In this document: positions 1 through 61,624 of the stretch, piece by piece
Layout of the letters: each line of letters begins with the position of its first letter
How positions within the stretch are numbered: position 1 is the stretch's first letter
Assembly: GCA_012719355.1 (NCBI GenBank)
Contig: JAAYAM010000249.1
Location: 1-61,624 of the forward strand
Source: Acidobacteriota bacterium
GTDB lineage: Bacteria > Acidobacteriota > UBA6911
Reading direction: 5' to 3'
Length of the DNA stretch: 61,624 bases
Made by a program: the position numbers and the translations under genes
Notes under the pieces: generated by a model
What the model saw: the letters and a program-made list of their open reading frames with translations, nothing else
Databases searched by the model: none
What the model was told of the DNA's origin: nothing

Positions 1-2
1 AC

Positions 3-575
3 ATGAAGGACGGCAAGGTTGTCGTAAAAGCCGATCCCGGCAAAGGGCTCCCGCTGGCACAGGCGGTTCGTGCAAATCTGTTTGCGACGTATTCCGGAAG
101 GCCTCCCGCGGCGGTCTGGACACAGCGCGGCAAAGTGCTGGATGTCATGAACGTGGCTGCGTGTGAGGTCGCGGTCGATACAGAAACCGGAGAAGTTGAG
201 GTACTCCGGTTCGGCGTCGTTGCCGATCCGGGTAAAGTCATGCGGCGCACCTCACTCGAAAGCCAGATCGACCAGGTGATGGATTTTTCCGCAGGGTGCC
301 AGCTGCAGGAAGAGTTCATCTTCGACAAACAGACCGGAGTGAGACTCAGCACGAACATGATTGAGTACAAGAAGGTCAGCATGCTTGACATGCCGGAAGT
401 TGATCTCGAACTTCTGGAGACGCGCGGCAGCAATGCATGCTATGGCGGCAGCGGCATCAGCCATTCGCTGGCAAACACTCATCTGGTGATAATGGCCATC
501 CACAACGCAATCGGTAAATGGGTCGATCCTCCGGCAACCCCTGACAGGGTTCTCAAGGCTCTCGGCAAGGCATAA
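3..575 (+). CDS. Xanthine dehydrogenase/aldehyde oxidase-family molybdopterin-binding subunit, C-terminal end (partial)
   Basis: This is the last ~190 residues of a large molybdopterin-binding subunit; the gene begins before the window, so the apparent Met is internal. Family signatures are CEVAVDTETGEVEV, a DQVMDFSAGCQLQEE-type segment, the LDMPEVDLELLE stretch and the closing AIHNAIG...PATPDRVLKAL helix. Family members hydroxylate purines, aldehydes or N-heterocycles with a Mo cofactor; the substrate cannot be read from this tail. The catalytic glutamate normally sits in a GxGE motif just before the final helix. Here that place reads GGSGISHS and no Glu lies between it and AIHNAIG, so the chemistry may be altered. 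The partner FeS and FAD subunits, if any, lie outside. Confidence 0.85.
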   Translation: MKDGKVVVKADPGKGLPLAQAVRANLFATYSGRPPAAVWTQRGKVLDVMNVAACEVAVDTETGEVEVLRFGVVADPGKVMRRTSLESQIDQVMDFSAGCQLQEEFIFDKQTGVRLSTNMIEYKKVSMLDMPEVDLELLETRGSNACYGGSGISHSLANTHLVIMAIHNAIGKWVDPPATPDRVLKALGKA

Positions 576-587
576 GACCAGCAATCA

Positions 588-619
588 CGGGGCCGGGTGC
601 TGCGTGCATCCCGGCCCCG
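588..619. terminator. GC-rich hairpin between convergent genes, possible terminator
   Basis: An inverted repeat GGGGCCGGG/CCCGGCCCC, partly extended inward by TGC/GCA, lies between the end of the molybdopterin subunit gene and the converging PHP gene. There is no T-run on either side, so it is only a terminator-like structure; it could reduce read-through in both directions. Confidence 0.35.
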
Positions 620-695
620 CCCACGATCTCCTGTCCTGTGTGAATATCTCCTCGACGTCTTGCATAAATATGCGAATGGCCCGACGGGTCTCTTG

Positions 696-1499
696 TCAGC
701 GGAGCGGGATGGTAAGGCGCTTCCTGTTCTGGTAGGCGACCACTTCGCGGTATCCGGCCGCTTCGGCGAGTTCGCGCCCGCGATCGAGATTGCGGGCGAC
801 ATTGTCTGCCGAATGGGCGTCGGCGTTGATCAACAACGGAATTCCGCGCTTGCAAGCTTCCTTCAGATAGAAGAGCGAGGGGTATGGCTGCTGAACCGGC
901 TTATTCCAGCCGGCGGTGTTGATTTCGATTGCCATATCTGAAGCTGCGATGCTGTCGAGAGCGGCAAGGGCTTCATCAGTCAGATCGACAGATGGGAAGA
1001 AACCGAACTTCTTCGGCAGATCGAAATGCCCGGCGAAATCGAAGAAGCGCGTCTTGGCCGCTGCACGAAGCAGCTCCCAGTATCGACGCCAGATGCTGTC
1101 CTGCTCCTGTTGTGACAGCCGCTCCCAGATGCCGGCCTCATAATCGATCGGGACGTCCCCGACGAAATGCACTGATAAGATAAGATAATCGAACCGGTAG
1201 TTCGACAGTATCTCGCTGACCCGGTCGAAAGTCTGCGGGAAATAGTCGACTTCCAGGCCGAGCCTGATCGTGAGGTCAGGGGTGTTCTCCTTTGCGTGTG
1301 TGACCCGCCGTACATACTCACCGATAAATTCGTGATCCATAGCCCAGCTGCGACGCTTGTTGTCCGGAGCCAGAACGAAATGGTCGGAGATCCCGAACTC
1401 CGCCATCCCCTGACTGCGTGCTGCTGCGATCATCTCGTCGAGTGTGGCGGTTCCGTCACTCCAGGTTGTGTGATTATGGTAGCTGGTACGGATCACCAT
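696..1499 (-). CDS. PHP-domain phosphoesterase, histidinol-phosphatase (HisK)-like
   Basis: A 267-residue stand-alone PHP domain of the length usual for HisK-type histidinol phosphatases. Metal ligands are recognisable in order: HNHTTWSDG at residues 8-16, ISDHF, GLEVDY, SVHFVGD, GHFDLPKKF and NADAHS near residue 227. PHP phosphatases use a trinuclear metal centre to remove phosphate from small phosphoesters. The gene is last in a compact minus-strand unit after ppx, ppk1 and a ROK kinase, starting 5 bp beyond the ROK stop. No other histidine biosynthesis gene is nearby, so hydrolysis of a sugar phosphate or another metabolite is as likely as L-histidinol phosphate. Confidence 0.8.
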   Translation of the reverse strand: MVIRTSYHNHTTWSDGTATLDEMIAAARSQGMAEFGISDHFVLAPDNKRRSWAMDHEFIGEYVRRVTHAKENTPDLTIRLGLEVDYFPQTFDRVSEILSNYRFDYLILSVHFVGDVPIDYEAGIWERLSQQEQDSIWRRYWELLRAAAKTRFFDFAGHFDLPKKFGFFPSVDLTDEALAALDSIAASDMAIEINTAGWNKPVQQPYPSLFYLKEACKRGIPLLINADAHSADNVARNLDRGRELAEAAGYREVVAYQNRKRLTIPLR

Positions 1500-1504
1500 G
1501 AAGT

Positions 1505-2497
1505 TTATCTCCGGGTCAGAAGGTTCCAGATCAGGGCGCCGGCTCCAAGTACGGCAGCGTCGGCCTCATCCAGCGATGAATTCAGCAGCTTTACCTTATT
1601 CCTGAAAACGGGGAAAAGGTGCTGTTCGAGCGACAGCCTTGTCGGCTTGAAAATGAGGTCTCCCGCGGCTGCAAGGCCGCCGAAGAGGATGATTGCTTCC
1701 GGACTCAGGTGCGCCACGGAATCGGCGAGTTTCATGCCGAGTATACTGCCGGTGATGTCGAATGCTTTCAGCGCCAGAGTGTCGCCGTTCATGGCTGCAT
1801 CCGAGACCATGCGGGCGTCAAGTTCATGGAAGCTGATATGACGGAGCCTGCTCGGTTCCGTGGAGTTGCAGATCAGCTCCTGCACGGTACGGCAAAGGCC
1901 GGTCGCGGAACAATACGTTTCGAGACATCCGAGTTTGCCGCAACCGCATTGTCGTCCCTTTGGATCCACAACAGTATGGCCGATCTCTCCTGCAAAGCCG
2001 TCTGCCCCATAGACGAGCTCGCCGTTTGTCACTATTCCGCTTCCGAGTCCCGTTCCCAGCGTGATAATGATGAAATCCTTCATTCCTTTCGCTGCGCCAA
2101 AAAGCATTTCGCCGAGCGCCGCGGCATTGGCATCGTTGGTAACCGCCACCGGAATGGAATAATGCTTCTCGAGTTCGGAACGTACATCGACGTACTCCCA
2201 GCTGATGTTGGGGGGATGCTCAATAGTCGCCCTGCGGTAGTTGGCGTTGGGCGCTCCGATTCCTATTCCCGCCAGTTCGATCCTGCCGGGGAGCGATTTC
2301 CGCAGAAGATCGGAATGATCCTTCAGCCTCGAGAAGAAAACGCCGGGCGGCTGGTCCGAACAGGTCGGCATTGCCGATTTGGCGATGCACCTTCCATTGC
2401 GGTCGACATAACCGAATTTTGTATTGGTGCCGCCGATATCAACTCCTAGCACCACCTCAGACAAATCGCGTGGGGCAGCGGTCTCCGGGTTCATCAA
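1505..2497 (-). CDS. ROK-family sugar kinase (glucokinase-like)
   Basis: A 330-residue ROK protein. The N-terminal phosphate-binding motif VLGVDIGGTNTKFG follows a short leader, the sugar-binding motif GFAGEIGH comes next, and the zinc-binding CGCGKLGCLE confirms ROK membership. The GTGLGSGIV segment is the second phosphate loop. There is no N-terminal helix-turn-helix, so it is a kinase rather than a NagC/XylR-type repressor. Its start overlaps the ppk1 stop by 4 bp (ATGA), implying translational coupling with polyphosphate kinase. Actinobacterial polyphosphate glucokinases are ROK proteins, so polyphosphate may be a phosphate donor here; ATP cannot be excluded from the sequence. Confidence 0.88.
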   Translation of the reverse strand: MMNPETAAPRDLSEVVLGVDIGGTNTKFGYVDRNGRCIAKSAMPTCSDQPPGVFFSRLKDHSDLLRKSLPGRIELAGIGIGAPNANYRRATIEHPPNISWEYVDVRSELEKHYSIPVAVTNDANAAALGEMLFGAAKGMKDFIIITLGTGLGSGIVTNGELVYGADGFAGEIGHTVVDPKGRQCGCGKLGCLETYCSATGLCRTVQELICNSTEPSRLRHISFHELDARMVSDAAMNGDTLALKAFDITGSILGMKLADSVAHLSPEAIILFGGLAAAGDLIFKPTRLSLEQHLFPVFRNKVKLLNSSLDEADAAVLGAGALIWNLLTRR

Positions 2498-4599
2498 TCG
2501 GCTCCTTCAATAGGTACGAACCGTACCGGTGTCAGGGCCCTGACCCGCTCCCGTTCGGCAACTGCAACCTGATAGAGATACTCCTGAACCCTGAGCGGAT
2601 CGGCCCTGCCGGCCGCGACTCTTTCATATTTTCCATCCGGTCTGAGCCTACGGGCCTTTTGATTATCCGCCATCTGCGAGCGTATTGCATGCACGATTCT
2701 CTCTTTCAGATTCTGCTGCTGGACCGGGAACATCAACTCGACACGTCGATCGAGGTTCCTGGGCATCCAGTCCGCGCTCGACAGGTAGACCTCGGGATCA
2801 CCTCCGTTGCTGAATACAAATCCACGACTGTGTTCCAGATACCTGTCGAGAATCGAAACAACCTGTATGTTCTCGCTCAGTCCGGTGACTCCAGGTCTCA
2901 GGCAGCAGATCCCTCTTACATTCAACCTGATCTGAACACCAGCCTTGCTTGCGTCGTACAGCTCCTGGATTATCTGTGGGTCAACAAGCGAGTTCATTTT
3001 GCCGAGAATCTCCGAGCGATGCCCGGCGCGAGCCCAGTCCGCTTCACGGCGAATCAGCAGGATGATTCTCTCGCGCATCCCGACGGGTGCCATGACCAGG
3101 TGGTTGAACAGCGGCGGTTCGGAAAAGCCTGTGATCGTGTTGAAGAAAGCCGATGCATCACTGCCGAACTCCTCAGCCGCGGTGAACAGTCCGAAATCGG
3201 TGTAAATCCGCGCGGTCCGTTCGTTGTAGTTTCCCGTTCCGAGATGCACGTATCTGCAGATGCCGGAAGGTTCGCGGCGCACGACCAGGGCGATTTTTGC
3301 GTGCACTTTCAAGCCGACCAGGCCGTACAGCACGTGGGCTCCGGCTTCTTCCAGATCTCTTGCCCAGCTGATGTTCCGTTCCTCATCAAACCTGGCGGTA
3401 AGCTCGACCAAAACCGTCACCTGCTTGCCGTTTTCCGCCGCACGGATCAGGTGATTGACTATGGGCGAGTCCTTCCCGCTTGTGCGATACAGGGTTTGTT
3501 TTATCGCCAGAACGTCAGGGTCTTCGGACGCGGCCTGAATGAATCTGACCACAGGATCGAATGAGTCGTACGGGTGATGCAGGAATATGTCCTGTTCACG
3601 CAAGACCTCGAAGATGCTCCGCTCCTGCGCGAATTCAGGGCGCAGCAGAGGCGGCTGCAGGCGAAAACGCAGCCTTTCATACCCCGGGGCATCCACGATG
3701 GTGAGAAGCGGGCGTGGATCGAGCGGTCCCTTCAAAGGGAAGAGAGCGGAATCGCTCACCTCGAGCGCCTTCTGGATCTTCTTCAGCAATCCGGGTGAAA
3801 TCATTTCGTATTCAAGGCGGATCGGCCTTGCTCTGCGGCGCTTCTTCAGCTCCGATCGCAGCATCCCGATATAGTCATATCTTTCCTCGTCATCCAGCTC
3901 GAGCTCGGAATCGCGCGTCACCCGTATTCCGGCTACTTCCAGTATCCGGTAGCCCGGAAACAGCCTCGGCAGCCCCCGACACACCGCGTCGTGAAGCCAG
4001 CACATCTGGAACGAGCCCGCATCCGGAATCCTGAAAAGTCCCGGGAAACTCCCCGGCACCTGGACTATCGCAAGACGCGGTTCTTCCCTGTCATCTCCCT
4101 GGTTCTTGGACAGCAGCACTGCAAGATTAACCGTCAGGCCGGGGAGCCATGGAAAAGGGTGCGAGTCATCGACGGCCACTGGGGTCAGGACCGGATAGAT
4201 CTCCCTTTCGAAATACTCGTCCAGGTACTTTTCCTGGGCAGGCTTGTACTGATCGGGAGCCAGGATATGTATGCCCTGGCCGGCGAGAGAAGGTATCAGT
4301 TCGCCGAAATAGAGGGCATGACTCGATCCGTAAAGCTCTCGCACTACTTTAAGCACGCGTTCGAGTTGCTGGTGCGGCGTGAGGCCGGAGGGATCCGGAT
4401 TGTTGTCTCCCTGCTCTATGGAGTTCTGGAGCGACGCAATCCGGACCATGAAGAACTCGTCGAGATTCGAATGGAAGATACAGAAGAACCTGAGACGCTC
4501 CAGGAGCGGATTTCTTGGATCGTGGGCCTCTTCGAGCACTCTGCGGTTGAATTCAAGCCAGCTGAGTTCCCGGTTGAGATAGGTCCCCCTTCTCCGCAT
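2494..4599 (-). CDS. ppk1: Polyphosphate kinase 1
   Basis: A 701-residue PPK1 of normal length that reversibly polymerises the gamma-phosphate of ATP into polyphosphate. It begins with the family N-terminus YLNRELSWLEFNRRVLEEA and HSNLDEFFMVR. The phospholipase-D-like catalytic half has KVHAKIALV, HLGTGNYNERTARIYTD and a second histidine region LDRYLEHSRGF; the autophosphorylated His is in the KVHAK segment. It starts 2 bp after the ppx stop and ends overlapping the ROK kinase start, so synthesis, degradation and possibly use of polyphosphate are encoded in one transcription unit. Confidence 0.97.
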   Translation of the reverse strand: MRRRGTYLNRELSWLEFNRRVLEEAHDPRNPLLERLRFFCIFHSNLDEFFMVRIASLQNSIEQGDNNPDPSGLTPHQQLERVLKVVRELYGSSHALYFGELIPSLAGQGIHILAPDQYKPAQEKYLDEYFEREIYPVLTPVAVDDSHPFPWLPGLTVNLAVLLSKNQGDDREEPRLAIVQVPGSFPGLFRIPDAGSFQMCWLHDAVCRGLPRLFPGYRILEVAGIRVTRDSELELDDEERYDYIGMLRSELKKRRRARPIRLEYEMISPGLLKKIQKALEVSDSALFPLKGPLDPRPLLTIVDAPGYERLRFRLQPPLLRPEFAQERSIFEVLREQDIFLHHPYDSFDPVVRFIQAASEDPDVLAIKQTLYRTSGKDSPIVNHLIRAAENGKQVTVLVELTARFDEERNISWARDLEEAGAHVLYGLVGLKVHAKIALVVRREPSGICRYVHLGTGNYNERTARIYTDFGLFTAAEEFGSDASAFFNTITGFSEPPLFNHLVMAPVGMRERIILLIRREADWARAGHRSEILGKMNSLVDPQIIQELYDASKAGVQIRLNVRGICCLRPGVTGLSENIQVVSILDRYLEHSRGFVFSNGGDPEVYLSSADWMPRNLDRRVELMFPVQQQNLKERIVHAIRSQMADNQKARRLRPDGKYERVAAGRADPLRVQEYLYQVAVAERERVRALTPVRFVPIEGAD

Positions 4600-4601
4600 G
4601 G

Positions 4602-6152
4602 TCAGGTCCTGGCAGCCTCTCTCAGAACGACTTTCTTCCCGAAGATCTCCGTGAAGAAAGCACTGCGGCTGGCAAGCGCCAGTCTGCCCATGGCCAGATC
4701 GGATATGTTCCGTGCCGAGAGAACGATCTGGTCGCCTTCCCTCTGGATCTTGAAATCAAGCACCTTCTGCAGATGATCTTTGTCCAGTGCATTGGCAACC
4801 CTGAGAATTGCGGCAAGCTTCGAGACGATCATCCGTTCATCCCGGTCGAGCGAGATATACGGTATATGGGAACGCTGCGGCAAGGCGCGGCGGTGGTAGC
4901 GGGCGATATTCGCGATGATATCCAGTTCGCGCCTGCGGAGGCCGAAAAGCTCGGATGAGGAGATCAGGTACTGGCTGTGCTTGTGGTGGCCGCGCGGGCT
5001 GACAAAAAGGCCTATATCGTGCAAAAGGGCCGCCACCTCCAGATAAAGACGGTGTGTGTCGGTCATGCGCTGTTCTGTTCTCACCTCTTCGAAGAGCCGA
5101 ACCGAGAGATCCCGCACCCGCTCTGCATGGTTCTCGTCAAAATGGTATTTCCGGCCCAGGCTGCGTGCCGCAGAGAGGATCTGCATCGAAAGCTTCTGCA
5201 GCCGTTTTCCCTGCTCTGAGGGCGCCATATCCTGCAGAATGCCGGCCCGTATGTTTGCATCACTGACAATCACATGCTGTGCCTGAGTCTCCTTCAGGAG
5301 TTGCAGGTAAGTCAAAAGAGCCGGAGACAGCGTTTCGGCGTCAAGGTAGGGAATCGAGAATTTCTGCACCAGTCCATCCACACTAAGCCGCGAGATAGAA
5401 TCGACAAAATCCGAGAAAGCTTCCTTCGGGATGAACGACAGTCTCGAATCCTTCGTGTGGCCGTTAAGTATCCTTGATGCAAAGCGGACATCGCCGCCGA
5501 GGGCGATATAGTTGACGGCACTTCGTACGTCCATTTCCCGCCTGATGTTTGAGAGCAGACTGCTGATCTGCCGCCTGAGAAGGCGAAGTTGCTGATCCTG
5601 CCTCGCGGTCCCGGTCGCGACGCCGGCACGAAGCCGGATCGAGCCGAGAGGGAAGGTGCCGGACTGCTGCAGTTCTCCTCCATGCAACAGAGCCACGTCC
5701 GTGCTTCCTCCACCGACCTCCACCATGATGCTCCGGGCTCCTTGCAGGGCCGGTTCGTTCCTGATTGCATCCATCACGGCCGTCAGGGTGAGCCGGCTTT
5801 CCTCGGGGCCGTCGATTATCTCGATATCCATCCCTGTGCTCATCAGCATGCGGTCAAGAAACATTTCGCTGTTGCTCGACTCCCTCACTGCGCTGGTGGC
5901 CACGGCGCGGTATCTCACCACTCCGTAGGTGTTCATGACGGTCTTGAAATCGCGGAGAACGTCGCAGGCCGCCCTCATCGTCTCTTGGCTGAGATGCCCT
6001 TCCGTGAAAGCCTCGCGGCCGAGCTGAACCCCCTTTTTCAGGGAGTCGAGCACCCGTATCGTTCCGTCGTGATGGACTTCCGCTATGTCCATCCGGATTG
6101 CGCTCGATCCGATATCGATGGCTGCCATCACGAGGTTGGGCTGTGAACTCAT
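4602..6152 (-). CDS. Exopolyphosphatase (Ppx/GppA) with C-terminal HD domain
   Basis: A 516-residue protein with an ASKHA-fold Ppx/GppA domain followed by an HD domain. The first phosphate-binding loop is AAIDIGSSAIRMDIAE near residue 10; the second is VEVGGGSTDVALL near residue 145. The HD domain has LLHDIGLFVSPRGHHKHS around residue 375-395. Ppx/GppA enzymes hydrolyse polyphosphate or pppGpp. The open frame runs on upstream to 6302, but I chose Met at 6152: it is followed at once by the conserved domain, has a GAAAGGA-like ribosome site and leaves room for promoters of the divergent sixA. It is the first gene of the ppx-ppk1-ROK-PHP unit. Confidence 0.93.
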   Translation of the reverse strand: MSSQPNLVMAAIDIGSSAIRMDIAEVHHDGTIRVLDSLKKGVQLGREAFTEGHLSQETMRAACDVLRDFKTVMNTYGVVRYRAVATSAVRESSNSEMFLDRMLMSTGMDIEIIDGPEESRLTLTAVMDAIRNEPALQGARSIMVEVGGGSTDVALLHGGELQQSGTFPLGSIRLRAGVATGTARQDQQLRLLRRQISSLLSNIRREMDVRSAVNYIALGGDVRFASRILNGHTKDSRLSFIPKEAFSDFVDSISRLSVDGLVQKFSIPYLDAETLSPALLTYLQLLKETQAQHVIVSDANIRAGILQDMAPSEQGKRLQKLSMQILSAARSLGRKYHFDENHAERVRDLSVRLFEEVRTEQRMTDTHRLYLEVAALLHDIGLFVSPRGHHKHSQYLISSSELFGLRRRELDIIANIARYHRRALPQRSHIPYISLDRDERMIVSKLAAILRVANALDKDHLQKVLDFKIQREGDQIVLSARNISDLAMGRLALASRSAFFTEIFGKKVVLREAART

Positions 6153-6199
6153 GCGGGAACAGATTCCTTTCAGAAGTGATCGGTGTGATCGGTCTCCAC

Positions 6200-6246
6200 C
6201 TGACCCTGCATTTCCTTTTGATAGTATATCCTGCGGGTGGTATAGA
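6200..6246. promoter_or_regulatory. Probable divergent promoter region between ppx and sixA
   Basis: The 108 bp between the divergent genes is the only AT-richer patch nearby. On the plus strand CTGACC at 6200 is followed by several -10-like hexamers (TAGTAT at 6222, TATATC at 6225). TTGATA at 6218 with TATAGA at 6241 has ideal 17-bp spacing, but its start point would fall inside the sixA ribosome site. On the minus strand TATACT (6223-6228) resembles a -10 for ppx without a clear -35. Confidence 0.35.
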
Positions 6247-6260
6247 TACAGGAGAAACCA

Positions 6261-6761
6261 ATGTTGCTCTACCTGGTCAGACACGCTATTGCATTTCCTC
6301 ACGGCACTCCAGGGATGGAGGATGACGAACGGCCCCTCACGGAAAAGGGAATCCGGGAAATGGAGGATGCCGCCCGAGGGATCTGCAGATTGGGTTACGT
6401 CCCGGATCTGGTGCTCTGCAGTCCCCTGATACGGGCGCGGCAGACCGCAGAGATTTTGCTGCGGGCGTTCGACAGGAAAGTGAAGCTGGAGATCTCCGCT
6501 GATCTGGCTCCAGCCGGTTCACGCCCAAACCTCTATAGCGCCATCCGCGGCTTTGAAGGAGTCGAGAGCCTTATGCTGGTCGGTCATCAGCCTTCTTTGG
6601 GAGAGATCGCCGGTGAACTTGTCTGGGGTTCTCCGGAATATGGGCTGGAACTCAAGAAAGGGGGCGCGTGCGCTATCGAACTGAAGAGCCTCCGCGGAAC
6701 TCTCAAGGGCAGCCTTGTGTCTCTTCTTACCCCTGCCATTTTGCGTAAAGCTGCCTGCTGA
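6261..6761 (+). CDS. sixA: Phosphohistidine phosphatase SixA-like
   Basis: A 166-residue histidine phosphatase. The catalytic RHA motif LYLVRHAIAF is at residues 3-12, followed by DDERPLTEKG, the CSPLIRARQTAEI segment and the second catalytic histidine in LVGHQPSLGE near residue 115. SixA removes phosphate from phosphohistidine, classically on the ArcB HPt domain and on PTS proteins. An AGGAG ribosome site lies 6 bp before the ATG. It is divergent to the polyphosphate unit; SixA-like genes beside ppk/ppx suggest a role in phosphate or polyphosphate metabolism, but that is inference. Confidence 0.88.
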   Translation: MLLYLVRHAIAFPHGTPGMEDDERPLTEKGIREMEDAARGICRLGYVPDLVLCSPLIRARQTAEILLRAFDRKVKLEISADLAPAGSRPNLYSAIRGFEGVESLMLVGHQPSLGEIAGELVWGSPEYGLELKKGGACAIELKSLRGTLKGSLVSLLTPAILRKAAC

Positions 6762-6898
6762 CAAACTGAGATTAAGTGATACAATCGCTGCAGAAGCTGC
6801 CCCCCTCATGGCTGTTTTCTGTCGAATATTTGCCCAGGATTTCGAATGACAGGATGGTTTGTCAGTCAGCTGCCCTAATCGTCGTGAAGAGGGAAGGA

Positions 6899-7792
6899 AT
6901 GAAACTGAATATACTCCTGGTCGATGACAACAAAATTATAAGAAATATGATCCGCACCCAGCTGCTGAACTGGGGATATGAGGTTGAGGAAGCAACCGAC
7001 GGCCTGGAAGCGCTCGAGAAATTGATCCAGATGGCGGGATCGGAGAAGCGGCCCAACATCGTTCTCGTCGACTGGCACATGCCTGAACTTGACGGCATCG
7101 CGCTCTGCAAATGGATCAAGAGTTGCCAGGCGTACAAGACCGGCCCGCACCTGTATGTTCTGTTTCTTACGGTCAGCGACGGCGTCGAAAACGAGACCAT
7201 GGCATTCAAGGCAGGCGCCGACGGGTACATTGTCAAAGGTTCCTGGGAGTCGCTGGAAGCGAAACTCGACTCGGTGAAAGGTCGGATATTCGAGGAGATG
7301 GAACTGAGAGAAACGATCGCATCCCTGCAGAAAGACCCCTGCGGCGTACTGGTGAAACGCGAGATCATAGACCGCCTGGGTCGCCGGGTTGCGGAAGTCG
7401 GGCAGGCGCCCATGGGCATCATCCTGCTTGATGTTGACGACTTCAAGCAAATCAATGACACCCACGGACATCTGGTAGGGGATCAGATACTTGAAGCGGT
7501 CGGGCGAAGACTTCATGACGCGGTACGAAACGGCAATGTCGGACGGTACGGCGGCGATGAGTTCCTGATAGGTCTTCCGGGATGCAGCCAGGAAACCCTC
7601 GAAAAGAGGGCACAGGACATCGCAGCCAGGCTGATGTCAGACCCCATTTCTACATCCGACGGAGAGATCCGCATCTCCATCAGCTATGGCACTGCCGTCA
7701 ATACCGACTCCTTCACGCTGGAGAAGCTTATCTCCACGGCGGATCGAGCTTTATACCGGCAGAAGCAGATCCGCAAACGTAACAGCGCATAG
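6899..7792 (+). CDS. Response regulator with GGDEF diguanylate cyclase output
   Basis: A 297-residue protein: receiver domain at about residues 1-125 (acidic pair in LLVDDNK, phosphoacceptor Asp in VLVDWHMPELDG, conserved Lys in YIVKGS) joined to a GGDEF domain with an intact GRYGGDEFLIGL active-site motif. It should make cyclic di-GMP when phosphorylated. No RxxD inhibitory site is seen at the usual place before GGDEF. The open frame extends 41 codons upstream, but Met at 6899 is preceded by GAGGGAAGGA and begins the receiver directly. c-di-GMP made here could reach the PilZ protein at 15184 ahead of the polysaccharide locus; this link is inferred. Confidence 0.93.
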   Translation: MKLNILLVDDNKIIRNMIRTQLLNWGYEVEEATDGLEALEKLIQMAGSEKRPNIVLVDWHMPELDGIALCKWIKSCQAYKTGPHLYVLFLTVSDGVENETMAFKAGADGYIVKGSWESLEAKLDSVKGRIFEEMELRETIASLQKDPCGVLVKREIIDRLGRRVAEVGQAPMGIILLDVDDFKQINDTHGHLVGDQILEAVGRRLHDAVRNGNVGRYGGDEFLIGLPGCSQETLEKRAQDIAARLMSDPISTSDGEIRISISYGTAVNTDSFTLEKLISTADRALYRQKQIRKRNSA

Positions 7793-7872
7793 TTCAGGCA
7801 AAACTGGAAATAGACTGTTCTCCCTGACGGTTCTTGGTGGTACACTCCTGCACGGTGAAAAAAAGGTGAACT

Positions 7873-10203
7873 ATGCCCGGAACTGCCCTGATCGAAGTGC
7901 AGCAGCTGGTTGGTGAACTGGCGCCTAAAGACCAGCTTAATGAGGTCGTTACGGCCGTGCATCGCATTCCCGCTCGGGAAGCGCAGTGGGAAGAGATGCC
8001 GGCATGGATTCGTCCTGAACTGATGCAGGCCTACAGGGCGAAGGGGATAGAACGTCTGTATTTGCATCAGGCGGAAGCAGCCGAGGCGGTGCGGGCAGGC
8101 AAAGATGTAGTTATCGTGACTCCCACGGCGTCAGGCAAAACGCTCTGCTACAACCTTCCGGTTCTCAATGCGGTGGTTGAGAACCCCGACACGCGCGCCT
8201 TATACCTTTTTCCCACAAAGGCTCTTGCGCAGGACCAGCTTTTGGAGTTGCAGGACGTCGGGCAGAGGCTCGGAGACGCTTTCGGCGTCTTTACGTATGA
8301 CGGCGACACTCCTTCCGATGCCCGGCAGGCAATCCGCCAGCGGGGACACATTGTCCTGACCAATCCCGACATGTTGCATGCCGGCATACTGCCGCATCAC
8401 ACGAAATGGACTCGCCTTTTTGAGAATCTCCGGTACATCGTGATCGATGAATTGCACACGTACCGCGGAGTGTTCGGTAGCCACCTGGCGAATGTGCTGC
8501 GAAGGCTGAAGCGGATTACGGATTTTTATGGCTGCAACCCACAGTTCATTTTTTCTTCAGCAACAATCGCCAACCCCGGCGAACTGGCGCAAAGGCTGAC
8601 CGGATCGGATGTGACGGTGCTGGAGGGGAATGGAGCTCCTTCGGCGGAGAAGTGTTTTGTCTTTTACAATCCTCCGGTTGTGAACCGTTTCCTTGGCATC
8701 CGCCGCAGTTATATCAACGAGACGTGGCGTATAGCCCGCAAATTCGTGAAACGGGGTTTCCAGACGATCGTTTTCGCAAACAGCCGTCTCCATACTGAGG
8801 TGCTGCTCACGTATCTGAAGCAGGATAACCCTCCCCTTCCCGGCTCTCCCGAGATCGTGAAGGGATACAGGGGAGGCTATCTTCCTCTCGAGCGGCGTGA
8901 GATCGAGCAGGGACTGCGCAACGGCAGCATCCGCGCTGTGGTGGCGACAAATGCCCTTGAGCTGGGGATAGATATCGGATCGCTCGACGTTGCCGTCATG
9001 GCCGGATATCCGGGGACCATTGCCTCCACATGGCAGCGAGCCGGCCGTGCCGGGCGTCGCACGGGGGCCTCGTATGCCGTCATGGTGGCGTCGTCACGCC
9101 CGCTTGACCAATTCATCGTCAAGCATCCGGAGTACTTCTTCAGCGAATCTCCTGAACATGTCTACATTCAGCCTGACAACCTGGAAATTCTGATCAACCA
9201 TCTCAAGTGCGCTGCGTTTGAACTGCCGCTGCAAAACGGCGAGAGTTTCGGCGGCGTCGACCTTCAGATCATATGCGAGCGTCTGGCGGAATCGGGCTAT
9301 CTACATAAGAGCGGAGAATTCTGGTACTGGACGCAGGAAGCCTACCCGGCCGATACCGTAAGCCTTCGCTCCGTTTCGTCCGACAACTTCGTCATCATCG
9401 ACGAAACCGTAGAGCCGGAAGTCATCGGAGAAGTCGATTTCACAAGCGCACTCACGACGGTTCACCCCAAGGCGATCTACATTCACGGCGCGCAGCAATA
9501 CCACGTCGAGCGGTTGGAGTTCGAGCAGCGCAAGGCCTACGTCAGGCGCGTCGCGGTCGACTACTTCACCCAGGCGATCCGGTACACGCAGGTGAAGAAG
9601 CTCGAGGTTGAGGAAGCGGCTGCCATCCCCGGGCCTGCAATCAAGGCGTACGGAGACGTGCAGATCCGTTCTCAGGTAGTCGGGTTCAAGAAGATAAAGT
9701 TTTACACTTTGGAAAACGTTGGTTCAGGCAAGCTCGAATTGCCCGAGAACGAAATGCATACGACCGCCTGCTGGATCACGCTCGACAGGGAACTGACTGA
9801 ATCTCTTCCTTACTCGATATCGGAACGGCAGGACGGCCTTTTCGGACTCCTGTACGCCCTTGAGTCTGTGGCCAGCCTTCTGTTGATGTGCGACCGGATG
9901 GATCTCGGCGCGACTATTGGAGAGCGGATGCCCGACAACGCTGAAGAGGCGGAGTTGTTCGAGCCGACCCTGTATCTTTACGATGCCTATCCCTGCGGCA
10001 TAGGGCTCAGCCGGCCGCTCTTTGAAATGTACGATCTGCTTCTGGCGAGGACGCGCGAGATGATCGAAGGCTGCACGTGTGAAAAGGGGTGCCCGTCCTG
10101 TGTGGGTCCTGCCGGTGAAGCCGGTGAACGCACCAAAGAGGTGGCGCTCGCGATTCTTGCCAAGCTGTCGCCGGTAGGTACGATGAGTTGTTCTCAGGCG
10201 TGA
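7873..10203 (+). CDS. mrfA: MrfA-like DEAD/DEAH-box helicase with DUF1998 zinc-cysteine region
   Basis: A 776-residue superfamily 2 helicase of the MrfA/YprA type. Motifs in order: Walker A TPTASGKTL near residue 92, DEAH-type box VIDELHTYRG near 190, motif III SSATIANPGE and motif VI QRAGRAGRRTG near 390. The C-terminus carries the four-cysteine CTCEKGCPSCVGP cluster of DUF1998. In Bacillus subtilis MrfA is a 3'-5' helicase acting with MrfB in excision of mitomycin C DNA lesions. The gene is followed 10 bp later by an mrfB homologue, which supports the assignment. The AAAGGTGA ribosome site fits the ATG at 7873. Confidence 0.93.
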   Translation: MPGTALIEVQQLVGELAPKDQLNEVVTAVHRIPAREAQWEEMPAWIRPELMQAYRAKGIERLYLHQAEAAEAVRAGKDVVIVTPTASGKTLCYNLPVLNAVVENPDTRALYLFPTKALAQDQLLELQDVGQRLGDAFGVFTYDGDTPSDARQAIRQRGHIVLTNPDMLHAGILPHHTKWTRLFENLRYIVIDELHTYRGVFGSHLANVLRRLKRITDFYGCNPQFIFSSATIANPGELAQRLTGSDVTVLEGNGAPSAEKCFVFYNPPVVNRFLGIRRSYINETWRIARKFVKRGFQTIVFANSRLHTEVLLTYLKQDNPPLPGSPEIVKGYRGGYLPLERREIEQGLRNGSIRAVVATNALELGIDIGSLDVAVMAGYPGTIASTWQRAGRAGRRTGASYAVMVASSRPLDQFIVKHPEYFFSESPEHVYIQPDNLEILINHLKCAAFELPLQNGESFGGVDLQIICERLAESGYLHKSGEFWYWTQEAYPADTVSLRSVSSDNFVIIDETVEPEVIGEVDFTSALTTVHPKAIYIHGAQQYHVERLEFEQRKAYVRRVAVDYFTQAIRYTQVKKLEVEEAAAIPGPAIKAYGDVQIRSQVVGFKKIKFYTLENVGSGKLELPENEMHTTACWITLDRELTESLPYSISERQDGLFGLLYALESVASLLLMCDRMDLGATIGERMPDNAEEAELFEPTLYLYDAYPCGIGLSRPLFEMYDLLLARTREMIEGCTCEKGCPSCVGPAGEAGERTKEVALAILAKLSPVGTMSCSQA

Positions 10204-10213
10204 TGGAGGTAGG

Positions 10214-11434
10214 ATGGATTCGTTAGCAGACCGGTTGTCCCGCATAGCTGCCCTGCGCCCGGTATCGACGATCAGCAGAACCGCAACAGACGTTGCAGAT
10301 GCCTGTCCCGACACGCTGATTCAGCTGCTCGGAGGCGAGTTGCGTTTCACCCAATTCGGGTCACACGTGCGGGTACGCCGTCGCTTTCGGTCGCCGCAGC
10401 CGGAAGTGATCAGTCCGCGCGCTCTCCGGCTGATCTGCTATAACACTTCGGCGGTTTCCCCGGATCTGTCCGGGTGGCTGTTGCTGGATACCGAGACAAC
10501 CGGACTTGCCGGCGGGACCGGCACATACGCTTTTCTGGTCGGAATCGCGTGGTGGGAACAGGACAGTTTCGTGGTTGAGCAGCTCTTCATGCGGAATCAT
10601 GGGGAAGAGCCGTCGCTCTTGCTCGATCTTGAATCGCATTTTGCCCGTGACCGTGTCCTTGTCACGTTCAATGGGAAAAGCTTCGACTGGCCCCTTCTGC
10701 AGACGCGGTTCAGAATCTCACGAATCCGGATCCGGGAACCGATCGCCCACATCGACCTGCTGCATCCTGCCAGGCGTCTGTGGCGGCCGCAGCTTGGATC
10801 TGTGGCATTGACGCGGCTGGAGCGTCAGATCCTGAAACTGGACCGCGGACCGGACATTCCCTCTGAGTCTATTCCGCAGATATACTTCGATTTTCTGCGT
10901 GGCGCCGGGCCCCGGGCGATTGCAGAGGTGTTTCACCACAACCGAATGGATCTTTGCGGACTCGGCTCTCTCCTGGTGCACCTGAACACGATACTGTCCG
11001 AACCGGAAGAATGCGGCTGCCGCGGGAGCGAACTGTTCGGCATTTCGCGCATGCTGCAGAAATCCGGCGGAGAGGAACGCCTTGCCCGCAGAGTATACGA
11101 GAAAGCGCTTGAAAGCGGACTGCCGGCGGATGCCGAGCGTGCCGCCCGGAGAGAACTTGCTTTCCTGGCAAAGCGCGGCTGTGATTTTGAGCGCGCAAAC
11201 GCTCTCTGGCTGGAACTCTCTAACGATTCCCGCGAAGGGTTCAGGGCATGCGAGCAGCTTGCAATCTACTATGAGCACAAGGCTCGCCTTCCGGGGAAGG
11301 CGCTGGCTTTCTCCCGGCAGGCGCTGGCAAAACTGCGCGAAGCCTTTCACGCCCGGCGCATAACCCTAAAGGAGTACCAGCGCCGGTATGCCGCTCTCCA
11401 GCGACGGCTGACACGTCTGGCGGCCAAGCTGTAG
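10214..11434 (+). CDS. mrfB: MrfB-like ribonuclease H-fold exonuclease with TPR-like C-terminus
   Basis: A 406-residue YprB/MrfB-type protein. The RNase H-like DEDD exonuclease core spans roughly residues 90-260: the first acidic pair in LLDTETTGLAGGTGTYAFLV, then VTFNGKSFDWPLLQTRF, HIDLLHPARRLW and HHNRMDLCGLGSLL. The last ~140 residues are helical and TPR-like. In B. subtilis MrfB is the metal-dependent exonuclease of the mitomycin repair pathway with MrfA. A strong GGAGGTAGG site precedes the ATG and the gap to mrfA is 10 bp, so the two form an operon. The stop lies 3 bp from the stop of the converging TPR gene. Confidence 0.92.
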   Translation: MDSLADRLSRIAALRPVSTISRTATDVADACPDTLIQLLGGELRFTQFGSHVRVRRRFRSPQPEVISPRALRLICYNTSAVSPDLSGWLLLDTETTGLAGGTGTYAFLVGIAWWEQDSFVVEQLFMRNHGEEPSLLLDLESHFARDRVLVTFNGKSFDWPLLQTRFRISRIRIREPIAHIDLLHPARRLWRPQLGSVALTRLERQILKLDRGPDIPSESIPQIYFDFLRGAGPRAIAEVFHHNRMDLCGLGSLLVHLNTILSEPEECGCRGSELFGISRMLQKSGGEERLARRVYEKALESGLPADAERAARRELAFLAKRGCDFERANALWLELSNDSREGFRACEQLAIYYEHKARLPGKALAFSRQALAKLREAFHARRITLKEYQRRYAALQRRLTRLAAKL

Positions 11435-11437
11435 CGG

Positions 11438-11926
11438 TTATTGAATCCGCTGCTTCAGGACTGCGAGAGCATCGCGTGCGATATCGTACTCGGGAGCTAT
11501 TTTCAGGGCATTCTCGAATTCTCTCCTGGCGTTGTTGAACTGCTCGAGTGCGATGTAGGCGCGGGCGAGATTGTAGTGCGCGTAATGGTAGTGCTGGTAG
11601 CGTTTGGCTCCTGCGGCTTTGCGCAGCCAGGGAATCGCTTCCTCGTACTGCTTCTTCTGGATGAGATAGGCCCCTATGTCATTGTAGGGATTGCCGAAAT
11701 CCGGATCTATCTCGATGGCCTTCTTGCACTCCTCGATGGCCTGGTCCAGCTTTCCCTGAAAACTGTATGACCAGCCGAGGAATGTGTAGGCCTCCGCAGT
11801 CGGATACGCATCTATTGATTGCAGGTAAAGCTCAATAGCCGACTCGAGCAGTCCCTGCATCTGCAGCTGGTATGCCTCCTCGAATAGACTGTAAGCCACC
11901 TTGAGATAATCATTATTCTTCATCAT
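11438..11926 (-). CDS. Tetratricopeptide repeat protein
   Basis: A 162-residue cytoplasmic protein made almost wholly of TPR units. Repeats are visible at LYLQSIDAYPTAEAYTFLGW, AIEECKKAIEIDPDFGNPYN, AIPWLRKAAGA...HYNLARAY and ARREFENALKIAPEYDIARD. TPR arrays bind protein partners; no catalytic domain is present and the partner is unknown. The frame extends to 12007, but tandem Met codons at 11926/11923 are preceded by GGAAGAAGG and begin the helical region. It converges on mrfB with a 3-bp gap and is transcribed out of the long gene-free region at 11927-12645. Confidence 0.85.
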   Translation of the reverse strand: MMKNNDYLKVAYSLFEEAYQLQMQGLLESAIELYLQSIDAYPTAEAYTFLGWSYSFQGKLDQAIEECKKAIEIDPDFGNPYNDIGAYLIQKKQYEEAIPWLRKAAGAKRYQHYHYAHYNLARAYIALEQFNNARREFENALKIAPEYDIARDALAVLKQRIQ

Positions 11927-12310
11927 CCTTCTTCCAAACTGAATTTCGGGTTCAGGAAATCCTACTATTATGATCGAGGACCTGGCAACAGCGGTTTTGC
12001 ATTTCATGTGTAGTTTTACTCAACCTCGTTTTGGATACAACCACGCAAGCCTTATTGAGTAGTTAAGCTGATTGTCCGTCTCTGGTAGACCCTGTTTAAT
12101 AACAATCAGCGTCTGAAGCCCAGATCGGGAAATCCGTGAGACGCGAAAGATGGTGGAAAAGGGTGGCTGGTCACGGCAAACCCTAAGGAACGAGCGGCCG
12201 CGAGACCAGCAGGCCGCCAAAAGGTGTGGGGGCTGCCTCCTGTGCGTGGTTGTGTAGGGGGGGACCGGGCACGTGGAGAGTCCCCACGCTGAAAAAGTCA
12301 AAGAGTTCTT

Positions 12311-12326
12311 ACGAAGCGCGAGCAAA
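12311..12326 (+). repeat. 16-bp repeat, copy 1
   Basis: ACGAAGCGCGAGCAAA occurs here and again at 61338-61353. Both copies lie in non-coding, hairpin-rich DNA, have GCTGAAA upstream, a hairpin shortly downstream, and a GCCTTAG...CCTGCT tract after that. The shared order suggests two divergent members of one element. Confidence 0.6.
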
Positions 12327-12346
12327 CAGCCTACCTCAGAAGTCGA

Positions 12347-12370
12347 CGCTCCTGTCCTTGGACAGGAGCG
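12347..12370. other. Perfect 11-bp stem-loop
   Basis: CGCTCCTGTCC pairs with GGACAGGAGCG across a TT centre. No T-run follows on either strand, so it is not a standard terminator. It sits 20 bp after the 16-bp repeat copy. Confidence 0.6.
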
Positions 12371-12645
12371 CCCCTGCCTTAGAAAACCTGCTATAAGCCT
12401 ACTGCGAACAACTGGGGCTCCGGTCGTCAGACGGGAGCTCCTGGTTCGTCCTGCGTGCTCCCGGGGACATCAGATCCGATTGGCCCGGAGTTGCCGTAAA
12501 CGGTGTGTACACAAGGCGTCTTTCCGGTGTTGACAATGACCGGGTTTGGTGGGATTGTAGTCCATGAGCTACGCGACATTCTGCTCTGATGGAGTTTGAA
12601 ACACGAGAGTAGATTTTCTCCAAAGTATTTCGAATCGGTGATTAG

Positions 12646-13296
12646 ATGGGTAAACCATATCGAGTGATTCTGGCTGATGATCACATTCTGGTGCGAAGGG
12701 GTTTGAGGCGAATTCTCGAGGAAAAGACAGATCTCGAAATAGCCGGCGAAGTGGGCGACGGCCTGGAGCTCCTGAGCATTCTCAATCGAGTCGATCCTAA
12801 TCTGGTTATACTCGACGTTTCGATGCCCCACCTCAGAGGGATTGAGGCCATCCCCGAAATCCGGCATGTCCGTCCCGACGTTAAAGTCCTGATGCTCACC
12901 ATGCACAAGGAAGAGGAGTATCTATATCAGGCGATATCGGCTGGTGCCGATGGGTACCTCCTGAAGGAGGACGCGGAGAAGGAGCTGTTCTCGGCAATCG
13001 AAAGTATTCAGAGCGGAAAAATCTATATTTCCCCCGGACTGGCGGACCAGTCGATGCAGAACTGGGCACGGCTGCGCCGCGGCGAAGACGACTTCCATGT
13101 GGTTGAAGCGCTCACCGTGAGACAGAGAGAAATCCTCAAGTTGATAGCCGAGGGAAAGTCGAACAAGGAGATCGGCGATCTCCTCTGCATCAGTGTGAGG
13201 ACTGTCGAAAGACACAGAGCGAATATGATGAGCAAGCTGAATATCCGTAAGACGGCTGAGCTTGTCCAGTACGCGGTCAGAAAACACTATATCTGA
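12646..13296 (+). CDS. NarL/FixJ-type response regulator
   Basis: A 216-residue two-domain regulator. The receiver has an intact acidic pair in VILADDH (Asp11, Asp12), the phosphoacceptor Asp57 in LVILDVSMP, and the conserved Lys in YLLKED. A GerE/LuxR helix-turn-helix occupies about residues 150-205 (LTVRQREILKLIAEGKSNKEI, then VRTVERHRANMMSKL). It should bind DNA as a phosphorylation-dependent dimer. No histidine kinase is adjacent, so the partner is encoded elsewhere. It is the first of three related regulators placed before the polysaccharide locus, which suggests control of that locus. Confidence 0.95.
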   Translation: MGKPYRVILADDHILVRRGLRRILEEKTDLEIAGEVGDGLELLSILNRVDPNLVILDVSMPHLRGIEAIPEIRHVRPDVKVLMLTMHKEEEYLYQAISAGADGYLLKEDAEKELFSAIESIQSGKIYISPGLADQSMQNWARLRRGEDDFHVVEALTVRQREILKLIAEGKSNKEIGDLLCISVRTVERHRANMMSKLNIRKTAELVQYAVRKHYI

Positions 13297-13702
13297 CCGG
13301 CTCCAGGGCCATACAACCCTTTCACATCCTTCCTGCAGACTTCTACCATAGCTGGGGCAGTTGGTCCGCTGATTATCGGTATTGACAAACCGTATCTACT
13401 AAAGGATTCTTTTAAACAATCCCCTCCTTGCCCGGATTAATCAGCGGGTAACCATGAAACGGCGCCTGAGCAATTCCTGTAACTGTTGTTTTTACTGGAG
13501 AATATTGCCGGACCGGCCATGTGCTTTTTCTGCATCAACCCAAGCGGTGTTATTCCCCCGAATCAATTCGCAGATTGAGTGACAGGGCTTGACGCACTTC
13601 GAGTGATCGCACGGAAGAACGGCCTTCAGGTCTCTAATGTGTGATTGTTTTTCACCAGGTTTTCCCGAGCAGAAGACTCGGGATAGCGGGAGAGTGGACT
13701 GT
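13297..13702. other. Intergenic region with long-range inverted repeat
   Basis: About 400 bp without a gene. Its main features are an inverted repeat (CCGCTGATTA at 13366, TAATCAGCGG at 13438) and, between the arms, TTGACA at 13382 resembling a -35 box but with only a poor -10 (GATTCT) at 17-bp spacing. The segment presumably carries the promoter of the next regulator gene. Confidence 0.5.
13366..13447. repeat. Inverted repeat flanking a TTGACA box
   Basis: The 10-bp arms CCGCTGATTA (13366-13375) and TAATCAGCGG (13438-13447) are perfect, and pairing extends imperfectly inward (TCGG against CCGGAT). The 62 bp between include TTGACA at 13382-13387. It could be a paired operator, a long RNA stem, or a short invertible segment. 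Confidence 0.55.
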
Positions 13703-14410
13703 ATGTATCAGGAGTATTCAGCGGCGATTGGTATCTTCCTGGCCAGCACCCACACAATTTTCAGAACCGGACTCAGGAATCTGCTGAGCCGTGAGCCGGA
13801 CCTGAGAATTGTCGGCGAGGCCGGTGAAGCGGCAGAGACGGTGAAACTGATAGAGGAGACAAACCCCGACGTCCTGCTTCTGGATTGGCCGCTGCGGGGA
13901 TTGGCGAAAGACGGGCAACTCGGCGGTCTGAGGATGCTGTTTGACAAAACACGCACGCTGCTTCTCAGCTCGGGAGCGGAACATGTGGATCCCGCCGAAG
14001 CTTTGCGAGAGGGCGCGGGCGGACTGGTCCTGAAGAATTCCGGCAGCGACATGTTGATACAGGGCATCCGGAATCTCGCCCAGGGACAATACTGGGTCGG
14101 CGATGCGGCAACGGCGGACCGCCGGACGGCGGTTAACCGCGCGGCGGGACATATTCAGCCTGTACAGCCGAAGGTATTCAACCTGACCGCCAGGGAACTC
14201 GAGGTGGTTCAGGAGGTCGTGTCGGGATATTCCAATAGGGAGATCGCCGACAGGCTTACAATCAGCGAGGACACCGTAAAACATCACCTCTCGAACATCT
14301 TCAACAAAGTGGGAGTTTATAATCGTCTCGAGCTTGCGCTTTTCGCCATACATCATGGCCTGACTCGCAGTTTGGGGCGAGATGGAGATTCTGCACGAAA
14401 TGAGGAATGA
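13703..14410 (+). CDS. LuxR-type regulator with degenerate receiver domain
   Basis: A 235-residue protein with receiver-like and GerE/LuxR DNA-binding domains. The phosphoacceptor-like Asp (VLLLDWPLRG) and Lys (LVLKNSG) remain, but the metal-binding acidic pair is gone: the place that reads ADDH in its neighbours reads ASTH here. Ordinary Mg-dependent phosphorylation is therefore doubtful. The helix-turn-helix (LTARELEVVQEVVSGYSNREI, then EDTVKHHLSNIFNKVG) is intact. Start at 13703 is chosen over 13637 because it leads directly into the receiver and follows a GGGAGAG site. The next regulator gene overlaps its 3' end. Confidence 0.88.
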   Translation: MYQEYSAAIGIFLASTHTIFRTGLRNLLSREPDLRIVGEAGEAAETVKLIEETNPDVLLLDWPLRGLAKDGQLGGLRMLFDKTRTLLLSSGAEHVDPAEALREGAGGLVLKNSGSDMLIQGIRNLAQGQYWVGDAATADRRTAVNRAAGHIQPVQPKVFNLTARELEVVQEVVSGYSNREIADRLTISEDTVKHHLSNIFNKVGVYNRLELALFAIHHGLTRSLGRDGDSARNEE

Positions 14411-15083
14411 CGAACGGATTGGGATTCTGATTGCGGATGAACATGCAATCTGTCGTGAGGCCCTCCACACTCTTTTCGAACGTGAACCGGGGCTGGCGAT
14501 AGTCGGAGAAGCGTCCGACGGACAGGATGCGCTCGAGAAAGCTCTTCTGCTGAAGCCGCAGGTGGTTCTGCTGGATCTCGAGCTCCCTCGTTTTTCGGCG
14601 ATGGACCTGTTGCACCGGTTCAGGGAATTGGGCGTGACTGCTCCGGTCCTCATCCTGGCTGAATCGATGGATGCTGCCGGTACTGTGGAAGCCCTCAAGC
14701 TGGGTGCACGTGGAGTGGTGCTGAAAGAAGCCAGTCCTCAGATACTGTTCAAGAGCATCCGGACGGTTGCCTCCGGAGAGTATTGGATAGGGCGCAAGGT
14801 CGTTGGAGATCTCGTGGAAGCGCTGCGCAACGGCGTCGCCGTCCGGAGTGAACAGCGCCCGTCTCAGTTCAGCCTTACTCCTCGTGAACTCGAAATAATT
14901 GCCGAGGTCGCCGAGGGGTGTACAAACAAGTACATTGCCGAAAAATTGTCCATCGCGGAGCAGACCGTCAAACACCATCTGACGAGCATATTTCAGAAAG
15001 TAGGGGTCTCGAACCGTCTTGAACTGGCGGTATTCGCCATGCATCGGCGAATCATCAATTCGAGGCAGCCAGTGCATAACTGA
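14400..15083 (+). CDS. NarL/FixJ-type response regulator
   Basis: A 227-residue regulator overlapping the end of the preceding gene, so the two are co-translated. The receiver keeps an acidic pair (LIADEH), the phosphoacceptor in VVLLDLELP, and Lys in VVLKEA. The LuxR-type helix-turn-helix (LTPRELEIIAEVAEGCTNKYI, then EQTVKHHLTSIFQKVGVSNRLELAVFA) closely resembles that of the gene before it, suggesting tandem duplication and possible heterodimers. Met at 14400 gives the usual short receiver lead-in; 14382 is an alternative start. Confidence 0.92.
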   Translation: MRNDERIGILIADEHAICREALHTLFEREPGLAIVGEASDGQDALEKALLLKPQVVLLDLELPRFSAMDLLHRFRELGVTAPVLILAESMDAAGTVEALKLGARGVVLKEASPQILFKSIRTVASGEYWIGRKVVGDLVEALRNGVAVRSEQRPSQFSLTPRELEIIAEVAEGCTNKYIAEKLSIAEQTVKHHLTSIFQKVGVSNRLELAVFAMHRRIINSRQPVHN

Positions 15084-15183
15084 TTACTGCAGTCTCCCGC
15101 GGCAGTGCGTGCTCGCCACACTTCCGTGCCATTGCCGGACTCCGGCCGGAATGCTACGGTTCTGTGAAAATTCTGGAGTGCGT

Positions 15184-15555
15184 GTGAAAGTCTCTTCATC
15201 CAAAAACATCAATTCGGAACCGGGGCGCAGGCACAATCCGGACGAGGTCACCATCAGACCCGCCCGTTTCCCGATCAGGACTCCCTTCCGCTATCGGGAG
15301 AGTGGGGCGGTTCCATGGCGACGCGGATTTACTGTCGACATTAGCCGCTCCGGAGTCCTGTTTCAGGCCGAGTATACGATTGCTCCCAGGACCATACTGG
15401 AAATGCAAATAGCCTTTCCTCCGGAAATGACCGGTGGAGTTGCCGCATCGTTGTTCTGCTGCGGTCCTGTTGTGCGCTGCGAGGCGCGCGAAGCCCCATG
15501 CATGCAAACGCTCCTGGCTGCCTGTTTCTTCAACTACCGATTCGCCCCCGAGTGA
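15184..15555 (+). CDS. Small PilZ-domain protein (c-di-GMP binding)
   Basis: A 123-residue single PilZ domain. Both c-di-GMP contacts are present: RFPIR (RxxxR) in the N-terminal part and DISRSG (DxSxxG) after the first strands. PilZ proteins alter a partner when c-di-GMP binds. Position just ahead of the export genes suggests allosteric control of polysaccharide production, as known for alginate and cellulose systems. The frame is open back to 15019; I chose GTG at 15184 because GGAG lies 5 bp before it. ATG at 15151 is an alternative. Confidence 0.82.
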   Translation: MKVSSSKNINSEPGRRHNPDEVTIRPARFPIRTPFRYRESGAVPWRRGFTVDISRSGVLFQAEYTIAPRTILEMQIAFPPEMTGGVAASLFCCGPVVRCEAREAPCMQTLLAACFFNYRFAPE

Positions 15556-15868
15556 ACACTGAGAATGTTTCTAATTTGCTACGTCGGTTTCCCTCTCATT
15601 CGGCACATGAGTTCTAGAACATCCCCTACCGCCGTGCCATGGACTTTCCTCCCATACGGGGTAGCATAAAAAGCGCAGACCATTGCGCGTGCCGGTGATC
15701 TCGGGTGCCGCGACGCGACTTCCTCCTCCCCCCTCGATTCCAATGACGGCTCTTTCACGGAGTGCTTCGGGAATCGTCTAGCTTCGGCAACAGTCTACAG
15801 AAGGGAACGAAGCCTGTGACTGAGAGGGCGAAGCTGTATTGCATAGATAGAGTCTTTGGGAGAAAACG
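15556..15868. promoter_or_regulatory. Leader region of the polysaccharide locus
   Basis: These 313 bp separate the PilZ gene from the first export gene and must hold the main promoter of the ~40-kb locus if it is not read through from upstream. I could not find a convincing sigma-70 pair or a sigma-54 -24/-12 element with correct spacing. GGGAG 7-8 bp before the ATG at 15869 is the ribosome site. Confidence 0.35.
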
Positions 15869-16480
15869 ATGAATCGTTACCGCATTTTTCTGGAGCGAAA
15901 GCCCCGAAGCGCCATGCTGGTTCTGGCCTTGTTCCTGCTGGGGGGCGGCGTTGCAGCCGGCCAGCAGAAACTGAGTAATGATCCGGCAGCGGACGACTCG
16001 ACCTATATCATCCAGCCGAATGACACTCTGGAAATCTTCGTCTGGAAGGAGCCTGATCTGACGCGCAAAGTGCTGGTCAGGCCCGATGGAAAGATATCCT
16101 TCCCGCTGGTGCAGGATATGCAGGCTGCCGGAAGCAGCCCCGGAGAACTCAAAAGCAGGATAGAAGGAAAACTCAAGGAATATCTGACCAGCCCCAATGT
16201 CACCGTCATCGTGGACAACATTCAGAGTTACAAAGTGTTTGTTGTGGGCAAGGTGCAAAAGCCCGGCAGCATCCTGACCGAGAAACCGATAACCGTGCTT
16301 CAGGCGCTATCGCTGGCAGGAGGGTTCCAGGATTTTGCAAAACAGGCCGAGATCACGATTTTGCGAAGCAACAACGGCAAGAACTATGTCATGCCGTTTG
16401 ACTATCGCGAGGTGACGCGGGGCCGGAAACCTGAGGAGAACATCGTTCTCAGTTCCGGGGATGTGGTCGTGGTGCCCTGA
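15869..16480 (+). CDS. Polysaccharide export protein (Wza-like, short form)
   Basis: A 203-residue secreted protein. A signal peptide covers about residues 1-32, ending near VAAGQQ. A Poly_export domain follows (YIIQPNDTLEIFVWKEPDLTRKV and the VRPDGKISFPLV motif), then an SLBB-type domain (KVFVVGKVQKPGSIL, VLQALSLAGGF). There is no lipobox cysteine, unlike E. coli Wza, and it lacks the C-terminal outer-membrane helix, so the outer-membrane pore may be formed with the barrel-like protein next to it. It opens the polysaccharide locus. Confidence 0.92.
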   Translation: MNRYRIFLERKPRSAMLVLALFLLGGGVAAGQQKLSNDPAADDSTYIIQPNDTLEIFVWKEPDLTRKVLVRPDGKISFPLVQDMQAAGSSPGELKSRIEGKLKEYLTSPNVTVIVDNIQSYKVFVVGKVQKPGSILTEKPITVLQALSLAGGFQDFAKQAEITILRSNNGKNYVMPFDYREVTRGRKPEENIVLSSGDVVVVP

Positions 16481-16498
16481 CGGGGAGCGGGAGACGGA

Positions 16499-17701
16499 AT
16501 GGTTTACTTCAGACTGCTGGCCTTCTGTTTGCTACTGACGGCCGCGGCAGCGACTGCAGAAGCTCAACGCAGATTCATCGTCGGCAACAGTTACGACTTT
16601 GCTTTTGGCGGCACCAACCAGGGTACATTCTCATCCGCCGTCCTGGAGCGGGATATAGTCCCCTTCTACGGCTTCTACCCTGCGGTTGATGTCAGGGCGA
16701 CCGGGAGTACGACTCAGATCAATCTGTATTATATGGCCCTGGCCGAGCGGTATGGAGGCGAGCAGAGTCTGAATACACTGTCTCACTCCGCGAGGGCGGG
16801 CTTTACCGCGAGCCTCGGCCGCGCTCTGAAACTGCGGTTCGGAGGGTCGTTCCTGAATGCACCCGATTACACGACTGTCGACGTGCTGCAGGGTTCCGGC
16901 GGGGCGCCGGATTCATTCAGGTTCGTGTTTCAACCTTCGAGTGCGAGAAGCACACGCCGCACGTTTCGCGGAACTGTCGCGGCGGAAATCAACATGAACT
17001 ACCGGTCGTACATCATTGCGGAAGCTTCCGCCATGTCGCTGAGATACCTGAACAACGACCAGCCGCTGGGTCTTCTCCTTGATCAGACAAGGAGCGAACT
17101 GACTGCGGGTTACGGGTATCGGCTCAATCCCTACGACAGCGTCGACGTGCAGTACGGATTTATCCAGAACGACTACCGCCGGTTCGGAACGGGAACAACC
17201 CAGGCTGCCGTTGTCGGACTCACCCGCAGCTTCAGCCCCTATCTGCAGATGCGAGTGGAAGGGGGGCCTGCTTTCATTTCATTCGACCAGACGGGCGAGA
17301 CGACGTACGGGTATGTCGCCTCGGTTGAAGTCAGACGGACGATCCGGTCCAGCCGCCTTACCGCATCTTATTACCACTCTCCCGGCGACAGCTCGGGCCT
17401 GAGTTCGCTCTCGGAGTTGCACACCGTCGGCCTCTCGATATTTTCTCCGCTCGGGAGCAAGTTCTCCGTAGCGGCAAGTGCCGCCGGATTCATCGGCCGG
17501 AGCGAGGCAAGCAGCCTCAATGACTACCACGGCATCTACGGTTCGCTGGACCTGTCTTATCCTGTGAGCCGGTATTTCTTTCTGACCTGGGGCGGCTCCT
17601 ACCGGCGCAATTCCTACGGCAATCCGCTTGATCAGGAATTCAAACGCGTATACATGTCGGTGCGGTTTCGTGCTCCCGAATTGTGGAGAGCTGAGCTATG
17701 A
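16499..17701 (+). CDS. Putative outer-membrane beta-barrel protein of the export system
   Basis: A 400-residue protein with a clear signal peptide (residues 1-23, cleaved near AEAQ) and long runs of alternating polar/hydrophobic residues typical of a transmembrane barrel, for example LKLRFGGSFLNA, YIIAEASAMSLRYL, SRLTASYYHSP and RVYMSVRFRAPELW at the end. I recognise no named family motif. It lies between the export protein and Wzz genes and overlaps the Wzz start by 4 bp, so an outer-membrane pore or assembly role for the polysaccharide is the best inference. Confidence 0.75.
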   Translation: MVYFRLLAFCLLLTAAAATAEAQRRFIVGNSYDFAFGGTNQGTFSSAVLERDIVPFYGFYPAVDVRATGSTTQINLYYMALAERYGGEQSLNTLSHSARAGFTASLGRALKLRFGGSFLNAPDYTTVDVLQGSGGAPDSFRFVFQPSSARSTRRTFRGTVAAEINMNYRSYIIAEASAMSLRYLNNDQPLGLLLDQTRSELTAGYGYRLNPYDSVDVQYGFIQNDYRRFGTGTTQAAVVGLTRSFSPYLQMRVEGGPAFISFDQTGETTYGYVASVEVRRTIRSSRLTASYYHSPGDSSGLSSLSELHTVGLSIFSPLGSKFSVAASAAGFIGRSEASSLNDYHGIYGSLDLSYPVSRYFFLTWGGSYRRNSYGNPLDQEFKRVYMSVRFRAPELWRAEL

Positions 17702-19332
17702 ACAGCATGCAGAAGTCCCGATTATCCACGCCACGTGATTACCTGGCTCTGATCGTTCGAAGGAAATGGGTAATCCTCCTGACGCTTCTGGCATTCGGAA
17801 GCTTCGCGATGCTTGTGGCGGAAATCATCCCGAATATCTACGTGTCCGAATCACTGATACTCTTCCAGCCGGGAGAAGTCTCGTCGGAATTCGTTAAGGA
17901 AATCTCGAGCCGCAGCGCGGAAGAGCGCGTGACCGCCATGCAGGAGACCATTCTGAGCCGCAGCAATCTGGCCGGAATCGTCAGCGAGTTTGAAAGCCGG
18001 CTGGATGCCTATACGGGCCTGAGCGAAGAGAAGAAAGTGGAACGGATGCGTAACAACCTTGAAATAGAACTGATGTCGGAAAGAGCGCCGCGCAACCCTG
18101 CGAGCCCTGTCACGCATCTGAGGATTCGCTTCCGCGATCACAGCCCGGAACTGGCCAGGGATATCACGGCGCGGCTGGCATCGCTCTTCATCGCCCATGA
18201 GAACCGGACGCGGACAGTCCAGGTTGTCGGTACTACCACATTTCTCAAGAACGAACTCGCCAAAGTCATGCAGCGCCTGCACGAGTCGAGCGAGAAGCTG
18301 AAGGCGCTGAAACAGCGCTACGGCGACGAACTCCCATCGCAGCTCGAAGCCAATCTGCGCACGCTCGACCGGCTTCAGCAGCAGAAAACGGCCAACATGG
18401 AAGCGTTGGACCGTGAAACGACTCTAAGGCTCAATCTCGAACAGCAGATCTCTCAAACCCCGGCCGAGATACCTTTCGAAGATTCGAGGGTGACCGCGAT
18501 GCGGGAGCGGAATCCGCTGCTCGATGTCTACCTCAAGAAGAGCCAGGAATACAAGGATCTCGAGGCAAAGGCGACAAGCAGGCATCCGGATGTCGTCAGG
18601 CTCAAGGCCGAACTTGAACTGCTGCGCAAAACCATACCTCCCGAAGATCTCGAATCGCTGTACCAGTCGGAAAGGCGATTGGCAAGGGCTGCTACCGTTG
18701 TCAATCCTCTTTACCAGAGCCTGGTCGCGCAACTGAACCAGGTAAAGACCGAAATCGAAATCCGGGAACGCGAAAAGCGCGTGATCGATAACGAAATCGC
18801 GGCCGTCACCCGGCGGGTGCAGAACACTCCCCGGGTTGAGCAGGAGATTGCCGCTACTGAGCGGGCCAACGCGGAACTTGCGCGGCAGGCTGAAGAACTG
18901 CGGACCAAGCTCGATCAGGCGATGCTGGCCGAGAGCCTTGAAAGCAAGGACCAGAGCGCCAAGTTCACCATTATAGATCCTGCTCACTTGCCGACCGACC
19001 CTGTCGCACCCGACAGGTTTGGAGTCAGGATGGCCGGAGCCGGTGTCAGCCTCGCGCTGGCGCTTCTCGCAGGCGTTATCGTCGATCTTTCCAAAAGGAA
19101 GATCTTCACCAGCGCGGAACTTGAAAGAATTTTCAGTGTGCCTGTTCTTGTCGAGATCCCAAGGATCGAGTCGGAGTGGCTCTCTTCTCAAGTGCGCAGA
19201 GCGAGGCTCAGATATGCTGCACTTGTCCTGCTCGGTGCTGGGGCGTACGGATGGGGGCTCTACCATCTTTATCTCAACCAGTCTCATCTGCTGAAAGTGC
19301 TGGATCCGCTGATCCGGACAATGCAGGGGTAA
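17698..19332 (+). CDS. Wzz-type polysaccharide chain-length determinant
   Basis: A 544-residue inner-membrane protein. One membrane helix is near residues 26-46 (WVILLTLLAFGSFAMLVAEII), a long periplasmic coiled coil spans about 175-410 (for example HESSEKLKALKQRYGDELPS and a GNVR-like region with PEDLESLYQ), and further helices follow near 445-465 and 505-525. Wzz proteins set chain length and bridge to the export channel. The kinase domain found in Wzc-type fusions is absent and is encoded by the next gene, which starts at this gene's stop (TAATG). Confidence 0.93.
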   Translation: MNSMQKSRLSTPRDYLALIVRRKWVILLTLLAFGSFAMLVAEIIPNIYVSESLILFQPGEVSSEFVKEISSRSAEERVTAMQETILSRSNLAGIVSEFESRLDAYTGLSEEKKVERMRNNLEIELMSERAPRNPASPVTHLRIRFRDHSPELARDITARLASLFIAHENRTRTVQVVGTTTFLKNELAKVMQRLHESSEKLKALKQRYGDELPSQLEANLRTLDRLQQQKTANMEALDRETTLRLNLEQQISQTPAEIPFEDSRVTAMRERNPLLDVYLKKSQEYKDLEAKATSRHPDVVRLKAELELLRKTIPPEDLESLYQSERRLARAATVVNPLYQSLVAQLNQVKTEIEIREREKRVIDNEIAAVTRRVQNTPRVEQEIAATERANAELARQAEELRTKLDQAMLAESLESKDQSAKFTIIDPAHLPTDPVAPDRFGVRMAGAGVSLALALLAGVIVDLSKRKIFTSAELERIFSVPVLVEIPRIESEWLSSQVRRARLRYAALVLLGAGAYGWGLYHLYLNQSHLLKVLDPLIRTMQG

Positions 19333-20816
19333 TGATGCGCAACAAAGACCGATTGTACGAAAAGATCCGGGAAATCAACGAACGGGAGCAGAATGTCGTT
19401 CTCTCGCTGGTGTGCGGCAGCCAGATTGTTGCCATCCATTTTGAAAAGGGAATGCTCAGTGCCGCAAACTCAAACAATCCGCAGTTTCGCCTCGGCGTCT
19501 ACATGAAGGAGGCGGGCATCATCAACGAATCGTCCCTTGCACAACTCGTAAAGGAAGCACGGCGGCAGCGGATGTTCGTCGGACAGATTGCGGTCAAGAA
19601 GTCACTGATCGACATCGACACACTCGTCGAACTCGTTCAGGAACAGGCGGTCCAGATCCTGATGCACGTTTTGCAGGAGAACTACGAAATACGTTCCGTC
19701 GGGAAACAGCTCCTGGAGTTCTATATTCCGGCGAGAATAGATCTGCCGCATCTCCTTCTGCTGGTCGCCCGCAAAACGCTGTCTGCTTTTCCTATCGCCC
19801 CGAACCAGATGGTCGTGCTGAAGGACACCTCGAGCCTGTCGCATCTTCCGTGGTATCCCGAAGAGCTGGCTGTCATGGGTCTGCTCAAGAATCCGCGCAG
19901 GCTGCGTGAAGTGCAGTCCATGACCGGCCTCGACGAATCTCAGATGGAGAAAATCCTCTCTGTCTTCAACACTCTCGAGCTCATTGAAGTGGTTGATGCG
20001 CCGACCGAAGACACGACGGCCATCGTCAGGAGGGAAGGTTTCCCCTTCGACGCACTCGTTCCTCAGATTCCGCTGAGTAATGTCAGCTGGGAGATGGAGT
20101 CGTTCCTGAACGTGAATTCCTTCGTGAGCGAGCAGTTCAAGACGCTCAAGGTCAGAATGGCCGCGATCGCAAACGAACGGCCCGCCAAAGTCATCACGGT
20201 AACCAGCCCCGACAGCCAGGCGGGAAAGTCACTCCTTTGCGCAAATCTGGCTGCTGTGTATTCGAGAGATCCAGAACGCAAAACCATCATCATCGACTGC
20301 GATTTCAGGAAGCCGAGTCTCCACAATATCGTCGGAGCCTCGGTCGAGCCAGGACTAATCGGTTTTCTGCAGGATGACCGCCTTCAATCGTTCTGCTATA
20401 TGCGTCGCCTGGAGAACCTCTACCTTATGACTGCGGGCGGCCGCGCATCCGATCCGATCGAACTCCTGTCGCTGGATAAGATGCGGAATTTCATCGAATT
20501 CCTGAGATCGGAGTTCAACACGATTATCCTCGACGCTCCTCCACTTTCGCCGATTTCGGATGCGCACATTCTCGCCGGCTTTTCTGATGGCGTGATTCTC
20601 GTCGTACGTAGCGGGAAAACCTCTTATGCGAGCATTGAAAGAGCGGCGAGAAACCTTGATCCCGCCCGCGTATTCGGCGTCGTTCTCAATGACGTGCCGC
20701 CGCTCATGTTCAACACCGAATACGATCCAAGTTACTATGGCGAGACCGGTGCCTATCCGTACGGCGATGAAAGTGCTCCTTCGGGCAGACGCCTCAAGAA
20801 TTACCTCGAGATCTGA
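19332..20816 (+). CDS. BY-kinase (Wzc/CpsD-type) with N-terminal DUF4388/PATAN-like domain
   Basis: A 494-residue fusion. Residues 1-230 look like a DUF4388/PATAN-type sensor region (IVAIHFEKGMLSAAN, FRLGVYMKEAGIINESSL, RMFVGQIAVKKSLI) followed by a winged-helix-like stretch (LLKNPRRLREVQSMTGLDES). Residues 270-494 are a bacterial tyrosine kinase: Walker A SPDSQAGKSLLCA, Walker A' TIIIDCDFRKPSL, Walker B NTIILDAPP, and a C-terminal tyrosine cluster YDPSYYGETGAYPYGDE. BY-kinases phosphorylate each other and gate Wzz and the polymerase. The upstream frame to 19176 overlaps wzz; the tandem ATGs at 19332/19335 at the wzz stop are the better start. Confidence 0.92.
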   Translation: MMRNKDRLYEKIREINEREQNVVLSLVCGSQIVAIHFEKGMLSAANSNNPQFRLGVYMKEAGIINESSLAQLVKEARRQRMFVGQIAVKKSLIDIDTLVELVQEQAVQILMHVLQENYEIRSVGKQLLEFYIPARIDLPHLLLLVARKTLSAFPIAPNQMVVLKDTSSLSHLPWYPEELAVMGLLKNPRRLREVQSMTGLDESQMEKILSVFNTLELIEVVDAPTEDTTAIVRREGFPFDALVPQIPLSNVSWEMESFLNVNSFVSEQFKTLKVRMAAIANERPAKVITVTSPDSQAGKSLLCANLAAVYSRDPERKTIIIDCDFRKPSLHNIVGASVEPGLIGFLQDDRLQSFCYMRRLENLYLMTAGGRASDPIELLSLDKMRNFIEFLRSEFNTIILDAPPLSPISDAHILAGFSDGVILVVRSGKTSYASIERAARNLDPARVFGVVLNDVPPLMFNTEYDPSYYGETGAYPYGDESAPSGRRLKNYLEI

Positions 20817-20855
20817 CTCCTCCCCTCCGGATCAACTGATTACGGGTGTTGTTTT

Positions 20856-21980
20856 ATGCAATATCTAATTTCAAGAATTACTCGTTGGTTCTTTCCGGAA
20901 CCCCTGGAATCCCGAACCGTCGACAACCGCATACTTGATATGCAGCTCTTTAACCGGATGCTTTGTCTGGAACGTAAGAGGAGTCAGCGCACCGGGAATC
21001 CTTTCGTGCTGCTGATTGCGGACATATCGAAACTGACGGATAACAGAGCTCCCGGGGGCGAAGAAATCTGTGCTGCACTCCAGTCGGAAACCCGCGACAC
21101 GGATCTGTGCGGCTGGTATAGAACAGCGACTGCAGTCGGAGTCATCTTCACTGCGCTGCAGGAGATGGATCGCGATTCGGTCAGGGCCGCCATTCTGACG
21201 AAGATGAGACGGGCGCTCTCACAAATCATGAGCCCCGCGCGTGTTGACCGGATCGACATTTCACTTCACTTCTTCCCAGAGGAGGTGGATTCCGCCGGGC
21301 CCCAGTTGAAATCGGACGAACGGCTATATCCCGATCTGATAAACAGGGATGCTTCGACAGCTTTGTATCACGGGGCGAAAAGAGCGATCGATGTGACCCT
21401 CAGTCTCGCGCTGCTTATGCTGCTGTCCCCCCTGTTGGCACTCATCGCCGTTCTCATAAAAGTATCTTCCGACGGTCCCGTTCTCTTCAGACAGCGCCGC
21501 ATCGGGCAGTTCGGCATTGAATTCGACTGCCTGAAATTCCGGACAATGTATGCGAACTGCGATCACGAGATTCACCGCCAGTACGTGAAGAAGCTCATTC
21601 AGGAAGCCGGCAGGTCGCAGAAGGTGTACAAAATAGTCGATGATCCGCGTGTGACGCCGGTCGGAAGAATGTTGCGCAAAACCAGCCTCGATGAACTGCC
21701 GCAATTCGTGAATGTCCTTCTTGGCGACATGTCTCTCGTCGGACCGCGCCCACCCATACCCTATGAGATCGACTGTTACCTGGCGTGGCACAAAAGAAGG
21801 ATCATAGAAACAAAGCCTGGGATTACGGGCCTGTGGCAGGTCTATGGCAGAAGCCGGACCAACTTTGATGAAATGGTTAGACTGGATATCCGCTACATAG
21901 AGCGGCAGTCGCTGTGGCTCGATCTCAAGTTGATGGCTATGACTCCTTACGCTGTCCTCTCCGGAGCCGGCGCTTATTAA
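20856..21980 (+). CDS. Polyprenyl-phosphate sugar-1-phosphate transferase with degenerate GGDEF N-terminus
   Basis: A 374-residue initiating transferase. Residues 170-374 are the bacterial sugar transferase domain: membrane helix ([20 protein letters not shown]), [40 protein letters not shown] and [13 protein letters not shown]. It links the first sugar phosphate to undecaprenyl phosphate at the inner membrane. The N-terminal 165 residues resemble a GGDEF domain whose signature is lost ([14 protein letters not shown] where RYGGDEF would be). It may sense nucleotides or partners but cannot be a cyclase. Confidence 0.9.
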
Positions 21981-22044
21981 GGGATGTGAAACGATTCGGT
22001 AGCATGTTTTGCAACCCCCTTTCGGCTCCAAGGAGGGGAGCGTT

Positions 22045-23046
22045 ATGGTAGGAATTGGTGTTGTCGGTTATGGCTATTGGGGTCCCAATATCGTCAGAAA
22101 CTTCCAGGGTGCGAGATTCGGATCCGTGAAATGCATCTGCGATACCGCCCCGAAATCCCTGGAGAGGGCCAAGCAGTATCATCCGGAAATCAAGGTGACG
22201 ACTGACTTCGACACGCTTCTTGGCGACCCCGAGATCGATGCCGTGGCGATCGTCACGCCGGTCCAGACACATTATCCACTCGCCAGAAGGGCGCTTATGA
22301 GGGGAAAGCATGTGTTCGTGGAAAAGCCTTTCACCCAGAGCACCGCGCAGGCCGAAGAGCTGATCGAGATGGCTGCCGAAAGCCAACTCAAGATCATGGT
22401 CGACCATACATTTCTGTTCACGCCTGCAGTCCGAAAGATCAAAGAACTTATCGACAATGATGTGCTGGGCCGCCTTTATTACTACGACTCCATGAGAGTG
22501 AATCTGGGCCTGTTTCAATCGGATGTAAATGTCATCTGGGACCTTGCCGCCCACGATCTTTCCATCATGCAGCACATTCTTCCCAGAAAGCCTGAGGCCG
22601 TCGTCGCCGCAGGACAGAGGCATGTCAACGGTGTCGAGGATGTTGCCTACATCATGGTCTATTTTGCCGACAACGTTATCGCACACTTCAACGTCAACTG
22701 GCTCTCTCCGGTGAAGGTGAGGACGACATTGATCGGCGGGAGCAAGAAGATGCTGGTATGGAACGACCTTGAGGCCGACGAGAAGATCAAGGTCTACGAC
22801 AAAGGCGTATCCACTGATGACGGCGCGGGGCTCTACGACATTCTCGTCAGCTATCGTATGGGAGATGTCTGGATCCCAAGGCTGGAACAGGCGGAGGCAT
22901 TGCGGCTCGAGACACAGTACTTCTTCGAGTGTATTGAAAACGACCGGACCCCGTTCAACGACGGCGTCGCCGGATTGAGGGTTGTTCAGATGCTGGAGGC
23001 GGCAAACGCCTCGCTGAAGAACAAGGGAGGCGTCGTCTACTTATGA
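22045..23046 (+). CDS. Gfo/Idh/MocA-family nucleotide-sugar dehydrogenase
   Basis: A 333-residue NAD-dependent oxidoreductase with the Rossmann motif GVVGYGYWGPN at the start and the family EKP motif (HVFVEKPFTQS). Members oxidise sugar hydroxyls, often C3 of UDP-sugars to give substrates for an aminotransferase. It is followed by an acetyltransferase (4-bp overlap) and a DegT aminotransferase, which together would make a 3-acetamido sugar. Start 22045 is chosen over 22009 since it follows GGAGGGGAG and begins the Rossmann fold. A second, more WbpB-like paralogue is at 53798. Confidence 0.88.
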   Translation: MVGIGVVGYGYWGPNIVRNFQGARFGSVKCICDTAPKSLERAKQYHPEIKVTTDFDTLLGDPEIDAVAIVTPVQTHYPLARRALMRGKHVFVEKPFTQSTAQAEELIEMAAESQLKIMVDHTFLFTPAVRKIKELIDNDVLGRLYYYDSMRVNLGLFQSDVNVIWDLAAHDLSIMQHILPRKPEAVVAAGQRHVNGVEDVAYIMVYFADNVIAHFNVNWLSPVKVRTTLIGGSKKMLVWNDLEADEKIKVYDKGVSTDDGAGLYDILVSYRMGDVWIPRLEQAEALRLETQYFFECIENDRTPFNDGVAGLRVVQMLEAANASLKNKGGVVYL

Positions 23047-23546
23047 GCGACTTCCGCTGTGTTACGGCCGACGTCAGGTTGGGAGACAACGTATACCTGT
23101 CCCGTTTCATCAATCTCTATGGATGCACGATCGGTGACAATACCAGAATCGGCGCATTTGTCGAGATTCAGAAAAACGCCATCATTGGGAAGAACTGCAA
23201 GATCTCGAGCCATACCTTCGTCTGTGAAGGGGTTGAAATCGAAGACGACGTCTTCGTCGGCCATAACGTGGCGTTTATCAACGACAGCTATCCAAGGGCG
23301 ACCACGGACGGGAGAATTCAGAGGGAAGCCGACTGGAAGGTGGAAACGACTCTCGTGCGGCGAGGGGCTTCGATCGGCTCGGGCGCTACGATACTGTCCA
23401 ACCTCACCATCGGAGAGAACGCAATCGTCGGAGCGGGGAGCGTCGTCACCCATGACGTGCCCGCCAATGCCATCGTTGCCGGGAATCCGGCCAGGATCCT
23501 GCGGTACGTGGGAACAGAGAGGACCGATGAGAGTACCATTCGTTGA
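23043..23546 (+). CDS. Left-handed beta-helix N-acetyltransferase (WbpD/FdtC-like)
   Basis: A 167-residue hexapeptide-repeat acyltransferase. Repeats run from VRLGDNVYLSRFINLYGCTIG to ENAIVGAGSVVTHDVP, with the closing GNPARIL segment typical of sugar N-acetyltransferases. The His in SSHTFVCEG or VFVGHNVAF could serve as the catalytic base. It would acetylate the amino group installed by the aminotransferase gene that overlaps its 3' end. A longer paralogue is at 54828. Confidence 0.88.
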   Translation: MSDFRCVTADVRLGDNVYLSRFINLYGCTIGDNTRIGAFVEIQKNAIIGKNCKISSHTFVCEGVEIEDDVFVGHNVAFINDSYPRATTDGRIQREADWKVETTLVRRGASIGSGATILSNLTIGENAIVGAGSVVTHDVPANAIVAGNPARILRYVGTERTDESTIR

Positions 23547-24684
23547 TGCCGTCGCCTCCAACATGGAGGATCTGGAGGAAATGGTCGAACTGTTTCGCTC
23601 CATAGTCATTTCCGGACAGTTTGTTGGAGGGGCGGAAGTCGAGAGCTTTGAAAAGGAATTCGCCGGGTTCTGCGGAACATCCGAAAGCGTGGCCGTCAGT
23701 ACCGGTACCGACGCGCTCCGTTTCGCGTTGATGGCAGCCGGCATCGGGAACAATGATCTCGTCCTGACCGCACCCAATACGTTTATAGCAACTACTGAGG
23801 CTATTACCCAGGCAGGCGCCGCGTTCGACTTTGTCGATATAGATGAAAAAACCTACACGATCGATCCCGAGGCGCTTAGCGAGTATTTCAAGAGATCATC
23901 GCGTCCGGTGAAAGCAATTATCCCGGTCCATCTTTACGGACAGATGGCCGACATGGATCCGATCCTGACTCTTGCTGCCGAAAACGGGGCGATTGTGATC
24001 GAGGATGCATGCCAGGCCCACGGCGCCGAATACTATTCGATCAAGCGGAAACGCTGGTTCCGTGCAGGATCGATGGGGCTTGCCGCCGCCTTCAGCTTTT
24101 ATCCGGGGAAGAACCTGGGAGCTTGCGGGGAAGGGGGCGCGGTTACCACGGATGATCCGGATTTGGCCGCAAGAATCCGTATGCTTCGCGATCATGGTCA
24201 ATCGGCAAAATACCGGCATGAAGTCGAAGGCTACAACGGCCGCCTTGATGCAATCCAGTGCGGTATTCTCCGGCTCAAACTCCGTCATCTGGAGAAGTGG
24301 AATGAACGGCGGCGCAGCGCAGCTTCCGTCTATGGCACAATGCTGGAGGGAATTGAGGGGATCTCTCTGCCGCACGTGCCGGAGAGGGTGAAAAGCGTGT
24401 TTCACCTGTACGTCATCCGCGCGGAAATGCGTGACGAGCTGCAGAATTGGCTCGCTGCGCGCGGCGTGGGAACCGGGCTGCACTACCCCGTGCCGCTGCA
24501 CATGCAGAAATGCTATGCCGGTCGCAAATGGAGTCCGGAGGATTATCCTGTAGCCGCAGAAGCCGCCGGCTCGATTCTATCCCTTCCCATGTATCCCCAG
24601 CTGTCGACGATTCAGCAGCGCTATGTGGCCGACCAGATACTCGCGTTCAGGTCCGAGATCGGAGTGCGTGCACGCTTCGGCTGA
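23527..24684 (+). CDS. wbpE: DegT/DnrJ/EryC1 (WbpE-like) PLP-dependent sugar aminotransferase
   Basis: A 385-residue aminotransferase converting a 3-keto nucleotide sugar to the 3-amino sugar, usually with glutamate as donor. VSTGTDALRFAL binds PLP phosphate, EDACQAHGA carries the Asp that pairs with the pyridine, and FSFYPGKNLGACGEGG contains the Schiff-base lysine. The frame is open upstream to 23059 through the acetyltransferase gene; ATG at 23527 is preceded by AGAGAGGA and gives the family N-terminus MRVPFVDA. Neighbours (3-dehydrogenase and N-acetyltransferase) support the role. Confidence 0.9.
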   Translation: MRVPFVDAVASNMEDLEEMVELFRSIVISGQFVGGAEVESFEKEFAGFCGTSESVAVSTGTDALRFALMAAGIGNNDLVLTAPNTFIATTEAITQAGAAFDFVDIDEKTYTIDPEALSEYFKRSSRPVKAIIPVHLYGQMADMDPILTLAAENGAIVIEDACQAHGAEYYSIKRKRWFRAGSMGLAAAFSFYPGKNLGACGEGGAVTTDDPDLAARIRMLRDHGQSAKYRHEVEGYNGRLDAIQCGILRLKLRHLEKWNERRRSAASVYGTMLEGIEGISLPHVPERVKSVFHLYVIRAEMRDELQNWLAARGVGTGLHYPVPLHMQKCYAGRKWSPEDYPVAAEAAGSILSLPMYPQLSTIQQRYVADQILAFRSEIGVRARFG

Positions 24685-24717
24685 AGTACGCTTTGAGTGA
24701 ACCACATAATCCCCGGG

Positions 24718-25689
24718 ATGAGAATCATGAGTTCTGATACTCAGTCAAACGGCCAACGGCTGTGCTCGTATGTGCTGATAACGCCGGCCCGGAACGAAGA
24801 GCAATATATCCGAAAAACGATTGAAGCCGTCATATCCCAGACTCTTCTCCCTCGGAGATGGATCATTGTCAGCGATGGATCCACCGATCGGACCGATGCA
24901 ATCGTAAGCGAGTATTTGCCCGGCCGCCCCTGGATGCAGCTCATCCGGAGAGAAAAGCAGAGTGAGCGGAATTTCGCGTCGAAAGCCGCCTCGGTCAACG
25001 CCGGTTTGAAAGCTCTCGAGACAGTCGAATACGATGTGGTCGGCAATCTTGATGCAGACATCACATTTGGAAGCACGTATTTCGAATCGCTCATGGAACG
25101 ATTCGCTGCCGATCCGGAACTCGGCGTTGCCGGCAGTGCTTTTGTCGATGATTCGATGAAGTACAACTACGATTTTGTCGGAATCGAGCACGTTTCGGGG
25201 ATGTGCCAGCTCTTCAGACGGAAGTGCTTCGCGCAGATCGGCGGCTACCAGCACATTCCTGGTGGCGGCGTTGATCTGGTGGCGGTCACGACGGCGCGGA
25301 TGAAGGGATGGAAGACCAGGACATTCACCGACCTCTCCTGCCGGCATCACCGTAAAATGGGGACCAGCCTCTCGGGGCCGATCCGCCTGCACTATCGTTA
25401 CGGGGCCGAGGATTACTACCTGGGCAGCCATCCTCTTTGGGAAATTCTGCGCTGCGTCCGTCATTTGTCCGACAGGCCGCTGATACTGTCAAGCCTCTCC
25501 CTCCTTGCGGGCTATTCTGTTTCCTATATCAGACGCATCCCCCGTCCCGTTCCTGAAGAATTCGTCAGGTTCCGCAGGAGAGAACAGATGACGCGGTTGA
25601 AGAGAATCGTGCTGGAGACTCTCGTGCCCGACGCTTTCAGGACAAAATTCCTGGAAAGGGACCAGCGATCGCAGATTGCGAACCGATGA
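24718..25689 (+). CDS. Family 2 glycosyltransferase
   Basis: A 323-residue GT-A fold transferase. Donor-binding VLITPARNEEQYIRKTI and VSDGSTDRT lead to the DxD-type NLDADITFG near residue 110. The HVSGMCQLFRRKCFAQIGG segment is the usual acceptor-side region. The C-terminus has no clear membrane anchor. It adds a sugar to the lipid-linked repeat unit on the cytoplasmic face. GTG at 24697 and ATG at 24727 are alternative starts; no site has a strong ribosome sequence. Confidence 0.88.
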   Translation: MRIMSSDTQSNGQRLCSYVLITPARNEEQYIRKTIEAVISQTLLPRRWIIVSDGSTDRTDAIVSEYLPGRPWMQLIRREKQSERNFASKAASVNAGLKALETVEYDVVGNLDADITFGSTYFESLMERFAADPELGVAGSAFVDDSMKYNYDFVGIEHVSGMCQLFRRKCFAQIGGYQHIPGGGVDLVAVTTARMKGWKTRTFTDLSCRHHRKMGTSLSGPIRLHYRYGAEDYYLGSHPLWEILRCVRHLSDRPLILSSLSLLAGYSVSYIRRIPRPVPEEFVRFRRREQMTRLKRIVLETLVPDAFRTKFLERDQRSQIANR

Positions 25690-26909
25690 ACCGGCATTTA
25701 TCTCAGAGTGAGCTCTGGCAGAGACTCAGCAGACTCGCTTCGTGGATTGAAAGAAACAACTACCGCGGCTACGAGCCCTTTGATGCCCTGCTTTCTCCGT
25801 TGCGGCCGATCGCCTTCAGGAGGCCGTATATGGAAAGACTCCTGATACAGGCGGTGAGGCAATGCCCTGTCAACCTGCGTCCTCTCCTGGGCATTGAGCC
25901 GCATGAATCGTCGATGGGGCGGGGATGCATGGCGTCAGGATACCTGAGCCTGTACCGGTTTACAGGTTCGCCCGAATACCTGGAGAAGGCGAATGTCTGC
26001 CTTGAGTGGCTCATTCGGAACAAGTCGCCCTTTTTCGAGGAATACACCTGGGGACATCACTTCGATTGGGTAAGCAGGGCCGGTCCTCATCCGATGTACA
26101 TGCCTACGATAGTGTGGACCAGCCTGATCGGTCATTCCTTTCTCGATGCCTACGAACTGACCGGGAAATCGATTTATTCGGAAGTGGTCGCCGCAATATG
26201 CAGGTGGATCCTTGCGTTGCCGAGAGAAAGAACCCTTAACGGGACCTGCATCAGTTATGTCAGCTTCCGGCAGGATTCAATCCACAACTCCAACATGCTC
26301 GGCGCTTCCATTCTCGCGCGATACGGAGCGCTGAACGGCGACAGGGAGTGTATCGATACTGCCGGCGAAGCGATGCTCTACAGCTGTGAACGCCAGCTTC
26401 CCAACGGCGCTTGGTACTATGGCGAGTCACCGATGCATCGCTGGATAGATAATTTTCACACGGCATACAATCTCGACAGCCTGAAGTGCTACCTCGAGTA
26501 CACAAACAGCGATCTGTTCAAGAAGAACCTGCAGAATGGCTACCGGTATTACAGGGAGACTTTCTTTGAGGCGGACGGCTGTCCGAGGTACTACGACCGG
26601 CGCACATATCCGATCGACATTCAGTGCGCATCCCAGTCCATCACCACTCTCAGCATCTTCGCGGACTACGAAGAGACATCCCTCGAGCAGGCTCATCGCG
26701 TGGCCAGGTGGACGATCAATCACATGCAGGACGAAAGCGGCTATTTCTACTATCGAAAACTGCCGGGAATCACCGTCAAGACGCCGATGTTTCACTGGGG
26801 CCAGGCCACCATGTTCAAGGCCCTGACACATCTTTATTCCACCAGCTATACCAGAGGGAGTGAAGCTGACATCCTGCCTCTCTCAACCGGGGACAAGGGG
26901 AGATGCTGA
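25686..26909 (+). CDS. Six-hairpin (alpha/alpha-toroid) glycosidase-like protein of a polysaccharide locus
   Basis: A 407-residue protein without signal peptide, overlapping its neighbours on both sides. Repeated helical hairpins with WxxxH and aromatic patches (YTWGHHFDWVSRAG, GAWYYGESPMHRWIDNFHTAYNL, HWGQATMFKALTHLY) match the six-hairpin glycosidase-like fold of unsaturated glucuronyl hydrolases and epimerases. Homologues I know of are common in O-antigen clusters without an assigned reaction. It could trim or epimerise a repeat-unit precursor; this is inference. Confidence 0.65.
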   Translation: MNRHLSQSELWQRLSRLASWIERNNYRGYEPFDALLSPLRPIAFRRPYMERLLIQAVRQCPVNLRPLLGIEPHESSMGRGCMASGYLSLYRFTGSPEYLEKANVCLEWLIRNKSPFFEEYTWGHHFDWVSRAGPHPMYMPTIVWTSLIGHSFLDAYELTGKSIYSEVVAAICRWILALPRERTLNGTCISYVSFRQDSIHNSNMLGASILARYGALNGDRECIDTAGEAMLYSCERQLPNGAWYYGESPMHRWIDNFHTAYNLDSLKCYLEYTNSDLFKKNLQNGYRYYRETFFEADGCPRYYDRRTYPIDIQCASQSITTLSIFADYEETSLEQAHRVARWTINHMQDESGYFYYRKLPGITVKTPMFHWGQATMFKALTHLYSTSYTRGSEADILPLSTGDKGRC

Positions 26910-27691
26910 TAATAAATGCCGATGACTTCGGAAAGATCAAGGCGGCCACCGAAAGAATCGTACTCTGCCACAAGAGCGGACGTATCACCTCGGCCACTGC
27001 CATGATGTTTATGGCAGACAGCGACCGTTCCGCAAGACTTGCGAAAGATAACGGAATCGAGACCGGGCTGCACCTGAATCTGACCGATCAGTTCACCGGC
27101 AATCATGAGCCTCATCTGGCGAGATGCCAGCAGCGCGTTTCTCAACATCTCAGGAACTCACGTTTTGCCCCGCTGCTGTTCAACCCTCTTTTGAGAAACG
27201 AATTCGAGTATACGTGCAGAAGCCAGTGGGAACGATTTGAGAAGATCTACGGCAGACCGCCGTCACACCTGGACGGACATCACCACATGCACATCTGCGC
27301 CAACGTACTGTTTTCCCGATTTATTCCTGCGCGTTTCAGGGTGCGGCGCAACTTTCATTTTACCTCCGGCGAGAAAGGGATGTTGAACCGCCTGGTGAGA
27401 AGGATCGTCGACCGGTACATAGAGTGGAGGTTTGTCTCTACCGACTATTTCTTCTCGATAAAGCCGTTTGAAAACCGGAGTCGCATACGCGGGATCAGCG
27501 AACTCGCCCGGCGGTCGAATGTGGAACTGATGGTCCATCCTGATGAGGATGAGGAGTTCATCTTTCTGATGAGCAATGAATTTCGCGATCTCATCGCGGA
27601 CGTCGAAACGGGTGGTTATTCAGCCCTGACGCAGGATGGGAAGAGATCCACGATACCTGAAGAGCCTTCATGGACCATCGAAAGAAGATAG
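26903..27691 (+). CDS. ChbG/HpnK (YdjC)-family carbohydrate deacetylase
   Basis: A 262-residue deacetylase starting with the metal-binding LIINADDFG and containing GLHLNLTDQF near residue 56 and HLDGHHHMH near residue 122, which supply the divalent-metal ligands. ChbG removes N-acetyl groups from chito-oligosaccharides; HpnK acts on hopanoid-linked acetylglucosamine. Here it probably N-deacetylates a GlcNAc-type residue of the polysaccharide. It overlaps the gene before and the epimerase gene after it. Confidence 0.9.
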   Translation: MLIINADDFGKIKAATERIVLCHKSGRITSATAMMFMADSDRSARLAKDNGIETGLHLNLTDQFTGNHEPHLARCQQRVSQHLRNSRFAPLLFNPLLRNEFEYTCRSQWERFEKIYGRPPSHLDGHHHMHICANVLFSRFIPARFRVRRNFHFTSGEKGMLNRLVRRIVDRYIEWRFVSTDYFFSIKPFENRSRIRGISELARRSNVELMVHPDEDEEFIFLMSNEFRDLIADVETGGYSALTQDGKRSTIPEEPSWTIERR

Positions 27692-28776
27692 TCGCGATCG
27701 TAGGGGCCAGGCCTCAATTCATCAAGGCGGCAGTCGTGTCCCGGGCGCTCCGCTCCGAAGAGAGTCTTGAAGAGATTCTGGTCCACACGGGGCAGCACTA
27801 CGACTTCAAAATGTCCGGAGCTTTCTTTGAGGAGCTCGAAATCAGGCAGCCGGATCACTTTTTGAATGTGGGCAGCGGCATGCACGGGTATCAGACGGGA
27901 GAGATCATGAAGAAACTGGAGCCGGTGCTGATGTCAGAAGAGCCGGCGCTCGTCCTGGTCTACGGAGACACGAATTCCACACTGGCCGGCGCTCTCACGG
28001 CCGCCAAGCTTAACTGTCCGGTCGCCCATGTCGAAGCGGGACTGCGATCCTTCAACAGAAGAATGCCGGAAGAGATCAATAGAATCGTCACCGATCATCT
28101 CGCTTCTCTGCTCTTCTGCCCCACGAGCGCGGCATGCGCGAATCTTCATGCGGAGGGGATCAGTGACGGCATCATCATGACCGGCGATGTGATGTACGAC
28201 GTAGCTCTGCACTTCGGGCCGTCGGCCGAGCGCAGGAGCAGAATACTTGAGAAGCTGAATCTTCTGCGCGGGAAGTATATTCTTGCGACGGTTCACCGAG
28301 CGGAGAACACCGATGACGAATCCAGGATGCGAAGTATCTTCAGAGCGTTCGAATTCCTTTCGAGCGAGGTCCGGATCGTCTTTCCAATCCATCCAAGAAC
28401 AAGGAAAATGGCGACCCACTACGGGCTCGACAGCTTGCTCCGTCCTTTGCTGGTTACGGACCCGCTGGGATTTCTGGACATGATGATGCTAGTCAGAAAC
28501 GCCGGTGTTGTCTGCACGGATTCGGGCGGAATCCAGAAGGAAGCGTATTTCCACCGGGTAGGGTGTGTAACTCTGCGGGACCAGACGGAATGGGTCGAGA
28601 CTGTCGATTCGGGATGGAACGTCCTTGCGGGTGCCGATTCGTCCGACCGCATTGTAAGGGCGGTTCACCAGATGCTGGATGCGAATGATCAGAGAAGGGC
28701 CATAGAAGAGTACGGCGATGGGACCGCGTCCGGCAGAGTGGTTGAGGCAATAAGAGGTTTTGTACTTCCCGGATAA
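27670..28776 (+). CDS. wbpI: UDP-N-acetyl sugar 2-epimerase, WbpI-like
   Basis: A 368-residue 2-epimerase. The N-terminus GARPQFIKAA rather than the GTRPEAIK of WecB, HVEAGLRSFNRRMPEEINR and ATVHRAENTDD mark the WbpI/WecB family, with the GDVMYDV form typical of WbpI. WbpI converts UDP-2,3-diacetamido-glucuronic acid to the mannuronic isomer. With wbpE-, wbpD- and wbpB-like genes in the same locus, this substrate is more likely than plain UDP-GlcNAc, but the latter cannot be ruled out. Confidence 0.85.
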   Translation: MDHRKKIVAIVGARPQFIKAAVVSRALRSEESLEEILVHTGQHYDFKMSGAFFEELEIRQPDHFLNVGSGMHGYQTGEIMKKLEPVLMSEEPALVLVYGDTNSTLAGALTAAKLNCPVAHVEAGLRSFNRRMPEEINRIVTDHLASLLFCPTSAACANLHAEGISDGIIMTGDVMYDVALHFGPSAERRSRILEKLNLLRGKYILATVHRAENTDDESRMRSIFRAFEFLSSEVRIVFPIHPRTRKMATHYGLDSLLRPLLVTDPLGFLDMMMLVRNAGVVCTDSGGIQKEAYFHRVGCVTLRDQTEWVETVDSGWNVLAGADSSDRIVRAVHQMLDANDQRRAIEEYGDGTASGRVVEAIRGFVLPG

Positions 28777-28800
28777 CGTCCCCCGGTCTGAAGGCTGTAT

Positions 28801-30252
28801 ATGGGTCAGAGACTTGAATTGTTACACTGGATTGAAAAACTGAACACGGCCAGACTGCTGGTCCTCGGGGACGTCATGCTCGACAGGTTTATCTATGGCG
28901 ATGTTTCGCGAATATCGCCCGAAGGCCCTGTCCCCGTCCTGCGGTCGACCGAGATGAAGTCTGTTCTGGGCGGCGCCGGCAATGTAGTGCGTAACCTTGC
29001 CTCTCTTGGCTCGAGAGTGCATTTCGTCTCTACCGTCGGTTCCGACACACCCGCGGATCAGATACGTGACCTGCTTTCTCAGCTTCCTCTTGTGGAATCG
29101 TGCCTGATCACCGATCCGTCCCGTGAATCGACCGTTAAGACGAGATTTCTGTCAAAGCAGCAGCAACTGCTTCGAGTCGATTCAGAAACCGCTCGTCCCA
29201 TAGGTGAAACCGTGCTGCAGAAGGCCGTGGAAGCCGTCCGCGGCTATCTTCCATTGTGCGATGTCGCCGTCATTTCCGATTACGGCAAGGGGTTCATGAG
29301 TCAGGAATTTTTGAAGGCCCTTCTGCCTTTGTGCAGGGAAAATGGGGTGCCTGTCCTGGTGGATCCGAAAGGGCCGGACTATTCAATCTATCGAAATGCA
29401 TCTATTCTCACGCCGAACCTGAAAGAGCTGGGAGAGGCGACAAAGATGATGGTCGCAGACGATGAGTCCGTGGTTCTGGCCGCGCAGAAACTCATTGAGG
29501 AGTGCTCCGTTGAAGCCGTTCTTGCGACCCGGAGCCAGGATGGCCTGTCGCTCGTGGAAGGTTCCGGAAGAGTTACTCACCTGAGATCGGAGGCGAAGGA
29601 AGTATTTGACGTGACCGGCGCCGGCGACACCGTGATTGCGGTGATGGGGGCCGCGCTTGCCTCCGGCGTGCCGCTGGTCCAGTGCGCGGAAATAGCGAAC
29701 CTCGCAGCCGGAATCGTGGTCGGAAAGGCGGGAACGGCGGTGATTTACGCGAACGATCTGATTCGTGCTGTCCGGCAGCAGGAGTTTTCTACCGCAGAAT
29801 CGAAAATACTCGACCAGGTTGCCGCTGCAGAGCAGGTGGAGATGTGGCGGCGCCGCGGCTACAGCATAGGATTGATGAACGGTTTCTTCGAGTTGCTCCA
29901 TCCCGCGCACGTACGGCTGCTCTCACAGGCGTCGAAGATGTGCGACCGGTTGATCGTTGGAATCAACGGCGACGATTCAATTCTGCGGATAAAGGGTGAG
30001 CATCCAATCCTTCACGAAGCCGCGCGCAGCGCGATCATCGCGTCTCTCGAGGATGTCGACATGGTAGTCATATTCCAGGAGGATACTCCGGCACAATTGA
30101 TAGAGCTGCTGAAACCAGATCTCCTGATCAAGAGAACCGTTCCGTCCGATGCCGGTACCATCGAAAAAGATGCGCCCGACAGCGACAGACAGGTTTTGCT
30201 TATCGATGTCCAGGAAGAGCGGGAGAGAACCATCACCGGCAGGGTGCAGTGA
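28801..30252 (+). CDS. hldE: HldE-like heptose kinase/adenylyltransferase with altered second domain
   Basis: A 483-residue two-domain protein. The N-terminal PfkB-type kinase (about 1-320) is intact: GDVMLDRFIYGDVSRISPEGPV, GGAGNVVRNL and the catalytic FDVTGAGDT. HldE kinases phosphorylate heptose 7-phosphate at C1. The C-terminal nucleotidyltransferase (about 345-483) is unusual: the NGxFDxLHxGH motif reads NGFFELLHPAH, and the KGGDY segment is KRTVP. Adenylyl transfer may be lost or changed. No gmhA or gmhB is in the window. Confidence 0.85.
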   Translation: MGQRLELLHWIEKLNTARLLVLGDVMLDRFIYGDVSRISPEGPVPVLRSTEMKSVLGGAGNVVRNLASLGSRVHFVSTVGSDTPADQIRDLLSQLPLVESCLITDPSRESTVKTRFLSKQQQLLRVDSETARPIGETVLQKAVEAVRGYLPLCDVAVISDYGKGFMSQEFLKALLPLCRENGVPVLVDPKGPDYSIYRNASILTPNLKELGEATKMMVADDESVVLAAQKLIEECSVEAVLATRSQDGLSLVEGSGRVTHLRSEAKEVFDVTGAGDTVIAVMGAALASGVPLVQCAEIANLAAGIVVGKAGTAVIYANDLIRAVRQQEFSTAESKILDQVAAAEQVEMWRRRGYSIGLMNGFFELLHPAHVRLLSQASKMCDRLIVGINGDDSILRIKGEHPILHEAARSAIIASLEDVDMVVIFQEDTPAQLIELLKPDLLIKRTVPSDAGTIEKDAPDSDRQVLLIDVQEERERTITGRVQ

Positions 30253-30283
30253 TACACGCAGGTACTGCAATCTTTCGTCTGAC

Positions 30284-31234
30284 ATGACTGTAATCCCGTT
30301 TCCCTGTATCCCCGCTTACCGCATTAACGTACAGGAGGCGCTGTCAGAACCTCGTTTTACCGTCGCCCTTTCCCACGACGTCGACCGCGTGCACAAATCA
30401 TTTCAGTCGGCCACCCATTTCTTGAAATACCTGAGGAATGGTTGTCTGCGTCAGGCCCTGTACCAGCTGCGGTCGGTGACTCGTTCAGAACGGTATTGGT
30501 GCTTCGACAAGATACGACGGATTGAGATCTCCCGGGGATTGAGATCCACGTTTTACTTTCTCAATGAAAGCTATCCTTTCAATCCCATGAAACTCGAGAG
30601 CTGGCGCCTGGCTCTCGGATATTACGACATCTTCCGTCCTGCAGTCGCCGGCATGATCAGGCAGCTCGACTCCGAGGGATTCGAAATCGGCCTGCACGGT
30701 TCCTATCGCTCGTACTGCGACCGGGATCTTCTTCAGAAGGAAAAGCGGGACCTTGAAGCCATTCTCGGCCACAGCGTGACAGGCATCAGGCAGCACTATC
30801 TCAATCTGTCGGCGGAGACCTGGATGATTCAGAGGGACCTCGGCTTTCTCTACGACACCTCGTTCGGATACCGCGATGGAATCGGCTTCAAGTGCGGCTT
30901 CTTTCGCCCATTCCCCCTCGATGACAGGAATGATTTCTTTATTGTTCCCCTGTCCATGATGGACTGCTGCCTCATGCGTCAGCCCGATCCCTGGAGCCGG
31001 GCGTCGGAACTCATCGACCTTGCAGAAACAAAGAAGGCGCTGCTGGTGCTGAACTGGCATCAGCAGATTTTCGACGAACGGGAATTTCCGGGTTACTGCA
31101 GCATGTACGAACGCATAATCGACGAGTGCATCAGCAGGGGAGCCGTCTTTGTTACCCTGGGAGCCTATGTCGCCGGCTATGCTGCGCTAATGCATTCGCC
31201 CTCGGCAACCGGGCGAGAGAGTCCTTCTTTATGA
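30284..31234 (+). CDS. NodB-type polysaccharide deacetylase-like protein
   Basis: A 316-residue protein with a polysaccharide deacetylase-like fold. The first motif is VALSHDVDRVHKS (metal Asp), the His pair region is EIGLHGSYRSY, GIRQHYLNLS is the third motif, and VLNWHQQIF near the C-terminus supplies the last His. There is no signal peptide, so it acts in the cytoplasm, probably on a lipid-linked intermediate. Start 30284 is taken since the frame upstream overlaps the hldE 3' end. The next gene starts inside its stop (ATGA). Confidence 0.82.
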   Translation: MTVIPFPCIPAYRINVQEALSEPRFTVALSHDVDRVHKSFQSATHFLKYLRNGCLRQALYQLRSVTRSERYWCFDKIRRIEISRGLRSTFYFLNESYPFNPMKLESWRLALGYYDIFRPAVAGMIRQLDSEGFEIGLHGSYRSYCDRDLLQKEKRDLEAILGHSVTGIRQHYLNLSAETWMIQRDLGFLYDTSFGYRDGIGFKCGFFRPFPLDDRNDFFIVPLSMMDCCLMRQPDPWSRASELIDLAETKKALLVLNWHQQIFDEREFPGYCSMYERIIDECISRGAVFVTLGAYVAGYAALMHSPSATGRESPSL

Positions 31235-32385
31235 AATCGGTGTGTCTTGTCGTTCAGAATTCCTACCCGGCTGACGTCCGGATACGCAAATATGCGCAGA
31301 CCCTGAGCACTTCAGGCTACAAGGTGTTCGTGATTGCGTGCCGTATGCCGGGCCAGGCCTATCATGAATGCATTGACGGTGTTGAGGTATTCAGGATTCC
31401 GCCGTCCAGGAGCCGTGCCGGCAAGCTGCGGTACGTTTACGAATACGGCATGTTTTTGCTGCTTGCCTTCGTACAGCTGAACATTCTCGATATCAGGCTC
31501 CGCTTCGACGTCGTTCATGTCAACACGCTGCCGGATTTTCTGGTGTTCTGTGCATTCATTCAGAAACTTGCCGGCCGCACGGTCATCCTGGACATGCACG
31601 AAGTCATGCCGGAATTCTTCATGTCAAAGTATTCGTCCGATCGCGATTCAAGACTGGTGAAGGCGCTGCTTGTCATCGAGAAGCTGAGCATGCGTTTCGC
31701 CGACCGAGTGATTACTGTGAATCATTCGCTGAAGAGACTGTTTGAGACAAGGGTGCGGCCCAGGGAGTCGGTCGAAGTGATCATGAATACCACTGACAGC
31801 AGAGTCCTGCAACGCTATGAAAAGCGGCCGCACAGCACTTTCAATTGTGTGTATCACGGCACTGTCACCGAAATCTACGGCGTGGACCTCGCGATCGAAG
31901 GATTCGTCAAAGCATGCGCGGGCGAGGCCGGCATGATGTGCCACATCTTCGGCGACGGTCCCCATGTGTCGCAGCTCGAAAAACTGGTTAAGAGGTTCGG
32001 AATGCAGGACCAGGTCCTGCTGCACGGAGCCGTTCCATTCAATGAGATGTGGGAAAAGCTTGCTGAAATGGATCTGGGAATTCTGGCGTGCAGGAGGGAT
32101 ATCTTCACGGATCTTTCCTTCTCGAACAAGCTGGCCGAGTATGTATACCTCAAGATTCCTGTCATCCACAGTGACCTGACCTCCATTCAGTATTACTTCA
32201 ATGACGACGAAATAACCTACTTCAAAGCCGGTGATACCTCTGATTTGGCCGAAAAAATCCGGTATGCCTGCGACAACAGGGAAGCAATCGCGAAGAAGGC
32301 CGAAGCGGCATTCTTGCGCTATTCCGAGATTGAGTGGGGAACCATGTCCCGGCGCTATCTGGAGTTGATTCAGAAATCAGCATAG
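31231..32385 (+). CDS. Family 4 glycosyltransferase
   Basis: A 384-residue GT-B transferase. The N-terminal domain has SYPADVRIRKYAQTLSTSGY and DVVHVNTLPDFLVF; the C-terminal domain has VYHGTVTEIYGVDLAIEGF, a HIFGDGPHVSQLE strand and FSNKLAEYVYLKIPVI, equivalent to the EX7E donor region. It begins with a 4-bp ATGA overlap with the deacetylase gene; the longer upstream frame is rejected for that reason. Confidence 0.9.
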   Translation: MKSVCLVVQNSYPADVRIRKYAQTLSTSGYKVFVIACRMPGQAYHECIDGVEVFRIPPSRSRAGKLRYVYEYGMFLLLAFVQLNILDIRLRFDVVHVNTLPDFLVFCAFIQKLAGRTVILDMHEVMPEFFMSKYSSDRDSRLVKALLVIEKLSMRFADRVITVNHSLKRLFETRVRPRESVEVIMNTTDSRVLQRYEKRPHSTFNCVYHGTVTEIYGVDLAIEGFVKACAGEAGMMCHIFGDGPHVSQLEKLVKRFGMQDQVLLHGAVPFNEMWEKLAEMDLGILACRRDIFTDLSFSNKLAEYVYLKIPVIHSDLTSIQYYFNDDEITYFKAGDTSDLAEKIRYACDNREAIAKKAEAAFLRYSEIEWGTMSRRYLELIQKSA

Positions 32386-32414
32386 CAGGAGTGCCGATCG
32401 AAAATCAGAAAGAA

Positions 32415-33416
32415 ATGGAACAAAGAAGCGATATTACAGCCGGACCACGGCAGGAACTCACAGAAGTAAGGGTGAAGGGAAAGAACCGCCTTCTACCTTC
32501 GCTGAAAATCCGCGATCGCACTGTCGTCTTTTCGAACGGTTGGCCGCGTCTGGCCTCGGTCAAGGACGAAGATTTCATCCAGGGAGAGCCGGTCGATGAT
32601 CCCGCGGCATTCGTGGCCGCGATAAAGCGCTGCCGATATGGCGCCGACATCTTCACGTTCGCTCAGAAGTTTCCGGATACCAGGCCGAAGCACGCGTTTC
32701 GCATGGAATGGGACAACGTGGCGGCGATCCCGCTGACAAGCTACCAGCACTGGCTTGAAGAGCAGATAACCGGGAACATGAGGAAAATACTGAGGCGGTC
32801 GTCACGGCGCGGCATTTCGGTAGGACAGGTTGATTTCACCGACGAATTCGTAAGAGGTGTAGTGGAAATCTACAACGAGAGTCCGGTGAGACAGAACAGA
32901 TCCTTCTGGCACTACGGAAAAACGTTCGACACGATCAAGCTTGAAACAGGCACGTACCTGGAAAGGAGCGTTTTCCTCGGGGCCTTCTTCGAAGGGAATC
33001 TCGTTGGTTTTATAAAGCTCGTCTTTGTGGACAGGATAGCGAGGCTGATGCAGATAGTCTCGATGATCAGTCACAGCGACAAGATGCCAACCAATGCTCT
33101 TATAGCAAAAGCCGTCGAAATCAGCGCCGACCGGGGATGCACCCACCTGACCTACGGAAAATACATCTACGGGAAGATGGGATATACATCTCTCACTGAA
33201 TTCAAGGTCCGCAACGGATTCGAGAGATTTCTGCTTCCTCGATACTACCTGCCTCTCACGGTGGCCGGCGAAATGGCAATCAAGCTGCGGATGCATCGAG
33301 GGATCAAAGAACTTATGCCGGGGAAAATGATGAGGCTGATGGCTTCAGTGCGGGCCGGTTATATCATCAGGAAGAGCGGCAGAAACGGCAAACGCCGGGA
33401 TCAGGAGTGTTCGTGA
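32415..33416 (+). CDS. FemAB/GNAT-superfamily acyltransferase-like protein
   Basis: A 333-residue protein whose middle and C-terminal parts resemble FemAB-like N-acyltransferases: GNMRKILRRSSRRGISV, VFLGAFFEGNLVGFIKLVFV, PTNALIAKAVEISADRGCTHLTYGK. Such enzymes transfer an acyl or aminoacyl group to an amine. It is cytoplasmic and overlaps an asparagine-synthetase-like gene, so the two may attach an amide- or amino-acid-type group to a sugar. Start codon is uncertain (32391 GTG or 32415 ATG). Confidence 0.7.
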   Translation: MEQRSDITAGPRQELTEVRVKGKNRLLPSLKIRDRTVVFSNGWPRLASVKDEDFIQGEPVDDPAAFVAAIKRCRYGADIFTFAQKFPDTRPKHAFRMEWDNVAAIPLTSYQHWLEEQITGNMRKILRRSSRRGISVGQVDFTDEFVRGVVEIYNESPVRQNRSFWHYGKTFDTIKLETGTYLERSVFLGAFFEGNLVGFIKLVFVDRIARLMQIVSMISHSDKMPTNALIAKAVEISADRGCTHLTYGKYIYGKMGYTSLTEFKVRNGFERFLLPRYYLPLTVAGEMAIKLRMHRGIKELMPGKMMRLMASVRAGYIIRKSGRNGKRRDQECS

Positions 33417-35311
33417 GTCCGGCCGAAGCAGAACGGGGCATTGCGGTCATGGATTCTGCGCAGGAAATGCGCAGGCCGGTGATCCTTACTCCTGCTTTAG
33501 CGGGAATCGTAGGTATGGGAGATTCGGGGGACGCCGAGGGCAGGGTGCGAACGATGCTGGACCGGATGGCATACGGCCAGCGCCATGTTTCGGGACGATA
33601 TCTGAATGATCAGCTGAAATTGAACCTGGGATGGCTCTCTCCGAGGGGGAGCGGGCCCGCTGATTTCCCGGTGTGGAACGCAGCCGGTGATCTGGGGCTG
33701 ATAATTTTCGGCGAACTCTATGATGACAGCCCCGAGACTGAAGGAAACGCGGAACCTGGTTCCAGGCTGAAAACGCAGGCGCAGGAGCTTATCCGCAGTT
33801 TCGAGAAGGAAGATACCGCGGCATTCCGGCGACTCAACGGCTGGTTCGGAGGAGTGCTGATCGACTTGCGCCGGCAGCGCCTGATCATCTTCAATGACAG
33901 ATATGGTCTCTTCAGAATTCACTACCATGAGAACCGCCGCGGATTCTATTTCTCGTCCGAAGCGAAGTCCATAGTCGCCGCGGTCCCCGAGACGAGAGAG
34001 CTTGATTACAGGAGTCTGGCTGAATTCATCCTCTGCAGCTGCATAATGCAGAACCGCAGCATGTTCTACGGTATTTCGCTGCTGCCGGGCGGCTCGGCGT
34101 GGATATTCGAGAAACGCGGACCTGCGAAGAAACAAAAGTACTTCGACAGCAGCGAATGGGAGAGCCAATCCCCTCTGGGGCACGGAGAATACTACGACGG
34201 GCTCAGGAAGATCTGGGCTGCGGTCCTGCCGCGGTACTTTGCCGGGAGCCAGGAGCGGGGGCTCTCGTTAACAGGCGGCGTCGACAGCCGCATGATACTT
34301 GCCTGGAAGCCGGAAGGGACGGGCAGACTTACCTGCTACACCTTCGCGGGAAGATACCGGGACAGTTCTGACGTAAACGTCGCCAGGAAACTGGCGGAAC
34401 TGTGCGGCCAGCCTTACGAGGTGATCTGTGTGGATGAGAAGTTCTTTCCTCTCTTTCCCGACCTTGCCGAAAACTGCATTCTGATCAGTGATGGCACCAT
34501 GGATTTGTCCGGCACAATCGATCTGTTCGTGCAGGCGGCCGCACGTCGGATAGCTCCGGTACGGATAACAGGGACCAACGGCGGCGAGATCATGAGAAGC
34601 CTTGTCGCATTCAAACCCGCCGATCTCAGTCTGCATCTGTTTGTCGACGGTTTTCAGGATTCACTGCGCGCCGTTTCGAAAACGTATGCGGACGAGTTGC
34701 GCGCAAACAGGCTCACCTTTACCGCCTTCAAACAGGTGCCCTGGTACATGAACACAAAATTCACGCTCGAGCGTTCGCAGGTGACGCTCAGGATGCCCTA
34801 CTTCGACAATGATCTCGTTTCTTTCGTCTACAGGGCCCCCGCCGGTCATGATTCCGGAAACAGGCTTGCGCTGCGTCTTGTTGCAGACGGGAACCCTGCG
34901 CTGGCCCGTATCGGAACCGACCGGGGGATTTCTCTCGAATCTGCTTCGCTGCTCACGATGGGTCGGCAGCTGGTGCAGCAGTTCACCTTCAAGCTCGAGT
35001 ATGCCTACGATTACGGAATGCCTCACTGGCTGGCAAGGCTCGATCAGTATTGCTCCAGCCTGAACTTGAGCCGGTTCATACTTGGCAGGCACAAATTCCA
35101 CCATTTCAGGACGTGGTATCGCCGCGAGCTTTCCGGTTATCTCAAGGGTGTGCTTCTAGACCCGCGCACGCTCCAGCGTCCCTACCTTCGCGGAACAGTA
35201 CTTGAGAGAACGGTCAAGGAACATATCGCAGGAAAAGCCAATTACACGCGCGAGTTCCACAAGATTCTGGCGGTTGAACTGACTCAGCGGCGTCTGCTGG
35301 AGGGGAATTGA
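33413..35311 (+). CDS. Asparagine-synthetase-like ATP-dependent ligase lacking the glutaminase cysteine
   Basis: A 632-residue AsnB-like protein. The C-terminal synthetase domain has the PPi loop SLTGGVDSRMIL near residue 286 and TGTNGGEIMR; the N-terminal Ntn region is recognisable (NDRYGLFRIHY, FYFSSEAKSIV). The glutaminase nucleophile Cys, which follows the initiator Met in true enzymes (MCGIxG), is replaced: the segment reads LAGIVGMGD about 30 residues in. It thus cannot take ammonia from glutamine in the usual way, resembling beta-lactam synthetases and lasso cyclases. GTG at 33413 with AGGAG 5 bp upstream is the likely start. Confidence 0.85.
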   Translation: MSPAEAERGIAVMDSAQEMRRPVILTPALAGIVGMGDSGDAEGRVRTMLDRMAYGQRHVSGRYLNDQLKLNLGWLSPRGSGPADFPVWNAAGDLGLIIFGELYDDSPETEGNAEPGSRLKTQAQELIRSFEKEDTAAFRRLNGWFGGVLIDLRRQRLIIFNDRYGLFRIHYHENRRGFYFSSEAKSIVAAVPETRELDYRSLAEFILCSCIMQNRSMFYGISLLPGGSAWIFEKRGPAKKQKYFDSSEWESQSPLGHGEYYDGLRKIWAAVLPRYFAGSQERGLSLTGGVDSRMILAWKPEGTGRLTCYTFAGRYRDSSDVNVARKLAELCGQPYEVICVDEKFFPLFPDLAENCILISDGTMDLSGTIDLFVQAAARRIAPVRITGTNGGEIMRSLVAFKPADLSLHLFVDGFQDSLRAVSKTYADELRANRLTFTAFKQVPWYMNTKFTLERSQVTLRMPYFDNDLVSFVYRAPAGHDSGNRLALRLVADGNPALARIGTDRGISLESASLLTMGRQLVQQFTFKLEYAYDYGMPHWLARLDQYCSSLNLSRFILGRHKFHHFRTWYRRELSGYLKGVLLDPRTLQRPYLRGTVLERTVKEHIAGKANYTREFHKILAVELTQRRLLEGN

Positions 35312-36405
35312 GCATCTCAGACGCATCTGGCACTCGGCGGGGAGTAAAGAAGAAAGACCTGATTATTACTCCGGACGACAAAATCCTGGTTACGGGAGCC
35401 GCTGGATTCATTGGCAACAAAGTGGTTGAGGTGCTCATCCAGTACGGGTTTCACAATCTGCGCTGCTTCATCAGACCCTCCGGCAACCGGGCGCGTCTCG
35501 ACAGGATTCTCGATTCTCTCCCCTGGATAAGGTCGCTTGAAATAATGGAAGGGAATCTCCTGTCGGAACAGGACTGCATGGCGGCAACCAGGGATGTGGC
35601 GGTTATCTATCATTTGGCTGCAGCGAGAGGAGAAAAATCGTTTCCCGATGCATTCATGAATTCGGTCGTGACCACCCGAAACCTACTGAAGAGTACTTTG
35701 GAAAACCGCGCCTTGAAACGGTTCGTGAATGTCAGCTCGTTCTCCGTTTATTCGAATACCCGGAAACGGGGGATGCGGCTGGATGAGAGCTGCCCTCTGG
35801 AGCCACATCCGGAATTGCGCGGAGATGCATATTGTTTTGCAAAAGTGAAGCAGGAGGCTGTCGTCACTGAATACAGCCGGCAGCATGGGATCCCGTGCGT
35901 CACGTTCCGTCCTGGATTCGTCTTCGGTCCTGGGAATGAGGGGATCACCGGAAGAGTGGGGATCAGCGGTTTTGGAGTCTTCCTGCACCTTGGAGGATCA
36001 AACCAGATTCCGTTCACATACGTAGACAACTGCGCAGAGGCGATTGTACTCGGAGGGCTCCGGAGAGGCGTCGACGGGGAGACCTTCAATGTCGTTGACG
36101 ACGATCTGCCGACAAGCAGGCGTTTCCTTGCGATGTACAAGAAGAACGTCTGCAGGTTCAAATCGCTCTACGTTCCTCACGCCGTGAGTTACCTGCTCTG
36201 TTACCTGTGGGAAAAGTACTCGTCATGGTCCGAAGGACAGCTGCCTCCTGTGTACAACCGCAAGAACTGGCATGCGTACTGGAAGCGCACGCGATACACG
36301 AATGAGAAACTGAAGAACATGCTTGGCTGGCAGCCAAGAGTGCCGGCGGATGTCGCTTTCGATAACTATTTCGGGAGCTGCCGGCTGAAGAGGAAAAATG
36401 CTTAG
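35308..36405 (+). CDS. NAD-dependent epimerase/dehydratase (extended SDR)
   Basis: A 365-residue extended SDR with NAD-binding VTGAAGFIGNKV at about residue 28, the DVAVIYHLAA strand, the catalytic Ser in VSSFSVYS and the YxxxK pair in YCFAKVK. It probably epimerises or reduces a nucleotide sugar. Translation appears to start at TTG 35308, which overlaps the preceding stop (ATTGA) and follows GGAGGGG. The substrate cannot be told. Confidence 0.85.
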   Translation: MSISDASGTRRGVKKKDLIITPDDKILVTGAAGFIGNKVVEVLIQYGFHNLRCFIRPSGNRARLDRILDSLPWIRSLEIMEGNLLSEQDCMAATRDVAVIYHLAAARGEKSFPDAFMNSVVTTRNLLKSTLENRALKRFVNVSSFSVYSNTRKRGMRLDESCPLEPHPELRGDAYCFAKVKQEAVVTEYSRQHGIPCVTFRPGFVFGPGNEGITGRVGISGFGVFLHLGGSNQIPFTYVDNCAEAIVLGGLRRGVDGETFNVVDDDLPTSRRFLAMYKKNVCRFKSLYVPHAVSYLLCYLWEKYSSWSEGQLPPVYNRKNWHAYWKRTRYTNEKLKNMLGWQPRVPADVAFDNYFGSCRLKRKNA

Positions 36406-37540
36406 AGTTGCGATTCTGGGTTGCGGCAAGATTGCCGATGCGCACGCATCACAGATTCAGCGCATACGCGGATGCGAAATCGTAGGAGTCTGTGACCGTG
36501 AAGAACTCATGGCACGTCAGCTGTATGAACGGTTCAGGGTGCGGCAATATTTCAATGATTTGAACAAAATGCTCAAGGTTGCTCGTCCCGATGTCGTCCA
36601 CATCACTACTCCGCCCCAAAGCCATTATGCCCTGGCCCGAGAATGCCTCTCCCGTGGATGTCACGTCTATGTGGAAAAGCCGTTTGCCATCAGCTTCAAC
36701 GAGGCGCAGGACCTGATAGACTTTGCCGGGAAAAAAGGACTGAAGGTTACTGTGGGTCATGATGACCAGTTCCGTCCGGCCACGAGGCGGATGCGTGAAC
36801 TGGTCCGGTGCGGGTTTCTCGGTAAGAGAGTGGTCCACATGGAGAGCTACTACTGCTATGAACTGGGTGGATCAGGATACGCGAATGCATTGCTGAGCGA
36901 TAAGAACCATTGGGTGCGGCAGCTCCCGGGCGGTCTGCTGCACAACATCATCAGCCACGGAATCGCCAGGATTTCCGAGTTCCTGACAACGGAGGATCCT
37001 TGCGTTCATGCCGTAGGGTTTATCAGTCCTGCATTGAAAAACCGGGGAGAGAACGTACTTAAAGACGAGTTGCGGGTCATCATTACCGAAGAGTGCGGGA
37101 CGACCGCCTGTTTTACGTTTTCTTCACAGATGAGGCCCTCGCTTCATCAATTCAGGATTTACGGCAGCAGAAACGGTCTGCTGTTGGACCAGGACTCGGA
37201 AACCCTGATCAGGCTGAGAGGAGAGAGACGGAAGAGTTACCTCGAGCACTTTGTCACTCCGCTGACTCTGGCGCGCCAGTACGCCGAAAACTCCCTGACG
37301 AATGTACGGCTGTTTCTGGCGAACGATTTCCATATGAAGGAAGGCATGAAGTATCTCATCCAGTCGTTCTACTATTCCATCGATGAGGACGCGCCGCTGC
37401 CCATACCTTATCGTGAAATCCTGCTGACTGCGCGCATCATGGACAGAATCTTCGAACAGACCAATGCCACCGGAAGCGCCGGCATCGCTCACCGGATCAC
37501 CCGGCCCCTCTCGCTGGAGACTCCATGCCTCCCCAACTAG
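36398..37540 (+). CDS. Gfo/Idh/MocA-family oxidoreductase
   Basis: A 380-residue NAD(P)-dependent oxidoreductase beginning RVAILGCGKIADAHA and containing the family EKP motif (HVYVEKPFAISF) and a later HNIISHGIARISE segment with a catalytic-type His. It follows the SDR with an 8-bp overlap after GAGGAAAA. Such pairs often interconvert hydroxyl and keto groups on nucleotide sugars. It is clearly diverged from the two other Gfo paralogues in the locus. Confidence 0.88.
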   Translation: MLRVAILGCGKIADAHASQIQRIRGCEIVGVCDREELMARQLYERFRVRQYFNDLNKMLKVARPDVVHITTPPQSHYALARECLSRGCHVYVEKPFAISFNEAQDLIDFAGKKGLKVTVGHDDQFRPATRRMRELVRCGFLGKRVVHMESYYCYELGGSGYANALLSDKNHWVRQLPGGLLHNIISHGIARISEFLTTEDPCVHAVGFISPALKNRGENVLKDELRVIITEECGTTACFTFSSQMRPSLHQFRIYGSRNGLLLDQDSETLIRLRGERRKSYLEHFVTPLTLARQYAENSLTNVRLFLANDFHMKEGMKYLIQSFYYSIDEDAPLPIPYREILLTARIMDRIFEQTNATGSAGIAHRITRPLSLETPCLPN

Positions 37541-38895
37541 CCCTGCTGCTTGCGGCAGTCTTCATGGTCTGGCTCCTCCGTCGTGAGAGGAAAAGCCGGG
37601 AAGCACTCTCCGGTGTGCTCTGGCTGCCAATCACGTGGGCCTTCATCATTGGATCAAGGCCGTTGTCGGAGTGGCTGCAGGGAAGCGAACCAGGATTAGA
37701 AACCGCTCCGATAAACTATTTGGAGGGAAGCCCGCTTGACAGAACAGTGTACTTTCTGCTGATTGTCGCGGGTCTCCTGGTCCTGTTCGGAAGGCGGGAA
37801 CGTCTTGCAGGAATCGTATGGCAGAACAAATGGCTCTTTCTGTTCTACCTCTATCTCTTTCTGAGCATCACGTGGTCGGATTACAGCTACGTTTCCTTCA
37901 AGCGGCTGATTAAAGATTTCGGCAATGTGATCATGGCACTCGTGGTGCTCAGCGAAATCCATCCTTATCAGGCCGTCAGATCAGTCCTGCTGCGCTCAGC
38001 GTATCTGCTGATTCCTCTTTCTGTGGTGGCGATCAAATACTTTCCGGATGTGGGCCGGTACTATGACAGATGGGCCCATACCGCTTATTTCTCCGGGGTT
38101 GCCGGTGATAAGAACCTTCTCGGCATGGCGCTGTTTGTATGCGGACTGTTTCTCTTCAACGAGTTTCTCGATTCAAGAAAGGGACCTGATGCTGAACGCC
38201 TTCGCGCCGGAATCCCGCTGATGGTTCTCATCATGATGGCGTTCTGGCTGCTGATGAAGGCTTACAGCGTCACTGCCATCGTCTGCACAATTCTGGGAGC
38301 CGTGATCCTTTATGTGTTGAAACGCGGTGGGCGTCAGAGGCTGGTCATCTCTATCTCGATTGCCGCGGTGCTGGGGCTGTTCACCTTCTCCGTGCTCGAT
38401 TTCGGAGCCCTGCTGGGAGGCCTGCTCGGCAGGGACGTTACCCTGACCGGTAGAACAGAGATCTGGAGGATCCTTCTCGATGAAAAAATCAATCCGCTGC
38501 TGGGCACGGGATTTTACAGCTTCTGGCTGGGCTCGCGAATTGACAAGCTGTCAGAACAATACCACTTCACTCTGAACGAAGCGCATAACGGCTATCTGGA
38601 AACGTACCTGAACAGCGGTATCGTCGGACTGGCGCTGCTTGTTCTGGTGCTCGCTTTCTCTTTGCGTGCCCGCTGGCGCGAACTTGGCATTGGAACTCCT
38701 GCCGCCCCTTTTTACGTTTCGTTCCTGATAGCGACCGTTCTGTATAACATCAGCGAAGCCACCTTCAATCGGCTCAGCATCATCTGGTTCACCTTCATGA
38801 TCGTGATTCTGGCCAACCATGAACATCCGGCGGTGCAGGAGGAGAAAACGGTCCGGACCGCTGCTATCCCTGCCAGATCGCTGCTGAGAACGTGA
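37525..38895 (+). CDS. O-antigen polymerase/ligase family protein (Wzy-like)
   Basis: A 456-residue integral membrane protein with about ten hydrophobic segments, for example FLLIVAGLLVLFG, WLFLFYLYLFLSITW, LLIPLSVVAIKYF and GLALLVLVLAFSL. The central periplasmic loop holds the Wzy_C/ligase pattern (GRTEIWRILLDEKINPLLGTGFYSFW followed by LNEAHNGYLETYLNSGIVG), including the conserved Arg and His. In a Wzx/Wzy locus it is the natural candidate for the polymerase; ligase activity is the alternative. It overlaps the Gfo gene by 16 bp and ends the first co-directional block. Confidence 0.88.
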   Translation: MPPQLALLLAAVFMVWLLRRERKSREALSGVLWLPITWAFIIGSRPLSEWLQGSEPGLETAPINYLEGSPLDRTVYFLLIVAGLLVLFGRRERLAGIVWQNKWLFLFYLYLFLSITWSDYSYVSFKRLIKDFGNVIMALVVLSEIHPYQAVRSVLLRSAYLLIPLSVVAIKYFPDVGRYYDRWAHTAYFSGVAGDKNLLGMALFVCGLFLFNEFLDSRKGPDAERLRAGIPLMVLIMMAFWLLMKAYSVTAIVCTILGAVILYVLKRGGRQRLVISISIAAVLGLFTFSVLDFGALLGGLLGRDVTLTGRTEIWRILLDEKINPLLGTGFYSFWLGSRIDKLSEQYHFTLNEAHNGYLETYLNSGIVGLALLVLVLAFSLRARWRELGIGTPAAPFYVSFLIATVLYNISEATFNRLSIIWFTFMIVILANHEHPAVQEEKTVRTAAIPARSLLRT

Positions 38896-39290
38896 AGGAC
38901 GATATGTTCATTTCGGGGAAAATTTCCCTGCCGGGCGTCGGGCGAAGCCTGAGAGCGCAGGATCATTTCCTTCAGTAACAATGACTTAGTACAGGCGATC
39001 TCATGGCGCGTAAATTGCTAAGCAATAGAGAGGAAATATTTACCGTTGCTGGTTCGCGCATCTTACGTTAGTAAATGACTGCCGTCCCTTGCCTCACCCT
39101 CGCCGGGACAAGGGAGCACGGGGAATTGCCGTCACGTACCTGATGCACAGTGCGAGCTGCAGGATTTCCGAGTAATTCCTTTCTTGAAGGAAGCGAGAGA
39201 TAACCGGCCATTCCGTGGGATGGCTTTATGTTTCCCCCCTGATCCGGGGAATTGGACAACTTGAATTTTTATATCCATGGGACCGGAGCT
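38896..39290. promoter_or_regulatory. Internal intergenic region with palindrome and hairpins
   Basis: The largest gap inside the polysaccharide locus. It holds ATTGCT-A-AGCAAT at 39014-39026 (an operator-like palindrome), the paired CCCTTG/CAAGGG near 39087-39112, and TTCCTT/AAGGAA near 39176-39192. GGAG 3 bp before ATG 39291 is the ribosome site. An internal promoter for the second half of the locus is likely, but no clear -35/-10 pair was found. Confidence 0.45.
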
Positions 39291-41039
39291 ATGAATTCTG
39301 AAAGACGATTAATAAATGCGACTAAGGTCGCCGGCATCCTGGCACTCTTTTTTGTACTCAACGGCACAAACGGCTTTTGCGAGATCATTCCGGCTGACCG
39401 CCAGGTGCAGTGGCAGGGGAACGTCGGCGTGGCCGGCGGCATCCCTGTCAGGACCACAGTGTGTGCAACGCTCTCCCCGAGCGGTGGAGACGACAGCAAT
39501 GCCATTCAAAACGCGTTGAGCGGCTGTCCGGAAAATCAGGTGGTGAAGCTGAACCCCGGCACGTTTAACGTGAGTAGAAGCATTGACTGGCAGCGCGTGA
39601 GGAACGGCGTCGTGCTCCGGGGGAGCGGACCGGCGAAGACGACGATAACTTTCTCCAGCGGCAACATGTTGATGCGCGGATCGGTGTCGGAAGCTCCTCT
39701 TTCAACTGAAGTAAACCTGAGCGCCGATGGCGTCAAAGGTCAGAATTACATCTATGTTTCGTCTGTTCCATCATGGGTGCGGCCCGGCCACTACTACATC
39801 ATCGATCAGCTCGATGATCCGTCTTTTGTGAGGGGAGGCGGGACCGAAGGAGGCCGCAGTTACCGGGAGATAAAGGGTAATGGCGCTCGCGGTCTGGGGC
39901 AGATCGTCAAGGTGAAATCCAAGACATCGAACCAGATCTTCTTCGAGACCCCGCTTTATTACGGCTACCGCATGGCTTTCAATGCCCAGCTTGCGCAGGC
40001 GGCCTACAATCCTGAATCGGGAGCCCCGAAATACCAGTGCGGCATAGAAGACCTGAGACTGACGGCGACTTACAGCGGTAAGGATAAACACATGATCGTC
40101 ATGCAGGTCTGCGACAGCTGCTGGGTCAAGAATGTGCACACGGAAAACGCAGCCGGCGGGTCGCACGTGATGGTCCAGTTCAGTTATCGCTGCGAAATCA
40201 GAGACAGCCTGTTCAGCAAGACCCGTTTGAATACCGGCGGACAGGGATACGGAGTAGCGTTGTACCACGTTTCGTCCGGGTGTCTGGTGGAAAACAACAT
40301 CTTCGATCAGCTCCATGCGTCGATGATGGTTTGCTACGGATCCTCCGGAAACGTGTTTGGATACAACTATGAACGCAACGGCGTGGCAGATTCCGGCCAG
40401 TACGCCGCTATGAGCACCCACGGAGTGCATGCGTACATGAACCTGTGGGAAGGGAACTACGTTGAGGACAAAGTTTTGGGAGACTGGACTCACGGCAGTT
40501 CGAGCCACAACACCGTGTTCCGCAACCGTGTTGTCGGCTACCACTCCGGCTCCACTCTGGATCAGACTCCCGTATCGATAGAGAAGAACAACCGGAAGTG
40601 GAACGTAATCGGCAATATCCTCGGTCTGGACGGATGGCACTCGATCTACTCAGTCTGCCCGCCGGGCGGCGGATGCGCTCAGACGTCCTGCTCCGATACT
40701 TCACGGGCTATCTTTAAGTTCGGATTCAACTGTAACTGGGCGTGCGACAACAGCTCTTATGACACGTTTGCAGTCAATGCGGCAATCGTTCACGGCAACT
40801 ACGACACAGTCTCGAAGCAGATCCGCTGGGACGGCAAAATCTCCGACCGCACTCTCAGGCCAAGTTACTACCTGAGCGGAAAGCCCTCCTGGTTTGGATC
40901 GCTGGCCTGGCCTCCCTACGACCCGACCAATCCCGCAAACGCCGATTCGACCAGGATCCCGGCGGGGTATCGCTACAAGAACGGAGAGACACCGGGATCG
41001 GCTCCCGCTCCTCCGAAGAATCTGCGTATAGTGTCATAG
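39291..41039 (+). CDS. Secreted right-handed beta-helix protein (pectate lyase-3/GH28-related)
   Basis: A 582-residue exported protein. A signal peptide (VAGILALFFVLNGTNGFCEI) ends near residue 30. The body has regular beta-helix coils (VVKLNPGTFNVSRSIDW, GVVLRGSGPAKTTITF, CEIRDSLFSKTR, SGCLVENNIFDQ, GNVFGYNYERN), as in pectate lyase-like and GH28-related proteins, and a Cys-rich segment (GGGCAQTSCSDTS). It probably acts on the polysaccharide outside the inner membrane, as lyase, epimerase or binding protein. ATG 39291 follows GGAG; the open frame starts at 39252. Confidence 0.78.
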   Translation: MNSERRLINATKVAGILALFFVLNGTNGFCEIIPADRQVQWQGNVGVAGGIPVRTTVCATLSPSGGDDSNAIQNALSGCPENQVVKLNPGTFNVSRSIDWQRVRNGVVLRGSGPAKTTITFSSGNMLMRGSVSEAPLSTEVNLSADGVKGQNYIYVSSVPSWVRPGHYYIIDQLDDPSFVRGGGTEGGRSYREIKGNGARGLGQIVKVKSKTSNQIFFETPLYYGYRMAFNAQLAQAAYNPESGAPKYQCGIEDLRLTATYSGKDKHMIVMQVCDSCWVKNVHTENAAGGSHVMVQFSYRCEIRDSLFSKTRLNTGGQGYGVALYHVSSGCLVENNIFDQLHASMMVCYGSSGNVFGYNYERNGVADSGQYAAMSTHGVHAYMNLWEGNYVEDKVLGDWTHGSSSHNTVFRNRVVGYHSGSTLDQTPVSIEKNNRKWNVIGNILGLDGWHSIYSVCPPGGGCAQTSCSDTSRAIFKFGFNCNWACDNSSYDTFAVNAAIVHGNYDTVSKQIRWDGKISDRTLRPSYYLSGKPSWFGSLAWPPYDPTNPANADSTRIPAGYRYKNGETPGSAPAPPKNLRIVS

Positions 41040-41057
41040 CGGTGCAGCCACAGATCG

Positions 41058-41092
41058 CACGGACGGCATGGATCATCCATGCCCAGTCCGTG
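41058..41092. other. Strong stem-loop between beta-helix and glycosyltransferase genes
   Basis: CACGGAC-GGCATGGA pairs with TCCATGCC-CA-GTCCGTG around a TCA loop, a 15-bp stem with a 2-nt bulge. No T-run follows, so it is more likely an mRNA-stabilising or processing structure, or a partial attenuator, than a full terminator. Confidence 0.55.
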
Positions 41093-41138
41093 TGACCCGT
41101 GGCCGCCAAATCTCCGTGCTCATCTTCTACATCGTGGT

Positions 41139-42362
41139 GTGAACTCCGAAAACAAGCAGAACAGAGTCGCCCTGTTCACCGGCGGCGGCGACAGGCCCTA
41201 TGCCTTGGGGCTTGCCTCTGCACTGATCAGCCGAGGCATTTTCCTCGATTTCATCGGAAGCGACTACCTGAGTGCTCCTGAGTTGAGAAAAAGCGCTCTA
41301 GTGCGCTTTCTGAATCTCCGGGGTGACCAGTCTCCCGATGCCTCATATTGGCGCAAATGTGTCAGGGTCATTCTGTATTACGTACGGCTCGTCACCTACG
41401 CGGCCACGGCCGAGCCGCGGGTCTTTCATATACTGTGGAATGGAAAACTCGAGGGCCTCGACAGAATCCTTCTGCCTTACTACAAGCTTCTCGGGAAGCG
41501 GTTGCTGTTTACGGCGCACAATGTCAACGCCGGAAAGAGAGACGGAAACGACAGCTGGTTTAACCGGCTTTCCCTGAAATTCCAGTACAAAGTGCTCGAT
41601 CACATATTCGTCCATACCCTCAGAATGAAAGACGAACTGATTGAGGAATTCGCGGTCCCTCAGGAAAAGATCTCCGTTATTCCATTCGGAATCAATGAGA
41701 CCGTTCCCACCACAGAGCTTTCTCCCGTAGACGCGAAAAAAAGACTCGGCCTGAATCGGGACACCCGCACGCTTCTCTTCTTCGGTAACATCGCTCCCTA
41801 CAAAGGACTCGAATACCTTGTGGAATCTCTGGCTATCCTGTCGCAAACGGGTGACCGGTACTGCGCCGTGATTGCGGGAAAACCGAAGAACTGCCGCGAC
41901 TATTGGGACGGTATACGGAAAGCCATTTTGCGTCATCAACTGCAGGGGTACATCATAGAGAGCTCCGTATATATCCCGGAAGAAGAAGTTGAAGTCTACT
42001 TCAAGGCCTCCGACGTGCTGATACTTCCTTACACCCACATATACCAGAGCGGCGTCCTGTTTCTGTCGTACTACTTTGGACTGCCTGTCGTCGCCGCCGA
42101 CGTCGGTTCATTGCGCGAAGACGTCATCGAAGGCAGGACCGGCTTCATCTGCAGGCCGAAGGATCCTCATCATCTTGCTGCGACCATTCGCCGCTATTTC
42201 CAGAGCGAACTGTACCGGAACCTGGAGAAATGCCGCCGAAACATCTGCGAATATGCGCAGGAAAGGTATTCCTGGAGCAAGGCGGCGGAAGAGATCCATC
42301 GCATTTACGATGCGCAACGGGTGCAGTCTGACTCTATCAGTGAGAAAAATCAGATCGTATGA
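41139..42362 (+). CDS. Family 4-type glycosyltransferase
   Basis: A 407-residue GT-B protein. N-terminal NRVALFTGGGDRPYALGLA and LLFTAHNVNAGKR, then C-terminal LLFFGNIAPYKGLEYLVESL, CAVIAGKP and YTHIYQSGVLFLSYYFGLPVVA, the donor-binding EX7E-like region. It transfers a sugar to the lipid-linked intermediate. GTG at 41139 is preferred over 41079 because the latter lies in the stem-loop region and yields a non-conserved extension; the ribosome site is weak. The next gene overlaps by 4 bp. Confidence 0.87.
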   Translation: MNSENKQNRVALFTGGGDRPYALGLASALISRGIFLDFIGSDYLSAPELRKSALVRFLNLRGDQSPDASYWRKCVRVILYYVRLVTYAATAEPRVFHILWNGKLEGLDRILLPYYKLLGKRLLFTAHNVNAGKRDGNDSWFNRLSLKFQYKVLDHIFVHTLRMKDELIEEFAVPQEKISVIPFGINETVPTTELSPVDAKKRLGLNRDTRTLLFFGNIAPYKGLEYLVESLAILSQTGDRYCAVIAGKPKNCRDYWDGIRKAILRHQLQGYIIESSVYIPEEEVEVYFKASDVLILPYTHIYQSGVLFLSYYFGLPVVAADVGSLREDVIEGRTGFICRPKDPHHLAATIRRYFQSELYRNLEKCRRNICEYAQERYSWSKAAEEIHRIYDAQRVQSDSISEKNQIV

Positions 42363-43366
42363 GCAGCGAACCCCTGGTTTCGATTCTCATTCCCGCCTAT
42401 AACTGCGAGAAATGGATTGCGGGCGCGATCAAATCCGCCCTGGCCCAGACATGGCCGAGAATCGAGGTTATTGTCGTCGACGACGGCTCAAAAGACCGTA
42501 CGGTGGAGGTCGCCGGAAGATTTGCCTCAACCAGGGTACGCGTTGTGTCGCAACCGAACCGCGGTGCCAGTGCAGCGAGAAACGCCGCCTATTCTCTTGC
42601 AAAAGGTGACTACATCCAGTGGCTTGATGCGGACGATCTCCTTCACACTGACAAGATTCGTCTCCAGATGGCGGAGGCGGACGGTCTCGCGAGCGGAAGG
42701 ACACTGCTCTCTTCCGAATGGGGCTATTTCTATCATCGCAGCGAAAACGCGAGATTTGTCCCCACTGCCCTATGGTGTGACCTGACTCCCTCGGAATGGA
42801 TGATGCGCCAGATGGAGCAGAACCTGCACATGCAGACCGCCACGTGGCTTGTGAGCCGTGCGCTGAGCGAAGCCGCCGGCCCCTGGGACCCCCGGATGCT
42901 GGTAGATGACGACGGGGAATATTTCTGCCGCGTCATGACTCACGCGGATGGAATAAAGTTTGTGCCTGGAGCAATGACGTTCTACCGGCGGTCCGGGTCC
43001 GGAAGCTTGTGTCACATAGGACGATCGGATCCCAAAAGAGAGGCACAGTTTCTCTCGATGCGGCTTCACATCCGCTATCTGCTTTCGATTGACAATACGG
43101 AACGGGCGCGTGCTGCCTGTGTGCGTTATCTGCAGAACTGGCTGATTCACTTTCACCCCGACAGGCCGGACATTGTTGCGCAGGCCCGAAGGCTGGCTAA
43201 TGATCTTGGCGGGAGCCTGGAAATTCCGGACTTTCCCCGGAAATACCGCTGGATACAGAAAACGTTCGGTGCGAACCTTGCCCGGCGCGTCCAAATGACG
43301 GTTCCGAATCTGAAGACGAGCATCATTCGTTCCGTTGACAGGGCGCTGTATCTGCTCCGTCCTTAA
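42359..43366 (+). CDS. Family 2 glycosyltransferase
   Basis: A 335-residue GT-A transferase with the textbook N-terminus VSILIPAYNCEKWIAGAI, IVVDDGSKDRT, RGASAARNAA and the metal-binding WLDADDLL at about residue 93. The C-terminal 100 residues are not conserved and give no acceptor clue. It starts within the stop of the preceding transferase (ATGA). Confidence 0.9.
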   Translation: MSSEPLVSILIPAYNCEKWIAGAIKSALAQTWPRIEVIVVDDGSKDRTVEVAGRFASTRVRVVSQPNRGASAARNAAYSLAKGDYIQWLDADDLLHTDKIRLQMAEADGLASGRTLLSSEWGYFYHRSENARFVPTALWCDLTPSEWMMRQMEQNLHMQTATWLVSRALSEAAGPWDPRMLVDDDGEYFCRVMTHADGIKFVPGAMTFYRRSGSGSLCHIGRSDPKREAQFLSMRLHIRYLLSIDNTERARAACVRYLQNWLIHFHPDRPDIVAQARRLANDLGGSLEIPDFPRKYRWIQKTFGANLARRVQMTVPNLKTSIIRSVDRALYLLRP

Positions 43367-43384
43367 CTCCAAGCTGCGTATTCC

Positions 43385-44614
43385 GTGAAAACAATACTCT
43401 ACGTAACTCAGCATCAGCCCCACAGGACAAGCTGTGGTTCCGAACTCAGGGCCTATCACATCCGGCGTGCACTGGAAGATGTTGGAGATGTTCGTGTCGT
43501 GGTCGTTCAGGGAGGGGACGAGGCCGGGCCCATGCCGCCGCAGGCTGGAGCCGTTCAAGTGGAACGGACACTGCCGGTCAATCCGATCAGAAGACGGGGA
43601 ATCCTGAGCAAAATACGGTGGGCGCTCGACCCGAGGATCCCTTTCCCTCATGGCCGCGGCGTCGACCGCAGTTCGGACGAATTCCTCAGGGAGCATAGTT
43701 CGCGATATGACCTTATATGGTTCAGCAAATTGCGGACCGCGAACATGTTCCCGACCTGGTCCTGGCCGCACTCGGTCGTCGACATAGACGATGTGCCCAG
43801 CACCTATGAGTTCTCGATGATGGCAAACCAGCGGGAGCTCCGAAGACGATTTATCTCCGCGGTGAGGTACTTCAGCTGGAGACGGCGTGAAAGACTCCTC
43901 GGCAAACGGTTCACCGTGCTGGCGGTCTGCAGCGAAACCGACAAGCGTTATCTTGAACGCCTGCGAGTGGATGCTCCCATTCACGTGATCCCCAACGGTT
44001 CAGTTTCCCGGAAAGGCCTCCCGGTGAGGACTCCGTCAAATCCACCGAGAATCGGTTTCGTCGGCCTGCTCGACTATTTCCCGAACCGGGAAGGAATCCA
44101 GTGGTTCATCGCAGAGTGCTGGCCTCTCATCAAGCAGCAGATTCCCGATGCGCGGCTGCGTATCGCGGGAAAGGGGGGCGATCAAGACCTCCTTATGCAA
44201 AACCGGAATGACATCGACAGGCTCGGATGGGTGCGCGACCTGGAGGGGGAAATCGCGACCTGGTCAGTCATGATAGTTCCTATACGGGTCGGCGCGGGAA
44301 CACGCGAGAAGATTGCCTACGGGTTCGGACAGCAGTGTCCCATTGTATCGACGCCACTCGGGGCCATGGGCTATGACGTAGCGAATGGCGAGGAGCTGCT
44401 TATCGCCGGTTCGGCCGGGGAATTTGCCTTCTCATGCGTCAGAATAATCCGCAGGGAGCCGGACGTCTCTGCAATGGTTCGGAAAGCCTACCAGAAGTTC
44501 CTTCTCCACTGGAACTGGGATGCGATCGCGCCACGCATACGGGAGGCCGCCGAAGATTGCCTGCGGCTCAACCATAAAGCCGGTGTCGAGTTGCGGAAGC
44601 TTGCTTCCTGGTAG
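43385..44614 (+). CDS. Family 4 glycosyltransferase
   Basis: A 409-residue GT-B transferase beginning ILYVTQHQPHRTSCGSELRA. The C-terminal half has GFVGLLDYFPNREGIQWFI, LRIAGKGG and IVPIRVGAGTREKIAYGFGQQCPIV, the EX7E donor site. Translation starts at GTG 43385. It is one of several transferases that would assemble a repeat unit. Confidence 0.9.
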   Translation: MKTILYVTQHQPHRTSCGSELRAYHIRRALEDVGDVRVVVVQGGDEAGPMPPQAGAVQVERTLPVNPIRRRGILSKIRWALDPRIPFPHGRGVDRSSDEFLREHSSRYDLIWFSKLRTANMFPTWSWPHSVVDIDDVPSTYEFSMMANQRELRRRFISAVRYFSWRRRERLLGKRFTVLAVCSETDKRYLERLRVDAPIHVIPNGSVSRKGLPVRTPSNPPRIGFVGLLDYFPNREGIQWFIAECWPLIKQQIPDARLRIAGKGGDQDLLMQNRNDIDRLGWVRDLEGEIATWSVMIVPIRVGAGTREKIAYGFGQQCPIVSTPLGAMGYDVANGEELLIAGSAGEFAFSCVRIIRREPDVSAMVRKAYQKFLLHWNWDAIAPRIREAAEDCLRLNHKAGVELRKLASW

Positions 44615-44664
44615 TCCGCACCGGGAAACCATTCATTGCATCTAGTCGGGATCAAGGAAATCGA

Positions 44665-45765
44665 ATGAGCGAAGATCCGGTCGTGTTTGTCACCACTCCG
44701 GTGTACAACGGAGAACCTTTTCTGGCCGAATGCATCGAAAGCGTCATCCGCCAAACCTATCCCAACTGGCAGTACGTGATCGTTGACAACTGCAGCACGG
44801 ATGCGACTCTCGAGATCGCAATGCACTATGCCAGCCTGGACCCCCGAATCAGGGTGCACAGAAACAGATCATTCGTCGGTTCAATCGACAATCACAACAT
44901 AGCCGTGAAACTGATCACCCCTGAAAGCAAATACTGCAAGGTTGTATCTGCCGATGACTGGCTGTTTCCGGAGTGCCTTGCACGGATGGTGGAGCTTGCC
45001 GAAGTGCATCCTTCGGTTGCGATAGTGGGCTCATACCAGCTCAGCGGCTGCGGCGAAGAATGGCGGGTGAGATGGGATGAAATCCGCTACCCCTGCGCCG
45101 TGATTCCCGGTCGTGAGATATGCCGCTCGCACTTGCTGGGGGGGCCGTACATATTCGGGACTCCCACCTCCAGCCTGTATCGCGCCGATGTCGTCCGTGC
45201 TCGTACACTTTTCTATCCGCACAGCATGCCGCATGCCGACACGAGCGTCTGCTATGAATGCCTCGCCGACAACGACTATGGCTTCGTCCACCAGGTGCTT
45301 TCGTTCGAGAGAATTCACGAGGAATCGGTGAGCGCCGGATGCAGGAAACTGCGTACTTCAGAATCCATACTGCTTCGAAACCTCCTGTCATATGGCCCGG
45401 TCTACCTGACCAAGGAGGAATACGACGAGCAGCTCCGACGGATTCTCGACAAGTACTACGACGCACTTGCGGCAGGTCTGCTCCACGCTCAGGGGCGGTC
45501 GTTCTGGCACTATCACCGTGACGAACTGTCGGCGCTGGGGTTCAGGTGCTTTGGAATGAGACTTGCCGCAGCCGTGATCAACAGGGTGCTGGATCTTGCA
45601 CTCAATCCGAAGAGCGCTTTCGAGAAAATCCTGAAACAGGGGCGAAACTCACACCCTTCACAACGGGAGCGAGGCGAGTCTTCGCTAGAGCGGGCGAACG
45701 GTCGTACGGAAGCAAAAGCATCCAGCGCAGCCCGACAGCGGTCCAAAACGCTGATAGAAAGCTGA
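44665..45765 (+). CDS. Family 2 glycosyltransferase
   Basis: A 366-residue GT-A transferase: VFVTTPVYNGEPFLAECI, IVDNCSTDAT and the metal-site region VVSADDWLFPECLARM. The last 40 residues are charged and low-complexity. It stands 50 bp after the preceding transferase with a weak AAGGAAA ribosome site. Confidence 0.9.
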   Translation: MSEDPVVFVTTPVYNGEPFLAECIESVIRQTYPNWQYVIVDNCSTDATLEIAMHYASLDPRIRVHRNRSFVGSIDNHNIAVKLITPESKYCKVVSADDWLFPECLARMVELAEVHPSVAIVGSYQLSGCGEEWRVRWDEIRYPCAVIPGREICRSHLLGGPYIFGTPTSSLYRADVVRARTLFYPHSMPHADTSVCYECLADNDYGFVHQVLSFERIHEESVSAGCRKLRTSESILLRNLLSYGPVYLTKEEYDEQLRRILDKYYDALAAGLLHAQGRSFWHYHRDELSALGFRCFGMRLAAAVINRVLDLALNPKSAFEKILKQGRNSHPSQRERGESSLERANGRTEAKASSAARQRSKTLIES

Positions 45766-45797
45766 AGGCCGCGGGGGTTAAGCGCATCAGGAGAGTA

Positions 45798-47315
45798 TTG
45801 CCGGGACAGAGAACGACAGGTGATGTTGGGGAAACCCGTAACCAGGGCGTTTTTGCCAACGGGAGCGTCGACGACCTCAAAGGGAAATCCCTCAGGGGCG
45901 GGGCGATCACCGTCACCGCACAGGGGATCAAGTTCGTTCTGCAAACCGGATCGATCTTCGTGCTTGCGCGTCTTCTGTCGCCCGCGGATTTCGGAATCCA
46001 GTCTATGGTCGTTGCCATGACCGGCTTTCTCGGCCTGTTCCGGGATGCCGGACTGACCGTCGCCACTGTTCAGAAAGATGTGATCACGCACGAACAGACG
46101 TCGACACTCTTCTGGATAAACACGATCATAGGATTCCTCCTTGCCGGTCTGGCGTCGCTTCTTGCTCCGGTCCTGGTTTCATTTTACCGGGAACCGCGTC
46201 TTCTCTGGGTCACCGTGGTCGCGGGATCCGCATTCATCTTCAACGGAGTCGCGGCACAGCACCAGGCACTTCTGGTCAGGAGGCTCAGGTTCATGACCCT
46301 TGCATCCATCGAACTGATTTCGATGATGTGCGCGGTCGCCGTTGGAATCACGATGGCCCTGTGGGGCTTCGGGTACTGGGCCCTGATCGGGATGGCGGTT
46401 ACAGGACCTGCGCTTTCTGCCGCAGCTCTCTGGGTGTCGGTCCCGTGGATTCCCGGCCCGCCAAGGCGTGGATGCGGCATTCGGTCAATGCTTCATCTTG
46501 GCGGCACGGCGACGGCCAACATGCTCGTCATCTATCTCGGATACAACGCCGAAAAATTCCTTCTCGGTCGCTTCTGGGGCGCTGCAGCGCTGGGGCTCTA
46601 CTCCAGGGCCTATCAACTCGCCAACATGCCAATGCAGCAGCTCAGTGCTTCGGTCTTCAATGTGGTCTTCCCCGCGCTTTCGCGAATCCAGGGGGATGTC
46701 GAGCGCTCCTGCAGATTCTTCCTCAAAGGTTATTCCCTCATTTTTTCGATGTGTGTCCCGGTCACACTGTCGTGCGCGATTTTTGCTGAAGATGTCATCC
46801 CCACCGTGCTGGGTGCACAGTGGGAGGAATCCATCCCGGTCCTGAGGCTTCTGTCTCCCACCATCCTTGCGTTTGCCCTGGTAAATCCTCTGGGCTGGTT
46901 TCTGCTGTCGACTGGACGGGCGATGCGAAGTCTCAGGATCTCGTTTCTTGTAACCCCGGTAGTAATTCTGGGAATCCTGGCTGGAATCAACTATGGGCCG
47001 AAAGGTGTTGCGACAGGATACTCCACGGCCATGGTGTTACTGGTGGTTCCAGTCATCGCCTGGGCACTCAGGGATACAGGAGTGAAAGCGCTTGATCTCC
47101 TGAAGTCTCTCAAGGGGCCCTTCGTATCAGGGGCGGTTGCGGCGCTTGTCGCGATATCGTTCTCCGGATTGCTGGACGAAAGGCTGGATCTGATTCCCCG
47201 CCTCGTCCTGAACCTGCTTGTGTTGAATGCCACTTATGCAGCCATGCTCCTGTTCGGAATGGGCCAGCGCGAGTTCTATCTGGATCTGGCAAGGCGCGTG
47301 TTCAATCGCAGGTGA
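45798..47315 (+). CDS. Polysaccharide flippase (Wzx-like, MOP superfamily)
   Basis: A 505-residue membrane protein with 12-14 hydrophobic helices. The N-terminal GGAITVTAQGIKFVLQTGSIFVLARLLSP and FGIQSMVVAMTGFLGLFRDAGL are typical of the MurJ/Wzx-type polysaccharide transporter family. It flips the undecaprenyl-linked repeat unit to the periplasm for Wzy. The open frame extends to 45546 inside the preceding gene; TTG at 45798, with AGGAG 5 bp upstream, is the best start because no ATG or GTG in frame follows the previous stop. Confidence 0.9.
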   Translation: MPGQRTTGDVGETRNQGVFANGSVDDLKGKSLRGGAITVTAQGIKFVLQTGSIFVLARLLSPADFGIQSMVVAMTGFLGLFRDAGLTVATVQKDVITHEQTSTLFWINTIIGFLLAGLASLLAPVLVSFYREPRLLWVTVVAGSAFIFNGVAAQHQALLVRRLRFMTLASIELISMMCAVAVGITMALWGFGYWALIGMAVTGPALSAAALWVSVPWIPGPPRRGCGIRSMLHLGGTATANMLVIYLGYNAEKFLLGRFWGAAALGLYSRAYQLANMPMQQLSASVFNVVFPALSRIQGDVERSCRFFLKGYSLIFSMCVPVTLSCAIFAEDVIPTVLGAQWEESIPVLRLLSPTILAFALVNPLGWFLLSTGRAMRSLRISFLVTPVVILGILAGINYGPKGVATGYSTAMVLLVVPVIAWALRDTGVKALDLLKSLKGPFVSGAVAALVAISFSGLLDERLDLIPRLVLNLLVLNATYAAMLLFGMGQREFYLDLARRVFNRR

Positions 47316-47348
47316 TCTGTTTATTGATTTGAGATCTGAGAGGTGCAT

Positions 47349-48374
47349 ATGCGTGTGTTGCTGACTGGAAGTGGAGGATATCTTGGTTCGCTGCTGGCGC
47401 CTGAGTTGCTGCGCCGGGGGCATGATGTAGTCGGGTTGGATACCGGGTTCTATAGGGAGAGATCTCTCTACAGAAGCGGCGATCCGGCGCCCTCCACGCT
47501 CGCACAGGATGTACGGCGGATCCAGTCAAAGGACCTGATTGGAATCGATGCCGTCGTGCACATGGGAGAACTGTCCAATGACCCCGCCGGCCAGCTTTCT
47601 CCCAGCATTACCTACGAGATCAACCACCACGGTTCGGTCCGGCTGGCACGCCTGGCAAGGGAAGCCGGAGTGAGCAGATTCATCTACACTTCATCGTGCA
47701 GTGTCTATGGAATTGCTGCGAAGGATTTTGTCGACGAGACTTCCCCTGTGAATCCGCAGACCGCTTACGGTATCTGCAAGGCCCTGGTTGAACGTGATCT
47801 CAAACAACTGGCGCATCCCGATTTCTGTGTGACCATTCTGCGTAACGCCACCGCGTATGGCGCATCCCCTGGTATGAGATTCGATATCGTACTCAACAAC
47901 CTCGCCGGCCTCGCATGGGTGACCGGCGAGATAAGTATGACGAGCGACGGCACTCCATGGCGTCCGCTTGTGCATGCTCTGGATATCTGCCAGGCGGTTG
48001 CGCTGGTGCTCGAGGCGCCGGCTGAAGCCGTGCACAATGAAACATTCAATGTCGGCGACACCGGGCACAACTATCGCGTCCGCGATATTGCCGCGGTTGT
48101 GGCGGAAGTGTTTTCCGGTTGTGAAGTGAGTTTCGGCGCCCCCTCCGCCGACAACCGGAGTTACCGTGTTTCGTTTGACAAGATCCGCAAGCATCTCCCT
48201 GAGTTTCGCTGCCGATGGGATGCCCGCACGGGGGCAACGCAGCTCTTTGACCTCTTCCGCAAGATCGACATGAAGCGCGAGGATTTCGAATTCCGCACCT
48301 TCACCCGGCTCAAACAGCTGCAGCACCTGTTGCATACAAAACAGATCGATGATCATTTCTTCTGGATGCAGTGA
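47349..48374 (+). CDS. NAD-dependent nucleotide-sugar SDR
   Basis: A 341-residue extended SDR with NAD motif LTGSGGYLGSLL, SSCSVYG (catalytic Ser), YGICK (YxxxK) and RNATAYG. It heads a block of tightly coupled sugar genes (3,5-epimerase, DUF4910, SDR, C-methyltransferase, cytidylyltransferase, PIG-L). A 4,6-dehydratase is not otherwise evident, so this SDR may be the dehydratase or a ketoreductase. ATG 47349 (AGAGG upstream) is preferred to GTG 47343. Confidence 0.87.
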   Translation: MRVLLTGSGGYLGSLLAPELLRRGHDVVGLDTGFYRERSLYRSGDPAPSTLAQDVRRIQSKDLIGIDAVVHMGELSNDPAGQLSPSITYEINHHGSVRLARLAREAGVSRFIYTSSCSVYGIAAKDFVDETSPVNPQTAYGICKALVERDLKQLAHPDFCVTILRNATAYGASPGMRFDIVLNNLAGLAWVTGEISMTSDGTPWRPLVHALDICQAVALVLEAPAEAVHNETFNVGDTGHNYRVRDIAAVVAEVFSGCEVSFGAPSADNRSYRVSFDKIRKHLPEFRCRWDARTGATQLFDLFRKIDMKREDFEFRTFTRLKQLQHLLHTKQIDDHFFWMQ

Positions 48375-48961
48375 TGCATTTCGTTCCTGCGCCTCTCGAA
48401 GGGGCGTTCATCATCGACATCGAGCCGGCTGCCGACCACCGCGGTTCGTTCGCGCGAACATACTGCGCACGGGAATTCGAGCTGCACGGACTTACCGCGA
48501 CGTTTGTCCAGTGTAACGTCTCCATGAACCTGAAACGGGGAACACTGCGGGGGCTTCATTACCAGGCGCCGCCTGAAACCGAAGGAAAACTGGTCCGCTG
48601 CACACGCGGATCGGTTTTCGATGTGATTGTCGACCTGCGCCCGGAATCGCAAACCTACAAGCGGTACTTCGCCCTCGAGCTTTCGGCCGCCACAGGAAAG
48701 AGCCTCTTCATCCCCGAAGGTTTTGCGCACGGCTTCCAGACACTCGAAGACGACGTGGAACTCTTTTACCAGATGACGAACTTCTATGCGCCTGACAGCG
48801 CGGCCGGCCTGCGCTTTGACGATCCGGAACTGGGAATCGCATGGCCGCTGCCGGTCACCCGGATATCTGAGAAGGATTTGCTGTGGCCTCTCATGACCGG
48901 CTGGGAGAATCCGTTCAAAAATGTGCCGGCGACACGAAGCGGAAAACGGGTAGATTCATGA
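48374..48961 (+). CDS. rfbC: dTDP-4-dehydrorhamnose 3,5-epimerase-family protein (RfbC-like)
   Basis: A 195-residue cupin epimerase. The catalytic His is in GTLRGLHYQAPP, with the FIPEGFAHGFQTLEDDVELFYQMTNFY segment providing the conserved Tyr, and D/R pairs in RGSFART. It epimerises C3 and/or C5 of a 4-keto-6-deoxy nucleotide sugar. Because the adjacent genes make a CDP-sugar, the substrate may be CDP- rather than dTDP-linked. The start ATG is directly on the preceding stop (TGATG). Confidence 0.9.
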   Translation: MHFVPAPLEGAFIIDIEPAADHRGSFARTYCAREFELHGLTATFVQCNVSMNLKRGTLRGLHYQAPPETEGKLVRCTRGSVFDVIVDLRPESQTYKRYFALELSAATGKSLFIPEGFAHGFQTLEDDVELFYQMTNFYAPDSAAGLRFDDPELGIAWPLPVTRISEKDLLWPLMTGWENPFKNVPATRSGKRVDS

Positions 48962-50265
48962 GAAAACTGCTGAACGAGTGGGACAGGGAGGCCGATGGAA
49001 ACACACTGTACTCGATAGTCCGCGATCTCTTCCCCCTGTGCCGCAGTATCACGGGAGACGGCCTCCGCGAAAGCTTCAGTTATCTCGGAAAGTACGTCGA
49101 CATCACACTGCACGAAGTGCCGTCCGGCACGAGAGTTTTCGACTGGACGGTTCCCCGGGAATGGAACATCCGAGATGCGTATATCAAGAATCAAAGAGGG
49201 GAGCGGGTGGTCGACTTCAGGTCGTGTAACCTGCATGTTCTGAATTACAGCGTCCCTGTTTATGCGAAGATGCCGCTTGCCGAGCTGAAACAGCATATCC
49301 ATACGCTGCCGGAGTCTCCTGATTGGGTGCCTTACAGGACGTCATACTACCGGGACGATTGGGGATTCTGCATGAGCCACCGCCAACTGAGCCGCCTCCC
49401 GGACGAAGAGTATGAGGTGTGCATCGATGCGACGCTGGCGGCGGGCCATATGACGATTGGTGAATTAAGGATTCAGGGCCGGACGAACAGTGAAGTCATC
49501 ATTTCGGCGCACTCCTGTCACCCTTCGCTCTGCAACGACAACTTGAGCGGCATGGCCGTGGCGACACTTCTCGCCCAGAGACTGGCGCGCCTCCCGCTGC
49601 GCTATTCTTACAGATTTCTTTGGATGCCGGGGACTATCGGGGCCATTGCATGGCTTGCACTGAACGAAAGCGTTGTCCCGCGGATAAAACACGGCCTTGT
49701 CCTGTCGTGCCTCGGAGATCCGGGCAAGTTTTCGTACAAACGAAGCCGGAGAGGCGATTCGGAAATCGACCAGGCGGTGGAAAACCTGTTGTTTCATTCC
49801 GGCCGGGAGTATCAGATCTTCGATTTCAGCCCATACGGATATGACGAGCGCCAATTCTGCTCGCCCGGATTCAATCTGCCGGTCGGATGTTTCATGCGTA
49901 CGCCGAACGGAAGATATCCCGAGTACCATACGTCCGCCGATAATCTCGACTTTGTCACGAGAGACAGTCTCTCAGAGTCGTTGAGGCACCTTCTGGAAGT
50001 CGTGTTCATACTCGAAAACAACAGCCGTTACCTGAACCTGAACCCAAAGTGCGAGCCGCAGCTCGGTCGCAGGGGGCTGTACGAGCAGGTTGGCGGAAAG
50101 ACGCAGCCGCGGCGGGAAGAGGCTATGCTTTGGATACTGAATTTGTCTGATGGGGAACACTCGCTGCTCGATATTGCACAGCGTTCCGGCATGCCGTTTC
50201 CCGACCTCTTTTCTGCCGCCGAACTGCTGGAGGAACACCGGCTCCTCAAGAAGCTTGAGCAATGA
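48958..50265 (+). CDS. DUF4910-type aminopeptidase-like protein
   Basis: A 435-residue protein of the DUF4910 family with an M28-peptidase-like core: SAHSCHPSLCNDNLSGMAVA carries the metal His/Asp and EYHTSADNLDFVT supplies further ligands. A winged-helix-like tail is at about 370-435 (LLDIAQRSGMPFPDLFSAAELL). Such proteins recur in polysaccharide clusters, where a peptidase role is unproven; cleavage of an amide on a modified sugar is possible. Overlaps of 4 bp with both flanking genes imply co-translation. Confidence 0.8.
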   Translation: MRKLLNEWDREADGNTLYSIVRDLFPLCRSITGDGLRESFSYLGKYVDITLHEVPSGTRVFDWTVPREWNIRDAYIKNQRGERVVDFRSCNLHVLNYSVPVYAKMPLAELKQHIHTLPESPDWVPYRTSYYRDDWGFCMSHRQLSRLPDEEYEVCIDATLAAGHMTIGELRIQGRTNSEVIISAHSCHPSLCNDNLSGMAVATLLAQRLARLPLRYSYRFLWMPGTIGAIAWLALNESVVPRIKHGLVLSCLGDPGKFSYKRSRRGDSEIDQAVENLLFHSGREYQIFDFSPYGYDERQFCSPGFNLPVGCFMRTPNGRYPEYHTSADNLDFVTRDSLSESLRHLLEVVFILENNSRYLNLNPKCEPQLGRRGLYEQVGGKTQPRREEAMLWILNLSDGEHSLLDIAQRSGMPFPDLFSAAELLEEHRLLKKLEQ

Positions 50266-51053
50266 CATCCACGCTGAAGCAGAAGATCGTAGTTGTTACG
50301 GGGGCCAGCAGCGGAATCGGCCGTGAGATCGCGCTCTCTCTGGCTTCCCAGGGAGCGACGCTCATCCTCATCGGACGAAAAGTTGCGCGCCTGAGAGAAG
50401 TAGCAGCTCTCTGTGCAGGGAGAGGTTCCGTGGCGAACTGCTACAAGGCCGATCTGCTCTCATCCGCCGATATCAGATCTTTGGGCCGCCAGGTGATCCG
50501 GGATTGGGGGGACATTGACATTCTGATTCACAGCGCAGGAATCATCAGGCGGGGAGAGATCTCCGATGCCCGCATCGAGGACTTTGATACGCAGTATCAG
50601 TGCAACGTGAGAGCTCCGTTTCAGCTGACTCAGATCTTTCTCCCGGGGTTGAAACGGAACAGAGGACAAATCGTCTTCATCAATTCCACCTGCGGTCTGG
50701 TGGCGACTGGCGGGGTGGCTCAGTACGCCGCCACCAAACATGCGCTGAAAGCCCTGGCCGACAGCATCCGTGATGAAGTCAATCCCCTTGGCATCCGCGT
50801 GGTCAGTTTCTATCTGGGACGGACGGCAACGCCGATGCAAGCCCGCCTGCACCGGTTCGAAAAGAAGCTGTACCATCCCGATGATCTGATCCAGCCGGAG
50901 CAGGTTTCGTCAGCCGTAGTCAGCACTCTGCTTATGGGCCGGGAAGCAGAGGTGGTGGATATCCGCATCCGGCCGTCCAAAAAGCCACATTCAGGAACGG
51001 TACATGGATACAACACTTCAAAAAAACGTCTCAATCAGCGGCATCCGGGATGA
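50262..51053 (+). CDS. Short-chain dehydrogenase/reductase
   Basis: A 263-residue classical SDR: VVVTGASSGIGREIA (TGxxxGIG), the INST serine and YAATK (YxxxK). It likely reduces a keto group on the nucleotide sugar made by the neighbouring epimerase and methyltransferase. Its 3' end overlaps the methyltransferase gene by 50 bp. Confidence 0.9.
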   Translation: MTSTLKQKIVVVTGASSGIGREIALSLASQGATLILIGRKVARLREVAALCAGRGSVANCYKADLLSSADIRSLGRQVIRDWGDIDILIHSAGIIRRGEISDARIEDFDTQYQCNVRAPFQLTQIFLPGLKRNRGQIVFINSTCGLVATGGVAQYAATKHALKALADSIRDEVNPLGIRVVSFYLGRTATPMQARLHRFEKKLYHPDDLIQPEQVSSAVVSTLLMGREAEVVDIRIRPSKKPHSGTVHGYNTSKKRLNQRHPG

Positions 51054-52290
51054 AGCGCCTCCTGGTTACCTTTGCAGATTCTGTGGCTCGAAGCTGGAGC
51101 ACGTCTTCGTCGATCTCGGAATGTCGCCGCTGTGTGAAAGCTTTCGCAGCCTCCGGCAGCTGAATGAAATGGAGCCTTTCTACCCGCTCCGGGTCTACAT
51201 CTGCTCGGAATGCTATCTGGTCCAGCTTCCCAGGCATGTCAACCCCGACGCCATCTTCACTGAGTACGCCTATTTTTCTTCTTTTTCCGACTCCTGGCTT
51301 GCGCACGCGGAATGCTACGTGGATATGATGGTCAGGCGCTTCAGGCTCGCATCAGGGAGTTTTGTCGTTGAGATTGCCAGCAATGACGGATATCTGCTTC
51401 AGTACTTCGTCAAAAGGGACATTCCCGTGCTGGGAATCGAGCCGGCCGCCAATGTTGCTGAAGTCGCGGTGAAAAAAGGTATTCCTACGGACGTCAGGTT
51501 TTTCGGGGCGGAGACTGCCAGGGAGATGCTCGGCAGGGGGCTTCGTCCCGATCTGTTGCTCGGGAACAACGTGCTTGCGCATGTCCCGGAAATCAACGAC
51601 TTCGTCGAAGGATTGAAGATCCTTCTTGGGGAAAACGGCGTTATTACAATGGAGTTTCCCCACCTGATGCGGCTGATCGAGCAGAATCACTTCGACACGA
51701 TCTACCATGAGCATTTCAGTTACCTTTCGCTGCTGGCCGTGGAGCGGATTTTTGCCGCCCACGGGATGGTGCTGTTCGATGTCGAGGAGCTTCCGACTCA
51801 TGGCGGCTCGCTTCGGATTTACGCCTGCCATTCTTCCTGCACGCGCTATGCTCCAAGTCCGCGCCTTGCTGCGCTTCGTGCAAAAGAGAGCGCCGCGCGG
51901 CTGGATACTCTTGAAGGCTACTCGGCCTTTTCCCTGCGGGTCGAACGTACGAAGAGAGATCTTCTGAGCTTCCTGATCGATGCCAAACGGGAAGGAAAAT
52001 CGATCGTGGGGTATGGAGCTCCGGGAAAGGGCAATACGCTTCTGAACTACTGCGGAATCCGGACCGACTTTCTTGACTACACCGTCGACAGAAATCCCTA
52101 CAAACACGGCAAGTTCCTCCCCGGAACTGGTGTTCCGATATGCCCTGTCAGCCGAATCGACGAAACGCGCCCGGAGTACGTCCTGATACTTCCCTGGAAC
52201 CTCAAAGGAGAGATTGTCGAGCAGATGAAGCACATACGCGACTGGGGCGGGAAATTCATCGTACCCATCCCGGAGGTTTCACTCATCTGA
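51004..52290 (+). CDS. SAM-dependent sugar C-methyltransferase with N-terminal zinc finger
   Basis: A 428-residue enzyme of the TylC3/NovU-like C-methyltransferase type. The N-terminal zinc site is CRFCG...CSECY (residues 24-27 and 58-62); the SAM motif is FVVEIASNDGYLLQYF near residue 118; the TIYHEHFSYLSL motif is a family marker; a Rossmann-like C-terminal domain (VGYGAPGKGNTLLNY) follows. These enzymes add a methyl at C3 of a 4-keto-6-deoxy sugar, giving a branched sugar. The ribosome site AGGAA lies 6 bp before the ATG. Confidence 0.9.
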   Translation: MDTTLQKNVSISGIRDEAPPGYLCRFCGSKLEHVFVDLGMSPLCESFRSLRQLNEMEPFYPLRVYICSECYLVQLPRHVNPDAIFTEYAYFSSFSDSWLAHAECYVDMMVRRFRLASGSFVVEIASNDGYLLQYFVKRDIPVLGIEPAANVAEVAVKKGIPTDVRFFGAETAREMLGRGLRPDLLLGNNVLAHVPEINDFVEGLKILLGENGVITMEFPHLMRLIEQNHFDTIYHEHFSYLSLLAVERIFAAHGMVLFDVEELPTHGGSLRIYACHSSCTRYAPSPRLAALRAKESAARLDTLEGYSAFSLRVERTKRDLLSFLIDAKREGKSIVGYGAPGKGNTLLNYCGIRTDFLDYTVDRNPYKHGKFLPGTGVPICPVSRIDETRPEYVLILPWNLKGEIVEQMKHIRDWGGKFIVPIPEVSLI

Positions 52291-52347
52291 ATTGCCGATC
52301 CGGCATTTTCCTTCCAACCTTTTCACTTCTATCAACGGGGTGTCACG

Positions 52348-53148
52348 ATGAAAGTGGTGCTTTTCTGCGGCGGTCTCGGGATGCGCATGCGCGATCATTC
52401 CGAGATATTGCCGAAGCCTATGATCCACATCGGCTACCGGCCGATTTTATGGCACGTGATGAAATACTACGCCCACTTCGGGTACAGGGATTTCGTCCTG
52501 TGCCTGGGATATAAGGCCGACGTTATCAAGAAGTATTTCCTTCAATACGATGAGTGCATCACAAATGACTTTGTGCTCTCTCACGGCGGTAAGACTCTCA
52601 AACTGCTCAACCGGGACATCGAGGACTGGAACATAACGTTCGTAGACACCGGGTTGCTTTCCAACGTAGGCCAGCGTTTGATGGCGGTGAAAGAACATGT
52701 TCAGGACGACGCGATGTTCCTCGCCAATTACACCGACGGACTGACGGATCTGCCGATTCACCTGATTATCGAAAGGTTTGCTCGCAGTGGGAAGGTGGCT
52801 TGCTTCGCGAGCGTAAAGCCGCGGGCAAGTTTTCACATGATCGAATCTGATGCCAACGGCGTCGTGAAGCGGATCGAACACATCAAGGAATCCGGTGCGC
52901 GCATCAACGGGGGATATTTCATCTTCCGCCGCGAGATCTTCAACTACATCCGCGATGGAGAGGAACTCGTCGAAGAACCATTCCACAGGCTGATAGCTGA
53001 AGACCAGCTCATTGCCTACCAGCACGACGGTTTCTGGGCCTGCATGGACACCTTCAAGGAATGGCAGGAACTCGAAGAGATGTTCGCAGGAGGAAGGGCC
53101 CCGTGGGCGTTGTGGCGGAACGAACTGGTCTCGAGGAAGGCAGGATGA
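52348..53148 (+). CDS. rfbF: Glucose-1-phosphate cytidylyltransferase
   Basis: A 266-residue nucleotidyltransferase. FCGGLGMRMRDHSEILPKPMIHIG is the GGxGxR...KP signature with the insertion typical of RfbF, and the NITFVDTGL and FLANYTDGLTDLP segments also match RfbF. It makes CDP-glucose from CTP and glucose 1-phosphate. CDP-glucose feeds CDP-4-keto-6-deoxyglucose synthesis; no classic CDP-glucose 4,6-dehydratase (RfbG) is recognised here. The PIG-L gene overlaps its stop. Confidence 0.92.
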   Translation: MKVVLFCGGLGMRMRDHSEILPKPMIHIGYRPILWHVMKYYAHFGYRDFVLCLGYKADVIKKYFLQYDECITNDFVLSHGGKTLKLLNRDIEDWNITFVDTGLLSNVGQRLMAVKEHVQDDAMFLANYTDGLTDLPIHLIIERFARSGKVACFASVKPRASFHMIESDANGVVKRIEHIKESGARINGGYFIFRREIFNYIRDGEELVEEPFHRLIAEDQLIAYQHDGFWACMDTFKEWQELEEMFAGGRAPWALWRNELVSRKAG

Positions 53149-53780
53149 TCGGCTGTGCAATTCCCGCACTCAAAAGGGTGCTCTGCCTGGGTGCGCACAG
53201 CGACGATGTCGAGATAGGATGCGGCGGGACCATTCTCAAACTCATCAGCCGGACTCCGGGTCTCGAATTCCTCTGGTTCGTCGCCAGCGCCGATGAAGAG
53301 CGGCGGCGCGAAGCGCACTCCAGCGCCCGCAACTTTCTGAAGGACGCCGCGGGGGCTGAAATTCGGGTGGGGAACTTCCGCGAGAGCTACTTTCCGGAGC
53401 AGTGGGGCGGTCTCAAGAGGGAAATCGAAAAACTGAAGAGCCGGTTCGCCCCCGACCTGATTTTCACTCACTACCGGGAAGACAGGCACCAGGATCACAG
53501 GACCATTTCCGAACTCACGTGGAACACATTCCGGAACCACTTGATTCTCGAATACGAGGTGCCCAAGTATGACGGCGATTTGGGACAGCCGAATCTTTAT
53601 GTTCCCCTCGATGCCGCTCTGTGCGCCCGCAAAACGGACGCCCTGCTCAAACATTTTCCCTCCCAGACCACTAAACACTGGTTCCGAAGAAACACATTCG
53701 AAGCGATCGCTCGAATCAGGGGAATAGAGTGCGCGGCAGAGTACGCCGAAGCGTATCACTGCCGCAAAATCGTTTTTTGA
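53145..53780 (+). CDS. PIG-L-family N-deacetylase
   Basis: A 211-residue LmbE/PIG-L deacetylase. GAHSDDVEIGCGGT is a variant of the zinc-binding AHPDDE motif, and HYREDRHQDHR supplies the remaining His ligands. PIG-L enzymes deacetylate GlcNAc derivatives. Start ATG 53145 overlaps the rfbF stop (ATGA) with GAAGGCAGG upstream; the longer frame from 53061 is within rfbF. It may deacetylate an amino sugar of the CDP or UDP pool. Confidence 0.9.
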   Translation: MIGCAIPALKRVLCLGAHSDDVEIGCGGTILKLISRTPGLEFLWFVASADEERRREAHSSARNFLKDAAGAEIRVGNFRESYFPEQWGGLKREIEKLKSRFAPDLIFTHYREDRHQDHRTISELTWNTFRNHLILEYEVPKYDGDLGQPNLYVPLDAALCARKTDALLKHFPSQTTKHWFRRNTFEAIARIRGIECAAEYAEAYHCRKIVF

Positions 53781-53797
53781 GAAATTTGGAGTAAAGA

Positions 53798-54802
53798 ATG
53801 TCTGAGTCCAGAGTTGCATCCGATCAGGACCGCGGTCGGGAGAAGAACTTCGCAATAATAGGAGTTGGAGGGTACATAGCCCCTCGGCACCTGAACGCAA
53901 TCAGAGCCAGCGGGCACAGGATAGTCGCTGCTCTCGACAAGCACGACAGCGTCGGGATACTGGACAGCTACTTCCCGGACGCCGAGTTTTTCACGGAATT
54001 CGAGCGATTCGACCGGCATGTCGAGAAACTTCGCCGGATGGGTGAAGATAGGAGAGTCCACTACCTGACCATATGTTCCCCGAATTATCTGCATGATGCG
54101 CACATACGGTATGCCCTTCGGATCAATGCGAATCCAATATGCGAAAAACCACTGGTGATCAATCCCTGGAATGTCGACGCACTGGAGGAACTGGAGCAGG
54201 AGTGCGGGCGGAAAATCAACTGCATACTGCAGCTGCGCCTGCACCCGGCCCTTATAGCTCTGAAGGAGCAGATAAGGGATGAGCCTGCCTCGGCAAGACA
54301 CTTGATCGATCTGACCTACATCACCTCAAGGGGACGCTGGTATTTCAGTTCCTGGAAGGGAGATCCCGAGAAGTCGGGAGGGGTTGCCACCAATATAGGA
54401 ATTCACTTTTTCGACATGCTCATGTGGATCTTTGGAGATGTGCTCTACTACGAGCTTCATCATTCCGATCCCACCCGCATGGCGGGATTTGTGAAACTGA
54501 ACAAGGCTGATGTGCGCTGGTTCCTGTCGATCAACCGCAACGATCTTCCGGCCCAGGCGGCAGGAAAGTCCACCTATCGCTCGATCACAGTCGATGGACG
54601 GGAGATTGAATTCTCAGAAAAGTTCGCCGATCTTCACACCCTCGTCTATCAGGACATTCTCGCGGGCCGGGGATTTGGAATAAAGGAGGTCCGTCCTTCC
54701 ATAAACCTGGTTCATGCCTTGCGCTACTCCGCGGCGCATGACGCGGAGAACGGTCACAGGCATCCGCTTTTGTCGGCGCCGGCGCTCGCAGCCGCAAGTT
54801 GA
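53798..54802 (+). CDS. wbpB: UDP-N-acetyl-glucosaminuronate 3-dehydrogenase, WbpB-like
   Basis: A 334-residue Gfo/Idh/MocA oxidoreductase with the WbpB/WlbA-specific N-terminal motif NFAIIGVGGYIAPRHL, ICEKPLVINP (EKP motif), LQLRLHPA and NIGIHFFDMLMWIFG (catalytic His region). WbpB oxidises UDP-GlcNAcA at C3; the keto product is aminated by WbpE. The wbpD-like gene follows 25 bp downstream. Its wbpE partner is 30 kb upstream at 23527, an odd separation. Confidence 0.9.
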   Translation: MSESRVASDQDRGREKNFAIIGVGGYIAPRHLNAIRASGHRIVAALDKHDSVGILDSYFPDAEFFTEFERFDRHVEKLRRMGEDRRVHYLTICSPNYLHDAHIRYALRINANPICEKPLVINPWNVDALEELEQECGRKINCILQLRLHPALIALKEQIRDEPASARHLIDLTYITSRGRWYFSSWKGDPEKSGGVATNIGIHFFDMLMWIFGDVLYYELHHSDPTRMAGFVKLNKADVRWFLSINRNDLPAQAAGKSTYRSITVDGREIEFSEKFADLHTLVYQDILAGRGFGIKEVRPSINLVHALRYSAAHDAENGHRHPLLSAPALAAAS

Positions 54803-54827
54803 GCCGTGACCCTGCGAAAGGAGCACT

Positions 54828-55490
54828 ATGGCCAAAGCAGCATCCTGTTTTGTTCACTCGAGCAGTTTCGTTGATGAAGGGGCGGCTGTCGGGGAAGGCG
54901 CAAGGATATGGCACTTCTGCCACGTGAGCGCAGGAGCGCGCATAGGGCGGAATTGCGTTCTGGGCCAGAACGTCTTCGTTGCCGACGGCGTCACGATCGG
55001 TGACAACTGCAAGATCCAGAACAACGTCTCGATCTACACCGGCACCATCCTGGAGGACGATGTTTTCCTCGGTCCAAGCTGTGTTCTGACGAACGTGACA
55101 AATCCACGGAGCCAGGTGATCAGGCACAGCCTCTACGAGAAGACCCTGATCCGTCGTGGCGCATCGGTAGGGGCCAATGCCACGGTTGTCTGCGGAATAG
55201 AAATCGGCCGCTATGCTTTCATAGGCGCCGGTGCGGTAGTGGTGGCGAATGTGCCCGACTACTCGTTGATGATGGGAGTGCCGGCGCGGCAGTGCGGCTG
55301 GATGAGCCGGCATGGTCACAGATTGGCCTCGCCTGATCACGATGGGGTTATGATATGCCCCGAGAGCGGATTTCGATACAGGGAGCTTGTGCCGGGTGTA
55401 CTCCGGTGCCTGGACCTGGCAGAAGAGTCACCCCTTCCCGCCGATCTGGCCATCGGCGCAAAGAGCTACGACCAGTTTAAGAAGGGATAG
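54828..55490 (+). CDS. wbpD: UDP-2-acetamido-3-amino-glucuronate N-acetyltransferase, WbpD-like
   Basis: A 220-residue left-handed beta-helix acetyltransferase. Hexapeptide coils run from AAVGEGARIWHFCHVSAGARIG through CKIQNNVSIYTGTILEDDVFLG to GVPARQCGW; the C-terminal MICPESGFRYREL segment is typical of WbpD. It uses acetyl-CoA to acetylate the 3-amino group. It is the last gene of the polysaccharide locus; a strong terminator follows 36 bp later. The paralogue at 23043 is shorter and lacks this tail. Confidence 0.9.
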   Translation: MAKAASCFVHSSSFVDEGAAVGEGARIWHFCHVSAGARIGRNCVLGQNVFVADGVTIGDNCKIQNNVSIYTGTILEDDVFLGPSCVLTNVTNPRSQVIRHSLYEKTLIRRGASVGANATVVCGIEIGRYAFIGAGAVVVANVPDYSLMMGVPARQCGWMSRHGHRLASPDHDGVMICPESGFRYRELVPGVLRCLDLAEESPLPADLAIGAKSYDQFKKG

Positions 55491-55525
55491 CGAAGAACAC
55501 AGGCGCCGCGGATCCGGTATCGCAA

Positions 55526-55564
55526 AGAGCCCTGTCGAGTACTACTCGGCAGGGCTCTTTTTTT
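55526..55564 (+). terminator. Intrinsic terminator closing the polysaccharide locus
   Basis: AGAGCCCTGTCGAGT and ACTCGGCAGGGCTCT form a 15-bp stem with one G-U pair around an ACT loop, followed by seven T. It lies 36 bp after the last locus gene. Confidence 0.92.
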
Positions 55565-55565
55565 G

Positions 55566-55583
55566 GTGCGCCCGGCAGGGCGC
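55566..55583 (+). mobile_element. 18-nt remnant of a group II intron 5' end
   Basis: GTGCGCCCGGCAGGGCGC directly follows the terminator T-run plus G and is identical to the first 18 nt of the intron at 61449, including the same CTCTTTTT...G context. Similarity to the intron stops at 55584. Group IIC introns insert after terminators, so this looks like a 3'-truncated insertion or its footprint. Confidence 0.7.
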
Positions 55584-55645
55584 TCATCCGCCGGGATAAC
55601 GCGTTTGAGCTCTACGCTCCCCGGAACAATGACCTTCGAATCTGT

Positions 55646-56194
55646 CTACCAGGCCGGATTCGCCGGTGGTGCGATCCACTTCTCCACCGCCTCGTTGTAG
55701 ATCGTGCGCTTGCTGAACAGCCACTGTCCGTCCACCTTGACCATTTCATCCTCGTAGTGGCCGTATGCGTCCAGAACAGCCCGGCGCTCAGGATTATTGT
55801 TGCCATAATGGAACCAGTAGGCTCTTCCTGTCGCTCTGTCCCCGTCGATTCTCAGGACAATGTTTGTGATGTTATGGCGGCCTGACGGGCGGTATGCCCC
55901 TTCCGTGCTCTGCGCCGCCTGATCGAAAACAGGTCTGGACTCCTCGAGTCTCTTGCGGATTTCGTCGCGGCCCTTTGCCTGGTATTCGATGATATCCAGT
56001 ATGCCGTCCGGCGTGAATGTCGAGACATAGGCATCCATATCGAAGAAGTCGAGGGCAAAGAGGTAGCGCGCCTGAAGATCCATGATCTGTGCACGGTCTT
56101 CAGCATAACTGTCCGTCTTGGTTGTACATGAGGAAGTAACAAGCAACAGCCCCGCGACGGCCGCTATCAACAGCAATCCGATGTGTTTTTTCAT
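55646..56194 (-). CDS. SnoaL-like (NTF2-fold) exported protein, possible lipoprotein
   Basis: A 182-residue protein with an N-terminal hydrophobic segment (LLLIAAVAGLLLVTSSC) and a Cys at its end; the lipobox (TSSC) is imperfect, so lipid attachment is uncertain. The rest is an NTF2-like domain: AQIMDLQARYLFALDFFDMDAYVSTFTPDG and an RPSGRHNITNIVLRI strand pair. Function is unknown. ATG 56194 follows GGGAGGG; the longer frame to 56263 is not needed. The gene converges on the polysaccharide locus. Confidence 0.82.
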   Translation of the reverse strand: MKKHIGLLLIAAVAGLLLVTSSCTTKTDSYAEDRAQIMDLQARYLFALDFFDMDAYVSTFTPDGILDIIEYQAKGRDEIRKRLEESRPVFDQAAQSTEGAYRPSGRHNITNIVLRIDGDRATGRAYWFHYGNNNPERRAVLDAYGHYEDEMVKVDGQWLFSKRTIYNEAVEKWIAPPANPAW

Positions 56195-56320
56195 ATCATC
56201 CCTCCCAGGACTCACAGATGTTGTCAGATGGCCGGATTGTCTCACAACAAAGATCTTATTCAACAGAATTAATGTTCAAAGTCCGCAGATGGATGACGCC
56301 GACGGTGTGCTGGATATTCC

Positions 56321-58423
56321 CTAATCGAAGACGCTGTTCCGGGCGAACTTCATTAGGTCATACGGCGGTTGCCCTCCGCCCAGCCAGCGGTGAAACCAGT
56401 CCAGATGAGCGTTATAGTAAAACGCCATCTCGTACCAGTCCGGCCAATGTCCCGCATTTCTGTAGACTATCAGCCTTGAAGGAACGCCCATCTTCTGCAA
56501 AGCGGTGAAGAACTCAAGACTCTGGGTGTAGGGAACGCGGAAATCTCTTTCCCCTGTGATTACAAGGCATGGCGTCTTGAAATTTTTCACATATTCCGAG
56601 GGGGACCACTTCCGGTAGAGTTCTGAATCCCATGGAGTTCCGCCCAGATCCCACTCGGGAAACCACAATTCGTCCGTCGAGCCGTACATCGACGTAAGGT
56701 TGTAGACACCCATCATGGCGGCACTCGTCCTGAAGCGCGTCGTGTGACCTTCGAACCACATCATCATGTAGCCGCCAAAAGACCAGCCCATCGATCCCAT
56801 CCGTTCCTTGTCGACGTACGGCAGATTCTCCAGAGCGTCCGTAACGAGCATGAGATCTTTGAAAACGCGTCCGCCCCAGTCCTTGCTTATTGCGTCGGTA
56901 AAATCCTGTCCATATCCCGTTGAACCGGTCGGGTTGGCGAAAGCGACGACATAATCCTTCCCGGGATACACCTGCCAGTCGCCCCGGTAGGTGTCCATCC
57001 ACTGCGACTGGGGACCGCCGTGGACATTGAGGATCAGCGGGTATTTCTTCGCGGGATCGAAACCGTGAGGCTTTATCACGAATACGTGCACTTTGTAATC
57101 GCCCGCTCCCTGCACCCACATTTCTTCCGGTGCACGCAGATCCACTTCGGCGACGAGCTCTTCGTTGAAATTCGTCAGCTGTGTGGGCCGTCCGGTCTTC
57201 GAATCGAATCGTAAAATCTCTGGGGGAGCGTTGATTGTCCGGCGTTCGTAAACCACAGTGCTCCCGGCGTCAGCCGTCTTCCAGGAAACTATTGCGCCGT
57301 CGGTAAGCAGCGGAACCGGCTTCCGATCCCCGAGTGAGATGCGGTATATCGGGTTGCGGGCATGGTATTCGCCTTGAAAGAGAAGCGAACCGGGTTCCTG
57401 ATCCCAGGCAAGAGCGGTCACCCAGTTGTCGTAATTCGAAGCGTCGGTAAGATACAGGGTGGTTTTCGTATTGCGATCGTACACCGCCAGGCGGAAGAGG
57501 TCCGATTCAAAACCTGGGGTCGCCTGGCTGCGGTAGCCGATGTATCGGCCATCCGGCGAATACACGGGAGTTCCATCCCATCCGCGATTCTGTGCTGTGA
57601 TATTTACCGCGCCGGCTCCGTTGCGCTCTTTTATCGGAACGATCCACAGATCTGCATTAGTCGAACTTGCGGGGTCCGGATCGTGATTCGAGACATAGCA
57701 GAGTTCGCTGCCATCGGGCGAGAAGGCATAACCCGGCTCGGGATCGAGCGAGAACGTGGGGCTCTCGAATGCGCCGGGAGTCAGGTCGCGAAGGATCTTG
57801 CCATTCCTGGCGTCCGCCAGCAGTATGTGAGAGCAGGTGCCGTCGCGCCAGAAATCCCAGTGCCGGTACAGGAGACTGTCCGCCACATGCACCTGCAGCC
57901 TTCCTTCCATCTTTCTCGCGATTCTGCTGTTGCATTCGCTGTCGGCGCCGCATTCCGGATAAACGCGTGCTGCGACGGCCAGGTGGCGGCCATCAGGGGA
58001 AATCCTGTACGAAGTGATGCCCATCGAGAAAGTGGTCAGTTTTTCCGGATCGTCTTCATCCAGGGAAAGCTCGAAAACTTGTGTCCGGTTTCCATCCCTG
58101 TCGGACATGAACAGGATCCGTTTACCGTCCGGCGTGAATTGCGGGGCAACGTCATTGTGGTGCGAGAAGGTCAGCTGGCGCAGATCAGTCCCGTCAGTCT
58201 TCATCATCCACAGTTCAGACCACGTCCTGGCTTCTTCCAGATTATACCGCCGCACAGCGAAAACAATCCGGTCGCCGTCAGCACTTATCGCGGGCGAATT
58301 CGGAAAGACGGTCCTGTAGTAATCCGCGATTTGAAACGCGCGCCGGGATTCCTCGCTCCGTGCCGGAGGAAAGGCGATACCGGCAAGCAGGAGTACTGCA
58401 ACTCCAGTCTGCAAGAACTTCAT
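56321..58423 (-). CDS. Prolyl oligopeptidase-family (S9) exported peptidase
   Basis: A 700-residue S9 enzyme with a signal peptide (VAVLLLAGIAFPPARS). A seven-blade WD40/TolB-like propeller is at about 30-430 (FTPDGKRILFMSDRDG, RISPDGRHLAVAARVY, YSPDGRYIGYRS). The alpha/beta hydrolase domain has the catalytic Ser in GWSFGGYMM near residue 549, Asp in TGERDFRVPY and His in NAGHWPDWYE. It removes peptides in the periplasm or outside. An AAGGAGAT ribosome site precedes the ATG. Confidence 0.93.
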   Translation of the reverse strand: MKFLQTGVAVLLLAGIAFPPARSEESRRAFQIADYYRTVFPNSPAISADGDRIVFAVRRYNLEEARTWSELWMMKTDGTDLRQLTFSHHNDVAPQFTPDGKRILFMSDRDGNRTQVFELSLDEDDPEKLTTFSMGITSYRISPDGRHLAVAARVYPECGADSECNSRIARKMEGRLQVHVADSLLYRHWDFWRDGTCSHILLADARNGKILRDLTPGAFESPTFSLDPEPGYAFSPDGSELCYVSNHDPDPASSTNADLWIVPIKERNGAGAVNITAQNRGWDGTPVYSPDGRYIGYRSQATPGFESDLFRLAVYDRNTKTTLYLTDASNYDNWVTALAWDQEPGSLLFQGEYHARNPIYRISLGDRKPVPLLTDGAIVSWKTADAGSTVVYERRTINAPPEILRFDSKTGRPTQLTNFNEELVAEVDLRAPEEMWVQGAGDYKVHVFVIKPHGFDPAKKYPLILNVHGGPQSQWMDTYRGDWQVYPGKDYVVAFANPTGSTGYGQDFTDAISKDWGGRVFKDLMLVTDALENLPYVDKERMGSMGWSFGGYMMMWFEGHTTRFRTSAAMMGVYNLTSMYGSTDELWFPEWDLGGTPWDSELYRKWSPSEYVKNFKTPCLVITGERDFRVPYTQSLEFFTALQKMGVPSRLIVYRNAGHWPDWYEMAFYYNAHLDWFHRWLGGGQPPYDLMKFARNSVFD

Positions 58424-58631
58424 GATTCATCTCCTTGAACAGTTGCCGCTTCCAGCTTGCGGCCTGAGCAACAATTATATACTTGTATGTGACTGTACCC
58501 CGCACCCGGTGCGACCGCTCACTTTGAGCTGATGTGGTAACGATTATGCTTCACAAATATCTTCTGGGAACGGCAGCCTGATATGACGGTTCTGCCTTTG
58601 CTCGAAAACAGATCATGAGGAGAGAGCGACT
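58424..58631. promoter_or_regulatory. Divergent region between S9 peptidase and phosphoketolase genes
   Basis: A perfect TATAAT on the minus strand (plus 58474-58479, ATTATA) is placed as -10 for the S9 peptidase, though no good -35 lies 17 bp away. For the plus-strand gene, TTGAGC near 58526 with TATGCT near 58547 is a weak pair with short spacing. AGGAGAG precedes the phosphoketolase ATG. Confidence 0.45.
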
Positions 58632-60995
58632 ATGAAAGCTCCGCTGACGCCTGAAGTGCTGAGAAAAATGAACGCCTACTGGAGGGCAGCCAACTATCTT
58701 TCGGTGGGACAGATTTACCTTTACGACGATCCGCTTCTGAAAAGGCCTCTGACTCTGAATGACGTCAAGCCGAGACTTCTTGGTCACTGGGGTACTACTC
58801 CCGGGCTCAATTTCATATACGTCCATCTGAACAGGATCATCCGTCAGTACGATCTCGACATGATCTACATTGCGGGGCCGGGACACGGCGGTCCGGCAAT
58901 GGTGGCAAACACGTACCTGGAAGGAACCTATTCGGAGTTCTACCCTGACATCTCTCAGGATGAGGAAGGGATGAAAGCCCTTTTCAGGGAGTTCTCATTT
59001 CCCGGAGGGATTCCAAGCCATGCAGCTCCCGAGACCCCTGGATCAATACACGAAGGAGGCGAACTGGGTTACTCGCTCATGCACGCGTACGGCGCGGCCT
59101 TCGACAATCCCGGACTGGTGGTGGCATGCGTGATAGGCGATGGCGAAGCGGAAACAGGACCGCTGGCGACAAGCTGGCATTCAAACAAATTCCTGAATCC
59201 TGCAATCGATGGGGCGGTGCTTCCCATCCTGCACCTGAACGGCTACAAGATCTCAAGTGCCACTTTTCTGGCACGCATCAGCTCGCAGGAACTCGAGGAC
59301 CTGTTCCGGGGTTACGGGTATGAACCCCATTTTGTCGAGGGTGAAGATCCGGACCCGGTGCACCAGAGGATGGCGGAGGTTCTTGACGAGTCGATCCTCA
59401 GGATCAGGGCGATCCAAAAAGAGGCGAGGGAGCAGGGATTCAGCAAACGCCCTATCTGGCCGATGATCATACTGCGCACCCCAAAGGGGTGGACCGGTCC
59501 CAAAGAGGTCGATGGAATGAAAACCGAAGGGTCGTTCCGTTCGCATCAGGTTCCTCTCGCCGAACTGGCTTCAAAGCCGCACCATCTGAAGATGCTCGAG
59601 GACTGGATGCGGAGTTATAAGCCGGAGGAACTCTTTGATGCGGAGGGGAGACTTGTGCCGGAACTGGCGGAACTGGCTCCGAAAGGGGAGCGGCGGATGG
59701 GCGCCAACCCTCACGCAAACGGAGGGCTGCTGCTCCGCGATCTGAAGCTTCCTGATTTCAGGGCATATGCGGTTTCGGTCCCGGAGCCGGGAACGGTGAT
59801 GGCCGAAGCGACGCGTGTGAGCGCGGCCTTTCTCCGAGACGTGATGAAGCTGAACCGGCATCAGCACAACTTCCGGATTTTCGGACCAGACGAGACGGCA
59901 TCAAACCGGCTGTCGCCGATCTTCGAGGCAACCGGCAGGATGTCGACCGCAGAGATACTCGAATCGGATGAACATGATTCTCCGGAGGGGCGCGTAATGG
60001 AGGTGTTGAGCGAGCACCTCTGCCAGGGCTGGCTGGAAGGATATCTGCTGACCGGGCGGCATGGATTCTTCTCCTGCTACGAAGCCTTTGTCCACATTGT
60101 CGATTCCATGTTCAACCAGCACGCAAAATGGCTGAAGGTGTGCCGTGATATCCCCTGGCGAAGACCGATCGCATCGCTGACATACCTGCTGACATCGCAT
60201 GTGTGGAGGCAGGATCACAACGGCTTCAGTCACCAGGATCCGGGATTCATCGATCATGTAGTAAATAAGAAAGCTGATATCATTAGAGTGTATCTTCCAC
60301 CGGACGCAAACACACTTCTATCGGTCGTCAACCACTGTCTCCGCAGCCGCAACTACGTCAACGTTATTGTCGCCGGCAAACAGCCGGCGCTTCAGTGGCT
60401 TAGTATGGACGACGCCGTGCGTCATTGCTCCGCGGGATTAGGGATATGGGATTGGGCTAGCAACGACATCGACGGCGACCCGGACGTTGTGATGGCCTGC
60501 GCCGGCGACATTCCAACCCTTGAGACCCTTGCTGCCGTTCAGTTGCTGCGGGAGCGGTTTCCGCAGCTGAAGATCCGGGTGGTCAACATCGTGGATCTAA
60601 TGACGCTGCAGCCGCAGAGCGAGCACCCGCACGGACTGGATGACAAGGAGTTCGACATTATCTTTACAAGGGATAAGCCGATCATCTTTGCTTACCATGG
60701 CTATCCGTGGCTGATTCACCGTCTCACCTATCGGCGACACAACCATAGAAACTTGCACGTCAGGGGGTACAAGGAGGAAGGGACGACCACGACGCCTTTC
60801 GACATGGTTGTAATGAACGACCTTGACAGGTTCCACCTGGCCGCAGATGTAATCGAGCGCGTTCCGAGTCTTGGTTCAAGAGCAGCTCATTACAAGCAAT
60901 GGATACGCGACCGGTTGCTGGATCACAAATCGTATATCAGGAAGCACGGCGAGGACATGCCTGAAATCCGGAACTGGAAATGGAAATCACAGTGA
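58632..60995 (+). CDS. xfp: Xylulose-5-phosphate/fructose-6-phosphate phosphoketolase
   Basis: A 787-residue thiamine-diphosphate enzyme of normal length that splits xylulose 5-phosphate (and/or fructose 6-phosphate) with phosphate to acetyl phosphate. It has [18 protein letters not shown], the phosphoketolase signature [17 protein letters not shown], the TPP motif [19 protein letters not shown] and the [10 protein letters not shown] segment near residue 535. It is isolated from other pentose genes, with an acetate kinase or phosphotransacetylase partner not in view. Confidence 0.96.
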
Positions 60996-61006
60996 AGAGG
61001 GATAGG

Positions 61007-61138
61007 ATGTGTGGAATAGTCGGGCTTGCTTCATGGGTAGTAATACGCGTAAGAAATTGCATACGATCGCGTATGCTCGAATGGGTGTTTTGGCCGATTG
61101 TTCCTCTTGTGGTTCGGATGTTAAATAGACATCGTTGA
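61007..61138 (+). pseudogene. Relic of a class II glutamine amidotransferase (AsnB-like) 5' end
   Basis: The frame starting at ATG 61007, 11 bp after the xfp stop, encodes MCGIVGLAS, the diagnostic start of glutamine-dependent amidotransferases (catalytic Cys2), and has GAAGAGGGATAGG upstream. Similarity ends about residue 9; the remaining ~34 residues are unrelated and end at a stop. This looks like a gene broken by an insertion or deletion near 61036. Confidence 0.5.
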
Positions 61139-61315
61139 AGGTAGCAGTCGAAGGACGCGGCGGGCGCTGGAATCGTTTCAGCGCCTGAGGAGAACCAAAC
61201 ATCCCGCATTCCGCAGCCTCGTCCTCGATGAAGGCCCGGCGTAGTCGGCCGGGGAGTAGTAGCTGAAAGGCGGGTTGCGGCAGTCGTACCGCCGGACCCG
61301 CCGAGCAATAATCTG

Positions 61316-61336
61316 AGGGCCGGTCGGCCCTTTATT
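61316..61336 (+). terminator. Weak intrinsic terminator candidate
   Basis: AGGGCC and GGCCCT form a 6-bp stem around a GGTC loop followed by TTATT. Short stem and impure T-tract make it uncertain. Confidence 0.35.
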
Positions 61337-61337
61337 C

Positions 61338-61353
61338 ACGAAGCGCGAGCAAA
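61338..61353 (+). repeat. 16-bp repeat, copy 2
   Basis: Second exact copy of ACGAAGCGCGAGCAAA (see 12311). It is followed by the CGGTC/GACCG hairpin and a GCCTTAG...CCTGCT tract also found after copy 1. Confidence 0.6.
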
Positions 61354-61419
61354 TCAACACCTCCAATCGGCGGTCTTACGACCGTTCCCGTCACAAATCC
61401 GCCTTAGCCTGCTGCCATG

Positions 61420-61447
61420 GGGCCCCGGTGTCCGGGGCCCTCTTTTT
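61420..61447 (+). terminator. Intrinsic terminator used as intron target
   Basis: GGGCCCCGG and CCGGGGCCC form a perfect 9-bp stem with a TGT loop, followed by TCTTTTT. The intron begins one base after the T-run. Confidence 0.88.
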
Positions 61448-61448
61448 G

Positions 61449-61624
<176 letters not shown>

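What the first reader, a model, noticed from the sequence alone, without database searches (positions are those of the whole stretch)
32415..35311. FemAB-like acyltransferase overlapping a Cys-less asparagine-synthetase-like ligase
The two genes overlap and are co-translated. The ligase keeps the ATP-PPi loop SLTGGVDSR but lacks the glutaminase Cys, as in beta-lactam synthetases and lasso cyclases. Together they could activate a carboxylate (for example of a uronic acid) and form an amide, a new-looking tailoring pair for a polysaccharide.
Basis: partly seen in the sequence, partly recalled or inferred. Interest (0 to 1): 0.65.

Follow-up and report, generated by a model that had tools for sequence, protein, structure and literature searches.

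The report
Amino-acid tailoring pair for polysaccharides
Two adjacent genes in a bacterial sugar-polymer cluster, one shaped like enzymes that take amino acids from tRNA and one an amide-forming ligase whose glutamine-splitting site has been destroyed, travel together through many soil and water bacteria and probably decorate a sugar polymer with amino acids or amides, a step nobody seems to have described for this pair.

Summary
The FemAB-like gene (32415-33416) and the asparagine-synthetase-like gene (to 35311) overlap. The pair is conserved: 60 of 65 other loci carrying the FemAB-like gene, from Acidobacteriota, Verrucomicrobiota, Nitrospirota, Proteobacteria and others, hold the orthologous ligase on the same strand, 45 within 400 bp downstream. 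The ligase clade has lost the whole glutaminase site (Cys to Pro in 54 of 56 relatives; Arg49 to Trp; Asn74, Asp98 lost), while Cys-bearing AsnB proteins in the same loci keep it; the ATP-PPi site remains. The FemAB-like protein is predicted to have the double-GNAT fold of FemX, MprF and the aminoacyl-tRNA-dependent synthases Sba18/Sbb17, with the Phe-Lys motif in 59 of 61 relatives and no CoA loop. The window also encodes WbpB/D/E-like enzymes, a WbpI-like epimerase and two deacetylases, recalling the Wbp/Vim linking-sugar pathway of Porphyromonas gingivalis. Best reading: an aminoacyl transferase plus a glutamine-independent amide ligase that tailor a diamino-uronic-acid unit. Substrates are inferred. 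Exosortases are enriched in carrier genomes and sometimes lie in the same cluster, so the product could be a protein-anchoring sugar; that is open. New variant of a known kind.

The parts
32415..33416 (+). FemX/MprF-like double-GNAT transferase, predicted aminoacyl-tRNA-dependent
33201..33206 (+). Phe263-Lys264, conserved in 59 of 61 relatives; aligns with the FK of FemAB-family proteins (cf. Lys305 of FemX, Lys329 of DhpH-C)
   Evidence: paper PMC12945691
33403..33416 (+). AGGAG, 5-base spacer, GTG start of the ligase overlapping the TGA stop of the transferase (GTGA)
   Evidence: start choice inferred
33413..35311 (+). Asparagine-synthetase-like amide ligase with dead glutaminase domain (first possible GTG at 33407)
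33491..33493 (+). Pro29 at the place of the catalytic Cys of AsnB
34265..34291 (+). ATP-PPi loop SLTGGVDSR
30281..31234 (+). Polysaccharide-deacetylase-like protein, best NCBIfam match VimE (57.5 bits, below its cut-off of 440)
22009..23046 (+). WbpB-like UDP-sugar 3-dehydrogenase (Gfo/Idh/MocA)
23043..23546 (+). WbpD-like hexapeptide N-acetyltransferase
   Evidence: WbpB, WbpD and WbpE side by side also in L058
23527..24684 (+). WbpE-like DegT aminotransferase
   Evidence: start at ATG 23527 chosen by me
26903..27691 (+). YdjC-like carbohydrate deacetylase
27670..28776 (+). Non-hydrolysing UDP-GlcNAc 2-epimerase family (WecB/WbpI-like)
24697..25689 (+). Family 2 glycosyltransferase conserved with the pair in 46 of 65 loci
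25686..26909 (+). 407-aa protein of unknown function conserved with the pair
37525..38895 (+). Wzy/O-antigen-ligase-like protein conserved with the pair in 47 of 65 loci

Best explanation
The pair adds amide-linked groups to a sugar unit of the polysaccharide made by this cluster. Proposed order: WbpB/D/E-like enzymes make a 2,3-diamino uronic acid nucleotide sugar (the 6-dehydrogenase would be encoded elsewhere in the genome); a VimE-like or YdjC-like deacetylase frees one amine; the FemX-like transferase moves an amino acid from aminoacyl-tRNA to that amine, as VimA is thought to do; the AsnB-like ligase activates a carboxylate, most likely the uronic acid C6, as the acyl-AMP and joins it to an amine or ammonia taken directly, not from glutamine. 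Shown here: conservation of the pair, loss of the glutaminase site, retention of the ATP-PPi site, predicted folds, presence of the pathway genes. Inferred: the donor, the acceptor, the amino acid and the order of steps.
For: 60 of 65 loci keep the pair, all on the same strand. Cys to Pro in 54 of 56 relatives with a readable N-terminus, Arg49 to Trp in 53 of 59, Asn74 and Asp98 lost, against full retention in 22 Cys-bearing AsnB proteins of the same loci; TGGxD, a Glu and the RxK lysine kept. Transferase model: FemX Z 19.9, Sba18/Sbb17 Z about 18, MprF Z about 15; Phe-Lys motif 59 of 61; no G-x-G/A CoA loop. Orf11 of the BD-12 pathway, FemABX-like and acting on streptothrisamine, uses Gly-tRNA (PMC12945691). 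Wbp-like genes and deacetylases in the window; UDP-sugar dehydrogenases elsewhere in the genome; among 32 relatives with full context 17 have WbpB or WbpE and 13 of these also a deacetylase. In P. gingivalis the same set of activities (Wbp, deacetylase VimE, GNAT-like VimA, AsnB-like WbpS) makes 2-N-seryl-3-N-acetylglucuronamide (PMC7468200). In G238 and G230 the ligase clade occurs without the transferase but next to a TupA-like ATP-grasp.
Against: Only about half of full-context loci show Wbp genes within 10 kb, so the diamino uronic acid may not be universal. The VimE match is far below its cut-off. No match of the transferase to the PEP-CTERM FemAB model TIGR03019 that VimA matches. Models were built on 6 and 7 sequences, mean pLDDT 79. 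Three full-context loci have the transferase without the ligase (L086, L101, L107). Distance correlation between the two proteins is no stronger than with Wzy.
Confidence: 0.5

Rival explanations
1. The ligase is an ammonia-dependent uronamide synthase, a WbpS-like enzyme that lost its glutaminase and lives on free ammonia; the transferase acts on another sugar.
For: WbpS of P. gingivalis makes the glucuronamide of the linking sugar (PMC7468200); the ligase clade has the AsnB fold with a kept synthetase site.
Against: A whole clade over several phyla with a dead site fits a different nucleophile better than reliance on free ammonia; a Cys-bearing AsnB is also present in 15 of 32 full-context loci, so a working amidotransferase is often already there.
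Confidence: 0.2
2. The ligase closes a ring: the amine of the aminoacyl group put on by the transferase attacks the activated uronic acid carboxylate of the same or the next sugar, giving a lactam or cross-link, as beta-lactam synthetase and lasso cyclase do within one molecule.
For: Dead glutaminase with kept ATP-PPi site as in beta-lactam synthetase; tight pairing with a predicted aminoacyl transferase.
Against: No chemical evidence; the Tyr of the beta-lactam synthetase dyad (position from memory) is Asn or Thr here.
Confidence: 0.12
3. The transferase is an ordinary acyl-CoA N-acyltransferase with a GNAT fold, and the pairing with the ligase only reflects a shared polymer.
For: Sequence matches are to acetyltransferase models.
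Against: Best folds are aminoacyl-tRNA users, with double-GNAT coverage of residues 11-296; no CoA pyrophosphate loop and a conserved Phe-Lys motif.
Confidence: 0.15

Closest known systems
Wbp/Vim linking-sugar pathway of Porphyromonas gingivalis and Tannerella forsythia (PMC7468200)
   Same: WbpB/D/E-like enzymes, a deacetylase, a GNAT-like amino acid transferase and an AsnB-like enzyme; the paper itself notes VimA-like and AsnB-like genes near exosortases.
   Different: Other phyla; transferase not detectably TIGR03019; ligase clade without glutaminase; orthology to VimA and WbpS not tested because their sequences were not at hand.
FemABX / MprF / streptothricin-type aminoacyl-tRNA transferases (Sba18, Sbb17, Orf11)
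   Same: Predicted double-GNAT fold and Phe-Lys motif.
   Different: About 7-14% identity in the structural alignments; the acceptor here would be a polysaccharide precursor.
Asparagine synthetase B, TsnB9, XrtA/PEP-CTERM amidotransferase TIGR03108
   Same: Two-domain fold and ATP-PPi loop.
   Different: Catalytic Cys, Arg49, Asn74 and Asp98 lost; 65.7 bits against the TIGR03108 cut-off of 816.9.
Beta-lactam synthetase, carbapenam synthetase, lasso peptide cyclase
   Same: Inactive glutaminase domain with a working synthetase domain.
   Different: Weak sequence similarity, different substrate-site residues, polysaccharide context.

Membership tests
Glutamine-hydrolysing asparagine synthetase (AsnB) | N-terminal catalytic Cys | tested here: not met
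   Pro in 54 of 56 relatives with a readable N-terminus and at the aligned position of the window protein
Glutamine-hydrolysing asparagine synthetase (AsnB) | Glutamine-binding Arg49, Asn74, Asp98 | tested here: not met
   Trp, Ser/Ala and a mix in the clade; all kept in 22 Cys-bearing AsnB of the same loci
Asparagine synthetase superfamily (fold and ATP-PPi synthetase) | Two-domain fold and SGGxDS-type loop | tested here: met
   TsnB9 Z 29.6, AsnB Z 26.3; second Gly and Asp of the loop in 59 of 59; Pfam PF00733 above cut-off
XrtA/PEP-CTERM amidotransferase TIGR03108 | Score over curated cut-off 816.9 | tested here: not met
   65.7 bits; relative in L060 94.1 bits
Beta-lactam synthetase / lasso cyclase type (works like) | Dead glutaminase with live synthetase, amine taken directly | tested here: inconclusive
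   Dead site shown; use of an amine cannot be tested here
FemABX aminoacyl-tRNA transferases | Double-GNAT fold | tested here: met
   Predicted model, FemX Z 19.9, rmsd 3.9, 259 residues
FemABX aminoacyl-tRNA transferases | Catalytic Lys after Phe | tested here: met
   F263-K264 in 59 of 61, aligned by hhalign with FK of FemAB-family proteins (probability 58%)
FemABX aminoacyl-tRNA transferases | Pfam FemAB gathering score | tested here: not met
   No hit for the window protein; 10 of 26 relatives weakly, best E 0.001
FemABX aminoacyl-tRNA transferases | Uses aminoacyl-tRNA | not testable with these tools
   Needs an assay
Wbp/Vim pathway | WbpB, WbpD, WbpE homologues | tested here: met
   Family-level matches and gene order; below every equivalog cut-off listed
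Wbp/Vim pathway | VimE deacetylase (NF053580 cut-off 440) | tested here: not met
   57.5 bits
Wbp/Vim pathway | VimA and WbpS orthology | not tested
   P. gingivalis protein sequences were not at hand; TIGR03019, which VimA matches, gave no hit

The most novel reading that the evidence does not exclude
The pair builds an aminoacylated and amide-modified sugar whose free amine is the acceptor on which an exosortase (often XrtC-like) fixes the C-terminus of exported proteins, answering what exosortases attach proteins to.
Probability: 0.15. Interest if true: 0.88.

Novelty: new variant of a known kind. Interest (0 to 1): 0.62.

Why it matters
It defines, from sequence, a widespread two-enzyme module for putting amino acids or amides on bacterial surface polymers, with a clear clade of AsnB-like ligases that have given up glutamine. 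It makes testable whether tRNA-borne amino acids are routinely fed into polysaccharides, and whether such aminoacyl sugars serve exosortases as the linking sugar of P. gingivalis serves the type IX sortase. None of the curated family models searched covers either protein at its cut-off beyond the general Asn_synthase and GATase_7 domains.

Tried and rejected
A single-sequence genome scan with the transferase found nothing; the alignment scan was needed. Mirror-tree correlation was significant for every gene pair and so says nothing special about this one. TupA-like ATP-grasp is not a general partner: 0 of 32 full-context loci. The idea that the ligase is a TIGR03108 PEP-CTERM amidotransferase was dropped for its low score. 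Paper searches for asparagine synthetase, FemAB and polysaccharide together brought only the Rubrivivax psc1 cluster, where a PEP-CTERM FemAB-type gene and wbpS-type genes share a cluster, and the P. gingivalis work; further searches brought nothing on this pair. The word VPDSG brought no paper.

Full report
What is there. The window is one contig (C186) of a genome of 4.6 Mb in 377 contigs. A genome of the same phylum, G275, has a 594,130-base contig equal in length to that of Acidobacteria bacterium RA.bin134 (L091), so the window is probably from Acidobacteriota (inference). The window holds a long run of polysaccharide genes: chain-length and sugar-transferase genes at 17-22 kb, WbpB-, WbpD- and WbpE-like genes at 22.0-24.7 kb, glycosyltransferases, two deacetylase-like genes, a UDP-GlcNAc 2-epimerase-like gene, the pair, an SDR and a Gfo/Idh/MocA oxidoreductase, a Wzy-like protein, more glycosyltransferases and a Wzx-like flippase.

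The pair. The transferase runs 32415-33416. The ligase ORF opens at GTG 33407 but GTG 33413 is better placed, five bases after AGGAG and overlapping the TGA of the transferase.

Conservation. In 395 other genomes sampled from the phylum, a ligase clade with long, high-scoring similarity (32-45% identity, E below 1e-75) occurs in 8, with a clear gap to generic asparagine-synthetase-like hits at E 4e-28 and above; the transferase occurs in 5, all among these 8 (p 7e-10). A scan of 84,980 species genomes with a transferase alignment gave 66 loci, 65 distinct. Of these 60 carry the ligase clade, all on the same strand, 45 within 400 bp downstream, 9 within 1.5 kb, 5 further, one just upstream. Two of the five without it lie in short contigs; L086, L101 and L107 truly lack it nearby. 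Frequent neighbours are the family 2 glycosyltransferase at 24697 (46 loci), the Wzy-like protein (47), the unknown 407-aa family, WbpE-like enzymes and deacetylases. In G238 and G230 the ligase has no such transferase but follows TupA-like ATP-grasp proteins.

The ligase. Against E. coli AsnB the clade has Pro for the catalytic Cys (54 of 56 relatives with a readable N-terminus; one Ser, one Thr; the window protein has Pro29 there), Trp for Arg49 (53 of 59), Ser or Ala for Asn74 and a mix for Asp98, while 22 Cys-bearing AsnB proteins in the same loci keep all (the roles of the AsnB residues are from my own knowledge). The synthetase side keeps the TGGxD loop, a Glu in 58 of 59 and the Lys of the RxK motif in 54 of 59. 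The position that I recall as Glu348 of AsnB or Tyr348 of beta-lactam synthetase is mostly Asn, and Thr in the window. The predicted model (pLDDT 79, pTM 0.85) matches TsnB9 (Z 29.6), AsnB (26.3), beta-lactam synthetase (23.9) and carbapenam synthetase (22.9). So an amide synthetase that cannot draw ammonia from glutamine is the sound reading.

The transferase. Sequence models barely see it. The predicted model (pLDDT 79, pTM 0.74) spans both GNAT domains of FemX (Z 19.9, 259 residues), Sba18/Sbb17 (about 18), FemA (17.3) and MprF (about 15). Phe263-Lys264 is kept in 59 of 61 relatives and aligns with the FK of FemAB-family proteins; Lys305 of FemX and Lys329 of DhpH-C are the key residues in that family (PMC12945691). 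The stretch where acetyl-CoA GNATs carry R/QxxGxG/A (own knowledge) reads HxDKxPxNAL. Sba18 and Sbb17 were solved with streptothrisamine, the substrate that the Gly-tRNA-dependent Orf11 of the BD-12 pathway turns into glycylthricin.

How it may work. In P. gingivalis, Wbp enzymes make a 2,3-diacetamido glucuronic acid, VimE is thought to remove the C-2 acetyl, VimA to add serine or glycine, and the AsnB-like WbpS makes the uronamide; the product links secreted proteins to A-LPS (PMC7468200). The window has a similar cast by activity. I take the transferase to act like VimA and the ligase to make an amide at a carboxylate with an amine or ammonia supplied directly. The chemistry and the order are inferred.

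Exosortases. 28 of 33 carrier genomes have an exosortase against 143 of 396 genomes sampled from the window's phylum (p 4e-8; the carriers come from several phyla, so the background is not matched). In ten genomes an exosortase match lies on the same contig within about 36 kb of the pair or ligase: G325, G135, G275, G363, G238, and those of L060, L067, L069, L121, and weakly L111 (contig lengths compared). Eight of the nine I classified score best with the VPDSG-CTERM exosortase XrtC model, but only one (L151) passes its cut-off and three lead other models narrowly. In most other carriers the exosortase is on another contig. The only exosortase found in the window's own genome is XrtA-like and lies on a 3.7-kb contig, so linkage cannot be judged there. 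Exosortases accompany polysaccharide loci in general, so this is a lead, not a proof.

Verdict.

Noticed in passing
L112 8997-10900; L085 1813-2778 and 9896-10837: Two copies of the transferase family in one locus, in tandem in L112: perhaps two amino acids are added in turn.
   Followed up: no
window 25686-26909: 407-aa family of unknown function with faint similarity to alpha/alpha-barrel glycoside hydrolases, conserved with the pair in 19 of 32 full-context loci and also present where the ligase is missing (L086, L090).
   Followed up: partly
L053 8272-9216, L050 13077-14006: TupA-like ATP-grasp proteins take the transferase's place in front of the ligase in G238 and G230.
   Followed up: partly
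L050 11228-13075: The ligase of G230 is interrupted by in-frame stops, a likely pseudogene or assembly error.
   Followed up: no
L078 and L079: The same 29,941-base contig sits in two metagenome bins labelled as different phyla (Phycisphaerae and KSB1).
   Followed up: no
   Followed up: no
L108 8051-9910 and like genes in 15 of 32 full-context loci: A second, Cys-bearing AsnB-like protein stands beside the Cys-less one in many loci.
   Followed up: partly
window 28801-30252: HldE-like fused sugar kinase and nucleotidyltransferase inside the cluster, with no counterpart in the related loci.
   Followed up: no
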